From: Candidatus Kerfeldbacteria bacterium
Lineage (GTDB): Bacteria; Patescibacteriota; Patescibacteriia; UBA9570; XYC2-FULL-38-9
NCBI GenBank assembly: GCA_018500015.2
Contig: JAHBAR020000014.1
Span: forward strand, 1 to 48,932
Direction of reading: 5' to 3'
Length of the DNA stretch: 48,932 nucleotides
Positions 1-48,932 of the stretch are shown in pieces. The number at the start of each line of letters is the position of its first letter. The first letter of the stretch is position 1. Both the position numbers and the translations under genes were made by a program. The notes below the pieces were generated by a model. That model had not been told where the DNA came from, did not search any database, and saw only the letters and a list, made by a program, of their open reading frames with translations.

Positions 1-2
1 CG

Positions 3-353
3 CAGTATTTGGCAACACGCACGCCGACAGGTGAGCAAACTGTTTTGCAATTTTATAATCCTGGATCAGGTACAAATATATACATCTGTAAAAAAGTGTT
101 TAGTAGCAGTTGCGCAAAAGGAGTGGATCCTTCCTTGCATAGTGACTGGACGGCACTCAATGGCGCTGATGTGTATTTTTCACAAGGATCATTTGATGTG
201 CAGCCAAGCACAGGACAATTTTACACATCAACCACATCCGATAATCCTCAATTGGTTACTGTGCGCATGCAACTTACCTCTCGTGCTGATGTGAGCGCAG
301 AGGCTTCTGCTATCATTCAAACTACCTTAACCCCACGAGTGTATGGTCGCTAA
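3..353 (+). CDS. Pseudopilin-like protein, 3' fragment (5' end outside window)
   Basis: Frame is open to the window edge (QYLATRTPTGEQ...); stop overlaps the start of a PilX-like gene. Confidence 0.55.
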   Translation, partial: QYLATRTPTGEQTVLQFYNPGSGTNIYICKKVFSSSCAKGVDPSLHSDWTALNGADVYFSQGSFDVQPSTGQFYTSTTSDNPQLVTVRMQLTSRADVSAEASAIIQTTLTPRVYGR

Positions 354-1197
354 GCACACAACACAAGAAGGAGCTGTTTTAGTGATATCGTTGCTCATGC
401 TTGCAATGATTTCCAGCATCGGGTTTGTTGTCTCTTCGCTTGTGTACCGCAACGTCACTGTTGAGCGTTCGTATAATGACGCCATCACAGCTTTTTATGC
501 GGCAGAAAGTGGTGTTGAGCGTGCGCTTGATGTGGCAAATGTGCATCGCAAAGCAGCTCAAACTATCGCATCATCGGAAAGCTCTATCGAAAGTTTTGCA
601 ACAAGTAGTAGTACGAAATCGCTCACAAACAGCGATTCACAATACTGGATCGATGCTACTGTCACCGGCGTTGGAGTGACCGCATACCGTGCTCCGGCCA
701 ACCCCTTTTACCAAGTGGAGCTCTACAATCCCGATTCCACTTTTTCTTATTTGGGAGTTGAGTCGCTGCGTTTCAATTGGAATCGTCCGAGCACGTGTTC
801 CGCAACGAATCGTATCGAAGTGTCATTTTTTAAATTTAATAGCACATCTATTGGACGTGCAGACAACCTTGTCTATAAGCAGGTATTTACCTGTGGAAGT
901 GAGGCGGCAGGGCTTGGATACGATTGTCAGGCGACATCCAATTACCCAACAATAAACACAAACTACATTGTTTCCGTCTGGAGTATGGATTGCAGCTTGC
1001 TTGATATAAACACAGTCGCATACGCGGGCGATAATGCTTCCAGCAGTGTTGTGACAATTCCGTCGATTGTGCAATGGTCTGCTGTTGGTACCGGCGATCA
1101 AACGCGTCGTCAGATTACCGCTACAACAAAGTGGGTGCCGAGTGCTTCGGGTTTAGCAGAGTTTGTTCTCTTTGGCGAAACAGCCATTACAAAATAG
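343..1197 (+). CDS. PilX-like type IV pilus assembly/minor pilin protein
   Basis: N-terminal EGAVLVISLLMLAMISSIGFVVSSLVYR...AFYAAESGVERAL, typical of the PilX N-terminal family. Confidence 0.7.
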   Translation: MVAKHTTQEGAVLVISLLMLAMISSIGFVVSSLVYRNVTVERSYNDAITAFYAAESGVERALDVANVHRKAAQTIASSESSIESFATSSSTKSLTNSDSQYWIDATVTGVGVTAYRAPANPFYQVELYNPDSTFSYLGVESLRFNWNRPSTCSATNRIEVSFFKFNSTSIGRADNLVYKQVFTCGSEAAGLGYDCQATSNYPTINTNYIVSVWSMDCSLLDINTVAYAGDNASSSVVTIPSIVQWSAVGTGDQTRRQITATTKWVPSASGLAEFVLFGETAITK

Positions 1198-1213
1198 TAA
1201 AGTAACTAAATCT

Positions 1214-1256
1214 ACCCTTTTTGGATTTAATCCAATTGGATTAAATCCAAAAAGGG

Positions 1257-1257
<1 letters not shown>
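1214..1257. terminator. Perfect 44-bp palindrome, bidirectional terminator between convergent genes
   Basis: ACCCTTTTTGGATTTAATCCAA|TTGGATTAAATCCAAAAAGGGT; each 22-nt half is the exact reverse complement of the other. Confidence 0.8.
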
Positions 1258-4127
<2,870 letters not shown>

Positions 4128-4130
4128 TTG

Positions 4131-4159
4131 TTGCGCCCATCTTCAAAAGATGGTATAAT
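4131..4159 (+). promoter_or_regulatory. Sigma70-type promoter of the pilM operon; 17-nt spacer is an inverted repeat
   Basis: TTGCGC-17-TATAAT with TGG before the -10; spacer CCATCTTcaaAAGATGG. Confidence 0.7.
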
Positions 4160-4200
4160 AATTTCATCCAATTGCAATTTATATACACATACAAAACGTT

Positions 4201-5337
4201 ATGTCATTATTCGGTTCTCATGAGAGTTATCTCGGTATAGACATTGGGAATTCAGCCATTAAAGTGGTTGAATGTGAAAATTTTAAGGGCAAACCAAAGC
4301 TATTAACGTATGGATATGTCGAACAATCGAGCGACATGCTCACATCCAATACGCAAGAGGCAAAAGATGCAATTGTGAAAGCGTTGATAAAGCTTCAAGA
4401 GGCGGCCAAAACCAGCTCACGCAATGCTGTTGCGGCGTTACCGAGCTACACAGTGTTTACCTCTATTATCCGCTTACCCGAGATGCCAAAAAAAGAGTTG
4501 GTTGCTGCTGTACAATGGGAGGCGAAGAAATTTGTACCAATGCCGTTGGAAGAAATGGTTCTTGATTGGAAGATTTTACCTGAACATGAAGTCACCACTG
4601 CTTTTGCAGCCAATCGTAATAGTACCCCAGTGACTATGATGCCGCAGGTGGCACAGCAACAGCAGCAAACCGCAAAAATTGAAGGAGAAAATAAAAAGTA
4701 TTTAAAAATTTTGCTTACTGCAGCTCCAAAAGATTTGGTTGCTCGATACGTCGAAATTTTTCAAGCTGCAAAGCTCAACCTTATCTCCCTTGAAACAGAA
4801 AGTTTTGCGCTCGAACGTTCTTTGATTGGTCGAGACAAATCGGCAATTATGCTTATTGATATTGGCTCTGTTGCAACTACAATAAGCGTTGTTGTTGATG
4901 CTGTTCCGCTTATTAATCGCAGTATTGATACCGGTGGATACACAATCACCAAAGTTATTGCTAGCAGCTTGAATATCGATCTTGATCGTGCTGAGCAATT
5001 TAAACGCGACTTTGGGTTGATGCAAGGAGGTGCAGCTGCAGGTCAAATTCCACAGCGCATCGAAATTCTCATGCAGTCCATTATCAACGAGGTCCGCTAT
5101 GTCCTCAACCTGTATCACAGTCAGGGCAACGGAATGATCGAAAAAATTATTCTTTCTGGTGGTTCGGCATGGTTGCCAAATATCCCACAATACTTTAGTC
5201 AGGTGTTAAACACCAAAGTGTTTATTGGTGATCCATGGGCGCGCATGATGTATCCTGTTGAATTAAAGCCTGTTCTTCAGCAAATTGGACCTCGCTTGGC
5301 AGTCTCTATTGGTTTGGCCATGCGTGAAATTAGCTAA
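4201..5337 (+). CDS. pilM: Type IV pilus assembly protein PilM
   Basis: YLGIDIGNSAIKVVECENF actin-like ATPase start; upstream of pilN/pilO. Confidence 0.92.
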   Translation: MSLFGSHESYLGIDIGNSAIKVVECENFKGKPKLLTYGYVEQSSDMLTSNTQEAKDAIVKALIKLQEAAKTSSRNAVAALPSYTVFTSIIRLPEMPKKELVAAVQWEAKKFVPMPLEEMVLDWKILPEHEVTTAFAANRNSTPVTMMPQVAQQQQQTAKIEGENKKYLKILLTAAPKDLVARYVEIFQAAKLNLISLETESFALERSLIGRDKSAIMLIDIGSVATTISVVVDAVPLINRSIDTGGYTITKVIASSLNIDLDRAEQFKRDFGLMQGGAAAGQIPQRIEILMQSIINEVRYVLNLYHSQGNGMIEKIILSGGSAWLPNIPQYFSQVLNTKVFIGDPWARMMYPVELKPVLQQIGPRLAVSIGLAMREIS

Positions 5338-5343
5338 ATCCAG

Positions 5344-6450
5344 ATGTCTGACAATGTAAATTTCATTCCTGACGATCACCATAAGAAGCCTCAAAAATTT
5401 GAGGAACATATCGAGTACACTGAAGGAGAGAAAAACGAACCGCAGCCGGTAAGCACCTCACTGGTGAATGTTGAGGATGTCGTGAAAAAAACACAATCTT
5501 CTTTTTTGGCATGGCGTATGGCACGTCAAGCCAAACGTGAACAGGTAAAAAAGGAAAAAGAGGAGCGTGAAGCACAAGAGCGCGCTCGTATCATGGCTGA
5601 AGAAAAAGCAAAGGCCGCGCGTACAGCGGTTGAAGAGAAGGCATCTACACAAAAACCACCTATTACTGGGGAAAAACGCAGTGAGCCTGTGCTGAATAAA
5701 AAACCGATCCTTCCGCTTCCTCCTATTTCTCCTGTTGAACGCCCGCATGCGCCAACTATTTCCGCACCTGTTGCTTCGCGCACAGAGCGTCCTCAACCAA
5801 CATCAAAAAAGCAACAAGCGCAAATATTGCCCAACGACCAGATCACATCAGTGAATCTTATCCCTGATTCGTTGATCGAAGATTTAAAGGCGCAAAATCG
5901 TTTACGTGATTTAGGTGTTGTTGCCGGGTTGGTGTGCGTGCTGATTATGACAGCATATTCAGGATTTACGCTCTACGCCCAAAAATTGAATAACGATACA
6001 CACGATATTGTCACCACCATTGGTGAGCTTGACCAACAGATTGCTACCAAAGAAATTTTGCGAAAAGATGCTCAAGCTCAAGCCGACCAGCTTACCGCAG
6101 TGCAAGAGATTGTGAATAGTCATATTGAATGGCTGCCATTTTTTCACTATATAGAACAATGGACATTGCCAACCGTGTTTTATGAAAACGTTTCAGGGTC
6201 TGCAACTTCTGGTGCATTCACTTTTGCCGCCGTCACCTCTGATATTCGCTACGTCACTGAACAGGTTGCTACATTACGTCGCTCTCCTGCTGTACTCTCA
6301 GTAAACACCACATCAGCAACGCAAGCTATCTCTGAACGCACCAACTCAAATACCAACACAACAACATCAACTGTCGTGAATTTTGTATTAACCGTACAGT
6401 TTAAGAGTTCTTTATTTCACGCTGCATCAACGAATGTAAACACACAATAG
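5344..6450 (+). CDS. pilN: PilN-like protein with long charged N-terminal extension
   Basis: Position after pilM; single TM helix (VVAGLVCVLIMTAYSGFTLYAQ) followed by coiled coil. Confidence 0.75.
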   Translation: MSDNVNFIPDDHHKKPQKFEEHIEYTEGEKNEPQPVSTSLVNVEDVVKKTQSSFLAWRMARQAKREQVKKEKEEREAQERARIMAEEKAKAARTAVEEKASTQKPPITGEKRSEPVLNKKPILPLPPISPVERPHAPTISAPVASRTERPQPTSKKQQAQILPNDQITSVNLIPDSLIEDLKAQNRLRDLGVVAGLVCVLIMTAYSGFTLYAQKLNNDTHDIVTTIGELDQQIATKEILRKDAQAQADQLTAVQEIVNSHIEWLPFFHYIEQWTLPTVFYENVSGSATSGAFTFAAVTSDIRYVTEQVATLRRSPAVLSVNTTSATQAISERTNSNTNTTTSTVVNFVLTVQFKSSLFHAASTNVNTQ

Positions 6451-6451
6451 T

Positions 6452-7093
6452 ATGAATTTTTCTTTACATTCTCTTATCTCTGCGCTGAATCTCTGGATTG
6501 CTCGTTATTACTACTGGTGTGCAGCAACTGTATGTATTATATGTGTTCTGTTAGGATGGTTTTTGTTTCTACAACCGCAATATCAAAAAATTCAAGGGGC
6601 AGGATTGGTCGATTTACAGACAGCAAATGCAGAGCTGGTAAAACGCCAAACACAATTAGCGGATTTAGATATGATGCAAAAATCATATGAGTCGCTTAAC
6701 GCCGAGCAACTTCGTCAACTGCACTCCGTGCTCCCTACAGACGTTGATGAGATTTCGCTCCTTGCTTCGTTGCAAGCTTTTGCTGACGCATCACGTGCGA
6801 CCATTTTGAGTATTGATGTGGTATTATCAGGCAATGCAGCTCAAGTTGCACAACAAACTCAGCAGCAGAATGCAAATGAAGCCACAACTTCTCAACCGAT
6901 TGTCTCCAATGAGCATGTGCGTATAGCATATATCACTCTCAATATACGTCCTCTCGACTCTACATATGAGGGCTTTAAACAATTTTTGGCTTCGTTGGAT
7001 CATTTTACCCCGGTGCTGAATTTGCAACAGATGACGTATAGTCCGACAACAACAAGTTATGCGTTGCAGCTTGAGACTTATTACGCTGAATAA
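6452..7093 (+). CDS. pilO: PilO-like protein
   Basis: TM then coiled coil; GFKQFLASLDHFTPVLNLQQM; operon position. Confidence 0.75.
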   Translation: MNFSLHSLISALNLWIARYYYWCAATVCIICVLLGWFLFLQPQYQKIQGAGLVDLQTANAELVKRQTQLADLDMMQKSYESLNAEQLRQLHSVLPTDVDEISLLASLQAFADASRATILSIDVVLSGNAAQVAQQTQQQNANEATTSQPIVSNEHVRIAYITLNIRPLDSTYEGFKQFLASLDHFTPVLNLQQMTYSPTTTSYALQLETYYAE

Positions 7094-7095
7094 GT

Positions 7096-8010
7096 ATGGC
7101 ACACAAGAAACACAAATTTATACCACGCAGTCGAGCGGTTCGTATCCGAGAGTTAATTTTATTAGGGCTGTTGTTTGTGTTTGCATTAATAACGGTATAT
7201 GTTTCTTCTTCGCACAGTTCAAAATTTGGTTTGTTGTCAGAGCCTATACGTCAAAATTTTCCTGCGGTAGTGACGCAATTTGAAATCGGGGTATTAGAAC
7301 AGCCTGCATTCTTATCCTTGGATGTGCAGAATGGAAATATTGAAGAGGGCGAACAGTTTGTAGCACAAGTCGAAGATCCTCGTATACCGCCCGACCCCCT
7401 TGAGTTGAATGCTTTTAATACAAACACCGGTACCGCCATTGTGCTGGAGTGGGTAAAGCCAGCGTCATCTCTTGAGTTGTTTATAAATATTTATCGTGCT
7501 GAAAATTCTGGTGTACGGACACGTATCGCAGAGCATGTCGAAGGTACTACATGGATTGATACCTCTGTTACTGCAGAGGCTTCATATACGTATGAGGTCA
7601 GTATAGCGACCCTTGCTGATGAGGTGTGGTATGAGTCAAGCGGTGTTTTGAAGGCTGTGGTAAAAGCGGAGGATACTATTAATCCGTTGCCGCCAACCGA
7701 TGTGGTCATTGTTCCTGATACACTTGATGATGGTACGATTGTGCTCAAAGTTGAGTGGACTCAACCCGAAAACGCTACAGAGGTGAACGTATACCGTTCT
7801 TCTATCTATGGTAATCGTGGTTCACTATTAGGAACTGTACAAACAACAGAGCCGGGCGAGTATATTGATACCAGTGTGATTCCAAATATTCAATATTGGT
7901 ATACATTGGTGAGTGTTGATGCTGCTCAAAATATGTCGAGCTTTGATTTTGTGTTGCCAGCTCCGGGTAACAAAAATCCATTTGATTACACACAAGTGAC
8001 CGGTGAGTAA
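7096..8010 (+). CDS. Membrane-anchored protein with two fibronectin type III-like domains
   Basis: N-terminal TM; two FN3-like segments (IVLEWVKPASSLELFINIYRAE..., VLKVEWTQPENATEVNVYRSS...YWYTLVSVDAAQN). Confidence 0.7.
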   Translation: MAHKKHKFIPRSRAVRIRELILLGLLFVFALITVYVSSSHSSKFGLLSEPIRQNFPAVVTQFEIGVLEQPAFLSLDVQNGNIEEGEQFVAQVEDPRIPPDPLELNAFNTNTGTAIVLEWVKPASSLELFINIYRAENSGVRTRIAEHVEGTTWIDTSVTAEASYTYEVSIATLADEVWYESSGVLKAVVKAEDTINPLPPTDVVIVPDTLDDGTIVLKVEWTQPENATEVNVYRSSIYGNRGSLLGTVQTTEPGEYIDTSVIPNIQYWYTLVSVDAAQNMSSFDFVLPAPGNKNPFDYTQVTGE

Positions 8011-8012
8011 GT

Positions 8013-9764
8013 ATGACAGCGCAAGAAGTACAACAACTTTTTCAATATCTTCAAGATAAGAAGCTCATGAGTTCTGCGGATGCGCACTCTATCCTTGAGG
8101 AAGCAAATACAAAACATACATCGCCCTTTGATGTGTTGAAAGAGCGTGGGAATATTGAAGAAGAGATATTAACGCAATCTGTCGCAGAGGTGATTCACAT
8201 GCCGTATGTGAATTTGCGTGAAGTGCAGCTCACTCAAGAGGTTATGCACTTGCTTTCACAAGATATTGAATCAAACTACAAAGTAGTTCCGTTTAAGCGT
8301 GTGGGAAGTGATGTCTCTGTTGCTGTGGTCAATCCATACGATTTCAAAGCTATCGAAGCACTCGACTTTATTGCGCGTCGCGACAAACTGAAGATGACAT
8401 ATCACCTTGTCTCAGAGTCGAGCTTTCGTGAAGCGATGAAGCAGTATGGTAATTTGGGCCAAGAGGTTGAGCAGGCGTTGCAAGCGCAAATTGAAGGTGT
8501 CCCAGATGAGCGCCCGTCTTCTGTTGAAGAGTTGAGTGGCGGTGATTCCAATATTGCTAATGCTCCGATCTCAAAGATGGTCGCTGTTATTTTGCGCTAT
8601 GCAGTTGATGGTAGCGCCTCTGATGTGCATATCGAACCAGAGGATGATGCGACCCGCGTTCGTTATCGCGTTGATGGCGTATTGCACACAAGTTTAAAAT
8701 TACCAAAAGCAGTCCATAATGCACTGGTTGCGCGTATTAAAGTGCTTGCTAATTTAAAACTTGATGAAACACGTTTGCCACAAGATGGGCGTTTTCGCAT
8801 GACAATAGACAATCGCTCCGTTGACTTTCGTGTGTCCACGTTTCCGCTTATTGGGAGCGAAAAAGTTGTGCTCCGTATTTTGGACCGCACCGTCGCACTC
8901 GCCACTCTTAATGAACTTGGTTTTCGGTCGCGCGATACTGATGTTATCACTGCGTACACCAACGTACCCAATGGCATGATCTTGGTCACTGGCCCCACAG
9001 GTTCTGGTAAATCCACAACTTTGTATGCTCTTTTACAAATGTTGAACACTGATGAGCGCAATATTGTCACTCTCGAAGATCCTATTGAATATTACATGGC
9101 TGGTATAGCGCAGGCGCAGGTCAATCCTGACATCGGCTTTACGTTTGCCAAAGGCTTGCGCTCTATTTTACGCCAAGATCCAAACGTCATTATGGTTGGT
9201 GAAATTCGCGATCAAGAAACAGCCGAACTTGCTATTCATTCCGCATTGACCGGTCATTTACTCTTTAGTACGTTGCATACCAATGATGCTGCTGGTGCTA
9301 TTCCTCGCTTGATTGATATGGGTGTCGAGCCGTTTTTGATTTCGTCAGCACTCAGTCTTGTGATTGCTCAGCGTTTGGTCCGTCGTGTGTGTGATAATTG
9401 TCGTAAACAGATTACTCTTCCTGTAGAGCTGGAAAGCGAAGTGTTGCTTGCCGTGCAAGACGTATCCAAAGATGTATTGCCTGAGGGTGTGACGCTCAAC
9501 TTGCCGTTGAAGTTGTATAAAGGAGATGGGTGCCAAAAATGTGAGCACACTGGTTACAAAGGTCGTGTAGCCATTGCTGAGTTGCTCGTGGTGAATGACA
9601 CCATCAAAGAGATGATCGTCAACCGTACGGTGAATAGTGTAGCAATGATGCAGCAAGCTCAAAAAGACCAAACCATGATCTCGTTGCGTCAAGACGGTAT
9701 TTTAAAAGCGCTGCAAGGGCTCACAACTATTGAAGAGGTATGGCAAGCAACACTTGAAGGATAA
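8013..9764 (+). CDS. pilB: Type IV pilus assembly ATPase PilB (GspE family)
   Basis: MshEN-like N-terminus; GPTGSGKSTTLYALL Walker A; TLEDPIEYY; VIMVGEIRDQETAELAIHSALTGHLLFSTLHTNDA; CxxC pair. Confidence 0.95.
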   Translation: MTAQEVQQLFQYLQDKKLMSSADAHSILEEANTKHTSPFDVLKERGNIEEEILTQSVAEVIHMPYVNLREVQLTQEVMHLLSQDIESNYKVVPFKRVGSDVSVAVVNPYDFKAIEALDFIARRDKLKMTYHLVSESSFREAMKQYGNLGQEVEQALQAQIEGVPDERPSSVEELSGGDSNIANAPISKMVAVILRYAVDGSASDVHIEPEDDATRVRYRVDGVLHTSLKLPKAVHNALVARIKVLANLKLDETRLPQDGRFRMTIDNRSVDFRVSTFPLIGSEKVVLRILDRTVALATLNELGFRSRDTDVITAYTNVPNGMILVTGPTGSGKSTTLYALLQMLNTDERNIVTLEDPIEYYMAGIAQAQVNPDIGFTFAKGLRSILRQDPNVIMVGEIRDQETAELAIHSALTGHLLFSTLHTNDAAGAIPRLIDMGVEPFLISSALSLVIAQRLVRRVCDNCRKQITLPVELESEVLLAVQDVSKDVLPEGVTLNLPLKLYKGDGCQKCEHTGYKGRVAIAELLVVNDTIKEMIVNRTVNSVAMMQQAQKDQTMISLRQDGILKALQGLTTIEEVWQATLEG

Positions 9765-9769
9765 TTTTT

Positions 9770-10828
9770 ATGGATACCGCGGAACAACTCATTCTTCAAA
9801 AAATTCTTTCGGCCATGGATACATATCAGGCTTCTGATTTGCATTTGTCGGTTGGTAATCCGCCCATGATGCGCGTGCGTGGTCGCTTGGTTGCCATGCC
9901 TGATCAACAACTGCTGACCCCTGCATTTATCGAAAACGTGGCACTGCTTTGGCTTGATGCCTATTATGCAGAGCTGCTGAAACAGCGCAAAGACGTAGTA
10001 TGTGCTCGAACATTTGAGAACAAACGCAGATTTAAAATTGCTGCATATTATCAACAGAATCATGTGACCGTAACATTGTCACTGATTCCCGTTTCTGTGC
10101 CGCCACTGCAAAATACAGGTTTGCCTCCATTGGCTCAGCGCTTGGCTTTGCTTGACCGTGGATTGGTAATCATCATGGGTCCGTTTGGTTCACACATGCA
10201 GCTGACCGCAGCAAGTTTTATTGAGTATTTTAATCAAACAACCCAGCGTCACATTGTAACTATTGAAAAGCCGGTTGAATATCTTTTTCAAGATAATCAG
10301 TGTGTGATTGAGCAGCGTGAAGTAGGCGTTGATGTGCCAAGTACAGAAGCAGCGCTTGAATCTGCTTTTCATGAAGACGTTGATATTGTTCTGGCTACGT
10401 CAGTTATTACCCCCGCAGCATGGAAGTCTGTCATAGCTTTGGCAAATACCGGCAAATTGGTGTTTGTTTCAGTGCATGCAAATACCATTGTCTCTGTACT
10501 GCAATCAATTGTGCATGATGCTGACCCAGCTGAGCAGACACAGTTGCGTATGGAGCTTGCAACAGCTCTTGGCGGTGTAATTAATCAACGTATAGTGACT
10601 ACAATCACGAGCGAGCTTATGCCTGTTGTGGAGCTGCTCATTCCTAATGATGCTGTGCGCACAATTATTCAAAGCGGCGACTTCATGCAGGTGCAAAATA
10701 TTATTTCAACTTCTCGCGAGGAAGGTATGCGCAGCCTTGATTTTAGTTTACGCATGGCTATCGATGGTGGGCGTATTACCCGCCAAGAAGCTGCTCGACA
10801 CGCAGAAAATCCACGTTTATTTATGTAA
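9770..10828 (+). CDS. PilT-like protein with degenerate ATPase motifs
   Basis: SDLHLSVGNPPMMRVRGRL and QREVGVDVPSTEAALESAF match PilT; Walker A is GPFGSHMQ, Asp box TIEKPVE, Walker B lacks the GE. Confidence 0.85.
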   Translation: MDTAEQLILQKILSAMDTYQASDLHLSVGNPPMMRVRGRLVAMPDQQLLTPAFIENVALLWLDAYYAELLKQRKDVVCARTFENKRRFKIAAYYQQNHVTVTLSLIPVSVPPLQNTGLPPLAQRLALLDRGLVIIMGPFGSHMQLTAASFIEYFNQTTQRHIVTIEKPVEYLFQDNQCVIEQREVGVDVPSTEAALESAFHEDVDIVLATSVITPAAWKSVIALANTGKLVFVSVHANTIVSVLQSIVHDADPAEQTQLRMELATALGGVINQRIVTTITSELMPVVELLIPNDAVRTIIQSGDFMQVQNIISTSREEGMRSLDFSLRMAIDGGRITRQEAARHAENPRLFM

Positions 10829-10831
10829 CTT

Positions 10832-12040
10832 ATGGCACAGTTTCGATACATTGCACGTACACGATCAGGCGAATCACTACATGGCACCATAGAGGCTGTT
10901 TCTGAGAGTGCTGTGCAAGATTCTATGCGCGAGAAGGATCTCATTTTACTTTCTGTAGTAGAAGTAAAAAGTTCCCAACTTGCATTACAAATTAAACAAC
11001 TCACTCGACGTATTGGTGTCAAAGATTTGGTTATTTTCTCTCGTCAGCTCGCAGTACTGATCAGCGCAACAGTGCCGATTGTGCGTGCACTACGTATTTT
11101 GTCTAAACAAACGGAGTCTAAGGCGCTCCGAACAATCATTGTGAAACTCGCCGATACAGTTGATGGTGGAGCACCTCTTTCGGCCGCACTCAAAGATCAA
11201 GGTCACATTTTTGATGACTTCTTTGTGTATATGGTTAAGGCTGGAGAAACTACAGGCAAGCTTGATGACGTGCTCACATACTTGGCTGAGCAAAAGTACG
11301 GTGACTATCAATTAAAGAATCGTATTGTAAGCGCTCTGATTTATCCAGCATTAATCATTGTCGTCATGTCAGCGGTATTTATTTTTATGATGGTATATGT
11401 GGTTCCAAAAATGCTTGATGTTGTTTCTCAAACAAGCATGAAGCTTCCGTTTGCCACTCAAGCACTCTTGACCATAAGTAATATTATCCAAGGATATTGG
11501 CTGTTTATGCTACTCGGTTTATTTTTGCTTGCTGTAGTGTATGTTTTTGCTCGCACCCAGCCGGCAGGGCGGATGGTCATTGATAAAGCAAAGCTACGCA
11601 TCCCTATTTTTGGGAATATTTTTCGCAATATCGCTCTTGCTCGCTTGAGTCGCAGTCTTGCAAACTTACTTGCTTCAGGGGTGCCGTTAAATAAATCGAT
11701 CGAAATTGCCTCTGATGTTATTGGGAATGTGGTGTATAAAGATATTATGATGCAGGCAAAAAAAGAGATTGAGGGTGGGCGAGCATTGTCTGATGCTGTA
11801 GGGAGACATACCTATATTACCCCAATGTTCGCGCAAATGATTAACGTCGGTGAAGAAACTGGCAAAATTGATCAAATTTTATTTAAGGTCGCGGAGTTTT
11901 ACTCCAATGAAGTGTCAAACCTCACAGCAACGTTAGTGAGTATCTTTGAGCCATTGATTATTGTCATTCTTGGTGGTGGAGCGTTAGTGCTCGTTCTTGG
12001 TATTTTGTTGCCAATCTATCAGATTACAGCTCAATTTTAA
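10832..12040 (+). CDS. pilC: Type IV pilus inner-membrane platform protein PilC (GspF family)
   Basis: FSRQLAVLISATVPIVRALRILSKQ; LLASGVPLNKSIEIASDVIGN; MINVGEETGKID; terminal TM. Confidence 0.95.
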   Translation: MAQFRYIARTRSGESLHGTIEAVSESAVQDSMREKDLILLSVVEVKSSQLALQIKQLTRRIGVKDLVIFSRQLAVLISATVPIVRALRILSKQTESKALRTIIVKLADTVDGGAPLSAALKDQGHIFDDFFVYMVKAGETTGKLDDVLTYLAEQKYGDYQLKNRIVSALIYPALIIVVMSAVFIFMMVYVVPKMLDVVSQTSMKLPFATQALLTISNIIQGYWLFMLLGLFLLAVVYVFARTQPAGRMVIDKAKLRIPIFGNIFRNIALARLSRSLANLLASGVPLNKSIEIASDVIGNVVYKDIMMQAKKEIEGGRALSDAVGRHTYITPMFAQMINVGEETGKIDQILFKVAEFYSNEVSNLTATLVSIFEPLIIVILGGGALVLVLGILLPIYQITAQF

Positions 12041-12067
12041 TACGGACACAGTACGCCATGATATAGT

Positions 12068-12096
12068 TTGACATCTGAGAGAGAAGATGGCATAAT
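12068..12096 (+). promoter_or_regulatory. Sigma70-type promoter upstream of the Ca-binding-repeat gene
   Basis: TTGACA-17-CATAAT, TGG preceding the -10. Confidence 0.75.
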
Positions 12097-12122
12097 TTTT
12101 GCATCATTTTTTGACTAAAAAC

Positions 12123-12941
12123 ATGCCCGAAGAGGTGCAAAAAAAAGATCGTTCAGGTGTCTGGATGCTGGGTATTCTCATTTTTCTTTTGTTTTGTGTT
12201 GGTATTTGGCAAGTCCGTTATCAGTTGTTTGCTCAAGATCGTGTCAAAGCTCAAATTATTGCTCAGCTTCAGAAAAAAGTGAACACGAACATTGATAGCT
12301 ATCTCGCAAACTCTGACGAAGCGCAAACGTTGCAAGATTTACAGGGTAAGGATACTGATGAAGATGGCATCAGCGATTTTGATGAGCAATATGTGTACAC
12401 TACAAGCCCGTATTTATTAGATTCTGACTCCGACGGTGTTGCTGATCTTCAAGAAATTACTGACGGCACAAATCCCAATTGTCCGGAAGGTGAGTCCTGC
12501 GCACAAGAGCGTGTGAATACAAATTCAGTCACTATTGATGCTTCCGAAGCTCTTGCTGGGCTTTCTTCGGCGCAGGTTGCACAGATTGAAAGTGCTGTAA
12601 CACCAGCACAACTGCGCCAAGAGCTTATTAACTCAGGTGTCGCTGCGTCCGACTTGAGCGGCCTTTCTGACGAGCAACTCATGGAGTTGTTTCAACAAAC
12701 GTTGACTCAGCAGGTGAGTAGTGATCCGCAAACCATTATTAATCAAAAAGTTGAGGCGATTCGTGCTATGACTATTACTGAGAAAAAAGCACTCCTTGCA
12801 GATGCTGGGATTGACAGTCAGACTATCAGCTCTCTTTCCGACGAACAAATTGACGCTCTTGTTGAACAGGCAGTTGAGGGTGCATATGAGTCGGTTGTTG
12901 GTTCAAGCACAAACAGCGCATCAAGCTCATCCAATCAATAG
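12123..12941 (+). CDS. Membrane-anchored protein with thrombospondin-3/EF-like calcium-binding repeats
   Basis: TM near N-terminus; DTDEDGISDFDEQYVYTTSPYLLDSDSDGVADLQEITDGTNP. ATG 12123 preferred over TTG 12099, which lies at or before the predicted TSS. Confidence 0.7.
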   Translation: MPEEVQKKDRSGVWMLGILIFLLFCVGIWQVRYQLFAQDRVKAQIIAQLQKKVNTNIDSYLANSDEAQTLQDLQGKDTDEDGISDFDEQYVYTTSPYLLDSDSDGVADLQEITDGTNPNCPEGESCAQERVNTNSVTIDASEALAGLSSAQVAQIESAVTPAQLRQELINSGVAASDLSGLSDEQLMELFQQTLTQQVSSDPQTIINQKVEAIRAMTITEKKALLADAGIDSQTISSLSDEQIDALVEQAVEGAYESVVGSSTNSASSSSNQ

Positions 12942-12953
12942 TTGAATGTATAT

Positions 12954-15900
12954 ATGACTACACATCGCCCCCTCCTTACACGCCGCCTGAAGTCACTGTT
13001 TGCTTCTTTCGGTATCGTTTCTGCATTGATTGGTTCCCCAGTTGTTTTGGTCGGCACGTCTGCTGTAGCGATATTTACACCACATAGCGCCTTTGCCGCT
13101 CCAACTAACGAGTTGTCCTCTGTTCCTGCGTTGCTCAAAAAAGTGCTCGATGTGATCGCGCAAGGGTTAATTACTGCAGCAGATGTGGGATATAAAAATG
13201 CACTGCGTACCTTCTTGGAGAAAATTGCTTATGATTCAGCGGTGTTTTTGGCTTCTGCCGGCGAAAATCAAACGCCGTTGATCAGCGCTAAGAGCATCGG
13301 AGAGTACGTGCAGTCGGCACGTGACGCAGCAAAAGGTGAATTTTTGAACTCACTTGCCTCTAAAAACGGTTTTATCAACCTCAATTTGTGTAATTTGCCC
13401 ACTGTGCAGTCTGTGCAATTGCAGATTATGCTTCCGAAATTGTTGGCAACTGAGCCGGTAGCTCCAACATGTACGTTGAGTGAAATCAAAGATAGTCTCG
13501 CTGACTATGCCGACTCCTTTCAAGAGCAGTGGCAGCTCATCATGGATGACCCTTCTGTGTTCGTAAATGTTGCTGTTGCATATGATAACGGTGATAATGC
13601 CTTGAGCACATTGATTGATACATGGGGAGAAGCTATCGGAGCAGGAGAGAAGGCAGAGTCTGAGGCTAAAGTTGAGCGTGCAAAATCTGATTTTCAAGAT
13701 CTCAAAGAGGATATTTCAAATTACATTAAAACGCCATCTAATGTTATTGAGTTCCAAACTGAAGCCTCCATTAGTCAGTCGACTCAAACTGAAACAACAC
13801 TTACAGACAATCCTGTTGCCGATGCGCTCATGGTCTTTACCCGTACGTTGACATCCAAGCTCATGGATCGTATCGGTAGCGGCTTGATTACATTCTTCAC
13901 CACATCTGATATTGCCTCCTCATTGTCTGGCGACTCCTCAACTACAGCAGCTGGTGCAGGTGTTGCTGGGGCAAAGCAACAATATGCATCCTTTAAAACA
14001 GCTTCGTTTAACTCTGGAGGCACCTTTGACATTTTAACCCAATTTGCTGCTTGTCCAGAACAAGGAGCAGACGTGACGAATTGTGTTATCAATGAGAGTC
14101 TTCGTTTGGCAATTGAAGAGCATTTGACTGTGCAGCAAGCCATTGATCAAGGGTTGATTGATGGTGCGACTCCGTTTGCATTTGATCCATCAAATGCTGG
14201 TGCTCCAATCGAAGATCCTTCTACAGGCATTCCATTCCGAAGTATTGAGATTTTGAAGCAGTATAATGTGGTTCCGGTTGGTTGGGTGTTGGCTGCGCAA
14301 TACATGAAAGATTTTGGTGGCGACGCTCTTACTCTTCAACAACTCATAGATAATTACGCCAAGTGTGATGCCTCTGACTACTCTCCATATTGTGGGTTGG
14401 TTGACCCGGCATGGACATTAAAAGCTCCTGCAGCCTATTGTAAAGCAGAGGGGTATGGTGAGACTATTGCCAATAGTCAATTTGAAGATCTTGATGGTTC
14501 TGAATTTACTTCGGAGGCGAATTTGGTGAGTCGTTTAACAAGTTGTTTGGATGCGCAAACCTGTTTGTCTGAAGATTCAAACGGCAGTTGTGAGGCGTAT
14601 GGATATTGCACACAGCAAGAGGCAATCTATCAATTCCAAGGCGAATCCTGCCCTGTCTACATGGCTTCATGTTCCTTGTATACTGATGCCGATAATCAAA
14701 AAGTCTCATACCTGAGCAATACGTTGAATTACAATGACTGCTCAGCTGATAATGTAGGGTGTCAGTGGTATTGTACTGAGTATAATACAGTTGATAGCGC
14801 GTTCCAGTGCTCTTCGCAGGGGATGATATACCCAACATGTACAGCAGAATCTGGTTGTTCGTGTACAGTAGACGCTGAAACATGCACCATCGCTTTTGGC
14901 GGATTCCAATGTTCTACAGCTTCAAGCGCAGTGTGTACCGGTACTCCTGTGGCAGACACGACAGAAAATATTGACTCGGCAATCAGTTTTGATAATGATG
15001 TCACACCATGTACAAATTCAGGTGCAGGATGCACAGAGTTTATCACTCAAAAAGGTGGTGCTAACGTTTTGGCCAATGCAAGCTTTGAGCACTTTAACAG
15101 CTACCATACAGTTGATATTGCCGCCCTTGATGAATTAGGTGCAAAAGCAGACGATAGCACGACCTTTCCATATGATGATACATTTGGTTTTTATGGCACA
15201 GATGGCGCAGGCGCTCCATGTACTGAGGACTCGGGCTCTCAAGAGTGTGCAGGATGGCAGTTGCGTGATGGTGTGCAAGTACGCGCAGTCAATGATGCAG
15301 GGGACGGCTCTGTAGCTTTGCAGTTCGATGGCGCAGGCACGGGGTATATTTCTACGGTGTTTGAAACAGGCTCTCCACTGGGTGGACGTACATTTATACT
15401 GGGATACCAATATCAAAATCCAGCATCTACTGATTGTGATGCCGAATATTGGGTGCGTCCTGACGACGGTTCCACAACCCCGAACGCTATTTCTCAAATT
15501 TACTATTCAAGTGGTTCCTTTAACAGCATAGATCCACAAACATGGACATTCGACAGCTCCGTTACTACAACAGCAGTGCGTGTTGGCATTCTTTCCCCGG
15601 CAGGATGTAATCTGTTGATCGATGCCGTAAAACTCGAAGAAAATTCTTCTGCAACTAGCTACACCGCATATGGCGCATCTGCTGATTTGACTTATGTTGA
15701 TATGGATGAAGCGCTCATCTGCTCACCGGGTGATGTTGGTTGTCAATTGTACACTCCGATCACAGGTGAAAGCGACATTCCAGTGCCGGGTATTATCTCT
15801 AATCCATTGTCGGCAGAGTGTGGAGCTGGTGATGACTTTTCAAACCCGGCATGTTCACAATGTCTTGAGCAATTTGTGGGTTGTGAGGCATACATTCCTC

Positions 15901-18900
15901 AACAAAACGCGTACTCAGCACCGATCAATACGGTAGCTGGCTTTGATGACCCTACAACACTTGATGCAACACTCGCAGCAGGCATTGCACAACGTACCGG
16001 GTATTATTGCGACGGTACACTGACGGCATGCTCACCTGAACGCGCTGAGCTTGATTGTGGTAGCACTGCGGTTGCGTGTTTGCCGTCGGTATCGATCGTA
16101 CCGTCTACTGGTACGCAATGTTCAGTTGAGAACGTTGGTTGTGAGGAGTATGTCAATATCGATGCTCAATCTGAAGGTGGCGAAGGGTTGGAATATTATA
16201 GTTATATTCGTCAATGTGTGCAGCCGTCTGATGCTCAAATCGCTGCAGGCACCATTGATACATTTTATACATTTGAAGGTTCGGATATTACCGGGTATCA
16301 AATTCGTTCATGGTACTTAAAGGCAAGTAATGTTGATGGTGGTCCATGTACAAACCTCGATCTTTTTGGTGACAGTGCTCAAACCACTTCGGCAGATTGT
16401 ATTGACACTTCCACGACTCAACAGAGCTGTTCTGCGGACGACATTACAACAAATCCAGATTGTACAGAGTACTACGATTCAGCCGGCGGTGTGTACTATC
16501 GCTTAGCTTCAACAACTATTACAGTTTCTGATAGTTGTCAGGCTATGCGCAACTCGCTTGATCAACGCTTGTATTACACTATTCCTTCCGAGAGTACGTC
16601 ATGTCCTGCTGCAGCCAATTTGTGCCAAGAGTTCCAAGGCTCTGAAGGCGAAGCTGCTCGTGCCATTGTTGAGGAAAGTTTTGATTCCGGTGTGTGGACA
16701 GATGGTGAATCTTCGTCCACCGTCATTACCGCAAGCACAGGTCAATCGATGGCTATTGGCGCAGGCACGACAAACGGCTTTACCAGCGCGTACACAGATG
16801 TCAGCACATTGCTCGATACAGACACGAATTATGTTGTGACCTTCTGGGCAAAAGCATCTGAAGAAAATGTTACGCTCACTCCGTACTTCTCATCCGGTAC
16901 CACGATCAGTCCATTTAACACCAGCGCAACACTTTCCACAGATTGGAAGCGTTTCCAAATGGGCCCTGCTGCTCTTGCAACATTGAATGGTGATGAGCAA
17001 TTTGGCTTTGCAAGCACCAGCTCTACCTCCTCAACTTCGTACATTGTGTATATCGACACAGTGACTCTTACCGAAAGTAATAGTTACTTCCTTATTGCTG
17101 GCTCAGCAGATTTGTGCACAGGATACGGATGTGAAGAGTATCTTGATTCCACAAGTGAAACTCATTATTTGAAATCGTTCACAAAACTGTGTGATGAAAA
17201 TGATGTTGGTTGCCAAACAGTCATCGCCACACACAATAGCGAGAATCCATTCTATCAAAACTACAACGGTGAAAACGAATACACTGAAGATGATGTCGCT
17301 GTCGTTCAAGACGAAGTCATGAATGTTGTGGTGAACGATGGTGTGTTGTGTCAGTCGTTGGATGCAAGTTGTACTGCTGTTGGTATACCTGACCTTGATG
17401 AAAATGAAAACGTTGAATCACTGAGCACAACATATATATTGAATGATCCTGATGCCTACGACACCATCCTCTGCCAAGAACAACAGCGTTCCTGTCAGCA
17501 ATACTCCGATAGCAGCGGCACAACAGTGTACTTCAAAAATCCTGGTGATAAGTATTGCACATACAATTCAGCTGATGGTGAATGGCAAAAACCGGATGGT
17601 TCTGCATGTCCTGTGCAAAATTCGAGCACAGCTGCTGAGCCTTCGCAACCAAAAGGAGCAATTTGTAATGCTGGTGTACGTGTAGGAGAGTTGTGTACAT
17701 CTGATGCGCAATGTCCAAACGAGGACGGTGTAACATTGTCACGATGTGTATCTAATGCCGACGAAAATTCAGGATGGGTTGGTCGTTGCGAAGATGCCTA
17801 TAACGGTTGTACGTTATACGTGGATCCAAATCCAAAAACCGAAATTGATAACGCACAATTTGAAACAGATATTAAAGATAACACCGACATTACCTCCACA
17901 GAGCCTGATGGTGTGCCAGATGAATGGGATGAAAATCTTGAGCTAAGCTCCTATTATTTGCGTGATTTCTTCTCAGAAGGTGGGTTGAGTTCAGGCTCAA
18001 CTGTTGGATGTTCAATTTTTGCCTCTGCCGTTTCTCCGGTTTTTGATCGCGACACTAGCGTCCAATTGCAAGCAGGCACCACAGATAGTGCGTGGTGTAT
18101 AGTGAACACCTCTGATTTCATTACCATTAGACGCGATTCCACGTACACTCTTAGCGGACACGTGTATCTTGAAGATGCAACGGACCGTTTTGCTATCGGT
18201 TTATTGTATTACGATGCTGATGGTAATGAAATTTTGTTCAAAGATTCGGCGCGCACAACTGTGTTGACAACCGAAGACCACGCATTTGCTGCATATGCAG
18301 GAGGCTCTCGCTCTTCAGAGACATTGCCAACAGGGGAATGGATGCGCTTCTCAGCAGTGATTGGTCCAAACATCGCACATGAGTTTCCTGAGGATGCGTA
18401 CTATGCACAAGTATTCCTCGAGACTCGCGAAACAGGGGCAGATTCCTCTGTGTACTTTGATGCAATTCAGTTTGGCGAAGATCAAGAATATACCTATATC
18501 GCCAACACCGTTGATGGTTCAAGCAGCTCAGATTTGAATTCATGTAATGGCACTGTCGATATTGCCAACGGTTGTGTAGCATTTCGCGACACTACATCAG
18601 CCGACCTAACAACACTTTCAGTGATCAACTCTGAGACGGCGGTGAATACTGATTTCACAACCAATCCATGCACGTTTAACTCCGGTGTCGCTTCTGAGAG
18701 TTGTGACGGAGCAATGAACGTGGCGGATAGTAATGTTGTGCTGAAAGTTGAAAACGATCGTCAATGTTCGCAATGGTTGACGTGTATCTACTCGCGTCCA
18801 AATTATGATGAAAGCGGTAACCTCATATCCACCACATGTTTACAGGTTGGTGAATGTACAAAACGCAATCCAGACACCGGACAATGTCTTGAGCTTGCTT

Positions 18901-21900
18901 CAGTGCGTGCAGCTTCTTCTCTTGGGTATGACGATGACCTTTCTGCCATATCTCAACCGGGTAACACAGACTCGCTCATTGATATTTCAATGCTTTCAGG
19001 ATACTCAACAGTTGGCGCAGAATGGACAGGTGTATGCTCAGAGAGCAACGTCTGTGTAGGTGGTGCAAACGATGGTAATGCATGCTCTGTCAATGAAGAT
19101 TGTGCCGATGCTCAAAATGCATATGGATATTACTCACCAGCAGTGATGCCGCAGCAAGGTGCCGCAGGGGCAAGCTCTACTGAAGACATCGTCTCTGATG
19201 GTGATTTTGAAGAGGTGTATTGTGTTGGCGAAACTCTCTTCAATGTCGATGATATTGGCCTTACTGATCAGCGTGATGATCATGTCGGTGAATCCCTTAC
19301 TGAAGAGTTCTCAACCCTTGATAATGCGCGTGATAAAAAATTGAAATGTACTCTCGATACTATGTGTCGCACCACGAACACAGAGTCGAAAGTTGAGTCT
19401 ATTTTGGACACTGCTGAATTATCAAAAGATGTTGAGACCATCCCATACTCCGAAGGGTGGTGTGAAAATGTTGATACAGAAAGCCAAGCATGGAACGACT
19501 GGTCAACTGTTGGCGATGCCGAGATGTCCATTATCGACTATCAATCAAATGGCGTTGAGGGCGCTCCATACACTCCGGCAACAAGCGACATCGCTATTAT
19601 TCAAACTGATCGTTATGCTTCGGCATACGGTTCAGGTCGCTTAGATTTAAACAATGTCATGCTTGTGGCACCAAAAGATAATGCCGAGAGTGGTGTGCGA
19701 GCGAATCTTGGCAATGTCATTAGTAATGGGAATAGTTACGTCGTGTCCTTTGATGCTCAATATATGAGCACCCCTTCTGATAATGACTTTATTCAGGTTG
19801 GCTTGGTTCATGGTGATGATCCGGAAAATATTGACTACTTTGAGCAAGGCACATCAATGGCCGACATTGTCTTTGTTGTTGATGCTTCGGGGAGCATGAG
19901 CGACTATATTGCTAATGTTGCCAGCGCAACATCCGCACTTGTGAGCGGTCTTCAAGACGCGGGGGTGAACTATCAAACGGCCATTGTTACGACTGGCGGT
20001 GGTCGCGTGCCACGAGTCCTCGACTTTGATGATTACACTTCTGGCTCTGGCGCTGACTATGGTGAAGCCGATGGAGTTACGGTTGACTTTACAAATGATG
20101 CGACTGAGTTTGCTGCGGCAATGAACTATATCAGCGGTGACCTTGATGGAGGTTCAGCCTTCAACTATGAAGCGTTGGTGGATGTTGCTGCTGGTGTTGT
20201 GGATGAGCACACACTCAACTTCCGTTCAGGCGCACAGAAATTTGTGATCTTACTTACCGATGTGCGACCGGAGAGCGGCGATGATCACATTGTGAACGGT
20301 ACTTCATCCAGTTCTTGGGATGAAGATGATGAAACCGCGTTGATTGAAACTATTGATGGTACTCCATATGTTTTATACACCATCACTGAAACTGATGTGG
20401 CCAACGCATACAATCAGCTTGTTGAGCAGTATGGCGGTGAACAGTTTGATATTTCATCTTCAAATTACTCGGGGATTCTTTCAAACGTTTCAAGTGCAAT
20501 GACCGATCTTGTTTCTGAATTTAAATTTTCAAACAGCTATCAACGCTATACACTCGGTCCAATTCAAGTCTCTCATAAAATTGATCAAAATGACGATACC
20601 TACCTTGTTATTCGCCAAGTTGCCGGCTCCGAGAACCTCTTGTTTGTAGTCGATGACGTTTCGTTGTTGCCGGCTCTTGAAGTGAATAAAGAAAATAATC
20701 CGGCATCAGAAAACTCTACGTGGTTGATCTCGCGTGAATGTCGTGGGTATCCGGAAGATTCGTCCACTGAATGTAATTATAAAGACACATCTGGTACATT
20801 CTACCAAGGGTGGAAGGGGTACTGTTTGCGACATGATCAAGATGTCACATCCACTCCGGACATTGATGAATCGCAACGTTGTATTGCATGGTGGCCGGTT
20901 GATACGATTGCCGGTGAGCCGGATAATGTTTCGCGCGACACAGTAGCATACTCTAGCTTGTACCCAGTCTACTCATGTTTGGTTGCAAAAGGTAATGCAA
21001 GTATTTCAGTGTGCGCAGAGACAACCAACGGTACGCGTGATGGTTTACTCTGTACAACCGATGCGGATTGTGGTGGTGACGCAGGCATTTGTGTGGGTGA
21101 CGGCGATGAGATCACTGAACAGGCTCGCTATTTCAACGGTCGCGAAAGTGATGCATATGATTTGAACTCTGCGTATACGATCGCAAACTACACGATGAGT
21201 CATAGATTTGTGGATTTCCGTTTGGATACAGAAGATGCACACATAAATTCAACCGGTATTTCAGCTCCGGGAGATCATGAATATGCTTTCTTCCATCGAT
21301 TTGATGTGGCTGACGGGGATCTCCCTGTTGAAGGTTCGATCAATATCTCTGAAATTGATGATTTGCACTACTTCCTTGGAGATCTGACGATTAATTCAGA
21401 CGGTCTGGGTAGTGGTGTATCTGATGAAAATGTTACCTCTGCGCAAAATACATGGTACGCAGGGCCAAACGACTTAAATCTTCGTTCCGACTTACAGACG
21501 CAATCAAGCAAGATGTTCTTGCAGCACACACAACTGTTGCAAGAAGAAGGTGAGACGGATACGGTTGACGAAAATTGGAATTTCCAATGTGCAAACAGAA
21601 CAACCGATCCGGATTGTATGCCTGTGTACTCATATCAAAAAGCGGCATGGTGTGGCTCTTCACCATGTGACGCTGAGAGCACGCAAGATGAATGGAAAGA
21701 TGTAGATTTCACATTTGTGAAGGCTATCATGCCAAAAACAGAGGATGCAACATTGGATCAGTACATTGATAGTTATCTTTCCCAAGAGGTCGATCCATTT
21801 GTCTCACTTGATGACATCAGTGCCGGCTCAGCAATATGGACAGCCAATGATGGAGAGGGTACTGCTGGTCAAATTCGTAACAGTAACTTTGTTGGCAGCC

Positions 21901-23537
21901 ATCAATTTGGTACATTCTTCCAAAGTGAAGAGACAGAGAATAGTGCGTTTAGTAGATTGCCTGAATCAGCTACCTTTGATCCAAGCAATGATTCATGTTT
22001 TGGTAGTGGTGGTGACACGAGTTGTGGCGCAAATATCGTCGGTGTGAAGTTTGACTTTGAGCAGGGCCACTTGAAGTATGTGTACGTTTTCTATTGGGCT
22101 GGGATGCGCAATACCGACTTTGCTCATGTTGAGAATGCATATTGGGAGATTGGCTTACGTGAACCATGCTTATTGGCTGTGCAATCTGTAAGCGAGGAAG
22201 CTATTACTACACCATGGATGACCCGTACAACAAGTACGTCATCATATGCAATTCCTGGCACCGGTGTGGAATTTAGCTCTGAACCGACAAATGATGTCTA
22301 TGGCGCAATCGGTATGGACAGCCCATCAACAGTAGGTCCGGTTGATTGTGAAGATACGCTTGAAGGCAATTGTGGTAGCATCCCAAATGCCGAGGGGTCT
22401 ACTACATTATTGGATGGCTTTGGCGGCACAGAAGGTGTTGTGCCAAGTTGGGTTTCAGGCAACTTTGATAATGTCACCACTTCGGCAGGTAACTTACCAT
22501 ACGCAAGTCCTATCGCCTCTATTGGACAAGGTTTGCCTCTCGCATGTATTGGAAATTGCGGAGTTTCAGTATGTAATGGTACAGATGGCACGGGCTTTGG
22601 TCTTAATGGCGAAGAGCTTGCAAATGAGTACCATGAAGAAACCGTGTCATCCTGCTTTAATGGCACTATTGGTGTGCCGTTAGGTGTATGTTCTGAGAGT
22701 GGTAATCTCTGTAATGATGCGCTCACAGATTGTAGTGGAACAGGAGAAACGTGCGAACCAATGGACGTGTCGAATAAAGGTGCCGGCGAAGCAACATACT
22801 ATGATCAGCTGCAAGCCGCTGCTGCTGTTGCATGGCAACGGTATCGTCTCTTGTTCCCAACACTTGGAAGCAACGGTGCTGCACCAACACGGCTCAGCCA
22901 ATCAAGTATCTTCTACGCTCCATTGAGCTCATTTGCAACGCCAGGACAAGTCTTTCAGTATGTGCCACAATTGTTGCAAAATACCACTACGGACTCCTCT
23001 ATCAGCGATGCGTTTGATCAAGATGGTGATACTATCTTTGACTTTGAGGATATGTCTGAATGCACAGGTGCTCGTGATGAGAATGATTACTGTTATGTGC
23101 AACCTGAAGTATCGAATATTATTGTGAACTATGGAACATCCGGCGACATAACGGTTCCAAGCGGCACATTTGTATCGTTACAATTTGACAGCGCTGTGAA
23201 TGCCGATCAAGAGCCGTTGCAAAATATCAACATTGAATGGCTGGGTATTATAGATTCTCCAACGTTCAATTCAAGCGGTACGGTGATTACAGAGCCATGG
23301 GCCGCAGCTGCAACAATCGGGCACAGTTACGCATACGCGTATACATGCGATCCTGCAAACCATGATTATTGGGATAATGATGCTCAAGCATGCGCATATC
23401 AGCTCCGTGTGCAAATTCAAGATAATTGGGGGTTCTGTAGCGGTGAAACATCAATAACACGCACTCGTACATATTCTGGCGGCGACGCATGTACTTCGTA
23501 CGACACCTATGCTGGCACGATCTATGTGAAGCCCTAA
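12954..23537 (+). CDS. Giant secreted Cys-rich multidomain surface protein with VWA and CBM-like modules
   Basis: Single uninterrupted ORF; signal peptide with AFA-AP site; VWA MIDAS (VFVVDASGSMSD); CBM-like segments ending in YIDTVTL/FVVDDVSL/LIDAVKL; repeated Cys motifs. ATG 12954 preferred to TTG 12942. Confidence 0.85.
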   Translation: MTTHRPLLTRRLKSLFASFGIVSALIGSPVVLVGTSAVAIFTPHSAFAAPTNELSSVPALLKKVLDVIAQGLITAADVGYKNALRTFLEKIAYDSAVFLASAGENQTPLISAKSIGEYVQSARDAAKGEFLNSLASKNGFINLNLCNLPTVQSVQLQIMLPKLLATEPVAPTCTLSEIKDSLADYADSFQEQWQLIMDDPSVFVNVAVAYDNGDNALSTLIDTWGEAIGAGEKAESEAKVERAKSDFQDLKEDISNYIKTPSNVIEFQTEASISQSTQTETTLTDNPVADALMVFTRTLTSKLMDRIGSGLITFFTTSDIASSLSGDSSTTAAGAGVAGAKQQYASFKTASFNSGGTFDILTQFAACPEQGADVTNCVINESLRLAIEEHLTVQQAIDQGLIDGATPFAFDPSNAGAPIEDPSTGIPFRSIEILKQYNVVPVGWVLAAQYMKDFGGDALTLQQLIDNYAKCDASDYSPYCGLVDPAWTLKAPAAYCKAEGYGETIANSQFEDLDGSEFTSEANLVSRLTSCLDAQTCLSEDSNGSCEAYGYCTQQEAIYQFQGESCPVYMASCSLYTDADNQKVSYLSNTLNYNDCSADNVGCQWYCTEYNTVDSAFQCSSQGMIYPTCTAESGCSCTVDAETCTIAFGGFQCSTASSAVCTGTPVADTTENIDSAISFDNDVTPCTNSGAGCTEFITQKGGANVLANASFEHFNSYHTVDIAALDELGAKADDSTTFPYDDTFGFYGTDGAGAPCTEDSGSQECAGWQLRDGVQVRAVNDAGDGSVALQFDGAGTGYISTVFETGSPLGGRTFILGYQYQNPASTDCDAEYWVRPDDGSTTPNAISQIYYSSGSFNSIDPQTWTFDSSVTTTAVRVGILSPAGCNLLIDAVKLEENSSATSYTAYGASADLTYVDMDEALICSPGDVGCQLYTPITGESDIPVPGIISNPLSAECGAGDDFSNPACSQCLEQFVGCEAYIPQQNAYSAPINTVAGFDDPTTLDATLAAGIAQRTGYYCDGTLTACSPERAELDCGSTAVACLPSVSIVPSTGTQCSVENVGCEEYVNIDAQSEGGEGLEYYSYIRQCVQPSDAQIAAGTIDTFYTFEGSDITGYQIRSWYLKASNVDGGPCTNLDLFGDSAQTTSADCIDTSTTQQSCSADDITTNPDCTEYYDSAGGVYYRLASTTITVSDSCQAMRNSLDQRLYYTIPSESTSCPAAANLCQEFQGSEGEAARAIVEESFDSGVWTDGESSSTVITASTGQSMAIGAGTTNGFTSAYTDVSTLLDTDTNYVVTFWAKASEENVTLTPYFSSGTTISPFNTSATLSTDWKRFQMGPAALATLNGDEQFGFASTSSTSSTSYIVYIDTVTLTESNSYFLIAGSADLCTGYGCEEYLDSTSETHYLKSFTKLCDENDVGCQTVIATHNSENPFYQNYNGENEYTEDDVAVVQDEVMNVVVNDGVLCQSLDASCTAVGIPDLDENENVESLSTTYILNDPDAYDTILCQEQQRSCQQYSDSSGTTVYFKNPGDKYCTYNSADGEWQKPDGSACPVQNSSTAAEPSQPKGAICNAGVRVGELCTSDAQCPNEDGVTLSRCVSNADENSGWVGRCEDAYNGCTLYVDPNPKTEIDNAQFETDIKDNTDITSTEPDGVPDEWDENLELSSYYLRDFFSEGGLSSGSTVGCSIFASAVSPVFDRDTSVQLQAGTTDSAWCIVNTSDFITIRRDSTYTLSGHVYLEDATDRFAIGLLYYDADGNEILFKDSARTTVLTTEDHAFAAYAGGSRSSETLPTGEWMRFSAVIGPNIAHEFPEDAYYAQVFLETRETGADSSVYFDAIQFGEDQEYTYIANTVDGSSSSDLNSCNGTVDIANGCVAFRDTTSADLTTLSVINSETAVNTDFTTNPCTFNSGVASESCDGAMNVADSNVVLKVENDRQCSQWLTCIYSRPNYDESGNLISTTCLQVGECTKRNPDTGQCLELASVRAASSLGYDDDLSAISQPGNTDSLIDISMLSGYSTVGAEWTGVCSESNVCVGGANDGNACSVNEDCADAQNAYGYYSPAVMPQQGAAGASSTEDIVSDGDFEEVYCVGETLFNVDDIGLTDQRDDHVGESLTEEFSTLDNARDKKLKCTLDTMCRTTNTESKVESILDTAELSKDVETIPYSEGWCENVDTESQAWNDWSTVGDAEMSIIDYQSNGVEGAPYTPATSDIAIIQTDRYASAYGSGRLDLNNVMLVAPKDNAESGVRANLGNVISNGNSYVVSFDAQYMSTPSDNDFIQVGLVHGDDPENIDYFEQGTSMADIVFVVDASGSMSDYIANVASATSALVSGLQDAGVNYQTAIVTTGGGRVPRVLDFDDYTSGSGADYGEADGVTVDFTNDATEFAAAMNYISGDLDGGSAFNYEALVDVAAGVVDEHTLNFRSGAQKFVILLTDVRPESGDDHIVNGTSSSSWDEDDETALIETIDGTPYVLYTITETDVANAYNQLVEQYGGEQFDISSSNYSGILSNVSSAMTDLVSEFKFSNSYQRYTLGPIQVSHKIDQNDDTYLVIRQVAGSENLLFVVDDVSLLPALEVNKENNPASENSTWLISRECRGYPEDSSTECNYKDTSGTFYQGWKGYCLRHDQDVTSTPDIDESQRCIAWWPVDTIAGEPDNVSRDTVAYSSLYPVYSCLVAKGNASISVCAETTNGTRDGLLCTTDADCGGDAGICVGDGDEITEQARYFNGRESDAYDLNSAYTIANYTMSHRFVDFRLDTEDAHINSTGISAPGDHEYAFFHRFDVADGDLPVEGSINISEIDDLHYFLGDLTINSDGLGSGVSDENVTSAQNTWYAGPNDLNLRSDLQTQSSKMFLQHTQLLQEEGETDTVDENWNFQCANRTTDPDCMPVYSYQKAAWCGSSPCDAESTQDEWKDVDFTFVKAIMPKTEDATLDQYIDSYLSQEVDPFVSLDDISAGSAIWTANDGEGTAGQIRNSNFVGSHQFGTFFQSEETENSAFSRLPESATFDPSNDSCFGSGGDTSCGANIVGVKFDFEQGHLKYVYVFYWAGMRNTDFAHVENAYWEIGLREPCLLAVQSVSEEAITTPWMTRTTSTSSYAIPGTGVEFSSEPTNDVYGAIGMDSPSTVGPVDCEDTLEGNCGSIPNAEGSTTLLDGFGGTEGVVPSWVSGNFDNVTTSAGNLPYASPIASIGQGLPLACIGNCGVSVCNGTDGTGFGLNGEELANEYHEETVSSCFNGTIGVPLGVCSESGNLCNDALTDCSGTGETCEPMDVSNKGAGEATYYDQLQAAAAVAWQRYRLLFPTLGSNGAAPTRLSQSSIFYAPLSSFATPGQVFQYVPQLLQNTTTDSSISDAFDQDGDTIFDFEDMSECTGARDENDYCYVQPEVSNIIVNYGTSGDITVPSGTFVSLQFDSAVNADQEPLQNINIEWLGIIDSPTFNSSGTVITEPWAAAATIGHSYAYAYTCDPANHDYWDNDAQACAYQLRVQIQDNWGFCSGETSITRTRTYSGGDACTSYDTYAGTIYVKP

Positions 23538-23556
23538 GGACTCACGCTCCTGAAAT

Positions 23557-23584
23557 AAAAAACCCGAGGTATCTCGGGTTTTTT
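23557..23584 (+). terminator. Rho-independent terminator after the giant ORF
   Basis: AAAAAACCCGAG-GTAT-CTCGGGTTTTTT. Confidence 0.9.
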
Positions 23585-23786
23585 ATTAACCTATTTGTAT
23601 AGAGAGGGGAAGCATATTCGAAACTCCTGTGGCAACTGCTTGTGAGGTTGTTGATAACAACATCCTTCAAACGAGTCGTCACCCCAAGAGCGTATGTTCT
23701 CCTCCCCATAGCAATAGGTTATACACTGTACATTCATGCCATAGTTCACTCATTACGTCAACAGTATATATGCTGCCAGAAAAAAG

Positions 23787-23815
23787 TTGACGCTAGGCAT
23801 AATTTCTGGTATAGT
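23787..23815 (+). promoter_or_regulatory. Sigma70-type promoter of the T4SS-like operon
   Basis: TTGACG-17-TATAGT, TGG preceding the -10. Confidence 0.75.
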
Positions 23816-23854
23816 CGGTACAGTTTTTTTTCTCGCAAAACAATAGCACAAGAT

Positions 23855-26800
23855 ATGTTAATAACGATGATTTCTCGTTTAGTCGCAGCTGGAGACATGA
23901 TGCAGCGAGGAGTTGCTGTGCTTAAGAAAAAGGCTCTACATCTGGCGAAGATGTCGTTGTATTGGTCCGGTATTGTCACACTCGGGATTACCTGTAGTGT
24001 CGTTATTTTTAATCTGGCAGGTGGAGATTTTGTGCATGTAGCGCACGCTGCAGGTTGGGAATGGATTGGCATCATTGTCGGCAACTTTTTATATTATGCC
24101 ATTATTGGCCCTGTCGGTATCGCGTCGGTGTTAATGGCCTATATCATGCAGGTGGTTATTAACTATCCTTATGGTTCATTTTGGGCCGACAATACAGCAG
24201 GAGGCTTTGTGAATGTGTCAGGTGTGCAAACCGGCTGGCGATTGGTGCGTGATATATGCAACGTATTTTTTTCCCTTATTTTAGTGATTATTGCTTTGGC
24301 AAACGTTCTTAAAATTGAGGCGTATTCTTGGAAGACGCTCATGCCAAAGTTTATTCTCATGGCCATTTTGATTAATTTCAGCAAAACTATTGCCGGCGTA
24401 TTCACTGATCTTGGTACTGTAGCCATGGCTACATTCGGCGGTTCGTTTGCCGACTCATTTGCCTCTGGTGTTATTGGTGCGTTTGGCTTGCCGTCATTAG
24501 GCGATCTGACTGGCGCAACATCTGGGAGCACCCTTGGTTCTGGCTCTTCAGGAAGCAGTGTTATTTTGGCGTTCATTCTCGCTGCCGGCATGACGCAAAC
24601 GTTCTTTGCGCTCATTACCATCTACACGGCAATACTGATTTTCCGTATCATCATGTTGTGGTTTTTGATTGTACTTTCTCCAGTTGCTTACATCACACGC
24701 ATTTTGCCACAAACAAAAAAATACTCCTCTCAGTGGTGGGAGATGTTTGGTCGGTATGTTACCGTTGGACCACTTATCACATTCTTTTTATGGCTTTCAC
24801 TCACACTCACTTTTGGCAACACTGTTGATGCGTCAGCAACCGACACCACTGGCGGCAATCCGTTGAGTAGTGGTATTGAAAGCGGTGTTACCGATTCCAG
24901 GGTACAACTCCAAGCACCAACGAGTGGGTTTACCGCAACATCCCCAAACGTGATGGCCAATTTTATGATCGCGTTGATGATGCTCATGGCCTCATTGCAG
25001 CTCGCATCCAAAATGGCTGCTGAAGCAGGCAAAATTACCGGTGCTGTTGAGAAGTTCGCATGGGGTGCCGGTTCAAATCTGCTCAAATACTCTCCATTGG
25101 GTGTGGCTGGTCTGGGTGCGATGCTTGGGGCCAAAAATGCAGGTTTTTTGGCGAAGACGTTGGGTACCAGTGACAAGTTAAAAGATACCGCCGTTGGAAA
25201 AGGGTTGTCGTTGTTGGGCTCCACAGTGCTTGAGCCACGTGAATTTTTGAAAAAAACATCTGAAGGGTTTGGAGATTGGCGCAAAAATACGGTGAAGAAG
25301 ACCGATGCAGCTGTTGCAGACCAGCAGCACCATATGGCTGGAGGTAGTTCAATTATTTCAAAGCTTGCTGGCGGAGTACTGGGTTTACGCGTAACTCCAG
25401 AGTATATTTTTGAAAATGTTCTTGCCCCGACACTTAATCCAAGCAAAGGTGGTATAGCGCGTGCTATTGGTAACCTTATAAAAGGGGGTCAATTAGAAGG
25501 GGATATTACAAACGCCGAGACAAATTATAAAAGCGAAAAAGCACAACTGCAGGCTGAGAAGGCCAACACAGGCGATGATCTTGGCGGTGGTGTAACAAGT
25601 ACTGGCAATGGTGAATTTAATCGTTACAAGGATATTGAAGAGGCTCAACACGCTCTTGATGAGTATAAGAATATTGCTGCGGGCATGGATAATCTGGATG
25701 CTCAGTTAACGAGTGGTAAATTTGACCTCAAGAGTCAAGCTGTGCGCGTCAGTATTCAGGATGCTATTGATCAATTAAAAAGGCAGCAAGCTGGTTTTGA
25801 GGCCGCGGGTTTGACTATTGATGCGCAGAATGCACAAAAAGAAGCTCAGGGTTTGGAGAGATTGCTTTCCGGCCAAGCGTTGCAGGATCTTCAAGCTGAG
25901 CGTAGCAGACTTGCTCAAGCAGGGCAGAGTACCGCGGCTATTGATGCACAGATCGCGACACTTACCAAAGGCATGTTGACGTTCAATCAATTGCGAACCT
26001 TTGGAGGATCTGGAGCGATCAACAAACAGGCTATTGAACAAGCATTGAAAGATCGTAAAGGCGAGCTTGATAAAGAGCGTATTGCTCGCGAACAAAAATT
26101 GCTCAACTCTACAGGCGATGCTGGTTTGCGTACCCTTACCGGCCCTGCGGCAATGCGTGCGTTAGAAGGTTTTACAGGGGCATTTAATGGTGTGATGACT
26201 TCTCAAAGCGCTGCAAACCCAAATATGACCTATCAAGAGCGTTTGGATGCGAGGCAGCGTGTTGTCAGTGGGTGGGATGATGCATTACAGCGTGCGCAAA
26301 CAGCTCGTGCACTGTATCGCCCTCCTGAAGATTTGCATCACACTGCTCATGTGAATCACGAAGTTTCAGATGCCAAAAAGAAAATTGCAAGTATTATTGA
26401 TGGTGGTGAGCTCAGAAACCGCTTGGCTGAGGCATTGGCGAAAAAAGATCACTATATGATCGAGGCTCTTGTACAAAGAATTACAGCTTCAGGAGACTTG
26501 CCGTTACTGCTGACATCTTTTATGGCGCGTAATGGACATCGAGTAAAAGATGACGGAACACCGGTTTCTGCTGATGCTGCTGGTTTGGAATTTTTTCGTA
26601 AGAAAATACTTGAGGAGCTCGGTGGCATGAGTCATCATGCCTCTATGCGTGTTGCGAATGATGCCTCCATTGAAGCTGCCTTTAATAAAGGCCAACAAGC
26701 CATTGGTGTAGCCTATACGGTAGACGCTTCCACTGGTCAATTGAAATTTATTAAGGAAGATTCTCAGCGTGAGGACTGGCTTGCCGCAGAAATGACCACG

Positions 26801-27103
26801 CGGTCTGTGCGCAACCTCTTAAACTTTGGTGCAAATCAGTGGGGTACAAAAGTATTAGGTAGCGACGGTAATCTAAAATTTACTGTGAATGGCGGTGGCA
26901 TGAAGTTGCTCAAAGCTTTTCAAGGTGATCTTGCCGACAAGCATTATTTTGCTGGGTGGTCTGCTGATGCTAAAGCTGCGCTTTCAGCACCTGAGGTTAT
27001 TCAGCAGTTGCGTAAGGAAGGCATTAATCCTAATTTGATCACAGCCTTGGAACAATATAGACGCACAACAGCAGATGCTGGGCGTGTACGCTTCGCAGCA
27101 TAA
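23855..27103 (+). CDS. VirB6/TrbL-like polytopic T4SS membrane protein with long soluble C-terminus
   Basis: Several TM helices (WIGIIVGNFLYYAIIGPVGIASVLMAYIM, LRIIMLWFLIVLSPVAYITRILP-type segment); in an operon with PrgI/VirB4. ATG 23855 chosen because the upstream in-frame start at 23642 lies before the promoter. Confidence 0.65.
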   Translation: MLITMISRLVAAGDMMQRGVAVLKKKALHLAKMSLYWSGIVTLGITCSVVIFNLAGGDFVHVAHAAGWEWIGIIVGNFLYYAIIGPVGIASVLMAYIMQVVINYPYGSFWADNTAGGFVNVSGVQTGWRLVRDICNVFFSLILVIIALANVLKIEAYSWKTLMPKFILMAILINFSKTIAGVFTDLGTVAMATFGGSFADSFASGVIGAFGLPSLGDLTGATSGSTLGSGSSGSSVILAFILAAGMTQTFFALITIYTAILIFRIIMLWFLIVLSPVAYITRILPQTKKYSSQWWEMFGRYVTVGPLITFFLWLSLTLTFGNTVDASATDTTGGNPLSSGIESGVTDSRVQLQAPTSGFTATSPNVMANFMIALMMLMASLQLASKMAAEAGKITGAVEKFAWGAGSNLLKYSPLGVAGLGAMLGAKNAGFLAKTLGTSDKLKDTAVGKGLSLLGSTVLEPREFLKKTSEGFGDWRKNTVKKTDAAVADQQHHMAGGSSIISKLAGGVLGLRVTPEYIFENVLAPTLNPSKGGIARAIGNLIKGGQLEGDITNAETNYKSEKAQLQAEKANTGDDLGGGVTSTGNGEFNRYKDIEEAQHALDEYKNIAAGMDNLDAQLTSGKFDLKSQAVRVSIQDAIDQLKRQQAGFEAAGLTIDAQNAQKEAQGLERLLSGQALQDLQAERSRLAQAGQSTAAIDAQIATLTKGMLTFNQLRTFGGSGAINKQAIEQALKDRKGELDKERIAREQKLLNSTGDAGLRTLTGPAAMRALEGFTGAFNGVMTSQSAANPNMTYQERLDARQRVVSGWDDALQRAQTARALYRPPEDLHHTAHVNHEVSDAKKKIASIIDGGELRNRLAEALAKKDHYMIEALVQRITASGDLPLLLTSFMARNGHRVKDDGTPVSADAAGLEFFRKKILEELGGMSHHASMRVANDASIEAAFNKGQQAIGVAYTVDASTGQLKFIKEDSQREDWLAAEMTTRSVRNLLNFGANQWGTKVLGSDGNLKFTVNGGGMKLLKAFQGDLADKHYFAGWSADAKAALSAPEVIQQLRKEGINPNLITALEQYRRTTADAGRVRFAA

Positions 27104-27115
27104 TTTCAACCACGT

Positions 27116-29029
27116 ATGGCAGACACACAAACACAAGTAGTATCAGTCACAGACCCTCAAGCCATTGCACAAGTGCAAAAGGTGATGGAGGAGTTATGGG
27201 ATGGCGCGTTTTACGAAGAGTATTACGAAACGTTTCGTGACTTGGAAAAAGCGGTGAACGCACATCGTCGCGAACTTGAAACTCAGTATCCGTTGATTTT
27301 GCAACGATACGAACTGTTGATGAATACGGCGCGTTGGAATAATTTGAATCGTTTGTATGAGCAGGAGTTTGAAATTCTTTTTTTTCAAAATCCTCAAGGT
27401 ATTGCCGATCGAGAACTTTCTGAAGTGCTCGATGCGTTGCGATATGCGCTCATGCAAGAGCCTGTTCGAGAAGAGCGTGATATTTTGAAGCAACGTCTGC
27501 GCGATGCGTTAGCTCGCTCCGAAGCACTTATTGGTCAAACCAAAATTCAACTCGCTGACACTCTTGTTGATCCAACGGTAAAAAATTGGATCAAGGATTG
27601 GAAAATTTTTGTTGGAGATCGTGAACCTAGCTCTTTATTGCTCGTTGAATATCTCAATGCCAGCCAGAATATTGCACAACTCCCAAAAGAAACGATTGAG
27701 ACGGTTCAAAAGATTTTTCGTGTGTATACTGAACTGCTCAAATCTTCTCTTACTCCTGAAGGCGCTGAAGAGAAGTTGATCGTCATGAATCCACAGACAG
27801 GTACTTTTCATACTTTCGACAGAGGTCATATGACTGACTCTGGTGTATCCATAGATCCAAAAGATTTAGAGCTGCTGCGTCGTATGAATGGGTTAGATGC
27901 CTCTGGCCGTCCGTTGCCTGTTTCTGAACTGTTGCATAGTACGGATGTGTTCCGTGAGTACGCTCATCAAGTGATTAAAGAAAAAGGAGTGCCTACCGAA
28001 GTGCGCGCAGCTCCTGCAGAAAAAAAAGTGCTTGCAAATGAAGAGATTACTCGAGAGGCACGATCACTTCCAAAGCCCAAAGAGACGTTGTCTATGGCTC
28101 CCGCATGGAAAAGCCGAACGCCGGCGCCTTTAACAACTCCTATACGCAAAACCTCAACCCCTATGCCTACACCCACGCCTACGCCAGCGCCGTCAGAGGC
28201 TATGTCAAGCGCGGAGCTTGCTCAGTATGTGGTGAGCGAAATGCGCCTCCTATTACCTTCCCACGATGTTGAATCTCGTTTTTTGAGCCTGTGTACTCGC
28301 TATTTTGATAACCGTATTTCTGTCGAGGAGTTTCGAGACGAGCTCACTAAAGTGGTAGAGATTGGTGGAGCCGGGCTCACCATGGCCGACGCTCAGCGAG
28401 TGCTTGTGGTTGCTCAACGACTACGTAAGGCTGATTTCTCTGTTCCACAAATTTCAGTGCCTATGCCAAAGCCACGGATCAAAGCGCCATCGCTTGAATC
28501 TTTGCAAAGAGCCATGGATGTCAATACTCCTGTTGCCAAGAAAGGCGTGCAACACACCCAGCCGCAAGTTGAAGATATTTTTGGCAACATAGATGCTGTG
28601 CCGGCTATGGGCACATCTGCATGGAATACCCTTCCCACAACCATGCGTGAGGCTTCATCAGTAAAACGCGGGCCGGTGCCGGTTGGTGCTCGATCAATGC
28701 CTACACTCATGGGTCCGCTTGATGAACTGCGTGCCATGAATCTTGAAGAGTTTCGTCGTCTCAGCCCCCGTCCGGAAGAGGCAGTAAAGCATATTGCCAA
28801 CCAACTGAGGGTGTTAGAAGAGGAGTCTGTTGCACAGAAAGCTGCCGGTATTCACGCATGGAGCCAGAGTCCGCTCAATCAACTGTATCTTCGGATTGGG
28901 CGAGAAAGCTTGGATCGTATGATGTCTGTTGACGATGTGATTCGAGCACAGAATGAACGCAAAGAGCCAACATTAACTATTGCTGAGTTTCAAGCCATTG
29001 CCGATTTTAATCGTACATTACGCTTTTAA
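27116..29029 (+). CDS. Hypothetical T4SS-locus protein: helical N-terminus, PT-rich linker, C-terminal domain
   Basis: Long ORF, no recognised domain; TPMPTPTPTPAPS linker; operon context. Confidence 0.6.
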   Translation: MADTQTQVVSVTDPQAIAQVQKVMEELWDGAFYEEYYETFRDLEKAVNAHRRELETQYPLILQRYELLMNTARWNNLNRLYEQEFEILFFQNPQGIADRELSEVLDALRYALMQEPVREERDILKQRLRDALARSEALIGQTKIQLADTLVDPTVKNWIKDWKIFVGDREPSSLLLVEYLNASQNIAQLPKETIETVQKIFRVYTELLKSSLTPEGAEEKLIVMNPQTGTFHTFDRGHMTDSGVSIDPKDLELLRRMNGLDASGRPLPVSELLHSTDVFREYAHQVIKEKGVPTEVRAAPAEKKVLANEEITREARSLPKPKETLSMAPAWKSRTPAPLTTPIRKTSTPMPTPTPTPAPSEAMSSAELAQYVVSEMRLLLPSHDVESRFLSLCTRYFDNRISVEEFRDELTKVVEIGGAGLTMADAQRVLVVAQRLRKADFSVPQISVPMPKPRIKAPSLESLQRAMDVNTPVAKKGVQHTQPQVEDIFGNIDAVPAMGTSAWNTLPTTMREASSVKRGPVPVGARSMPTLMGPLDELRAMNLEEFRRLSPRPEEAVKHIANQLRVLEEESVAQKAAGIHAWSQSPLNQLYLRIGRESLDRMMSVDDVIRAQNERKEPTLTIAEFQAIADFNRTLRF

Positions 29030-29034
29030 CACAC

Positions 29035-29577
29035 ATGCAATTTCTTGTCCCTCAATTTATTGATGTTGAATCCAAGATCATTGGTCCCATTTCAGTGCGT
29101 CAATTTATTATTTTATTGATTACCGCAGGTATTGATTTTTTGTTGTTTAGATTTTTTCCTCTTGTGCCGGGGTTTATTATGATATTTATTATCACGGCTA
29201 TCGCTTGCGCATTTGCTTTTGGTAAGGTGAATACTCAGCCGATGCATTATTTTGTACTGAACCTCATTCAAACAGTACGACGGCCACGTCAGCGTTTGTG
29301 GCGTCGCGCTCAATATGTTGAGTATAAACTTGAAAAAGAGAGTGAAGTTCAACCATATAGAACAAAGCCGATGGTTTCACAGTCACGACTTGCCGAGATG
29401 TCGTTGCTTGTCGATACTGGAGGTAGTTATGGTATGGACACTCAGCGCAGTGCAGCTTCAGTTGAGCGAATTGTTAATGATGAAAAATCAAAAAGTAATA
29501 ACACCCTTCAACACATTCAGTTAAAGGAATTGAATTTTGATCGCGTTAAAGACCCACGATTTTATGGCGAAAAATAA
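29035..29577 (+). CDS. PrgI family protein
   Basis: QFLVPQFIDVESKIIGPISVRQFIILLITAGIDFLLFRFF..., two TMs, directly before VirB4. Confidence 0.8.
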   Translation: MQFLVPQFIDVESKIIGPISVRQFIILLITAGIDFLLFRFFPLVPGFIMIFIITAIACAFAFGKVNTQPMHYFVLNLIQTVRRPRQRLWRRAQYVEYKLEKESEVQPYRTKPMVSQSRLAEMSLLVDTGGSYGMDTQRSAASVERIVNDEKSKSNNTLQHIQLKELNFDRVKDPRFYGEK

Positions 29578-30259
29578 AAACAACAAAATTAAAGTACAGC
29601 AAGAGCCTTCGACGCAGCAACATATTCCTTTTGGTGAAATTCGCGATAATGTAATCATCATGAAAGATGGAACGTTGCGCACCGTCATTTTAGTTTCGAG
29701 TTTAAATTTTGCACTGAAATCTGAAGATGAGCAAAAAGGCATCGTACAAGGATATGTTTCGTTTTTAAATAGTGTGGATTTTGAATTACAAATTGTTATT
29801 CAATCGCGTCGTTTGAATATTGAGAAATATTTGGCCAAGCTCGACACGTTGGCCAAGCAGCAAGATAATGAATTATTGCGTAAACAAACAAAATCGTATC
29901 GTGTGTTCATCGAGCGTCTTGTTGAGCAAGCAGACATCATGGATAAAAAGTTTTACGTAGTTATTCCTTTTTCTCCATTTTCAGATAAACGTCGTAGCTT
30001 TTGGGCGCGCCTACGAGAAGTGCTCAGCCCTGCCTCTGTGGTAAAAATTGAAGAGGTACAATTTCAAGAGTATAAGGTTGAGCTCATGCGTCGTGTCGGC
30101 CTTGTTACTTCCGGGTTGCGCTCTATTGGTTTGCAAACAAATACTCTTGACACGCAAGCGTTAATAGAGCTGTTTTACAACACATATAATCCACTTTCGA
30201 CACAGCAAAAACGTATTCAAGATCTTGATGCCATACGTGTTGACCGCTCCTATATTTAA
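29564..30259 (+). CDS. VirB4/TraC-like N-terminal domain protein
   Basis: IPFGEIRDNVIIMKDGTLRTVILVSSLNF; no Walker motifs; the ATPase portion follows as a separate ORF. Confidence 0.7.
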   Translation: MAKNKNNKIKVQQEPSTQQHIPFGEIRDNVIIMKDGTLRTVILVSSLNFALKSEDEQKGIVQGYVSFLNSVDFELQIVIQSRRLNIEKYLAKLDTLAKQQDNELLRKQTKSYRVFIERLVEQADIMDKKFYVVIPFSPFSDKRRSFWARLREVLSPASVVKIEEVQFQEYKVELMRRVGLVTSGLRSIGLQTNTLDTQALIELFYNTYNPLSTQQKRIQDLDAIRVDRSYI

Positions 30260-30270
30260 ATACACCATCT

Positions 30271-32160
30271 ATGCCAAATTTACTTCAAGATGCTGTCCCA
30301 AAACCAAAACAGTCTTTTGGCTTTCGTCGCGCACTACAAGCTGAAAAGTCAGCGCCTCCCACACCGGTCGACCAAACTCCAGAACAGATTTCTGTTTTGG
30401 AGGCAGCGCGTTTGTATCGTAAAGGTGTTACTTCGGTCCTTGATCTTATTGCGCCTGCGGCAATGCGCGTGCAGTCTCGCTATCTTGACCTTGGCGGTAA
30501 GTTGGTGAGTACAATGTTTGTGGTGACCTATCCTCGGTACATTGCTGTGGGTTGGTTTGCGCCGATCATTTTAATGAACGCAGAGCTCGACATCAGCATG
30601 TTTTTTTACCATGTGCCTGCTGATGTGATATTAAAACAGTTAAAAAATAAAGTAGGCACGGTCGAGGCGCAGCTGTCCACAGATCGTGAAAAGGGAGCTC
30701 CGCGCGACCCATTGTTGGAAACGGCATTGCGCGATATTGAGCAGCTTCGAGATTCTATTACACAAGGGACAGAAAAATTTTTTCAGTTCGCATTGTATGT
30801 TTCCGTGTATGCTGAAAATGAAAAAGCGCTCAATGACAAGATCGAAGAAATCGATGGCATTTTTGGTTCTCGTTTAGTGCTTGCCAAGCGTGGGTATTAT
30901 CAATCGGAACAAGGGTTCAACTCTACACTTCCATTGTGCAACGATGAGTTGTCCATCTACTTTAATATGAATTCGTCGCCGTGCGCCTCTTCTTTTCCAT
31001 TCATCTCTTCTGATCTCACCTCTGATGATGGTGTGATGTATGGTGTGAATCGCCATAATGGTAGCTTGATTGTCTTTGATCGTTTTTCGTTGCAGAACGC
31101 CAATGCTGTGGTGTTCGCAACTTCCGGCGCAGGTAAAAGTTATGCTGTAAAACTCGAGGTGTTGCGTTCACTCATGTTTGGTATGGATGTGCTTATCATT
31201 GATCCTGAAAATGAGTACAAACATTTATCCGATGCTGTTGGTGGTACATTTTTGAGCGTCTCTCTCAACTCACAAGTAAAAATTAATCCGTTTGATCTTC
31301 CGCGTCCGGTTGGTGGCGCCGATCGTCCAGCCGATATTATTCGTTCAGCAGTGGTGACAATCAAAGGATTGTTGCGTGTAATGCTTGGCACTGTAACGCC
31401 GGCCGAGGACTCGATTTTGGATCAAGCACTTATTCAAACATACGCTAAAAAAGATATTACCCCAGAGTCGGATTTGCGCAAAGTTGAGCCACCACTTATG
31501 ACCGACTTTATCAGCATCCTAGAAGGATTTGAAGGTACGCGTGATCTTGTCTTGAAATTACGCAAATATACAGAAGGTACGTTTGCTGGCTTGTTTACAT
31601 CGCCAACGAATATAGATACACAAAATCAACTGATGGTATTTTCTGTGCGTGACCTCGAAGATGAGCTTCGACCAATTGCCATCTACATGATTGTAAACTA
31701 CATCTGGAATGTTGTGCGTTCTGAATTAAAAAAACGTATTTTGGTCATCGATGAAGCGTGGTGGCTTATGCAAAATGAGGACTCGGCGAAATTTATTTTT
31801 GCATTAGTAAAACGTTGTCGCAAATATTATCTTGGTGTCACGACGATTACTCAAGATGTTAATGACTTTTTGAGCTCTCCGTATGGTGCTGCCATTGTGA
31901 CTAACTCTGCGATTCAGCTGTTGCTGAAGCAGTCTCCGGCGGCAATCAATAATATTCAAAAAATCTTTATGCTCACCGATGGCGAGAAGTATCTTTTGCT
32001 TGAAGGAGCTGTTGGTCAGGGTATCTTCTTCGCCGGTCCAAAGCATGTGGCTGTACAGGTTGTTGCTTCGCCGGTTGAAGATCGCATTATTACCTCTGAT
32101 CCCAAGCAGTTGCTTGAAATGGAGCAGGGGAGTACAGTACGAACAAACTTTGTATCATAA
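30271..32160 (+). CDS. VirB4-like conjugative transfer ATPase
   Basis: FATSGAGKSYAVKLEVLRSLMFGMDVLIIDPENEY Walker A; KKRILVIDEAWWLMQ Walker B; TITQDVNDF. Confidence 0.92.
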   Translation: MPNLLQDAVPKPKQSFGFRRALQAEKSAPPTPVDQTPEQISVLEAARLYRKGVTSVLDLIAPAAMRVQSRYLDLGGKLVSTMFVVTYPRYIAVGWFAPIILMNAELDISMFFYHVPADVILKQLKNKVGTVEAQLSTDREKGAPRDPLLETALRDIEQLRDSITQGTEKFFQFALYVSVYAENEKALNDKIEEIDGIFGSRLVLAKRGYYQSEQGFNSTLPLCNDELSIYFNMNSSPCASSFPFISSDLTSDDGVMYGVNRHNGSLIVFDRFSLQNANAVVFATSGAGKSYAVKLEVLRSLMFGMDVLIIDPENEYKHLSDAVGGTFLSVSLNSQVKINPFDLPRPVGGADRPADIIRSAVVTIKGLLRVMLGTVTPAEDSILDQALIQTYAKKDITPESDLRKVEPPLMTDFISILEGFEGTRDLVLKLRKYTEGTFAGLFTSPTNIDTQNQLMVFSVRDLEDELRPIAIYMIVNYIWNVVRSELKKRILVIDEAWWLMQNEDSAKFIFALVKRCRKYYLGVTTITQDVNDFLSSPYGAAIVTNSAIQLLLKQSPAAINNIQKIFMLTDGEKYLLLEGAVGQGIFFAGPKHVAVQVVASPVEDRIITSDPKQLLEMEQGSTVRTNFVS

Positions 32161-32165
32161 TATTT

Positions 32166-32795
32166 ATGCGCCCACTGTATCGTAACATCCTCATCAGCAT
32201 CGTCGCTATTCTGGTTATTGGCGGAATGATTATTTTGGTTGTTATGCAGAATAGCAATACAAATACATCAACTAACACGAACGTCAACATTGGAGCACAG
32301 AACACAAACACTGTTGCAAACACAAATACTACGCTGAATGTTAACCTTGATACAAACACAAATACCACAACAAACACATCCACAAACATAAACAGTGATG
32401 TGACGCCAGCAACAGATCAAAGTGATGAGGAGGCTTTGATGCGTTTAAGTATTTTGCTTGTTGATCGTTATGGTACATACTCAAATCGCAACAATTTTGA
32501 AAACATCACGAATCTTGAAGTGTACATGACCGACAGCTTTAAATCGAAGTCCGCGCAGTTTATTAGTGAACGACAAGCCGAAGGTATTCCTGATGATTTT
32601 TATAGCATTGTCACTAATGCCCTCGTAGCTGACGTAACGGCATATACCAAAAATAAAAGTGCCACTGTTGATGTGTCAGCACGCAGAGTTGAAACACAGA
32701 CCGGTGCAGAGCAAAAAGTGTTTACGCAACATGCCATCGTTACATTTCAATCTGTTGCAGGCAACTGGAAGGTTGATAGCATTGACTGGCAATAA
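32166..32795 (+). CDS. Single-TM protein with Asn/Thr-rich repetitive linker
   Basis: ILISIVAILVIGGMIILVVMQ then NTNTSTNTNVN...TNTNTTTNTSTNIN, then a compact C-terminal domain. Confidence 0.6.
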   Translation: MRPLYRNILISIVAILVIGGMIILVVMQNSNTNTSTNTNVNIGAQNTNTVANTNTTLNVNLDTNTNTTTNTSTNINSDVTPATDQSDEEALMRLSILLVDRYGTYSNRNNFENITNLEVYMTDSFKSKSAQFISERQAEGIPDDFYSIVTNALVADVTAYTKNKSATVDVSARRVETQTGAEQKVFTQHAIVTFQSVAGNWKVDSIDWQ

Positions 32796-32799
32796 TAAT

Positions 32800-33093
32800 A
32801 TGACACCTGAACGCACACGAGCAGTTCAGGAGGCTGAGCGAGAGATTTTGAAACGTCTCGACGCACTGTTTATATTAGCCGAACATAAAAATACCGATTT
32901 CACTGATATTAAAAACGGGTACCAAGAAGTTGTTGATGCCATTAGTAAAAAATATTCCATTTTAGGAAGTGAGTTGGCTGAGAAACAGTTGAGCGATTTT
33001 GAACTGAACGTACAATCCACAGAGCTGCAAAAGCAATTTACCGCCGATATTGCTAAAGTTGCCGTTACTATCGATGCCATAAGAGAATCGTAA
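32800..33093 (+). CDS. Small helical hypothetical protein
   Basis: ATG 32800 in frame with the 32659 ORF; tight operon spacing. Confidence 0.55.
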   Translation: MTPERTRAVQEAEREILKRLDALFILAEHKNTDFTDIKNGYQEVVDAISKKYSILGSELAEKQLSDFELNVQSTELQKQFTADIAKVAVTIDAIRES

Positions 33094-33094
33094 T

Positions 33095-34474
33095 ATGGTA
33101 GCGTATCAAAGTTTGACAAATGAGCTCATAAAAGAGGCATACAGGCCCGTTGTCCGCGCTTCTTTTACTATAGACTTGAAGGCAGTTGGCGCTATTGCTG
33201 TTGGGCAGGCAATTGCCAACGCTGAGCAAGACCTAAGATCGGGGTTGGTAAAAGGGATAGATGCGTTGAAAAATACTGTTCGTCAAGATCTGGCAAAAGA
33301 GCTTGCGCGTACTCAAGATCAAATCGCACAACTTGAACAATTCATTAACAGTCGGCGCAAAGCACACGAAGATCGTCGTCAAAGAGAGCAGACAAAACAG
33401 CGTGACGAGAGCGATGCTGATGATGACAATTCTGATGAATCTGATGCTCAAGATCCTTCTTCTCAGAGTGGAGATACTACAGAGGTTTCGGAAGAGGCGG
33501 ATACTGAACCTGTTAATGTTGATGATGTGACGGCAGAGCCGGGTAATAGCGCAGCTGCTGAGACGGCACCGGTAGAGGGTGCAGAAGGTTCTGCTAGCAT
33601 TGCTCCTGAGGGTGCAGTAGAGGGAGCTGGAGTTGCAGAAGGAGCCGTTGCCGCAACTGGCGGCGCAGAGGGTGCTGCAGCAGCGGCTGGGGCAGGCGAG
33701 ATGGCAGCGGCAGGTGGCAGTATAGCCGGTGCGGTTGAAGGCGCGGAAGCTGGCGCCGCTCTTGGTCCTGAAGGAGCCCTTATTGGCGCTGGAGCCGGAT
33801 TGTTGGCATCTGAATCAGGAATAGATCTTGGTTCTTTACAAGGTGCGCTGTTGCCTCAAGGTGGTGTGGGTGTGCCGGGCGGAGCCGCTCCCGAACTCCC
33901 GAGCGAAGAAGCGCCGACCGAGCCTATGGCCAATGAATTGAGCCCCGAACAACAACAATCTGCTGCTGGTGATCTCGCCTCAACACGTAACACGAGCACT
34001 GCTGCCTCTAACGCATCAAAAGCTGCGGGGGGCGCAAAAGCTGCTGAAGGAGCTGCCGGACTTGCTTCAAAAGCCGGCGGTTTTATACCGGGCACTCGGA
34101 TGTTTTTGTGGACCGAGATGGCCGCTATGTTTGAAGATCCGTCTTTTATCTCTTTTGCATATGTCCATGTGCACCCCATTGCATGGCTCATTAAAGATCA
34201 TTTTGAAATATTCAAAATACTGGATCTTGTTGGCGTGCCAACACATCAAATTTTAGAAAAACCAAGCAAGCCACAATGGATTTTGATCGGCATACTATTC
34301 TGTTTTGAATTCGTTATCATGCTTTTGATAGCAACCTTCTTTATTCTTATTGTTCTTCTAGTGAAACAAGTGCTGGAGAACGCTGAAGATTATGAGGCAT
34401 TATTGATCATACCAGGGCTCCTTCATGCACCGGGAGTTACCTTATTGTATAATATTCTTGCGGCTGTATTGTAG
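33095..34474 (+). CDS. Ala/Gly/Glu-rich protein with C-terminal TM helices
   Basis: Low-complexity GAEGAAAAAGAGEMAAAGGSIAG..., C-terminal WILIGILFCFEFVIMLLIATFFILIVLLV. Confidence 0.6.
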   Translation: MVAYQSLTNELIKEAYRPVVRASFTIDLKAVGAIAVGQAIANAEQDLRSGLVKGIDALKNTVRQDLAKELARTQDQIAQLEQFINSRRKAHEDRRQREQTKQRDESDADDDNSDESDAQDPSSQSGDTTEVSEEADTEPVNVDDVTAEPGNSAAAETAPVEGAEGSASIAPEGAVEGAGVAEGAVAATGGAEGAAAAAGAGEMAAAGGSIAGAVEGAEAGAALGPEGALIGAGAGLLASESGIDLGSLQGALLPQGGVGVPGGAAPELPSEEAPTEPMANELSPEQQQSAAGDLASTRNTSTAASNASKAAGGAKAAEGAAGLASKAGGFIPGTRMFLWTEMAAMFEDPSFISFAYVHVHPIAWLIKDHFEIFKILDLVGVPTHQILEKPSKPQWILIGILFCFEFVIMLLIATFFILIVLLVKQVLENAEDYEALLIIPGLLHAPGVTLLYNILAAVL

Positions 34475-34503
34475 TTGTTTTTTCGATTTGATTTTGGTAT
34501 AAT
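34475..34503 (+). promoter_or_regulatory. Promoter upstream of the beta-propeller gene
   Basis: TTGTTT-17-TATAAT, TGG preceding the -10. Confidence 0.6.
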
Positions 34504-34521
34504 ATATCAGACGAGTTACCT

Positions 34522-35784
34522 ATGGCATTATCTCCAACATCAAAAAAAATTTTATATACCGTCCTTCTTTTACTCGTGACAATTGCGATCGGGTATCTTT
34601 TATATATTGTTTTTATTTACACGCCTTCGTCCAATAATCAAAATACAAACGGCAACCGCAATATTACATTGCCAAATATTAATGAGCTTCTAAATACTAA
34701 TGGGTTGGTGAATACAGGTGGAAATACGAATGCCAACAGCAATGCAAACGGCAACCAAAATACAAATCAGGGCGGAACTCCGCAAGCCAATGGTGGCGCC
34801 ACACAAACAACGGTGCTCACACCAAACACAGTGACAGCAAACCCGACAGCGTCAACTGACGGTTCGGTCCGCTACTATGATCCCAACGATGGGAAATTCT
34901 ATCGTGTCGATAAAAATGGGAATATCACAGCCCTCTCTGATGTGCACTTTAATGGCGTAAGTAATGTGGTGTGGGGGAATAGTTCGAATCAGGTGATTAT
35001 GGAATTCCCTGATGGATCAAATGTGTACTATAACATCGACACCAAACGTCAGGTTACATTGCCAAAAGAGTTTGAAGAGATGGATTTTTCACCTTCCGAT
35101 AATCAAATCGCTTTTTTGTACATGCATCAAGATACTGAGCGCCGTGTTCTTGCTGTTTCAAGTCCTGATGGTTCTGGTGCTCGCACACTCGAATCGCTAG
35201 GTCAAAACGCAGATCATGTGATGGTCGATTGGTCGCCAACGGGCAAGGTTGCTGCAAGTTATTTTGAATTTATTGATGCCAATCGACAAACGTTAGGTTT
35301 TGTTGGTTTGAACAACGAGAATTTTAAAGGAACAGTTGTAGAGGGTAGGGGGTTGCGCAGTCAATATACACCTAACGGCAAGCAGTTATTATACAGCACC
35401 TATTCAGCAGAAACCGATTATAAGCCGGGATTGTGGGTTGTTGATGCTGATGGCGATAATATCGGTAAAAACAGAAAAGAGATCCAACTGAATACGTTTG
35501 CAGATAAATGTACCATTTCAAATAATTCTACAACGGCGTATTGTGGCGTGCCGATTGATCAAAAAAATGGATATGGATTAGATGATCGCTTGCTTGAAGG
35601 TGTGCCTGATGAGTTGTACGCTGTTGACCTGAACACAGGTGCAAGAACGCGCATTGCTGTTCCGGTTGATAGCAATGGCGATCCTGTATACTCCATGCAA
35701 AATCTTGTCGTGACTAGCGACGAATCCACATTGTATTTTCGTGATGTAACGACGGGTAAGATTGTTAAAATTTCTTTGAAATAG
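34522..35784 (+). CDS. Membrane-anchored protein with Asn-rich linker and WD40/TolB-like beta-propeller repeats
   Basis: N-terminal TM; NTNANSNANGNQNTNQ linker; repeated DFSPSDNQIAFLY / VDWSPTGKVAASYF blades. Confidence 0.65.
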   Translation: MALSPTSKKILYTVLLLLVTIAIGYLLYIVFIYTPSSNNQNTNGNRNITLPNINELLNTNGLVNTGGNTNANSNANGNQNTNQGGTPQANGGATQTTVLTPNTVTANPTASTDGSVRYYDPNDGKFYRVDKNGNITALSDVHFNGVSNVVWGNSSNQVIMEFPDGSNVYYNIDTKRQVTLPKEFEEMDFSPSDNQIAFLYMHQDTERRVLAVSSPDGSGARTLESLGQNADHVMVDWSPTGKVAASYFEFIDANRQTLGFVGLNNENFKGTVVEGRGLRSQYTPNGKQLLYSTYSAETDYKPGLWVVDADGDNIGKNRKEIQLNTFADKCTISNNSTTAYCGVPIDQKNGYGLDDRLLEGVPDELYAVDLNTGARTRIAVPVDSNGDPVYSMQNLVVTSDESTLYFRDVTTGKIVKISLK

Positions 35785-35785
35785 T

Positions 35786-36517
35786 ATGCAACGTATTTTT
35801 CATCCTCGCACACTGTTTGTTCTTGGTCTGATAGCTCTTGCTTTGCTCCTTTCTTTACTCATCATTATTGGTGATGCGTTTGAAGGTTCGTTTTGGAAAA
35901 ATTTTACTTCGCAAGATAACTCTATCAAAGAGCAGGTAAGTACCACTTCTGAACAGCCGGAGGATCCGTTGATTACAGTTGTACCAAAAGATGTGCGTGG
36001 AGGATACCCGCAGCCATTGCCAACCGATCCAAAGCGGGGCGCAACGAATCCTAAAGTGGTCATGATGATGTTTGGCGATTTTCAATGTGAGAATTGTAAA
36101 ACTACTGAAGAGGCGATTCGACAAATTCTCATTGAGTACCCAAACGATGTACAACAGGTGTGGAAAGATTTTCCTATTCCTTCTGCTCATCCGTATGCAG
36201 AGTCTGCGGCTATTGCGGCGCGTTGTGCTGGTGATCAAGGCAAATTTTGGGAGATGCACGATGCATTATTTGAGAAACAGGGCTTGATTGGTTTTCAATC
36301 GTATGCTGACTTTGCTTCTAGTGTAAACCTCAATGCCGATCAGTTCCAAGCATGTATAAATGGCTCTGATGCAAAATTGTTGGTTGTGCAAGGGTATATG
36401 ATTGCACGTTCTTTTAGCCTTACTGAGACTCCAACAGTGTACATTAACAAGACTCCGGTGGTGGGTGCACAGACAGTTGACCAGCTCAGACAATTGGTGC
36501 AAGATGCACTCAAATAG
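35786..36517 (+). CDS. Membrane-anchored DsbA-like thioredoxin-fold oxidoreductase
   Basis: MMFGDFQCENCKTTEEAI (CxxC at 36086-36097), VWKDFPIPSAHPYAESAAIAARCA, ETPTVYINKTPVVG. Confidence 0.88.
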   Translation: MQRIFHPRTLFVLGLIALALLLSLLIIIGDAFEGSFWKNFTSQDNSIKEQVSTTSEQPEDPLITVVPKDVRGGYPQPLPTDPKRGATNPKVVMMMFGDFQCENCKTTEEAIRQILIEYPNDVQQVWKDFPIPSAHPYAESAAIAARCAGDQGKFWEMHDALFEKQGLIGFQSYADFASSVNLNADQFQACINGSDAKLLVVQGYMIARSFSLTETPTVYINKTPVVGAQTVDQLRQLVQDALK

Positions 36518-36518
36518 T

Positions 36519-37466
36519 ATGTTTTCCGATATTTTTTCTCATATTATCCCCATTGCTCATGCCACAGTTGTTCCTCTTGAGGTAGGCATAGGCACTACAA
36601 GCTCTATTGCGAGCGATTGGCCGTTGTTAAACTATATTGGTGCAGTGTACACATTTGTCATCTCTGCAATTGGTATCGTTGCTGCGGCAATGATTATGTT
36701 CAATGGTTTGCGTTGGGCTTCAGCAGCAGGAAATTCTGAACAAATTTCAAGTGCAAAAGCAGGTATTACGAGCGCGGTGGTTGGTTTGATTTTAGCGCTT
36801 GGTTCGTATGTCATCCTCAATACACTGAATCCTGCCTTTGTGAATTTGCAAAACCTCGATATGCAACAGCTCACATTCCCAGCGTCAGAAACAGCCGATG
36901 GTGATGGATCAGGGTATGGCACTGGCGATAGTGGCACCAGTGATTTTTCAACCTGCACGAAGTCCTCTCTTGCTTGTCTAAAGAGTACGTATGAGTGGTT
37001 GAAAACTGACACTATTGCCGACATTACTTCCTCTATGGGTGGACATTTACGCACCCTCACTGTGTATGATGGTACGGGTAACACCATTACATTACGTGTT
37101 CACGAAGATGTCGAAGCTGATATGACTGCGGTGTTTGCTGAGATTGAAGCAAGCAATACATCGCGTACTGACAAATATCCTATTCGGGCAAGTGATACAG
37201 CGGCGTATGCTGGGGCTCGTGCAAATGTAAATAACCCTTCTTGTCCAAGCATGCACTCTTTTGGCTTATCTATTGATGTAAATTGGACGACAAATCCAAA
37301 CTGTCCAAAGAGTTCCGCGTGTTATTCTGATGCTTCAAAGCATGACATCCCGGATTGGGTTGTTAGTATTTTTAAGAGTCATAATTTTAACTGGGGAGGA
37401 GACTGGTCAAGCGTGCATGACTACATGCATTTTGACTGGAATGGTGGTGCACGGTGCGGAAGTTGA
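36519..37466 (+). CDS. VirB2/TrbC-like two-TM segment fused to M15 (VanY/DD-peptidase-like) domain
   Basis: FVISAIGIVAAAMIMFNGLRWASAAGN...AVVGLILALGSYVILNTLNP, then SMHSFGLSIDVNW and HDYMHFDWNG zinc-ligand motifs. Confidence 0.75.
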   Translation: MFSDIFSHIIPIAHATVVPLEVGIGTTSSIASDWPLLNYIGAVYTFVISAIGIVAAAMIMFNGLRWASAAGNSEQISSAKAGITSAVVGLILALGSYVILNTLNPAFVNLQNLDMQQLTFPASETADGDGSGYGTGDSGTSDFSTCTKSSLACLKSTYEWLKTDTIADITSSMGGHLRTLTVYDGTGNTITLRVHEDVEADMTAVFAEIEASNTSRTDKYPIRASDTAAYAGARANVNNPSCPSMHSFGLSIDVNWTTNPNCPKSSACYSDASKHDIPDWVVSIFKSHNFNWGGDWSSVHDYMHFDWNGGARCGS

Positions 37467-37470
37467 CGCT

Positions 37471-38811
37471 ATGGCTCTTTTTGCCTGTTCTCATTGTGAT
37501 GCTCAGTCTCAAAAATGGTCTGGGCGATGTGTTGAATGTGGTTCGTGGGGCACGCTTGGTGCCGCTCCTGAACAATCTGCTCTTGTAACCACAAAACAAA
37601 AAACACAAGCTGCTGTGGCGCATGTGCCTGCAGGTAAAACCATTCCATTTACCACCAAAGCTGCTGTACATGTGGAGCGTATGAAGACTGGAATAAATGA
37701 GGTGGACCGTGTTTTTGGTGGTGGGATTGTTCCGGGCTCTTTGATGTTACTTGGTGGCGATCCGGGCATTGGCAAGTCCACGCTCGTTGCACAAATTGCG
37801 GGAGCATTGAAGAACACTGTACTCTATGTTTCTGGCGAAGAGTCGTTTGAACAAGTACAGATGCGTTTTGATCGTTTGGGAATTGACCAAAAGTACATTT
37901 CTTTTTTGCCCGAAGAGCAGGTTGAGATTATCTGCAAAACTGTACAAGAGCAAAAGCCGGCCTTCGTGATTATTGATTCTATTCAGACAGTGGCCACTGC
38001 CGCTGTAGAAAGCGAGCCCGGGAGCGTTCAACAAATTAAAGCGTCAACTGTGCGTTTCCTAGAAGTCGCAAAGTCATCGCGGATTCCTATGTTGTTGATC
38101 GGTCATGTCACAAAAGGTGGGGAATTGGGCGGTCCAAAGACGCTCGAGCACATTGTTGATGTTGTGTGTTATCTTGAAGGTGACAGCACTCATCAGTTTA
38201 GAGTATTACGTTCGGCAAAGAATCGTTTTGGATCAACAGCCGAGGTTGGGATTTTTGAAATGCAGAATAAAGGTTTACAGGAAGTGTCTAACCCTTCAGA
38301 ACGTTTGATGAAAGAGCGAGAACAGCACGCCGGCTCTATTGTGGGTTGTGTTGTTGAGGGCAGCCGTGTGCTCCTTGTTGAGGTGCAGGCATTAGTGAAC
38401 AGAACTGCGTTTGGTTTTCCGCAACGTAAAGCGTCAGGGTTTGATTTAAATCGTTTGCATGTCTTGCTTGCTGTGCTGCATAAACGCGCACATATTGATC
38501 TCTCTCAACATGATGTGTACGTGAACTTAGTTGGTGGCATGCGAATGGATGACCCTGCGCTTGATCTGGCGGTGTGCGCTGCGATTGTGTCTGCTTTGTA
38601 TGATGTTGTGGCCGATCAAAAGACCATTGTGTGGGGCGAAGTTGGGTTGAGTGGAGAGGTACGCACAGCGCCACATGAAAGTCAGCGCTTATCCGAGGGC
38701 AAGCGTTTTGGTTGTACACATCCTATATACCGTAAAACTTCAGCAACTATTGATGCGGCGCTTCGTGATGCGCAATTACTCAAGGTGAAGAGCTCTGTTC
38801 GCTCGTCCTGA
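37471..38811 (+). CDS. radA: DNA repair protein RadA
   Basis: CSHCDAQSQKWSGRCVECGSWGT zinc finger; GGDPGIGKSTL; AKNRFG motif; Lon-like C-terminus. Confidence 0.96.
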   Translation: MALFACSHCDAQSQKWSGRCVECGSWGTLGAAPEQSALVTTKQKTQAAVAHVPAGKTIPFTTKAAVHVERMKTGINEVDRVFGGGIVPGSLMLLGGDPGIGKSTLVAQIAGALKNTVLYVSGEESFEQVQMRFDRLGIDQKYISFLPEEQVEIICKTVQEQKPAFVIIDSIQTVATAAVESEPGSVQQIKASTVRFLEVAKSSRIPMLLIGHVTKGGELGGPKTLEHIVDVVCYLEGDSTHQFRVLRSAKNRFGSTAEVGIFEMQNKGLQEVSNPSERLMKEREQHAGSIVGCVVEGSRVLLVEVQALVNRTAFGFPQRKASGFDLNRLHVLLAVLHKRAHIDLSQHDVYVNLVGGMRMDDPALDLAVCAAIVSALYDVVADQKTIVWGEVGLSGEVRTAPHESQRLSEGKRFGCTHPIYRKTSATIDAALRDAQLLKVKSSVRSS

Positions 38812-40770
38812 ATATACACTCTCCTCTTGTGCAATGAGGTGTGCTTGTGTGACAAGCTCTGGATAGCGGAGGGCATAGCTGATAATTTCCGAAGCGCCTG
38901 ACTGTTCTATACCAAGTAGGTTGCCAGCCCCTCTATGCTCGGCATCGTAACGCGCAAGTTCAAATCCGGAGCGTGTTTTTGAAAAGAATGCTAAGCGTTT
39001 TTGCGCTCCTGCATCACGACGCTGTGTTGTGACAATACAGTATGACTGAATGTGTGAACGCCCCACGCGCCCCCGCAGCTGGTGAAGTGTAGCGAGCCCA
39101 AATCGGTCGGCATCTTCAATGACAATAATTGATGCGTGAGGAACGTCTACGCCAACTTCCACTACAGTTGTGCTAATGATGACATCAAGCTCACGACTTC
39201 TAAATGCGTGCATAATGTGTTGTTGCTCATTTTTTTTGAGCTTGCCATGCAAAACACCAATACGAGCCTGTGGAAGATGTGGGCGAAGTTGTTCGCGAAC
39301 CCGTTCTACAGACGCAACAGAAAGTACATCTGACGGATCAATGAGTGGACAAACAACAAACACACCTTCTCCAGCATCAATATGTTTTTGTAAAAAATTG
39401 TAGAGCAAAGGTCGCTTCTCTTCATTCATGAGTCGAGTGATAATCGGCTTTCGACCATGCGGCAGAGAGGTGATGGTCGAAATTGCCAACTTACCGAATA
39501 TTGAAAGTGCGAGTGTGCGTGGAATTGGTGTTGCCGTCAGCGAAAGAAAATGTGGGACACGAACTCCAGAAGAGAGGAGTTGAGCGCGTTGCAGCACACC
39601 AAAACGATGTTGCTCATCAACAATCACTAGACCCAAAGAACGAAAGGAGGCAGTTTTGTTGAGTAGGGCGTGTGTGCCGATAATCAGATCGGCGCGCTGA
39701 AGCTCTTGTTCCGTAGCTTGATGATTATGTGTGTGAAGCACAACAGTATATCCGGTGTGTTCTAGGGCGCGTGTAAATGATTGGAGATGTTGCTGTGCCA
39801 AAATGTCTGTGGGTGCTACACACGCTACTTGATGTCCGGCACGAATTATTGCAATGCTCGCAAGCGCTGCAACAATTGTTTTGCCTGATCCGACTTCTCC
39901 GCAGAGCATGCGAATCATTGGGGTGTCTTGAGAGAGGTCTTGGATAATATCCCACAGTGCTTTTTTTTGATCAGGTGTCAGTTGAAATTGAAGAGTGTGT
40001 AGATGCTCTTTTAACTCCTCGATAGGAAAGGCGCATGCCGGGGCCCGACCAACCACATCTTCTGCACGCGTTGCATTCATTGCCATCATCCAGTCAATGA
40101 GGCGCGAAAGAACAATGCGTCTTTGCGCCTGTGTGTAGAATGCCACAGAGGTGGGTTGATGAATTTCTGTGAGAGCCTCTTTGATGCTCTGAAGATTATG
40201 TTTTGCAGACACTTGAAGAGGAATGTCTTCATTCATCGCAGGAATAATTGCTAACGCTTGGCGTATCATCGAGCGCACCTGATGCTGTTTTAGTGTGCTG
40301 TGTAGTGGATACACCGGTACGATTTTTTTTGCAAATTGTTGATGCGTAAGAGTATCAACAAAGGGGTTGGTGAAAAAGGGCAGACTACCCTTCATGGTGA
40401 TTTTGCCTGATAAAAAAAGCTCTTCACCATTTTTAATTTTTTGTACAATATATGGTTGATTAAACCATACGCATTGGATGCTTCCGCTTTCGTCAGCAAC
40501 TAAAGCCTCCACAACAGTTTTACGTTGTCGTGTTTTTCGTGCACGCGACTGTTGCACATTGCAACGAATAGTGTATATGCCTGTGGTATGAATATCAGCT
40601 ATGGCAACCACATGACTGCGATCTTCATAGTTTGCAGGGAAATACCATATAAGATCTTCAAGGGTGTGCACATCATGTTCCGCAAATAATGCAGCGGTTT
40701 TGGCACCAACTCCTTGCAGCGCGGTGAGTGGGCTTCTTGGGGTTAATGCTCCGCCCACAGCGCTCGGCAT
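38776..40770 (-). CDS. recG: ATP-dependent DNA helicase RecG
   Basis: LCGEVGSGKTIVA, VDEQHRFGV, SLTATPIPRTLALSIFG, DRFGLATLHQLRGRVGRS. Confidence 0.95.
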   Translation of the reverse strand: MPSAVGGALTPRSPLTALQGVGAKTAALFAEHDVHTLEDLIWYFPANYEDRSHVVAIADIHTTGIYTIRCNVQQSRARKTRQRKTVVEALVADESGSIQCVWFNQPYIVQKIKNGEELFLSGKITMKGSLPFFTNPFVDTLTHQQFAKKIVPVYPLHSTLKQHQVRSMIRQALAIIPAMNEDIPLQVSAKHNLQSIKEALTEIHQPTSVAFYTQAQRRIVLSRLIDWMMAMNATRAEDVVGRAPACAFPIEELKEHLHTLQFQLTPDQKKALWDIIQDLSQDTPMIRMLCGEVGSGKTIVAALASIAIIRAGHQVACVAPTDILAQQHLQSFTRALEHTGYTVVLHTHNHQATEQELQRADLIIGTHALLNKTASFRSLGLVIVDEQHRFGVLQRAQLLSSGVRVPHFLSLTATPIPRTLALSIFGKLAISTITSLPHGRKPIITRLMNEEKRPLLYNFLQKHIDAGEGVFVVCPLIDPSDVLSVASVERVREQLRPHLPQARIGVLHGKLKKNEQQHIMHAFRSRELDVIISTTVVEVGVDVPHASIIVIEDADRFGLATLHQLRGRVGRSHIQSYCIVTTQRRDAGAQKRLAFFSKTRSGFELARYDAEHRGAGNLLGIEQSGASEIISYALRYPELVTQAHLIAQEESVYSGRANRALHLE

Positions 40771-40771
40771 A

Positions 40772-41710
40772 TTATTGTACTGTAGGTACGTTCACTTTGT
40801 TTATGTTAATTTCACGTTGAAAACAGGTGCGCGAAGCATCATGCTTCCATTCATCTGTATATGTAAGGTATCCGCTGTGAGCGTAGTCATACTTAGGAGC
40901 GCGTGATGCGCCTTCCTTCCCCTCTGTTTCGAAATTAGCGCAGAGCTGGAACGCTGTTGTGGATGTAGCGACGTATTCATACCCAGCATCGGTTTTTGGA
41001 TCTGTTGGTACAGTTATGAAATCATTTTTGAGATCTTCAAGAGAGGTTGGAACAGTTGAATGTTCGTTATAGTATTGATAGATGTAGCTTTGAATATTTT
41101 GCAGATCGTTCAACCGCGTTTCATCATTCTGTACTTTACGTTGATGTGCCGGTGTGCCGATAATTGACACTCCAATAATAAGCATTGCAAGTGTTACTAC
41201 CGCAGTTGTGATCCATGCAACATGAACAACGGCTCGCCCTTTTTTCATTTCGCGTTTCATGTCCCAACGATAGTATGCACCAATAGCAAAAGCAAGAAGG
41301 ATGAGTACAGCAAGTTTGCATGTAAATGCAACAGTGAGCTCACCATTATAAAAATTGTACACGATGGAAATCAAACTGCCGATAATGGTGATTGCTGCAG
41401 AAAAAAGTGTAAATGAAAGCAACCAACGTCGTACCCAGATATGCTGTAGAGATTCATCGCGCGTAATATCTTTGTAAATATATCGACTCACAATTAAAAA
41501 AACGGGGATACAGACAACGAGGACTGAGCTTGTCCAACGGATTGTCGAGTAATTATTTAGCACGTACTCTGCGGTGCCATCTGGAAATAGACGATCAATG
41601 TACAAAAAGGCAAGTTGAATCATCGCGATGAGATTCATAAATAACATGCCAATGAGCAGCAGGTGTAAAAACACATGCTTTGCTGTTGAGGGGTGGTGAT
41701 GTGTAGTCAT
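40772..41710 (-). CDS. DUF5671-like polytopic membrane protein with soluble C-terminus
   Basis: Repeated TM helices with RYIYKDITRDESLQHIWVRRW; start ATG 41710 rather than the 41740 alternative. Confidence 0.6.
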   Translation of the reverse strand: MTTHHHPSTAKHVFLHLLLIGMLFMNLIAMIQLAFLYIDRLFPDGTAEYVLNNYSTIRWTSSVLVVCIPVFLIVSRYIYKDITRDESLQHIWVRRWLLSFTLFSAAITIIGSLISIVYNFYNGELTVAFTCKLAVLILLAFAIGAYYRWDMKREMKKGRAVVHVAWITTAVVTLAMLIIGVSIIGTPAHQRKVQNDETRLNDLQNIQSYIYQYYNEHSTVPTSLEDLKNDFITVPTDPKTDAGYEYVATSTTAFQLCANFETEGKEGASRAPKYDYAHSGYLTYTDEWKHDASRTCFQREININKVNVPTVQ

Positions 41711-41737
41711 GGATATAGTATATCTGTTTGCGCAAAA

Positions 41738-41769
41738 CAAAAACAGGGGCTTGACGACTCCTGTTTTTG
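41738..41769 (-). terminator. Hairpin terminator downstream of the ATP-grasp gene
   Basis: Minus strand CAAAAACAGG-(12 nt)-CCTGTTTTTG followed by TTTTG. Confidence 0.7.
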
Positions 41770-41776
41770 GTGAAGA

Positions 41777-41815
41777 TTAATGGCCAAGAAGATGGCCGCG
41801 AAGATGACCTAACAT
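41777..41815 (-). CDS. Candidate 12-codon micro-ORF MLGHLRGHLLGH
   Basis: ATG TTA GGT CAT CTT CGC GGC CAT CTT CTT GGC CAT TAA, 12 nt after the ATP-grasp stop and before the terminator; speculative. Confidence 0.3.
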   Translation of the reverse strand: MLGHLRGHLLGH

Positions 41816-41827
41816 AGGTTTTTGCGG

Positions 41828-43057
41828 TTAATTTACGTTATTAGTATAGCGCATTTTACGCTGTGTTGTCAATCGAGGGATGACATAATCAAGTAAAGCA
41901 GCGGCAATATTGTGAAATTCACCTGTGACAATGGGTGGATGATGGAGGTCGATAGAAGGGAGGGAGTTGAGCTCAATGACACCGCATCGTTGCTCTTTCC
42001 ATGAGGCGCTAATATCTGGTGCAATAAAATCAATTCCAATTGTTGGGAACTCCTGCAGAGCTTTGGCGATTTTTTCAAACAGAGCAACGTTGTCTGGATG
42101 CACAGAGCGAGTCACGTCGATTACTCTCGCGCCAAAGGCAAGGTTAATTTTCCATACTAATGGGATTGTTTCGCCGGCGCTGAGTACAGTATCTTGGGAG
42201 ACGCTCATGCGGTCAGGGGAGAGTTCGGGGATTTCAGAGAGTGTGTAGCCAAGCGATAGGAGAAGTTGTTTGCGTTCGTTGTCGCTCTCAGCAAACAGCT
42301 CGCGTACAGTACGTGTCCCGTCGCCCGTCATTGTTGGTGGTTTGCGGTGTCCGCAGGCGATGAGCTTTGGGCCAACAGTTGTAGCACGATAGAGCTTACC
42401 TTCAATATACTGCTCTACAATAACAGAGGTTGAAATTTGCTTGGCGCATGTAAACCCTTTGCGTAGCTCCTCTTCGTTTTTAATATTGACTGTTGTGTGT
42501 GCGCTCAAGCTTCCGCGACGCGGCTTAGTGATCACCGGATACCCTACGCGCTCCGCAAATGCAACTGCGTCCTTTAGGCGAGAAAAACTTTGACCTTGAG
42601 GAACGGGCACGCCAAGATCGCTGCATATTTTTTTTGCAGCCTCTTTATCATCAATATCTTGTGTTGTCTGTATTGGATCAATTCCGGGCAAGCCTTCAAA
42701 TTCATGTTTACTTGTTCCTGTGTTGAGGACAAACATGTTGGTCACTTGTCCAAAGAAGGTGTATGCCTGAATATCCATGCCGCGTGTACGCGCCTCTTCT
42801 TCAACCACGCGCGTGCGTTGGTGAATGTGCAATTTTTCTGAGAATGGTTGCAGCTTGAGAAGGTGCGTAACTTTCATTATGCGAAAAATACCACCCATAA
42901 TGACTTTTTGCAGTACGGCATCAATACGTTTAGGCACAATGCGTTGGACGCTGTTCTCAAGCACATCTTGGATGATGCCAAGTGTTTTTTCTGAAGCGTG
43001 ATTGAGTTGGTGAGTGGGCGAACAGTCTTGGCAGAACCGTTTAGCAGCATGCGACAT
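41828..43057 (-). CDS. Cyanophycin-synthetase-like ATP-grasp ligase
   Basis: VITKPRRGSLSAHTTVNI, VIVEQYIEGKLYRATTVGPKLIACGHRKPPTMTGDGTRTVREL, GIDFIAPDI..VIELNSLPSIDLHHPP. Confidence 0.8.
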   Translation of the reverse strand: MSHAAKRFCQDCSPTHQLNHASEKTLGIIQDVLENSVQRIVPKRIDAVLQKVIMGGIFRIMKVTHLLKLQPFSEKLHIHQRTRVVEEEARTRGMDIQAYTFFGQVTNMFVLNTGTSKHEFEGLPGIDPIQTTQDIDDKEAAKKICSDLGVPVPQGQSFSRLKDAVAFAERVGYPVITKPRRGSLSAHTTVNIKNEEELRKGFTCAKQISTSVIVEQYIEGKLYRATTVGPKLIACGHRKPPTMTGDGTRTVRELFAESDNERKQLLLSLGYTLSEIPELSPDRMSVSQDTVLSAGETIPLVWKINLAFGARVIDVTRSVHPDNVALFEKIAKALQEFPTIGIDFIAPDISASWKEQRCGVIELNSLPSIDLHHPPIVTGEFHNIAAALLDYVIPRLTTQRKMRYTNNVN

Positions 43058-43086
43058 AGGTAATTGTGATAAAGATTTCAGCTCAC

Positions 43087-43115
43087 AGTGTACTAAAAAA
43101 TGTCGCTTTTTTCAA
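43087..43115 (-). promoter_or_regulatory. Promoter of the ATP-grasp gene
   Basis: Minus strand TTGAAA-17-TACACT. Confidence 0.5.
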
Positions 43116-43141
43116 ACCATGCCTCGTCTTACCCCTATTGT

Positions 43142-43420
43142 TTAGATAACCCCAATGAGCAAGCCGCCACACAACGCAACCCACCAAAACAGCGCACCCT
43201 CTAAGTGAAAATAGGAGAGCGTTTTTTTTAATAACCATGCGTAGAGTATGGCGAGGGCAGCATGCAGAGCAACCACAGCAAGTGTGAGCTCGATGCTTGA
43301 TGTGGTGGTGTTAAAAATGTATAGAGTAAGAATGGTGATGTACCCAACAATCCACAGCACTGGTGAACCTCCTTTTTTAATACCCCACGCAAGGCATAAG
43401 AGAAGTACAATCTTTATCAT
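43142..43420 (-). CDS. Small membrane protein
   Basis: MIKIVLLLCLAWGIKKGG...; about three TM helices; ATG 43420 preferred. Confidence 0.55.
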   Translation of the reverse strand: MIKIVLLLCLAWGIKKGGSPVLWIVGYITILTLYIFNTTTSSIELTLAVVALHAALAILYAWLLKKTLSYFHLEGALFWWVALCGGLLIGVI

Positions 43421-43462
43421 GCGCTGTAGTATATCAAAATATGCTAAACTACCCATAGAAGT

Positions 43463-44245
43463 ATGAAAAAATTCAATGCCTTCCAGTTGAAGATCATTGC
43501 CGTTGTTTTGATGGTTGTAGATCATGTGGCAGAGTTTGCTCAGCCCGCATTGTCAGAGACGGCGTATTACGCTATGCGGTATGCAGGCAGATTGGTCTTT
43601 CCGATTTTTTTATTTTTACTTGTTGAAAGTTTTTTTAACACCTCGCATCAAGGTCGATATGTGCAACGTTTATGGATTTGGGCGTTGGGCATGATGGCGG
43701 GAAGTTACGCATTGATCAGGCTGTGTGATAGCCTGCTTGGGCGCACAGATGCTTTTTATGCACAGGGATATGTTGAATTTGATCGACTGTTTTATGGTGT
43801 GGGTAACAATATTTTTCTTTCGTTAGCTTGTATAGCTACTGTGTTAGTGTGCGTCACTGCATGGAAAAATACGCAGTCCAAGAGTCGATGGCGTATTTTT
43901 TGCACGCTCGCTCCACTACTCGTCGCATTTTTTGTGGTGGAAGGTCGCTACCCGGGGTTGTACATGGCTCTCGCTTTTTTCATATGGCATGGTAAGCCTG
44001 TGCGCCAGTATTTTGCATTTGCATGCGTCGTGGCGATTACAGCTCTAATACATGTTGGCCTTGGTGAAAACATGTTTGTCGCTGACGGATATAACTGGAT
44101 GATGGTTTTTGCCTTGCCACTTATCATGATGTACAACGGTGAGCGTGGACCGCACACTAAAAGCGCAAAATATTTTTTCTATATTTTTTATCCAGCTCAT
44201 CTTTGGATATTGTACATAATCGCTCGTGTTGCTCTGTGGAGGTAG
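43463..44245 (+). CDS. TraX family membrane protein
   Basis: FNAFQLKIIAVVLMVVDHVAEF...AGRLVFPIFLFLLVESFFNT; polytopic; C-terminal KYFFYIFYPAHLWILYI. Confidence 0.85.
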   Translation: MKKFNAFQLKIIAVVLMVVDHVAEFAQPALSETAYYAMRYAGRLVFPIFLFLLVESFFNTSHQGRYVQRLWIWALGMMAGSYALIRLCDSLLGRTDAFYAQGYVEFDRLFYGVGNNIFLSLACIATVLVCVTAWKNTQSKSRWRIFCTLAPLLVAFFVVEGRYPGLYMALAFFIWHGKPVRQYFAFACVVAITALIHVGLGENMFVADGYNWMMVFALPLIMMYNGERGPHTKSAKYFFYIFYPAHLWILYIIARVALWR

Positions 44246-44262
44246 TGTGGTATCATGCAGTC

Positions 44263-45636
44263 ATGATACCTAATCATTCGCCGTGGATTCATCAACTCAA
44301 GCGCACTCGTCCGGTAGTACCAATGAGCGCAGATCTTCACGCCGATACCGTTATTGTTGGAGGGGGTATAGCCGGTGTTGTTACCGCATACTTTACCTTA
44401 CGCACCACAAATCATCGTGTTTTGCTTATTGAAGCTGACAAAATTGCGCATGGAGCAACAGGACATAATGCCGGCCAGATCACCAGTTATTTTGAACGCC
44501 CTCTGACAGAGCTTGTTGAAGAGTTTGGTTTTCACCTTGCAATAGAAGGACAACGATCTATCGAATCCGGTTGGCTATTATTAGACGAAATTCTCGCCGA
44601 GACAGGACTTCAAACACCTGTCTATCGTTTTATGGGATACACTGGCATCTCAACATTTGAACAGGTGCTGCAGCATTTGAAAAATAATCGTCATCGGGTG
44701 AATGGTGAGTTGCCGCCGGAGAATATTATTCTCGCTGAAGAGTGGGAAGAGCGTGAAAAAATTCCCGAGGAGTACGTAGATTTATATACGACCGTCGCTC
44801 AAAAAGATTTACTCGCACTTCTTGAGACCGATAATCTTGGTTATATAGGCGCACTATCCTATCAAAAGGGATGCATGAACAGCGCATTGTTTTCAGAAGA
44901 GTTGATAGGCTATCTTATTGCCAGATATGCAGATCGGTTTTCTTTTTATGAAGGGAGCCCAGTGCGCACTGTTCATCTGCATCAAGACAGCGCCACTCTC
45001 GATGTATTATCACACACTGTGACGGCACAACGAGTTGTGTTGTGCACAAACGGATTTGAAAATTTTACCATTATTAATCACGCCGGAGCTCAAGTAGACA
45101 CCAGTTTCCATGACTCTGTAGCCGGACGCATTGGGTATATGTCTGGATATGTCGCACCATTTAATGATTCTCCTGTAGCAATTAGCTATTTTCCAAAAGC
45201 TCACGAGTATAATGAAGATCCGACAGGCGATGATTATTTTTATCTTACCCGCCGACCTCATGAACACGAAGGCAATCAATCCTATAATTTAGTGTGTACA
45301 GGTGGCCCTGAAAAAGTGCTTCCAAACGGCGCGGTGTATTCGCGAGAGAGTGTGTGCTCAGAAGATATGCGCATACTCATCGATGATTTTTTGAAAGATA
45401 ATTATAAAAAACATCCAAAAGACGAAATCCAATATGAATTTTGTTGGCATGGTCTGATGGGGTACACTTCAAACGGTGTGCGCCGCATTGGTGTAGAACC
45501 ATATAATCCGGTGCTCCTGTATAATTTGGGGTGCAACGGAGTTGGAATTTTGCCTTCCATGTATGGTGGAAAACGCATTGCTCAAATTTTGGCTGGCGAT
45601 ACGCTGGAACCTTCAATTTTTGACCCTCACGATTAG
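44263..45636 (+). CDS. FAD-dependent oxidoreductase (DAO family)
   Basis: ADTVIVGGGIAGVVTAYFTLRTTNHRVLLIEADKIAHGATGHNAGQ; C-terminal GCNGVGILPSMYGGKRIAQ. Confidence 0.85.
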   Translation: MIPNHSPWIHQLKRTRPVVPMSADLHADTVIVGGGIAGVVTAYFTLRTTNHRVLLIEADKIAHGATGHNAGQITSYFERPLTELVEEFGFHLAIEGQRSIESGWLLLDEILAETGLQTPVYRFMGYTGISTFEQVLQHLKNNRHRVNGELPPENIILAEEWEEREKIPEEYVDLYTTVAQKDLLALLETDNLGYIGALSYQKGCMNSALFSEELIGYLIARYADRFSFYEGSPVRTVHLHQDSATLDVLSHTVTAQRVVLCTNGFENFTIINHAGAQVDTSFHDSVAGRIGYMSGYVAPFNDSPVAISYFPKAHEYNEDPTGDDYFYLTRRPHEHEGNQSYNLVCTGGPEKVLPNGAVYSRESVCSEDMRILIDDFLKDNYKKHPKDEIQYEFCWHGLMGYTSNGVRRIGVEPYNPVLLYNLGCNGVGILPSMYGGKRIAQILAGDTLEPSIFDPHD

Positions 45637-45691
45637 CGTTTGTAAATGATATTTTGCTTTTTTATGTGTTCATAGTCGGGACAATGGTATA

Positions 45692-45720
45692 TTGCAAACT
45701 TTCTATTTATTTTCTATAAT
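45692..45720 (+). promoter_or_regulatory. Promoter of the LexA-methyltransferase gene
   Basis: TTGCAA-17-TATAAT; ATG begins 8 nt after the -10. Confidence 0.7.
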
Positions 45721-45726
45721 AGAAAA
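45710..45726. promoter_or_regulatory. Candidate operator: 17-bp palindrome over the -10 box
   Basis: TTTTCTAT-A-ATAGAAAA, perfect 8-bp arms. Confidence 0.6.
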
Positions 45727-45727
45727 C

Positions 45728-47593
45728 ATGCTCACAAAAAAGCAATTACAAGTTCTAAATTTTTTGAAGGATTATAGAGGAAAATACAATTACTCGCCCT
45801 CACTTGAAGAGATAAAACGTAAATTCAAACTTGCCTCGGTTTCTACAGCACATTACTATATAAAAAAACTTCAAGACGCTGGTCAGTTGCAAAAAGAACA
45901 TAATCAGCCCCGCGCTGTTGCGCTTGTCACAGAAAAACAAACAATGGAAATTCCTATTTTAGGAGCAATCGCCGCGGGACAGCCAATTGAAGCAATAGAG
46001 ATTACAGACGAAACTATTACGATCACAAGAGATGAGATTGGAATACAAGGCAAACATTACGCTTTGCGTGTTCAAGGCAACAGTATGATTGACGAGGGTA
46101 TTTTTGACGGCGATATTGTGGTCATACGAAAGCAGGAAGTCGCAGAAAATGGACAAACCGTTGTTGCAGTGATTGATGATAACGAAGCAACGCTGAAAAA
46201 ACTATACCGAGAGAATGGGAAATTCAGATTGCAACCAGCTAACCCAACATTGTTTCCAATATATCGTGATGAAGTAGAGGTTAGAGGTGTTGTTGTAAAA
46301 ATAATCCGTAATTTTGAATCACAACTTGATCAAGTACAATCAAGAGATGAAAAATATATTCGTAAAATAGATTACTCATGGGATTATCGTGGAGAAAAGA
46401 CAAAATCCTACACACATGGAATACACACTTATCCTGCCATGTTCATTCCGCAAGTCGGACGAAGATTATTGGAAACTTACAGCAAAAAAGGCGACACCAT
46501 TTGTGATATTTTCTGTGGTTCTGGGACGGCTTTAGTTGAAAGCAGATTGATAGGGAGAAATGCCTATGGCATTGATCTTAATCCATTGGCTATTTTTCTT
46601 GCTCATGCAAAGACTACACCAATTAACCCTCAAAAACTAACAAAGGAATACTTAGCGTTACTGGATAGAGTGGAAAAGGTAAAAGATAATGAAATTAAAA
46701 GACCAGATTTTAAGAATATTGATTTTTGGTTCAAGGACAAAGTGATTGTTAAACTTGCGAAATTGAAAAAAGCAATTCGCGAAATAAAAGATAAGCCAAT
46801 ACAAAATTTCTTAATGGTTGCGTTTAGTGAAACAGTTCGCTACTCCTCAAATACAAAAACAGGAGAGTTTAAATTGGTGCGTGTGAAAGGAGAAAAGCTT
46901 GATAAGCATGATCCGGATGTAATTAGAATTTTCCGTAAAAATGCAGAGAAAAATATTAAAAGTATGACCGAGTTTTATAAGGACGCAAACAAGGATTCAT
47001 GGACGAAAATAATTTATGGAGACTCATCAAAAGATAGTGGAATAAAAGTAAATTCTATTGACTGCATTATCACTTCTCCTCCATATGGAGACAGTCGAAC
47101 AACTGTTGCTTACGGGCAATTTTCTCGTCTTTCGGCACAATGGATTGATGTATTTGATAATCCAAATGATGCTGCTGGAGTAGATAATGAATTGCTTGGC
47201 GGTAGAGCTGCCAAAAACCTAACTCACACACTCTTGTCTGATTATCTAAAGGAATCACTTGAGAAAATATCTAAACAAGATGAAGCAAGAGCTAGAGATG
47301 TATTAAGTTTTTACATAGGATTGAACGATTGTCTTAAACAAGCTTACGCAATATTGAAATCAAAAAAGTATTTTTGTCTTGTTGTAGGCAATAGATTGGT
47401 AAAACAAGTCAGAATACCAACGGATTTTATTATTGCTGAGTTAGCGGAAAAAATTGGTTTTACTTGTGAAGATATAATTGTCCGTAATATTCCAGGAAAA
47501 AGAATGCCGATCAAAAATTCCCCGACAAATATCATAGGTGTCTTGGAAGAAACAATGAACAAGGAGAGTATTGTTGTATTGAGAAAAAATTAG
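45728..47593 (+). CDS. LexA repressor (winged HTH + S24 autoprotease) fused to DNA methyltransferase
   Basis: LexA HTH; cleavage site GAIAAGQP; catalytic GNSMIDEGIFDGD and EATLKKLY; then motif I CDIFCGSGTALVES and motif IV ITSPPYGD. ATG 45728 preferred to TTG 45692. Confidence 0.92.
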   Translation: MLTKKQLQVLNFLKDYRGKYNYSPSLEEIKRKFKLASVSTAHYYIKKLQDAGQLQKEHNQPRAVALVTEKQTMEIPILGAIAAGQPIEAIEITDETITITRDEIGIQGKHYALRVQGNSMIDEGIFDGDIVVIRKQEVAENGQTVVAVIDDNEATLKKLYRENGKFRLQPANPTLFPIYRDEVEVRGVVVKIIRNFESQLDQVQSRDEKYIRKIDYSWDYRGEKTKSYTHGIHTYPAMFIPQVGRRLLETYSKKGDTICDIFCGSGTALVESRLIGRNAYGIDLNPLAIFLAHAKTTPINPQKLTKEYLALLDRVEKVKDNEIKRPDFKNIDFWFKDKVIVKLAKLKKAIREIKDKPIQNFLMVAFSETVRYSSNTKTGEFKLVRVKGEKLDKHDPDVIRIFRKNAEKNIKSMTEFYKDANKDSWTKIIYGDSSKDSGIKVNSIDCIITSPPYGDSRTTVAYGQFSRLSAQWIDVFDNPNDAAGVDNELLGGRAAKNLTHTLLSDYLKESLEKISKQDEARARDVLSFYIGLNDCLKQAYAILKSKKYFCLVVGNRLVKQVRIPTDFIIAELAEKIGFTCEDIIVRNIPGKRMPIKNSPTNIIGVLEETMNKESIVVLRKN

Positions 47594-48291
47594 TTTAACT
47601 CAACTTTTGTGTCAAAGCATTTATACAACTGGTTAATTTTTACTCGAAAACCAGTGCCGTGATTACGAACAGAACCATTCGCACGATAGAACATTCTAAA
47701 ATCAACAACAATAGCATCCTTTTTGATCATATTTTTGAAATGCTCAAAATCAAAGCCTTCCAAGAAATACGTTTGATTGAAATGAAAATGTTCAACACCT
47801 CTTATTTCTTTACTGTCCGCTAACGCATAAACAAGCGCAGGAAGTTTTGCTGCAAACTTTTTCCTCAAATCCTCCATACTCCAATAGATATTTAGACGCT
47901 TGCCTTTACCGACAACCCTAACCTTATCTTTTTCGACCTTCAATTTTAATCCTTGATTATTGTATCGTTTACATGAAAGAGTGCTGTGTAATTCTTTTGA
48001 GCGACCGTTGTCTCTTTTTGAATATCCAAAGTTATCAAGAAGTGTCCTGTCTCGATCTCCACCTTTCGGCTGGGGCTCTAGTGTAAAAAGAGTGAGCATT
48101 GACCCAGCACTACGGCGATATGCTTTAAGTTCCGCCACCTCACCAATATCGGGAAGCGGGATATTGTTTTCCTTAATACCGAGCAAGTCCTCAAGCGTTT
48201 TTCCTATTCCGGTATCACCCTTTCTGTGTGATTTAACAAAACCGAGAGACTTTATATTTTTGAGCTTCTTTTTGAGTTCAGAAAGTTTCAT
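47590..48291 (-). CDS. MvaI/BcnI-family restriction endonuclease
   Basis: GDTGIGKTLEDLLGIKENNIPLPDIGEVAELKAYRRSAGSMLTLFTLEP, recalled as the MvaI/BcnI signature; adjacent to a methyltransferase. Confidence 0.85.
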   Translation of the reverse strand: MKLSELKKKLKNIKSLGFVKSHRKGDTGIGKTLEDLLGIKENNIPLPDIGEVAELKAYRRSAGSMLTLFTLEPQPKGGDRDRTLLDNFGYSKRDNGRSKELHSTLSCKRYNNQGLKLKVEKDKVRVVGKGKRLNIYWSMEDLRKKFAAKLPALVYALADSKEIRGVEHFHFNQTYFLEGFDFEHFKNMIKKDAIVVDFRMFYRANGSVRNHGTGFRVKINQLYKCFDTKVELN

Positions 48292-48292
48292 A

Positions 48293-48514
48293 TTATTTTA
48301 TGAAAAAAGATAAGTCTTTTTTATAGATTTTTGCAAATTCTTTGAGTTGAGTTATATCAAGTCGTCTTTGCCCAGCTTCAATTTTTGATACATGGGGTTG
48401 GGTTTTGCCGAGTAGCTTTGCTACATCGGCTTGATCCAAACCTACCTCAATGCGAGCTTTCTTTAGTTGTTCGACCGTATATTTATGGTCTTTTGAAAAT
48501 ATTGCTTTGGTCAT
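48293..48514 (-). CDS. XRE-family HTH protein, likely R-M controller (C protein)
   Basis: TVEQLKKARIEVGLDQADVAKLLGKTQPHVSKIEAGQRRLD; 1 bp upstream of the REase start. Confidence 0.85.
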   Translation of the reverse strand: MTKAIFSKDHKYTVEQLKKARIEVGLDQADVAKLLGKTQPHVSKIEAGQRRLDITQLKEFAKIYKKDLSFFIK

Positions 48515-48533
48515 AATGTATATATGATAGTAT

Positions 48534-48563
48534 TCCGTTGTGTTATATTCCAATTTGTTATAT
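48534..48563 (-). promoter_or_regulatory. Tandem 15-bp direct repeats upstream of the XRE gene, candidate operator
   Basis: Minus strand ATATAACAAATTGGA / ATATAACACAACGGA, 12/15 identical and adjacent. Confidence 0.45.
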
Positions 48564-48615
48564 GATGTAGTCATGATAACGGCGAGGTGCGCGTCATTGA
48601 TCGTCAGGATTCATT

Positions 48616-48868
48616 CAAAATACATTCGAACTTCGTTCAATTTTTGCATAGAGGGCGAGATTCCTGCTCATCCGTCGTTCGCTTGCCGACAAGTTGGCAT
48701 AAGCTCACTCCTACTTCGCAGTCCGGGTCATTCAGTGAATGTCGCAGGGCATTCACTTCACGTACCCTTCGAATCTCCAACACCATCCATCGTATACGAA
48801 AAACGCCGACACAAGTCGACGTCTTTTCGTACTGCGGTATTTGTTGGACAAAGTTCGAATGTATTTTG
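48616..48868. repeat. Non-coding element bounded by ~25-bp inverted repeats
   Basis: CAAAATACATTCGAACTTCGTTCAA (48616-48640) vs reverse complement of 48844-48868, 23/25 match including 18 perfect bases; internal hairpins at 48729-48741 and 48798-48828. Confidence 0.65.
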
Positions 48869-48932
48869 CGGAAAATCCCGAAGAAAACTGAATGGACGAG
48901 GCAGGGCGAAACAATTTGTCTGGGGATATGGA

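Follow-up and report, generated by a model that had tools for sequence, protein, structure and literature searches.

The window (the whole 48,932-nucleotide stretch of Candidatus Kerfeldbacteria DNA analysed here) carries close to one end a gene that joins a LexA repressor to a DNA methyltransferase, together with a convergent gene for a restriction endonuclease and a small regulatory gene. The main features of this module are the following.

45728..47593, + strand: LexA-methyltransferase fusion gene, 621 aa, starting with ATG at 45728, in a single uninterrupted frame
45731..45916, + strand: LexA winged helix-turn-helix (HTH), aa 2-63 (Pfam), with Y43 and K47 in its recognition helix
45953..46297, + strand: Peptidase S24 domain, aa 76-190 (Pfam; AlphaFold/Foldseek likeness to LexA structures)
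46316..46363, + strand: linker, aa 197-212, variable in sequence among relatives and of low confidence in the AlphaFold model
46364..47590, + strand: methyltransferase domain, aa 213-621 (PADLOC and Pfam), with FCGSGT at 46511-46528 and TSPPY at 47072-47086
47590..48291, - strand: MvaI/BcnI-type restriction endonuclease, 233 aa (PF15515, E 7e-54; R.MvaI structure, E 4e-23)
48293..48574, - strand: small XRE-type HTH regulator, upstream of the endonuclease gene (HTH_3, E 1.5e-13); the true start may be the ATG at 48514

Positions 45728-47593 encode a complete LexA that runs in frame into an N4-type DNA methyltransferase. The NCBIfam lexA equivalog TIGR00498 matches aa 2-196 with 176.9 bits, against a cut-off of 110.95, and Pfam recognizes both LexA_DNA_bind (aa 2-63, E 3e-10) and Peptidase_S24 (aa 76-190, E 1.5e-29). 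The C-terminal part matches the Pfam family N6_N4_Mtase (E 1e-19) and, over aa 206-620, the PADLOC type II MTase model (438.7 bits). TSPPY is an N4-cytosine-like motif of the SPPY type, and the N4 assignment is a prediction from motif and family. The top PDB match is the T. maritima LexA (E 7e-31). In the AlphaFold model (mean pLDDT 78), a folded winged HTH, an S24 domain and a methyltransferase fold are present, with a low-confidence linker at about aa 196-225, and Foldseek places LexA structures at the top of the matches to this model, including LexA on the RecA filament (8trg and 8gms). These domain searches and this model bear out a sequence-only reading of the same DNA, which had proposed a full LexA fused to a methyltransferase as a single polypeptide and had suggested such checks, along with a survey of domain co-occurrence. 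Its placement of TSPPY was exact, and that of FCGSGT (46507-46527) was a few bases off.

The same reading had seen no methionine start near the junction. The first start-like in-frame codon beyond it is indeed the ATG at 46439 (aa 238), which falls within the conserved motif HTYPAMF, and a separate methyltransferase start at the junction is therefore ruled out. Relatives of the methyltransferase were sought in a scan of 84,980 species, which returned 67; the LexA head is in frame in 62 of these, a contig end truncates two more, and the remaining three are unfused. Comparison of the window gene with its relatives also indicates that purifying selection spans the junction. A draft genome of 48 contigs, with the fusion gene near a contig end, might raise the suspicion of a pair of overlapping genes, a frameshift or a false join in the assembly, but the recurrence of the in-frame fusion at so many independent loci excludes an assembly error, and with a junction devoid of a start codon and under purifying selection the probability of any such artefact is negligible.

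The endonuclease gene is convergent to the fusion gene and overlaps its end by four bases. The XRE gene adjoins the endonuclease gene in at least 17 of 50 related loci. Fusion, MvaI/BcnI-type endonuclease and XRE regulator together therefore constitute a type II restriction-modification (R-M) system of the MvaI/BcnI family. As in the R.MvaI and R.BcnI systems (CCWGG and CCSGG, respectively), a PF15515 endonuclease stands beside an N4-type methyltransferase. As in C-protein R-M systems, the endonuclease gene is directly preceded by that of a small XRE-type regulator; the window module differs from these in that its methyltransferase bears a second, separate regulator fused to it. The sequence-only reading had recognized the fusion and had missed the convergent endonuclease, the XRE gene, the genome's housekeeping LexA and the wide spread of the head over methyltransferase families. 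About 1.5 kb ahead of the module lies a gene for a TraX-family membrane protein (window positions 43463-44245, + strand).

The specificity of the system is probably CCWGG, with N4-methylcytosine as product. Over 328 kb of the window genome, CCWGG occurs 141 times against 251 expected (0.56), the strongest depletion among 32 comparable five-base palindromes, while CCSGG is undepleted in the same 328 kb (1.22 of expected). The relatives G003 and G004 give 0.92 and 1.11 of the expected CCWGG count, and depletion is mild in other genomes that carry the fusion (0.78-0.89). The depletion fits past CCWGG restriction in the lineage of the window and is no proof of specificity. G001, considered as a carrier-free control, was set aside on account of a near-identical head fragment at one of its contig ends. 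Within the window alone, CCWGG occurs 8 times against 34 expected, a stronger depletion than the remaining contigs sampled from this genome show. GCWGC is strongly depleted in G003 (0.26) and G069 (0.24), a trace of another restriction specificity.

The same arrangement of fusion, endonuclease and XRE genes occurs amid different neighbour genes in three genomes of the same class and other families (G069, G077 and G102), so the module behaves as a mobile R-M cassette. The 67 methyltransferase relatives extend over many Patescibacteria lineages, with further records labelled Omnitrophota, Bdellovibrio and Deltaproteobacteria, assignments that depend on the binning of metagenome-assembled genomes. 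All genomes compared are draft or metagenome assemblies, and the survey counts are lower bounds. Among methyltransferases 88-91% identical to that of the window, those of L063 and L065 and those of L064, L067 and L069 stand beside endonucleases of clearly different subfamilies (about 450 versus 130 bits to the group of the window endonuclease), suggesting exchange of the nuclease beside a conserved methyltransferase. Two other MvaI-type fusions (L114:2943-4723 and L120:3365-5168) show a frame change in the methyltransferase domain, owing to decay or sequencing error. A Selenomonas relative of the MvaI-type methyltransferase (L125:3350-5365, + strand) is devoid of a LexA head and has an N-terminal extension with DPPY, as if two methyltransferases had been joined.

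The architecture extends well beyond this methyltransferase family. When 381 genomes of the class were surveyed for LexA, many of the matches proved to lie within frames of 440-900 aa, and every such frame fetched encodes a LexA-methyltransferase; at least 24 of the 381 genomes carry one, the relatives of the window methyltransferase counted in. None of the long-frame LexA genes fetched from this survey joins LexA to another type of enzyme, and four frames of 324-342 aa are unfused LexAs. The heads are joined to at least five methyltransferase types, with Pfam partner families that comprise 5mC (DNA_methylase), D12, N6_N4 beta-type and N6_Mtase/Eco57I/TaqI_C enzymes. Convergent or tandem neighbours of the fusions match the ScaI, TaqI, BglII, MutH, HNH and endonuclease VII families. 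G069 holds, for example, a second fusion of another type (L043 / L185:3792-5297, + strand) beside a ScaI-family endonuclease gene (5292-5885, - strand). In viral contigs, the window methyltransferase as query finds no relative, and the head as query finds one fusion (L197) and three unfused heads; the phage and plasmid records searched contain no full-length fusion. A viral origin of the fusion was rejected on these grounds.

In a tree of 103 LexA domains (quick search, midpoint rooting), the fused heads of all methyltransferase types form one group (SH-aLRT 99), apart from the housekeeping LexAs. The window genome has a separate housekeeping LexA, 35% identical to the head, which falls outside this group. 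Changes of methyltransferase label on the head tree imply that the partners have been swapped several times. Three unfused LexAs within the fused-head group adjoin methyltransferase-like genes, one overlapping a downstream 5mC gene and two divergent. The overlapping pair represents a split version of the architecture: on L118, a stand-alone LexA of the fused-head clade (5090-5716, + strand) overlaps with its end the start of a 5mC methyltransferase gene (5706-6581, + strand), and the pair shares its contig with an MvaI-type fusion. Other unfused heads of this clade (L137, L144, L196, L198 and L199, three of them on viral contigs) each occur together with a conserved gene that encodes about 270 aa and perhaps belong to a mobile element in which the head acts as repressor.

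The region just upstream of the fusion gene has the elements of a promoter and a predicted operator.

45692..45697, + strand: -35-like hexamer TTGCAA, 17 bp ahead of TATAAT; relatives show matching geometry
45701..45717, + strand: predicted operator of the head, TTCTAT-N5-TTCTAT with 11-bp spacing (TTCTATTTATTTTCTAT), between -35 and -10
45715..45720, + strand: -10-like hexamer TATAAT, with the ATG starting 7 bases on

With so short a distance from the -10 element to the ATG, the transcript probably has almost no leader. Among 64 non-redundant upstream regions of fusions, 51 contain an exact direct repeat of 6 bases with 11-bp spacing (shuffled sequences: mean 1.9, maximum 4) and 13 do not, and the other spacings from 7 to 20 remain at background in the same set. 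A sigma-70-like promoter, sought with a simple pattern, overlaps the repeat in 40 of 66 repeat-bearing fused upstreams. Unfused LexA genes of the same bacteria also use the 11-bp spacing (20/35), with TTCGG half-sites. A palindromic candidate operator, TTTTCTATAATAGAAAA, lies ahead of the ATG in the window and is not kept in relatives, in which the 11-bp direct repeat is the conserved feature.

The class of half-site (TTCTA or TTCGG/A) is best predicted, among all positions of the head and over 88 sequences, by residues 43 (Y/F/H or E/Q; 0.83 bit) and 47 (K or other; 0.80 bit), both located in the recognition helix. When relatedness is allowed for, this co-variation falls short of significance because only two well-supported independent contrasts are available, both of which agree with it. 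A scan of the window genome for the window-type operator returns the promoter of the fusion gene and one exact match within a coding region, and no others. The scan yields no multi-gene SOS regulon for the fusion head, and the idea of the head as a second master regulator of SOS was rejected on this basis. Sites of the TTCGG type lie beside the housekeeping lexA and a few further loci of this genome. Upstream of the endonuclease genes of related loci, 11-bp repeats are generally absent, and an XRE gene is often found there.

The head most likely acts chiefly on the promoter of its own gene, and there is a high probability, judging from the sequence, that the fusion represses its own transcription. 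Methyltransferases that do so through an N-terminal HTH are known, namely EcoRII, SsoII and Ecl18kI (PMC12707154, PMC3874152). M.EcoRII, M.SsoII and M.Ecl18kI resemble the fusion in having an N-terminal DNA-binding domain on a type II methyltransferase and a site that overlaps the methyltransferase promoter (PMC12707154, PMC3874152), the site of the fusion being predicted. Their repressor domain is a simple HTH devoid of a sensor, whereas that of the fusion is a complete LexA with intact cleavage site and S24 dyad, and unlike theirs it is common to 5mC, N4C and N6A enzymes. This precedent and the operator-like repeats at the gene's own promoter would also suit a plain autorepressor, in which the LexA head is a module for DNA binding and dimerization that sets the level of methyltransferase and self-cleavage is physiologically idle. 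The conservation of the cleavage apparatus speaks against such idleness.

45974..45979, + strand: scissile Ala83-Gly84, invariant in 89 of 89 fused heads examined
46082..46084, + strand: catalytic Ser119, invariant in 89 of 89 fused heads examined
46196..46198, + strand: catalytic Lys157, invariant in all 88 fused heads with a readable residue at this point, the head of G001 having a gap of N there

The cleavage site and the serine had been located at these positions by the sequence-only reading. A plain autorepressor could do without the Ala-Gly site and without the Ser/Lys dyad, but every one of the 88 assessable heads, on at least five methyltransferase types, retains both. The maintenance of the dyad across methyltransferases that otherwise share nothing argues that cutting is functionally important. 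In comparisons of the window gene with its relatives, the S24 domain is the slowest-changing part of the protein, below the rate of the methyltransferase, and the HTH and linker diverge faster than the methyltransferase; these are amino-acid rates alone, dN/dS ratios having been rejected because synonymous sites are near saturation. RecA is encoded in 12 of 13 genomes that carry the fusion, the window genome included. An idle cleavage site is accordingly an unlikely explanation, and on the evidence of these residues the head is very likely able to cleave itself.

The reading that we consider probable is that of an autorepressing methyltransferase that loses its repressor half by RecA-stimulated self-cleavage, so that damage raises methylation. 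The fusion would be the modification enzyme of an MvaI/BcnI-family type II R-M system and at the same time its own transcriptional repressor. A LexA-like dimer of the head would bind TTCTAT-N5-TTCTAT between the -35 and -10 elements and keep methyltransferase synthesis at a set level. Damage to the chromosome, in particular cutting of under-methylated sites by the cell's own endonuclease, would lead to RecA filaments; these would stimulate the S24 domain to cut at Ala83-Gly84, and the cut would sever the HTH, open the promoter and allow more methyltransferase to be made. The endonuclease gene, with no operator and under its own XRE regulator, would stay uninduced. The net effect would be a shift of the R:M balance towards protection upon damage, a type II counterpart of restriction alleviation. 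It is established that unbalanced type II R-M activity induces SOS (PMC3874152). The architecture, the partner endonuclease, the cleavage residues, the operator-like repeats and the way in which these co-vary with the recognition helix can be read from the DNA; binding, RecA-stimulated cleavage, methyltransferase activity after the cut and the physiological role are what we infer, and a protective feedback role of cleavage in particular seems a reasonable expectation.

The position of the operator bears on what cleavage would achieve. The sequence-only reading had supposed that it frees the enzyme from DNA and so ties modification to the SOS state. The link between R-M and SOS remains plausible, with a conserved cleavage apparatus, but an operator at the gene's own promoter implies that cleavage would act mainly through transcriptional derepression and not through release of DNA-bound enzyme. 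An activity switch, in which the uncut protein is inhibited or held at operators until cleavage yields a free, active methyltransferase, is rather improbable. Cleavage would part the HTH from the S24-methyltransferase portion, and the flexible, variable linker would let the enzyme act separately; however, few molecules could be tethered since the genome has essentially one operator, and the uncut enzyme must methylate the genome of undamaged cells, failing which the endonuclease would kill them.

The fate of the fragments also matters. In E. coli, the LexA fragments are proteolysed after cleavage. If the S24-methyltransferase fragment were unstable, cleavage would lower, not raise, protection. 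Such a loss is the basis of a further, very improbable explanation, a suicide switch by which damaged or infected cells would be cut by their own endonuclease as an abortive defence. The instability of LexA fragments in E. coli and the ability of R-M systems to act as toxin-antitoxin pairs (PMC3874152) are in its favour, but the operator lies on the promoter of the methyltransferase itself, so that cleavage would derepress the antidote, and the endonuclease gene has no operator.

Damage-linked restriction alleviation is known for type I systems, via ClpXP (PMC11109961, PMC12707154). As in our proposal of damage-raised modification, damage makes the EcoKI system less prone to cut the chromosome of its own cell (PMC11109961, PMC12707154). 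EcoKI alleviation destroys the translocating endonuclease subunit, whereas the control predicted for the fusion is exerted on methyltransferase transcription through RecA-stimulated self-cleavage. With plasmid-borne related methyltransferases (40-44% identical), the alignment starts only at about residue 200, and these enzymes are without a LexA head. The sequence-only reading knew of no described system of this architecture, and no description of a LexA-methyltransferase fusion was found in the open-access literature searched.

How type II R-M systems spare their host when methylation lags is an old question. To our knowledge, the known answers (C proteins, HTH-methyltransferases and promoter methylation) sense levels of protein or methylation, not damage. 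If the proposed mechanism is true, the LexA head lets the methyltransferase sense the very damage made by its partner nuclease, and the single substitution S119A should make repression independent of damage. The architecture embraces five or more types of methyltransferase along with several families of nuclease, and it occurs mostly in Patescibacteria, a group in which R-M regulation has received little study. The presence of the same head on many unrelated methyltransferases of these ultra-small bacteria suggests defences with a built-in DNA-damage sensor. The evidence leans, by a modest measure, towards a large unrecognized class of R-M systems, in which heads of one specialized LexA lineage sit on many unrelated methyltransferases and RecA-triggered self-cleavage would raise modification upon self-cutting, i.e. 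type II restriction alleviation. A portable, damage-inducible methyltransferase switch is a possible use.

The fused head shares with the SOS LexA the winged HTH, the S24 domain, the Ala-Gly site, the Ser/Lys dyad and an operator at its own promoter, predicted in the case of the fusion. It differs in being fused to an enzyme, in belonging to a clade separate from the housekeeping LexAs and in having, in the window genome, a promoter operator at its own gene only, against the TTCGG-type sites of the housekeeping LexA. In G069, a divergent S24 repressor (L057:1471-2043, + strand) lies just ahead of a gene resembling Y-family DNA polymerases (2104-3420, + strand), an arrangement like that of an SOS mutagenesis operon.
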